Assembly: GCA_027021085.1 (NCBI GenBank)
Contig: JALUVB010000130.1
Location: forward strand, 1 to 10,261
Length of the DNA stretch: 10,261 nt
From: a bacterium
GTDB lineage: Bacteria; CAIJMQ01; JAADFP01
Reading direction: 5' to 3'
A program made the position numbers and the translations under genes. The notes beneath the pieces are model-generated. The model saw nothing but the letters and a program-made list of their open reading frames with translations, had not been told where the DNA came from and did no database searches. Within the stretch, counting starts at the first letter, position 1; the number at the start of each line of letters is the position of its first letter. Positions 1 to 10,261 of the stretch are shown one piece after another.

Positions 1-1007
1 GCAGAGTCCCTTGCCTGCTCCGGAGCCATGTAATACGGAGTACCCATTGATGTACCCGTGTCTGTCATCCGGGTCATCTGGGCAAAGGATAACTTGGCCA
101 ATCCCAGGTCAACTAATTTAGCAGTTCCGTCAGATGTTATCAGAATATTATCAGGCTTAATATCTCTATGCACCAGGCCTTTCTCTTCCGCATGCATCAT
201 CGCCATTGCCATCTGCTTCATAAGGTTTACTGTTTCTTCCGGAGAGAGAGGGCCTTTTTTATCTACCTTATCCTGCAAGCTCTCTCCCTCTACATACTCC
301 ATGGCAAAGTAATGTTGCCCATCTATTTCCCCCACTGCCAGTCCCCTTACGATATTGGAATGGTCTACCTTAGCACTAATGCGGGCCTCCCGGTAAAACC
401 TCTCCACATACATTTTGTCATTAGCTAAATGGGGAGGAAGAAATTTTAAAGCCACTAATCTATCCATGCTTATCTGGCGTGCTTTATAAACTGAACCCAT
501 TCCTCCCTGCCCCAGTTTTTTTAGAATTTCAAAGTCTCCAAATCTTTCCCCGGATAGATTCTCGTCTATGTATTGAGTTATGGAAGAGACCTGAGCCTGG
601 GTAAGAAATCCTTTCCGAAGCAAGATTTTCTCCAGGGGAACATCCTCTCCGGATGCTAACAATTTCTCTCTCTCTGCCATTGCTGCATTCACATCTTTCT
701 CAGCGGCCAAGCCACGCATAAGAGTAAGCTCAACTACTGTCCTGGTCCTGTTATCTATCTTTTCGGAGGCAGGAGCAACTATTTGACTGGTTATCCCTTC
801 CCGGGTAAGCTCCTCGGACAATTTTTCTGCTTCTTCTTTACTCAGTTTATACCTTAAAGTATTATTTTCATCTAACAGTTCCGCGGGCGAGACCGCAACC
901 TCGGGCAGTATTTTGCTTAATATACAGGCTATTTGATTGCACTGCTCGACGGTAATAGGTTGCGAAGTTGTAATCTGAACCTCAAAAACCTTCCCCTTAT
1001 AACCCAC
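1..1007 (-). CDS. Ser/Thr protein kinase (PknB/Hanks type), C-terminus cut off by window edge
   Basis: Reading the minus strand from a GTG at 1007-1005 gives 335 residues with no stop up to the window edge; an in-frame TAG lies at 1019-1017. Residues about 157-335 are a Hanks-type kinase domain: glycine loop GQGGMGSVY (about 166-174), VALK with the ATP lysine K188, a likely helix-C glutamate E207, catalytic loop HRDIKPDN (280-287), metal-binding DLG instead of DFG (300-302), and GTPYYMAPEQ (322-331) in the activation segment. The protein probably phosphorylates Ser/Thr on unknown targets. The first 150 residues are not kinase: about 1-80 is an unrecognised small alpha/beta-looking module and about 90-148 is helical and charged (RGLAAEKDVNAAM, LLRKGFLTQAQV), like linkers in multidomain bacterial kinases. 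No good ribosome binding site precedes the GTG, so the start is uncertain. It is divergent from the acsE operon. The kinase call is secure; C-terminal domains cannot be seen. Confidence 0.93.
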   Translation of the reverse strand, partial: MGYKGKVFEVQITTSQPITVEQCNQIACILSKILPEVAVSPAELLDENNTLRYKLSKEEAEKLSEELTREGITSQIVAPASEKIDNRTRTVVELTLMRGLAAEKDVNAAMAEREKLLASGEDVPLEKILLRKGFLTQAQVSSITQYIDENLSGERFGDFEILKKLGQGGMGSVYKARQISMDRLVALKFLPPHLANDKMYVERFYREARISAKVDHSNIVRGLAVGEIDGQHYFAMEYVEGESLQDKVDKKGPLSPEETVNLMKQMAMAMMHAEEKGLVHRDIKPDNILITSDGTAKLVDLGLAKLSFAQMTRMTDTGTSMGTPYYMAPEQARDS

Positions 1008-1052
1008 CCTTTTACTCTACCAATAAATTACCAATCTTGCAAATCGTGAACG

Positions 1053-1082
1053 TGGATAAGAGGAGAAATTTTATGGTATAGT
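1053..1082 (+). promoter_or_regulatory. Candidate promoter of the acsE-RACo-cooC operon
   Basis: TGGATA (1053-1058), an 18-nt spacer, then TATAGT (1077-1082) is a moderate match to a sigma70-type promoter (4/6 and 5/6). It would start transcription near 1089, about 29 nt before the acsE ATG. A second possible -10, TATGAT, lies at 1086-1091 but has no recognisable -35. The divergent kinase gene must be transcribed from the same 110-nt gap; I see no convincing promoter for it. Confidence 0.35.
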
Positions 1083-1117
1083 AGATATGATAAGAAAAAC
1101 AGAAGAAGGAGGTGGCT

Positions 1118-1996
1118 ATGTTACTCATAGGAGAAAATATAAACGTGATGAATAAGAGATTAAGGGCTGCCATGAAAGAGAGGAACAGGGACCCCATTCA
1201 GGAAATTGCCAGAAAAAGCGAAGCAAACGGTATGGATTATCTCGACCTGAATATCGGGCCTGCGCGCAAGAACGGACCGGAGCTGATGGAGTGGATTATT
1301 AAAACAGTAAGGGAAGTTACCAATCTTCCCCTCTCGCTGGACACCACGAACCTGGAAGCCATGAAGGTAGGCCTGGAGATGGAAAGGGACAGGGCCATAA
1401 TAAACTCTATTTCCGTAACCGAGGAAAGAATGGATACCCTCTTACCGCTTATGAAAAAGTACAACTGCAAGTGTATTGCCCTTCTGATTGGCAGTACTGG
1501 TATGCCCAGGGACGCCACGGAGCGGGGTTCCCTGGCCTGTGAATTTCTATCCAAGGCTGACGAGGCAGGTATTCCTCACCAGAATATATACTTTGACCCA
1601 ATAGTACTTCCCGTGCCCTACCAGCAAGACCAGGTAGTAGCCACCCTGGAATTCCTGAGCATGTTCAAAGAAATGCTACCGGACTGCTGCTCCACCTGCG
1701 GGTTATCCAATGTATCCAACGGTGCCCCGGAAGAGCTACGCCCTCTTATAAACAGAACCTACCTGGCCATGTTTATGAAATATAAGATTGACTCGGCCAT
1801 CGTGGATGCATTTGATACAGAACTAATAGCCATGACTAGGGGAAGCAAAGAGAACATTGTAAGCTTACTCCACAGGATGATGGAAGGAGAAGAGATTGAT
1901 GTTAACTCTCTTAGCGAAGAAGAGAAAAACTATTATAAGACATATCAAATCCTCTCCGGCAAAGTGCTTTACTCTCACTCCTGGTTGAAAGTATGA
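1118..1996 (+). CDS. acsE: Methyltetrahydrofolate:corrinoid/iron-sulfur protein methyltransferase (AcsE/MeTr)
   Basis: This 292-residue protein belongs to the pterin-binding TIM-barrel family (dihydropteroate synthase fold). It is expected to move the methyl group from methyltetrahydrofolate to Co(I) of the corrinoid iron-sulfur protein, the last methyl-branch step before acetyl-CoA synthase. The N-terminus MLLIGENIN matches the MLIIGERIN-type start of AcsE. Family motifs follow in order: DLNIGP (43-48), LDTTN (74-78), INS (95-97), FDP (159-161), GLSNVSNG (195-202) and RPLINRTYLAM (208-218). D75, N96, D160 and N198 sit where MeTr has its pterin-binding residues. The ATG at 1118 is preferred over an in-frame GTG at 1112, because that GTG overlaps the AAGGAGGT ribosome binding site (1106-1113). 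It is about 30 residues longer than Moorella AcsE, with an extra C-terminal helical stretch ending YSHSWLKV. It is the first gene of the operon and the context (RACo, CooC) supports AcsE over a methanogen MtrH or generic methyltransferase. Confidence 0.92.
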   Translation: MLLIGENINVMNKRLRAAMKERNRDPIQEIARKSEANGMDYLDLNIGPARKNGPELMEWIIKTVREVTNLPLSLDTTNLEAMKVGLEMERDRAIINSISVTEERMDTLLPLMKKYNCKCIALLIGSTGMPRDATERGSLACEFLSKADEAGIPHQNIYFDPIVLPVPYQQDQVVATLEFLSMFKEMLPDCCSTCGLSNVSNGAPEELRPLINRTYLAMFMKYKIDSAIVDAFDTELIAMTRGSKENIVSLLHRMMEGEEIDVNSLSEEEKNYYKTYQILSGKVLYSHSWLKV

Positions 1997-1997
1997 A

Positions 1998-3941
1998 ATG
2001 AAAAAGCTAAGGGTTACATTTCTTCCTTACAAAAAGATTGTAGAGGTTTCTCCCGGTACAGATATCCTCACCGCTGCTGTACTGGGAGGCATAGGCATTA
2101 CCTCTTCCTGTGCCGGAGAAGGCGTATGCGGAAGATGCAAGGTAATCATTAAAGAAGGCAAATTTGAAACCGAGCCTTCCGGAAGAATAAGCAAAGAGGA
2201 GAAAGCAAAAGGGATTGTTTTAGCCTGCAGGACAACTATACACTCAGACCTGACAGTAGAGATACCACCTGCCTCCCGCCTGGAAAAGGCAAGTATCCTA
2301 ACGGAAGAAGCTAAAGAAAGCCGCTTGCGAGGCATGTACCTTCCGGGAGTAGAAGTCGCCGGAGAAATAGAATTACTGGAAGAAAGATTTTTCCTGCGTT
2401 CTCCTCTCTCTACAAAAATTTTCTTGAAAATACCTCCCCCCACTCTGGAAGATAATATTTCAGACCTGGAACGGGTTTACCGCGAAGTACGGAAAAAATT
2501 TGATATTCCCCTGTTACAAACCGGCTTGGCCAACGTAAGAAAACTGGGGCGAATTCTGAGAGAAAGCAACTGGGAAGTTACTGTAACCCTGGGGAAAAGG
2601 AACGGAACTACAGAGCTGGTAATGATTGAGCCGGGAGATACTTCAAGCAGAAATTTTGGTGTAGCAGTTGACATAGGCACCACTACACTCGTAGCACAAT
2701 TAGTGGACCTTAATTCCGGCGAAGTTATTTCCACCAAGGCCTCCTTTAATCCCCAGGCAACTTTTGGGGAGGATATTATTACCCGGATAATCGTGGCAGA
2801 AAAGGAAGAGGGGCTGGAAAGACTCCACCACGTAGTGGTGGATACTATAAACGAGCTTATTTTTTCTATGGCAAATACCCACCAGATAGCCCTCAATGAA
2901 ATAACCGCAGTAGTATGCGCCGGGAATACCACCATGACCCACCTGCTTCTCAGGGTGGACCCCTCCTACCTCAGGAGGGAGCCTTACGTACCCACTGCCA
3001 ACCTTATGCCGGTAATACGCGCGGCAGAAGTGGGAATAAAAGTACACCCGCGCGGTCTCCTGGGAACCCTGCCAGCACCAGCCACTTTTGTGGGAGGAGA
3101 TATAACCGCAGGAATTCTTGCCACGGGACTGGATGAGGAAAAGCAGGTAAGCTCTCTCATAGATATAGGCACAAACGGGGAGATAGTTATCGGGAATAAA
3201 GAGTGGATGGTCTGCTGTTCAGCCTCTGCCGGGCCTGCCTTTGAAGGAAGCGGGGTAAAGTGCGGAGTAAGGGCCAGAGAAGGCGCTATCCAGAAGGTAA
3301 AAATTACCGGAACAAATATAAAAGTTGAAACGATAGGTAATACCCTTCCCTTAGGGATATGCGGTTCTGGCTATGTAGATCTCGTATCCGAGCTTTTCAG
3401 AAACGGGATAATCGATAAGGCAGGCACCTTAAATCCAAACTCATTCCGGGTAAGGAAGAGCGAGGAAGGACCGGAATTCTTAGTAGTAGAAGGTAAATCC
3501 ACTGCTACGGGAGAAGATATTGTAATAACCCAACCAGATATAGAAAACCTTATCCGTTCCAAGGGAGCCATATTCACTGCTTTTATTATCCTGCTGGAAA
3601 AGATGGGACTAAACAGGGAAAAAGTCGGGAAAATCTATGTAGCAGGCGGATTCGGGAACTATCTGGATATAGAGAACGCAATTTTTATCGGCCTTCTCCC
3701 GGATTTACCCAGAGAGAAATTCCGATTTGTGGGAAATGCCTCCCTGAGAGGCGCACGGCTGGCACTTTTATCCTACCCTGCCTATATGAAGGCACGTGAA
3801 ATATCTTCTGCCATGACTTACATAGACCTTGCCACTGACCCTGCATACATGGACAGGTTCATTGCCTCGTTATTCCTGCCCCATACGGATACAAGCCTTT
3901 TCCCCAGCATAGAAAAAGAATTATCCAGGGCAAAAAGTTGA
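1998..3941 (+). CDS. acsV: RACo: reductive activator ATPase of the corrinoid iron-sulfur protein
   Basis: This 647-residue protein has the architecture of RACo. An N-terminal plant-type [2Fe-2S] ferredoxin domain (about 1-90) carries cysteines C38, C44, C47 and C77 (CAGEGVCGRC, then ACRT). A linker/middle region follows (about 95-215), then an ASKHA-type ATPase domain (about 220-647) with AVDIGTTTL (223-231), CAGNTTMTHLLL (about 308-318), FVGGDITAGI (364-373), LIDIGTNGEI (387-396), CCSASAGPAFEG (406-417) and, near the end, VAGGFGNYLDIENAIFIG. RACo uses ATP to drive reduction of accidentally oxidised Co(II) back to Co(I) on the corrinoid protein. The [2Fe-2S] centre separates it from RamA-type activators of methylamine pathways, which use [4Fe-4S] clusters. 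The ATG lies 1 nt after the acsE stop with only a weak ribosome binding site, so translation is probably coupled. The symbol acsV follows usage for acetogens. Confidence 0.93.
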   Translation: MKKLRVTFLPYKKIVEVSPGTDILTAAVLGGIGITSSCAGEGVCGRCKVIIKEGKFETEPSGRISKEEKAKGIVLACRTTIHSDLTVEIPPASRLEKASILTEEAKESRLRGMYLPGVEVAGEIELLEERFFLRSPLSTKIFLKIPPPTLEDNISDLERVYREVRKKFDIPLLQTGLANVRKLGRILRESNWEVTVTLGKRNGTTELVMIEPGDTSSRNFGVAVDIGTTTLVAQLVDLNSGEVISTKASFNPQATFGEDIITRIIVAEKEEGLERLHHVVVDTINELIFSMANTHQIALNEITAVVCAGNTTMTHLLLRVDPSYLRREPYVPTANLMPVIRAAEVGIKVHPRGLLGTLPAPATFVGGDITAGILATGLDEEKQVSSLIDIGTNGEIVIGNKEWMVCCSASAGPAFEGSGVKCGVRAREGAIQKVKITGTNIKVETIGNTLPLGICGSGYVDLVSELFRNGIIDKAGTLNPNSFRVRKSEEGPEFLVVEGKSTATGEDIVITQPDIENLIRSKGAIFTAFIILLEKMGLNREKVGKIYVAGGFGNYLDIENAIFIGLLPDLPREKFRFVGNASLRGARLALLSYPAYMKAREISSAMTYIDLATDPAYMDRFIASLFLPHTDTSLFPSIEKELSRAKS

Positions 3942-4681
3942 AGATTGGCATAGCTGGCAAAGGAGGCTCCGGGAAATCCACCCTGGCAGCGCTGATAATA
4001 GACTGCCTGCTGAAAAACGGGAAGACTCCCATCCTGGCAGTAGATGCAGACCCCAACCATTCCTTAGGAGAATACCTGGGACTGGATAAACCCAGCACCC
4101 TCATGGAGAAAATGGAAGAACTCCTGCAGCTTAAAGACAAGCTCCCTCCCGGCATGGATAAAGCACTTCTCTGGGAAATGGGCATTGCGGAAATCCTGCA
4201 GGAAAATAAGGGATTTGACTTACTTACCATGGGACGCACAGAAGGTGCGGGCTGCTACTGCACTGCCAACAACCTCCTGAGAACCTTCATGGAACGCCTG
4301 GAGAAAAATTATCCTTTTGTCGTCATGGACAATGAGGCAGGCATGGAACATCTCTCACGCAGAACTTCGCGGGAACTGGATTATCTTGCCATTGTAGCAA
4401 ATCCCTTCCCCCACTCGCTGAAAAGTGCAGAAAGAATATGGGAAATCTCCCGGGATATGGATTTAGAAATCAAGGAAAGAATTCTGATAATGGTGGAAAC
4501 CATACCGGGCGAAATAAAAGACCCGATAAAACCTTTCCGGGAGATAGCCTGCACTATTCCCTTTGACCAGGAAGTTCTCTCCCGCTCCCTGCAGAATCTT
4601 CCCCTGTTAGGAATAGATTCCTCTTCTCCCGCCCCCCGGGCAGTAGAGAAATTAGTGCTGGAACTGATAGCTAAGAACTGA
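3938..4681 (+). CDS. cooC: CooC/AcsF-type nickel-insertion ATPase for CODH/ACS maturation
   Basis: This 247-residue protein is a MinD/SIMIBI-class P-loop ATPase. It shows a deviant Walker A GKGGSGKST (7-15) with the signature lysine K8, a VDADPNHSLG segment (35-44), the CooC-specific CxC motif in GAGCYCTANN (104-112, C106 and C108), and DNEAGMEHLSRR (131-142). CooC proteins dimerise, bind nickel or zinc through the CxC cysteines and use ATP to load Ni into carbon monoxide dehydrogenase or acetyl-CoA synthase. Translation starts at a TTG (3938-3940) that overlaps the RACo TGA (3939-3941) by four bases. A CCAGGG-type ribosome binding site lies just upstream and MKIGIAGKGG is the normal family N-terminus, so the start is well supported and the gene is translationally coupled to RACo. 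Whether it serves CODH (CooC) or ACS (AcsF) cannot be told from sequence; the acs neighbours favour ACS. Confidence 0.92.
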   Translation: MKIGIAGKGGSGKSTLAALIIDCLLKNGKTPILAVDADPNHSLGEYLGLDKPSTLMEKMEELLQLKDKLPPGMDKALLWEMGIAEILQENKGFDLLTMGRTEGAGCYCTANNLLRTFMERLEKNYPFVVMDNEAGMEHLSRRTSRELDYLAIVANPFPHSLKSAERIWEISRDMDLEIKERILIMVETIPGEIKDPIKPFREIACTIPFDQEVLSRSLQNLPLLGIDSSSPAPRAVEKLVLELIAKN

Positions 4682-4779
4682 CACCGCCTGGCAGGAAGTA
4701 GCTCCACTCTAACTACTCACTACTTTCTTCCCATTCTGTATCTTTCCTTTCCCCATCTAAAGTCTACCTGCTCTACTGG

Positions 4780-4799
4780 ATGCCTCCTTTCGCAGGCAT
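4780..4799. repeat. 20-nt hairpin element with 6-8-6 geometry
   Basis: ATGCCT (4780-4785) and AGGCAT (4794-4799) are perfect inverted arms around the 8-nt loop CCTTTCGC. It is followed by a short palindrome GCATGACATGC (4796-4806). The geometry (6-nt arms, 8-nt loop, 20 nt in total) and the context TGGATGCC...CTTTCGC...GGCATGACA resemble small dispersed hairpin repeats of bacteria, such as the neisserial dRS3 family (ATTCCC, eight bases, GGGAAT). Only this copy is visible in the window. Confidence 0.5.
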
Positions 4800-4843
4800 G
4801 ACATGCGGGCTGGTTACTTGTAATTCTTGCGCAATCTATCCCC

Positions 4844-4903
4844 TTTACCATTAACTGCTTACCGTTTACTGTTCACTATCTTCCGGTCTATAGTCTAAAG
4901 TCT
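4844..4903. repeat. Degenerate heptamer tandem repeats upstream of the isomerase-RLP promoter
   Basis: From 4844 to 4878 five 7-nt units run in register: TTTACCA, TTAACTG, CTTACCG, TTTACTG, TTCACTA. After a 7-nt gap a second series follows at 4886-4903: GTCTATA, GTCTAAA, GTCT. The units differ in sequence but the 7-nt phase is kept. The array ends 16 nt before the -35 box of the next promoter. Function unknown. Confidence 0.6.
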
Positions 4904-4919
4904 CCTGATACTTGCTACA

Positions 4920-4949
4920 TTGACATTATCCCATACAAAACCTTATAAT
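4920..4949 (+). promoter_or_regulatory. Perfect-consensus sigma70-type promoter of the isomerase-RLP operon
   Basis: TTGACA (4920-4925) and TATAAT (4944-4949) match both consensus hexamers at all positions with an 18-nt spacer. Transcription would start near 4956, giving a leader of about 16 nt that holds little more than the AGGAGG ribosome binding site (4960-4965) before the ATG at 4972. The short leader leaves no room for a riboswitch or attenuator. Confidence 0.85.
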
Positions 4950-4971
4950 CTCCTTGAGCAGGAGGTAAAAG

Positions 4972-6387
4972 ATGAAAGAAAATTTAAGCATGGGATTAAT
5001 CGTAGGGAACAGGGGCTTTTTCCCGGACCATCTTTGCAAAACGGGAAGGGCAAAATTGCTTGCGATTTTAAAGGAGAAAAATGTTGATGTGGTTACTCTT
5101 TCTGAAAAAGAGAGCAAGTTTGGAAGCGTGGAGACCTGGAGAGATGCCAAGAAATGTGCTTCCCTCTTCAAAAAAAACAGAGAGAAAATTTCTGGAATAA
5201 TTGTCACCCTGCCAAATTTTGGCGATGAAAGAGGAGTCTCTGATGCCATACGTCTATCCGGCCTTGATGTTCCCATTCTAATCCACGCCTGGCCGGATGA
5301 AATAAAGAAGATGGATAGCACCCACAGAAGAGACAGCTTCTGCGGGAAAATCTCCGTCTGCAACAACCTGTTGCAATACGGGATAAAGTTTACTCTGACA
5401 GAAAAGCATACAGCTGACCCTGCTTCAGGGCAATTCTCCCGCGAAATAGACAATTTTTTAAGCATATGCCGGGTAGTCAGGGGATTAAAGAATGTGCGTC
5501 TGGGAGCAATTGGCACTAGGCCGCAGGCCTTCAAAACCGTGCGGTACAGCGAAAAAATCCTGGAAAAATTCGGAGTAGCGGTAGATGTAATAGACCTCTC
5601 GGAAATATTTGCCGGAGCGGAAAAGTTGAAAGAAGGCTCTCAGGAAGTAAAAGAACAACTGGAGAAAATAAATAATTACACCGATACCTCTGAGGTTCCT
5701 GCCACCTCCCTGCTCAAAATGGCCAAGCTCAAGGTTATAATTGAGAGGTGGATAAAAGAGAATGAACTCTCCAGTATAGCCATACAGTGCTGGACATCTA
5801 TACAACAAAACTACGGGGTAATGCCCTGTGCTGTGATGAGCTTTCTTTCCAACTCGCTTTTACCGGCTGCCTGCGAGGTTGATATCACCGGAGCACTGAG
5901 CATGTACATCCTGCAACTTGCCTCTGGCACACCCAGTGCCATCGTGGACTGGAACAACAATTACGGAAATGAAGAAGATAAGACTGTCCTGTTCCACTGC
6001 AGTAATCTACCTGCTCACTTCTTCCACAAATCTCGCATGTATATCTCGGAAATCATTGCCAACGATATAGGGAAAGAAAACGCGTATGGAACAATTTACG
6101 GAAAAATCAAACCATCACCATTCACTTTTTTGCGCTTAACCACGGATGACTTTTCCGGCAAAATCAAGGGATACATCGGAGAAGGCCGCTTGACCGATGA
6201 TAAACTGGAAACATTTGGTGGCTATGGAATAGCCGAAATTGAAGATTTGCAGAACCTGATGAAATTCATATGTGAAAATGGCTTTGAACATCATACGGTG
6301 ATAAATCTCTCCCGCACTTCCGGAATTGTAAAAGAAGCCCTGGAGAAATACAAGGGCTGGGACATTTACCAGCATTCCGCTGCTTAA
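4972..6387 (+). CDS. L-fucose/L-arabinose isomerase-like protein (COG2407-type), substrate unknown
   Basis: This 471-residue protein resembles the FucI/AraA superfamily of metal-dependent aldose-ketose isomerases. The N-terminal two thirds look like two Rossmann-type domains (GLIVGNRGFF at 8-17, SGIIVTLPNFGDER at 74-87, VRLGAIGTRP at 175-184). The signature region is AIQCWTSIQ (270-278), APC-type YGVMPCAVMS (281-290), CEVDITGA (301-308) with putative metal ligand E302, IVDWNNNYGNEED (324-336) with putative ligand D326, and LFHCSNLPAHFF (340-351). A histidine pair at 440-441 may supply the third ligand. Such enzymes interconvert an aldose and its ketose through an enediol, with Mn(2+) or similar. 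The start has an excellent AGGAGG (4960-4965) and its own consensus promoter. It is 22 nt upstream of an RLP gene in the same operon, so its product probably feeds that enzyme. It is not close enough to true FucI or AraA for me to name a substrate. Confidence 0.85.
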   Translation: MKENLSMGLIVGNRGFFPDHLCKTGRAKLLAILKEKNVDVVTLSEKESKFGSVETWRDAKKCASLFKKNREKISGIIVTLPNFGDERGVSDAIRLSGLDVPILIHAWPDEIKKMDSTHRRDSFCGKISVCNNLLQYGIKFTLTEKHTADPASGQFSREIDNFLSICRVVRGLKNVRLGAIGTRPQAFKTVRYSEKILEKFGVAVDVIDLSEIFAGAEKLKEGSQEVKEQLEKINNYTDTSEVPATSLLKMAKLKVIIERWIKENELSSIAIQCWTSIQQNYGVMPCAVMSFLSNSLLPAACEVDITGALSMYILQLASGTPSAIVDWNNNYGNEEDKTVLFHCSNLPAHFFHKSRMYISEIIANDIGKENAYGTIYGKIKPSPFTFLRLTTDDFSGKIKGYIGEGRLTDDKLETFGGYGIAEIEDLQNLMKFICENGFEHHTVINLSRTSGIVKEALEKYKGWDIYQHSAA

Positions 6388-6409
6388 ACTCTTCGTATAA
6401 GGAGGCAAT

Positions 6410-7843
6410 ATGGGTAAAAATTTTACGGATTTTCTCATTAACCTGGATGAAAGAGAAAGTATTATACGCAAGGAAGTAAAATCCCGGCTGAACCAGTTTC
6501 CCCCGGCAGATACCTCCGAATCAATAGTAGCCACCTACTTTATTCACACCATGCCTTTCACCAGCATAGAAGAATCGGGCCGGGAAATAGCCCGCCTGCA
6601 AACCAGCGGGGAGAAATATACAGGAGAGAATACTATCCTGCAACAGAGCACAGGCCACCTGATGGATGCAATCGCCTTTGACAAGCAGGGAACATGCGGG
6701 TTAGTGAGAATTGCCTTTCCGCTGATAAATATCTGGGATACCCGGCATGATACCATATATTCCTCCGAGATTTTACATATTGTGGCTGGTGCCGTGCAAT
6801 TTGATTTCCCTAAGAATATTGATATTAAACTGGTGGATATAGCCATGTCTGAAGAGGTTATCTCAGCCTTTCCAGGCCCTGCCTTCGGCCCCCAGGGGCT
6901 GAGAGAATTATCCGGATACGGCGAGGGAATTGCCTTTGGGACCATCGGCAAGCCCAAAACCGGTCTCACTGCCCGGGAATATGCCCGGGTAATTGCCGAG
7001 GCAGCCAGGAACCCTCTCTTTCTTTTCGTCAAGGACGACGAAAACTATGGTGTATGGTACAAATACTGTCCTTTAAACGAGCGGGTAAAAGCAGTAATGC
7101 AGGCAGTTAAAGAAGCAGCAAAGGAAAGAGGAAAAGGGGAAATAATCTATGCTCCCCACATAGGCAACTGTGTCCAGAACCTGAGAGAAAATATCGATAT
7201 TGCTCTGGATAACGGTGCCACAGCCATAATGTTCAGCGAAATACACGGAAGAGGAGGAGTACGCATGGCACGGGAGCATATGGCTAAAACAGGCAGGCAG
7301 GTGCCTATATACGGCCACAACGGTGGAATAACTCCCCTAACCCGGGCAATTTTCCGGGAAATCCTGGACATGTTTGCCCGGCTGGACGGGATTGACCTGA
7401 GGCAAACAGGCCCCGTGGGGACTCACACACTCCCGCTACTCCGGCCATACGGAGAGGAATGGGAGGCATGTGAGGAGATACTTACAAAACCATTAGGCCA
7501 GCATAAACCGGTTATGATAGCCAGGGCAGGAGGTCTTGACCAGGGTAACATCATATTAAATCTTGCTGATATAAAAGAGAGAGGCTATGACCCGAATAAT
7601 TTCATCATGCTTTCCGGGTCAGCAATAAACGAATGGCGTAATGAATCCGGGGAATACGACCCCTGTGGCGGTGCAATTGCCATGCAGCAGGCGATACAAG
7701 CCTACGAGAAAGATAGATTTGAAGCACTACCGGCCGAAACTCATGTGAAACGGCTATACGAGCATGCCCAGAAACACGGTTACCGGGAGCTGGCCTCCGC
7801 CCTCAGACAACGTTACCCTGATAAGTTTCCTGCCATCCGCTGA
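6410..7843 (+). CDS. RuBisCO-like protein (form IV-type RLP), probable non-carboxylating enzyme
   Basis: This 477-residue protein aligns along its length with the RuBisCO large subunit. The N-terminal domain has SIVATYFI (38-45); the barrel has PGPAFGPQGLREL (155-167), GTIGKPKTGL (177-186), FVKDDEN (206-212), IYGHNGG (300-306) and ARAGGLDQGN (371-380). By eye, K181/K183 correspond to spinach K175/K177, and K208, D210, E211 to the carbamylated K201 and Mg ligands D203/E204; H303 corresponds to H294. In contrast N123 appears as A128, R295 as N304, S379 as A373, and no lysine occupies the loop-6 K334 position (GPVGTHTLPLLRPYG). This pattern indicates enediolate chemistry without CO2 fixation, as in RLPs that act as enolases, isomerases or transcarboxylases. 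The start has AAGGAGG (6399-6405). It probably acts after the co-transcribed isomerase. The RLP subtype and substrate are not determined. Confidence 0.9.
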   Translation: MGKNFTDFLINLDERESIIRKEVKSRLNQFPPADTSESIVATYFIHTMPFTSIEESGREIARLQTSGEKYTGENTILQQSTGHLMDAIAFDKQGTCGLVRIAFPLINIWDTRHDTIYSSEILHIVAGAVQFDFPKNIDIKLVDIAMSEEVISAFPGPAFGPQGLRELSGYGEGIAFGTIGKPKTGLTAREYARVIAEAARNPLFLFVKDDENYGVWYKYCPLNERVKAVMQAVKEAAKERGKGEIIYAPHIGNCVQNLRENIDIALDNGATAIMFSEIHGRGGVRMAREHMAKTGRQVPIYGHNGGITPLTRAIFREILDMFARLDGIDLRQTGPVGTHTLPLLRPYGEEWEACEEILTKPLGQHKPVMIARAGGLDQGNIILNLADIKERGYDPNNFIMLSGSAINEWRNESGEYDPCGGAIAMQQAIQAYEKDRFEALPAETHVKRLYEHAQKHGYRELASALRQRYPDKFPAIR

Positions 7844-7940
7844 CTACCTGGTAATTGACCGAAGTTGCGCAGAGATAATCTTTATGTGTAATACTAACTT
7901 GATGTCAAAGATATAGTTTTCATTTAACCAAACTGACTAA

Positions 7941-8016
7941 TAACGCCATGTGCAACTTTTAAGGTTAACTGTCCGGGATACCCTGCCCGTTCTCCCGACG
8001 GATGTGGGGGGAAAGC
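7941..8016 (+). repeat. Intergenic repeat, copy A
   Basis: The core 7941-7964 (starting TAACGCCATGTGCAAC and ending TTTTAAGG) matches 21 of 24 bases of copy B at 8760-8783 in the same orientation, and its inner 16 bases recur inverted at 10171-10186. After the core both A and B run on for about 52 nt of weaker similarity (TAACTRTCC, TGCCYGTT) into a GC-rich hairpin; here TTCTCCC (7990-7996) pairs with GGGGGAA (8007-8013). No coding potential. Confidence 0.65.
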
Positions 8017-8030
8017 AGGAATCCATAACC

Positions 8031-8051
8031 CTATCTACCCGCTACTCACTA
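8031..8051. repeat. Three-unit heptamer array
   Basis: CTATCTA, CCCGCTA and CTCACTA stand head to tail, with a decayed fourth unit CTAAATA. These are the same YTMRCTA-like units that occur at 4709-4722 and 10121-10162. Confidence 0.55.
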
Positions 8052-8088
8052 CTAAATAAAAAAATTTCGCAGATGGTGTTATTACTCA

Positions 8089-8742
8089 CTATACTGGGCA
8101 CATTATCGCTTTTTCAATCTCTTCCCGGGAAAATACAGGCAGGATGGCATCCGCCTTCCCCAGAAAGGAGGCAGGAAGTGTATGAGTAACAGCAAAACAT
8201 ACAGCGCCTGCCTTCTTTGCTGCTTCTATCCCCACCACAGAGTCTTCTATTACCACACACTCTGCAGGATTAACCCCCAGCTCCCGGGCAGCAAGAAGGT
8301 ATATCTCAGGAGAAGGCTTTGGCTGCCTGACATTCTCCTTGGTGATAATTTTCTCAAAGTATCCCCTCAGGGAAAATTCTTCCACAATCTTCAGGATAAA
8401 TTCCCGGCGTGAATTCGAAGCCAGAGCCAGGGTATATTCCCGGGCAAGAGTGTGCAGAGTTTCTCTCACCCCCGGGAAAAGCTTCACTTCCTGGCTAAGG
8501 CTCATGAGAATATTAAATTTCTCTTTTAGTATTTCCTCTATGCTATACCGCACAGGTATTTTCCCTCTCTCCACCAGGATTTCCAGAAACTCCCTATCCG
8601 CATTACCTATCCCCACTTCGTAGTCCCGGGGGGATAGCTCTATTCCTATTTTTTCAAAAACCTGTTCCCAGGCTCTTACGTGCACCTTCTCGGAATCAAA
8701 TAGTACACCGTCTCCATCACATATTATTGCCCGAATATTCAT
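8089..8742 (-). CDS. HAD-superfamily phosphatase / beta-phosphoglucomutase-like hydrolase
   Basis: This 217-residue protein has all four haloacid dehalogenase motifs. Motif I is CDGDGVLFDSE (8-18) with nucleophile D9 and acid/base D11; motif II is ALASNS (106-111) with S109; motif III is lysine K142 in RQPKPSPEIY; motif IV is VIEDSVVGIEAA (164-175) with E166/D167. Residues about 17-85 form the helical cap typical of subfamily I (beta-phosphoglucomutase, phosphoglycolate phosphatase, sugar phosphatases). It removes or shifts phosphate on a small phosphorylated metabolite; the specific substrate cannot be read from sequence. The start is supported by AGGAGAT about 5 nt upstream. It faces the isomerase-RLP operon and is bracketed by two copies of an intergenic repeat. 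A possible -10 TATAAT on the minus strand lies at 8912-8907, about 165 nt upstream, without a good -35. Confidence 0.9.
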   Translation of the reverse strand: MNIRAIICDGDGVLFDSEKVHVRAWEQVFEKIGIELSPRDYEVGIGNADREFLEILVERGKIPVRYSIEEILKEKFNILMSLSQEVKLFPGVRETLHTLAREYTLALASNSRREFILKIVEEFSLRGYFEKIITKENVRQPKPSPEIYLLAARELGVNPAECVVIEDSVVGIEAAKKAGAVCFAVTHTLPASFLGKADAILPVFSREEIEKAIMCPV

Positions 8743-9010
8743 TCTTATCTCCTAAGCATTAACGCTATCTGCGACTTTTAAGGGATAACTATCCTGACTT
8801 GCCTGTTCCCAACCCCGATTTAACCGGGGGGAGGGCATATTTTCTCAAAATCCTGGGAGAAACCAGCGTAGCTGTTTTAGCCTTTACAGATTAATGCACT
8901 CTTATTATTATATACATTTTCTCTCGCGAAAGGGACGAACTGCTGCCTTTGCAAATGAAAGAATACATCCGCCCTGCCCCCCTAAAGAATTTTGCTATTT
9001 ACCCAGGTAA
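8743..9010. other. Non-coding spacer between HAD and rubrerythrin genes
   Basis: It contains the HAD ribosome binding site, repeat copy B (8760-8836) and otherwise unremarkable sequence. No clear intrinsic terminator for the rubrerythrin gene was found downstream of its stop. Confidence 0.55.
8760..8836 (+). repeat. Intergenic repeat, copy B
   Basis: This is the direct copy of the repeat at 7941-8016. The core 8760-8783 differs from copy A at three positions (7, 10 and 14). The hairpin part here is CCCCG (8813-8817) pairing with CGGGG (8825-8829) around a 7-nt loop, with a possible outer extension CCC (8808-8810) to GGG (8833-8835). The sequence of the hairpin differs from copy A although its place in the repeat is the same, which suggests that structure matters more than sequence. 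Confidence 0.65.
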
Positions 9011-9595
9011 TCAGTACTCTTCACATTTTACCTGGTAGAAACCGCGGTCATGGCCGCAAGAGGGGCACTTTGCAGGAGGCTCCGTGCCAAATTGGACGTA
9101 CCCGCATTCACGGCAAACCCACCATACTTCCTTCTCTTTCTTAAAGACTGTTCCAGCCTCTACCTCTTTCAATAATTTTTTGAACCTTTCCTCGTGGTGT
9201 TTTTCTGCCGTGGCAATTGCTCTCAATCGGTTGGCAATTTCTATAAGGCCTTCTTTCTCGGCAATATCGGCAAAGCCCGGGTACATTTCTGTGTGTTCAT
9301 AATTTTCACCGGCAATAGCTGCCCTTAAATTTTCCGCCGTGCTGGCAAGGATAGTAGGCGCACCTGCTTCCACCTTGATTTCATCCAGGTTCTCTTCCGT
9401 TTTCTTCTTCAACTCATTGATTAATTTAAAAAGCCAGCTGGCATGTTCTTTTTCATTATCTGCCGTAAGCAGGAAAATCTCGGCAATCTGCTGAAAACCT
9501 TCTTTCCTGGCAATTTTTGCGTAAAAAGTGTAGCGGTTCCTTGCCTGGCTTTCACCGATGAACGCCTTGGCTAAATTCTCAATTGTCTTTTTCAT
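9011..9595 (-). CDS. rbr: Rubrerythrin (diiron and rubredoxin domains)
   Basis: This 194-residue protein is a classical rubrerythrin. The four-helix diiron domain (about 1-148) shows E15 in [11 protein letters not shown]48 and H51 in NEKEHASW, E97 and E100 in [10 protein letters not shown], and E131 and H134 in AEKHHEERF. The C-terminal rubredoxin domain (about 158-194) has CRECG (161-165) and CPSCG (177-181), four cysteines for one Fe. Rubrerythrin reduces hydrogen peroxide to water in the cytoplasm of anaerobes with electrons from NAD(P)H or rubredoxin systems, and so protects oxygen-sensitive enzymes such as CODH/ACS. The ATG at 9595 is preferred; a TTG 15 nt upstream would fall on the AAAGGAGGAG ribosome binding site. 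It seems to be a single-gene transcript. Confidence 0.96.
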
Positions 9596-9636
9596 ATCTC
9601 CTCCTTTCAATTATTTAACCATAACCTTACTTTCTT

Positions 9637-9665
9637 ATTCTATCATTCTCTTACTAATCAGGCAA
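9637..9665 (-). promoter_or_regulatory. rbr: Likely promoter of the rubrerythrin gene
   Basis: On the minus strand TTGCCT (9665-9660), a 17-nt spacer and TAGAAT (9642-9637) form a fair sigma70-type promoter (4/6 and 5/6). The start of transcription would be about 35 nt before the ATG. No obvious PerR- or Fur-like palindrome overlaps it. Confidence 0.5.
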
Positions 9666-10048
9666 ATAACTCCGGGGGTAATAAAGTCCTCGGATCACCC
9701 CACTGTGTTACTATCCAACCTTCACTTGCCTTGCCGAGGTATACCGGGAAGAGGCAGGGAGGGGTAAATGTCTCCCAGGAAACGAGAGAGGATCTCTGCC
9801 CTGCTGCAAGGCAATTTCTTGCCTGTTATTTCCCTGCTCCTGGCACCTGCTACCCCATCTCTCACTAACACCGGGGATAATATTATCCTTTTATGCTATC
9901 TATGCCAATCCGCTTTTCTCTTTTATCACTTTTTTTACATCTGGAAAGATAATCAATATACTCGTTCCATATATTACGTCCCTGGGTTATACTGCGCACA
10001 TACGGGACAAGACATAATGCCTGCTGTGCCCCCGCCTGTATCTTGGAA

Positions 10049-10118
10049 GAGTTGTGAGTTGCTCCCGATGAACATCGGGACCAGTTCTGCCTATCACCTC
10101 ACACCTATCTCATATCCT
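10049..10118. repeat. Hairpin flanked by oppositely oriented heptamer repeats
   Basis: GAGTTGT and GAGTTGC (10049-10062) stand left of a perfect hairpin, TCCCGAT (10063-10069), loop GAAC, ATCGGGA (10074-10080). To the right, after 10 nt, come CTATCAC, CTCACAC, CTATCTC and ATATCCT (10091-10118). The left heptamers read as CAACTC-type units on the other strand and so resemble the right-hand ones in inverted orientation, giving the element a roughly mirror-symmetric plan. Confidence 0.55.
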
Positions 10119-10120
10119 CC

Positions 10121-10162
10121 CTAACTACTCGCTACTCGCTACCCGCTACTAATTATTCGCCA
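10121..10162. repeat. Six-unit heptamer array
   Basis: Six 7-nt units follow one another without a gap: CTAACTA, CTCGCTA, CTCGCTA, CCCGCTA, CTAATTA, TTCGCCA. This is the clearest of the heptamer arrays in the window; units two and three are identical and the others differ at one to four positions. Confidence 0.75.
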
Positions 10163-10170
10163 TTCAAAAG

Positions 10171-10186
10171 AAAAGTTGCACATGGC
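10171..10186 (-). repeat. Inverted copy of the 16-nt intergenic repeat core (copy C)
   Basis: The minus strand reads GCCATGTGCAACTTTT, identical over 16 bases to 7945-7960 in copy A. Similarity is not seen beyond the core on the downstream side, so this is either a partial copy or a decayed one. Confidence 0.55.
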
Positions 10187-10261
10187 ATTAGTAGTTACCC
10201 AAATAAATTATTATTTTACTCCACAGCTTAAAATATTTGAAGAAAATATTAGCCGTCTGTC

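Follow-up and report, generated by a model that had tools for sequence, protein, structure and literature searches.

A two-gene operon of an AraA/FucI-like isomerase and a RuBisCO-like protein from an apparently undescribed clade, with a possible role in sugar catabolism

MtnW, the 2,3-diketo-5-methylthiopentyl-1-phosphate enolase, is a form-IV RuBisCO-like protein (RLP), and the OiaX/OiaT-type acid-sugar RLPs belong to D-apiose catabolism; a review (PMC6302742) covers both functions and that of the R. rubrum RLP. The RLP described here shares with MtnW the RuBisCO fold family, the KDDE motif and the loss of R295 and H327, but it is found in a different supported clade, has also lost S379 and has no methionine-salvage neighbours. 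With the OiaX/OiaT-type proteins it shares a likely place in carbohydrate catabolism. However, the plasmid RLPs of that type that were examined have a four-carbon acid sugar kinase as neighbour, while members of our clade are found beside GatZ-like, GH38, Gfo/Idh or isomerase genes instead. To our knowledge, no described RLP has gene partners like these.

The isomerase encoded next to this RLP resembles AraA and FucI, with which it has in common the C-terminal FucI domain, an E-D-H-H pattern and spacings near those of AraA, where the ligands are E306, E333, H350 and H450. It differs from AraA in that PF02610, the classical AraA domain, has no match in it, and it forms its own family of relatives with 42-63% identity. 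The sole NCBIfam match is the sulfoquinovose isomerase model SftI (NF048012), which it hits with 98 bits (cut-off 700). Another FucI-like isomerase in the same genome (L030, contig C251) is nearer to this model, with 176 bits against the same cut-off, and is flanked by a class II aldolase on one side and, judged by eye, a glycosidase family 4-looking gene on the other. The last comparison is with GatZ/KbaZ, the tagatose-1,6-bisphosphate aldolase subunit. The RLP-linked GatZ-like proteins have its domain (PF08013), but they reach only 59 bits against the AgaZ/GatZ equivalog cut-off of 569, and no GatY was seen adjoining them.

The window, i.e. the whole stretch of DNA that was analysed, is one complete 10.3-kb contig from a genome of 1.93 Mb that is 94% complete and divided into 307 contigs. 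The relevant features are:

4920..4949, + strand, sigma-70-type promoter TTGACA-18-TATAAT, 12/12 consensus matches
4960..4965, + strand, ribosome-binding site AGGAGG of the isomerase gene (from sequence)
4972..6387, + strand, AraA/FucI-superfamily aldose isomerase, 471 aa (Pfam Fucose_iso_C, alignment, tree)
6400..6405, + strand, ribosome-binding site AGGAGG of the RLP gene (from sequence)
6410..7843, + strand, RLP, 477 aa, belonging to a clade with no known function (Pfam, NCBIfam, alignment, tree)
8089..8742, - strand, HAD hydrolase, beta-phosphoglucomutase-like, convergent; it bounds the operon and is not claimed as a pathway member

The original prediction placed an isomerase and an RLP behind their own strong promoter, and the open reading frames, the gap of 22 nt between them and the TTGACA-N18-TATAAT promoter were all confirmed. 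By chance 5.4 weaker promoter matches are expected in the region, and the perfect one is found only at 4920-4949. The upstream gene ends at 4681, 290 nt before the isomerase, and together with the convergent gene downstream this makes a two-gene unit the natural reading. Both genes are also present in the congeneric genome G005 (JAADFP01, locus L006) with an identical 22-nt gap, although the isomerase gene is cut there by the contig end, and the HAD gene adjoins the RLP there as well. Between the two genomes dN/dS is about 0.06 for the isomerase and about 0.04 for the RLP, at a dS of 0.65-0.78. Such strong purifying selection indicates that both genes are functional and not chance reading frames.

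The surroundings of the operon show some further features. Positions 1112-4681 of the window encode a methyltetrahydrofolate methyltransferase-like protein, an AcsV-like corrinoid activator and a CooC/MinD-type ATPase, a trio that resembles corrinoid/acetyl-CoA pathway clusters, and the same genome carries sugar-degradation genes. The intergenic regions 4682-4971, 7844-8088, 8743-9010 and 9611-10261 contain short imperfect repeats (~20-70 bases) common to other contigs of the genome. In L006, a uroporphyrinogen-decarboxylase-like gene (3719-4834, by eye) lies between the HAD and rubrerythrin genes and is absent at this place in the window.

The family assignments of the original prediction hold for both genes, with 92 bits for Pfam Fucose_iso_C (cut-off 29) and 59 bits for RuBisCO_large (cut-off 30). 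In the isomerase, the candidate metal ligands E302, D326, H342 and H441 are invariant in 16 aligned relatives, which also keep the H440-H441 pair. Single-sequence and profile searches of the PDB with the isomerase gave no match.

Against the NCBIfam equivalogs the RLP is far under every cut-off: 61.3 bits (cut-off 409) and 37.1 bits (513.6) for the two MtnW models, 68.1 bits (700) for OiaX and 97 bits (497) for type III RuBisCO. Residues were assigned from an alignment with 42 relatives, using the usual RuBisCO numbering and ligand roles. The protein keeps K181, K208, D210, E211 and H303 (K175, K201, D203, E204 and H294 in RuBisCO), so the carbamate lysine, the Mg ligands and the K175 equivalent are all in place. 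In contrast, the phosphate-binding residues are replaced, R295 by N304, H327 by Q332, S379 by A373 and T65-W66 by E-K. An RLP that does match the MtnW models (L059) has also lost R295 and H327, but S379 is kept. With the metal/carbamate residues kept and the distal-phosphate residues lost, enolisation is plausible and a RuBP-like bisphosphate substrate is not. An AlphaFold model of the RLP built from 3 sequences had a pLDDT of 36 and was set aside.

In a tree of 55 rows the window RLP is one of 18 that form a clade with support 100/97, and true RuBisCOs, MtnW-like RLPs and acid-sugar RLPs are all outside this clade. Together with the low equivalog scores, this agrees with the earlier proposal of an undescribed pathway, as the RLP lies outside every clade of solved function that could be tested. 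One group within the clade contains the window genus together with an Aerophobetes genome (G007), whose RLP is 73% identical, and the f217 family, represented by five genomes with 41-44% identity. A second group is G148 with G383, and a third contains G017, G070, G407, G408, G285, G394, G396 and G398. Several branches are long, and the inner joins are therefore less certain than the distinctness of the clade. A single-sequence search of genome contigs gave two loci, plasmids gave only distant RLPs and phages none. We found no description of this clade, which we name the GatZ/GH38-associated RLP clade, in the literature, where most subscription journals lay outside the search, and no paper on an RLP with tagatose in the open-access literature. 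The clade is apparently undescribed and spread over several uncultured phyla.

Other RLPs were noticed in the course of the analysis. The window genome has a second one (contig C107, L031 10947-12281), which belongs to another clade, nearer the MtnW models. Among its relatives (L028, L029, L033, L169-L171, L174) an FGGY or rhamnulokinase-like kinase, an RpiR-type regulator, a TIM-barrel protein and 2-oxo-acid dehydrogenase-like E1/E2 genes recur; possibly this is a second undescribed RLP pathway. In the Aerophobetes phylum there are also short (385-aa), deep-branching RLPs (L036, L037, L038), which adjoin TIM-barrel, Gfo/Idh-like and alcohol dehydrogenase genes.

A conserved pairing of RLP and isomerase, which the original prediction set as its own test, was not borne out by the neighbourhood survey, as a FucI/AraA-like isomerase beside a clade RLP is found in the window genus only. 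In the other genomes the RLP is accompanied by GatZ-like, GH38 or Gfo/Idh genes. A GatZ/KbaZ-like gene adjoins the RLP in all three subclades, in 3 of the 18 clade rows: 13 nt after the RLP in L007, before it in L080, and before it with an 8-nt overlap in L127. No such gene lies near RLPs outside the clade in the available flanks, and none was found in the G070, G017 or f217 genomes. A GH38 alpha-mannosidase gene adjoins the RLP in G007, G070 and G407, and in G007 the RLP is located between it and the GatZ/KbaZ-like aldolase subunit. In the five f217 genomes, from a different phylum, the RLP gene overlaps a Gfo/Idh oxidoreductase gene, which in three of them is followed by a xylose-isomerase-like TIM barrel.

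The window genome does have a GatZ-like gene, 64% identical to that of L007, but unlike the tendency in the clade it is not adjacent to the RLP. It is found on contig C162 directly before uvrA, and in the Aerophobetes genome the RLP-GatZ pair is one gene away from uvrA (uvrA by eye). The two gene orders suggest that RLP, GatZ and uvrA lay together in an ancestor and that the RLP may since have been relocated.

As the adjacency is confined to one genus it says little about a functional link, and we compared the occurrence of the two genes across genomes. The sample was 290 genomes, or 288 with the own genus left out, and isomerases of at least 42% identity were counted. The isomerase is present in every genome that carries a clade RLP (4/4), compared with 14/288 overall (hypergeometric p 3.6e-6); as the thresholds were chosen after the hits had been seen, this and the following p-values are indicative only. 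Adding a partial RLP from G051, clade-like by eye, gives 4/5 (p 1.7e-5). The genomes in which both genes co-occur are few and also not independent, G148 and G285 being from one phylum, and with one genome per phylum the count is 3/4 (p 2.9e-4). For other RLP/RuBisCO clades it is 3/25 (p 0.11). A counter-example from outside the sample is G007, with a 73% identical RLP and no isomerase closer than 31%. Outside the genus, the isomerase has its nearest tree partner in G285 (support 99/97), where a GatZ-RLP pair is present as well. From these genome comparisons, a functional link through co-occurrence, independent of adjacency, is likelier than not.

The window genome also contains other sugar genes. 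Contig C30 carries araB (682 bits, cut-off 428, passing both ribulokinase models) with an araD-like gene, contig C20 a set of L-fucose isomerase-like, rhamnulokinase-like and aldolase-dehydrogenase genes, and contig C119 a xylulokinase. A FucI-like gene outside the window (L160) reaches 150 bits against a cut-off of 775. No classical AraA was found in this genome. With araB-araD elsewhere and no classical AraA, the window isomerase is the best candidate for an arabinose isomerase, and its plainest role would be that of an L-arabinose isomerase. The earlier suggestion of a kinase encoded elsewhere agrees with the araB-araD genes on C30, and a sugar role is likely. Relatives of the isomerase adjoin FGGY kinases in G070, G028, G302, G248 and G078 (the G248 kinase by eye). 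In G028, where PF02610 was not found, a 54% identical isomerase forms an operon isomerase-araB-araD with an arabinofuranosidase nearby. This suggests that in some lineages the AraA/FucI-like family takes the place of classical AraA; no paper on AraA/FucI replacement was found in the open-access literature.

Our preferred reading, which we put forward tentatively and short of calling it probable, is a two-gene sugar-catabolic operon whose RLP probably has a ketose phosphate as substrate and precedes a GatZ-type aldolase. The genes and the geometry of their operon are observed directly, as are the selection on them, the residues, the clade, the neighbours and the co-occurrence, and from these we infer the substrates, the order of the steps and that both enzymes belong to one pathway. 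The isomerase would perform a metal-dependent aldose-ketose step by 1,2-enediol chemistry, here most likely on L-arabinose or a close relative, with the AraB kinase and AraD epimerase supplied from the other contig. The form-IV RLP, which keeps the carbamate lysine and metal ligands, could plausibly enolise a ketose, but the RuBisCO distal-phosphate site is lost. Its reaction would most likely be a proton transfer through a 2,3-enediol (isomerisation, epimerisation or tautomerisation), with a ketose phosphate as the substrate. Its product would then be cleaved by the GatZ/KbaZ-like aldolase subunit. A route for the clade as a whole, in which an AraA-like isomerase makes the ketose, the RLP shifts the carbonyl or epimerises, a stand-alone GatZ-like aldolase cleaves and a GH38 mannosidase feeds the pathway in some genomes, is on balance rather unlikely in this full form.

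The strongest competitor, which we consider a real possibility while leaning against it, is that a non-classical L-arabinose isomerase completes an ordinary AraB-AraD route and that the RLP, functionally unrelated to it, entered the operon in this genus as a mere neighbour. The relatives beside FGGY kinases, and not beside RLPs, allow such an ordinary role. The araB-araD genes without classical AraA, the G028 operon and the restriction of the RLP adjacency to one genus agree with it. However, the closest outside isomerase is from G285, a genome with both clade RLP and GatZ, the isomerase and clade RLPs co-occur in unrelated genomes, and araB was not found in the congeneric G005 (86% complete).

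Apiose catabolism, MTA salvage and CO2 fixation were rejected on model scores, clade, neighbours and residues. It is improbable that the RLP is an acid-sugar enzyme of the 3-oxo-isoapionate-4-phosphate decarboxylase/transcarboxylase type, fed by the isomerase with a branched or acid sugar. There is some similarity to the OiaX model, and a Gfo/Idh oxidoreductase is found upstream of an annotated oiaX as it is beside the f217 RLPs, but 68 bits is far from 700 and the clade is different. Moreover, a four-carbon acid sugar kinase (DUF1537), present beside 4/4 acid-sugar plasmid RLPs examined, is absent from the window and was not seen beside other clade members. Even less probable is a role in 5-methylthioadenosine or 5'-deoxyadenosine salvage, as for MtnW or the R. 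rubrum RLP. In each of these two known functions an RLP acts on a phosphorylated keto sugar or diketone (PMC6302742), but the MtnW scores are 37-61 bits against 409-514, no MtnA, MtnB, MtnC or cupin genes are neighbours, and the other RLP of the genome (C107) is nearer the MtnW models, though also under the cut-offs. A true CO2-fixing RuBisCO has a negligible probability: the KDDE carbamate/metal motif and the K175 equivalent are conserved, but the R295, H327, S379, T65 and W66 positions are changed and the type III score is 97 against 497.

Few RLP functions are known, and each has shown the RuBisCO active site in a new role. The kept metal/carbamate centre, the lost distal-phosphate site and gene partners not known to us from described RLPs make this clade a defined candidate for another RLP function. 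It also suggests that the divergent GatZ-like proteins may be catalytic. If the route proposed for the clade is true, its RLPs would carry out a new chemistry and GatZ-like proteins would have a catalytic role.
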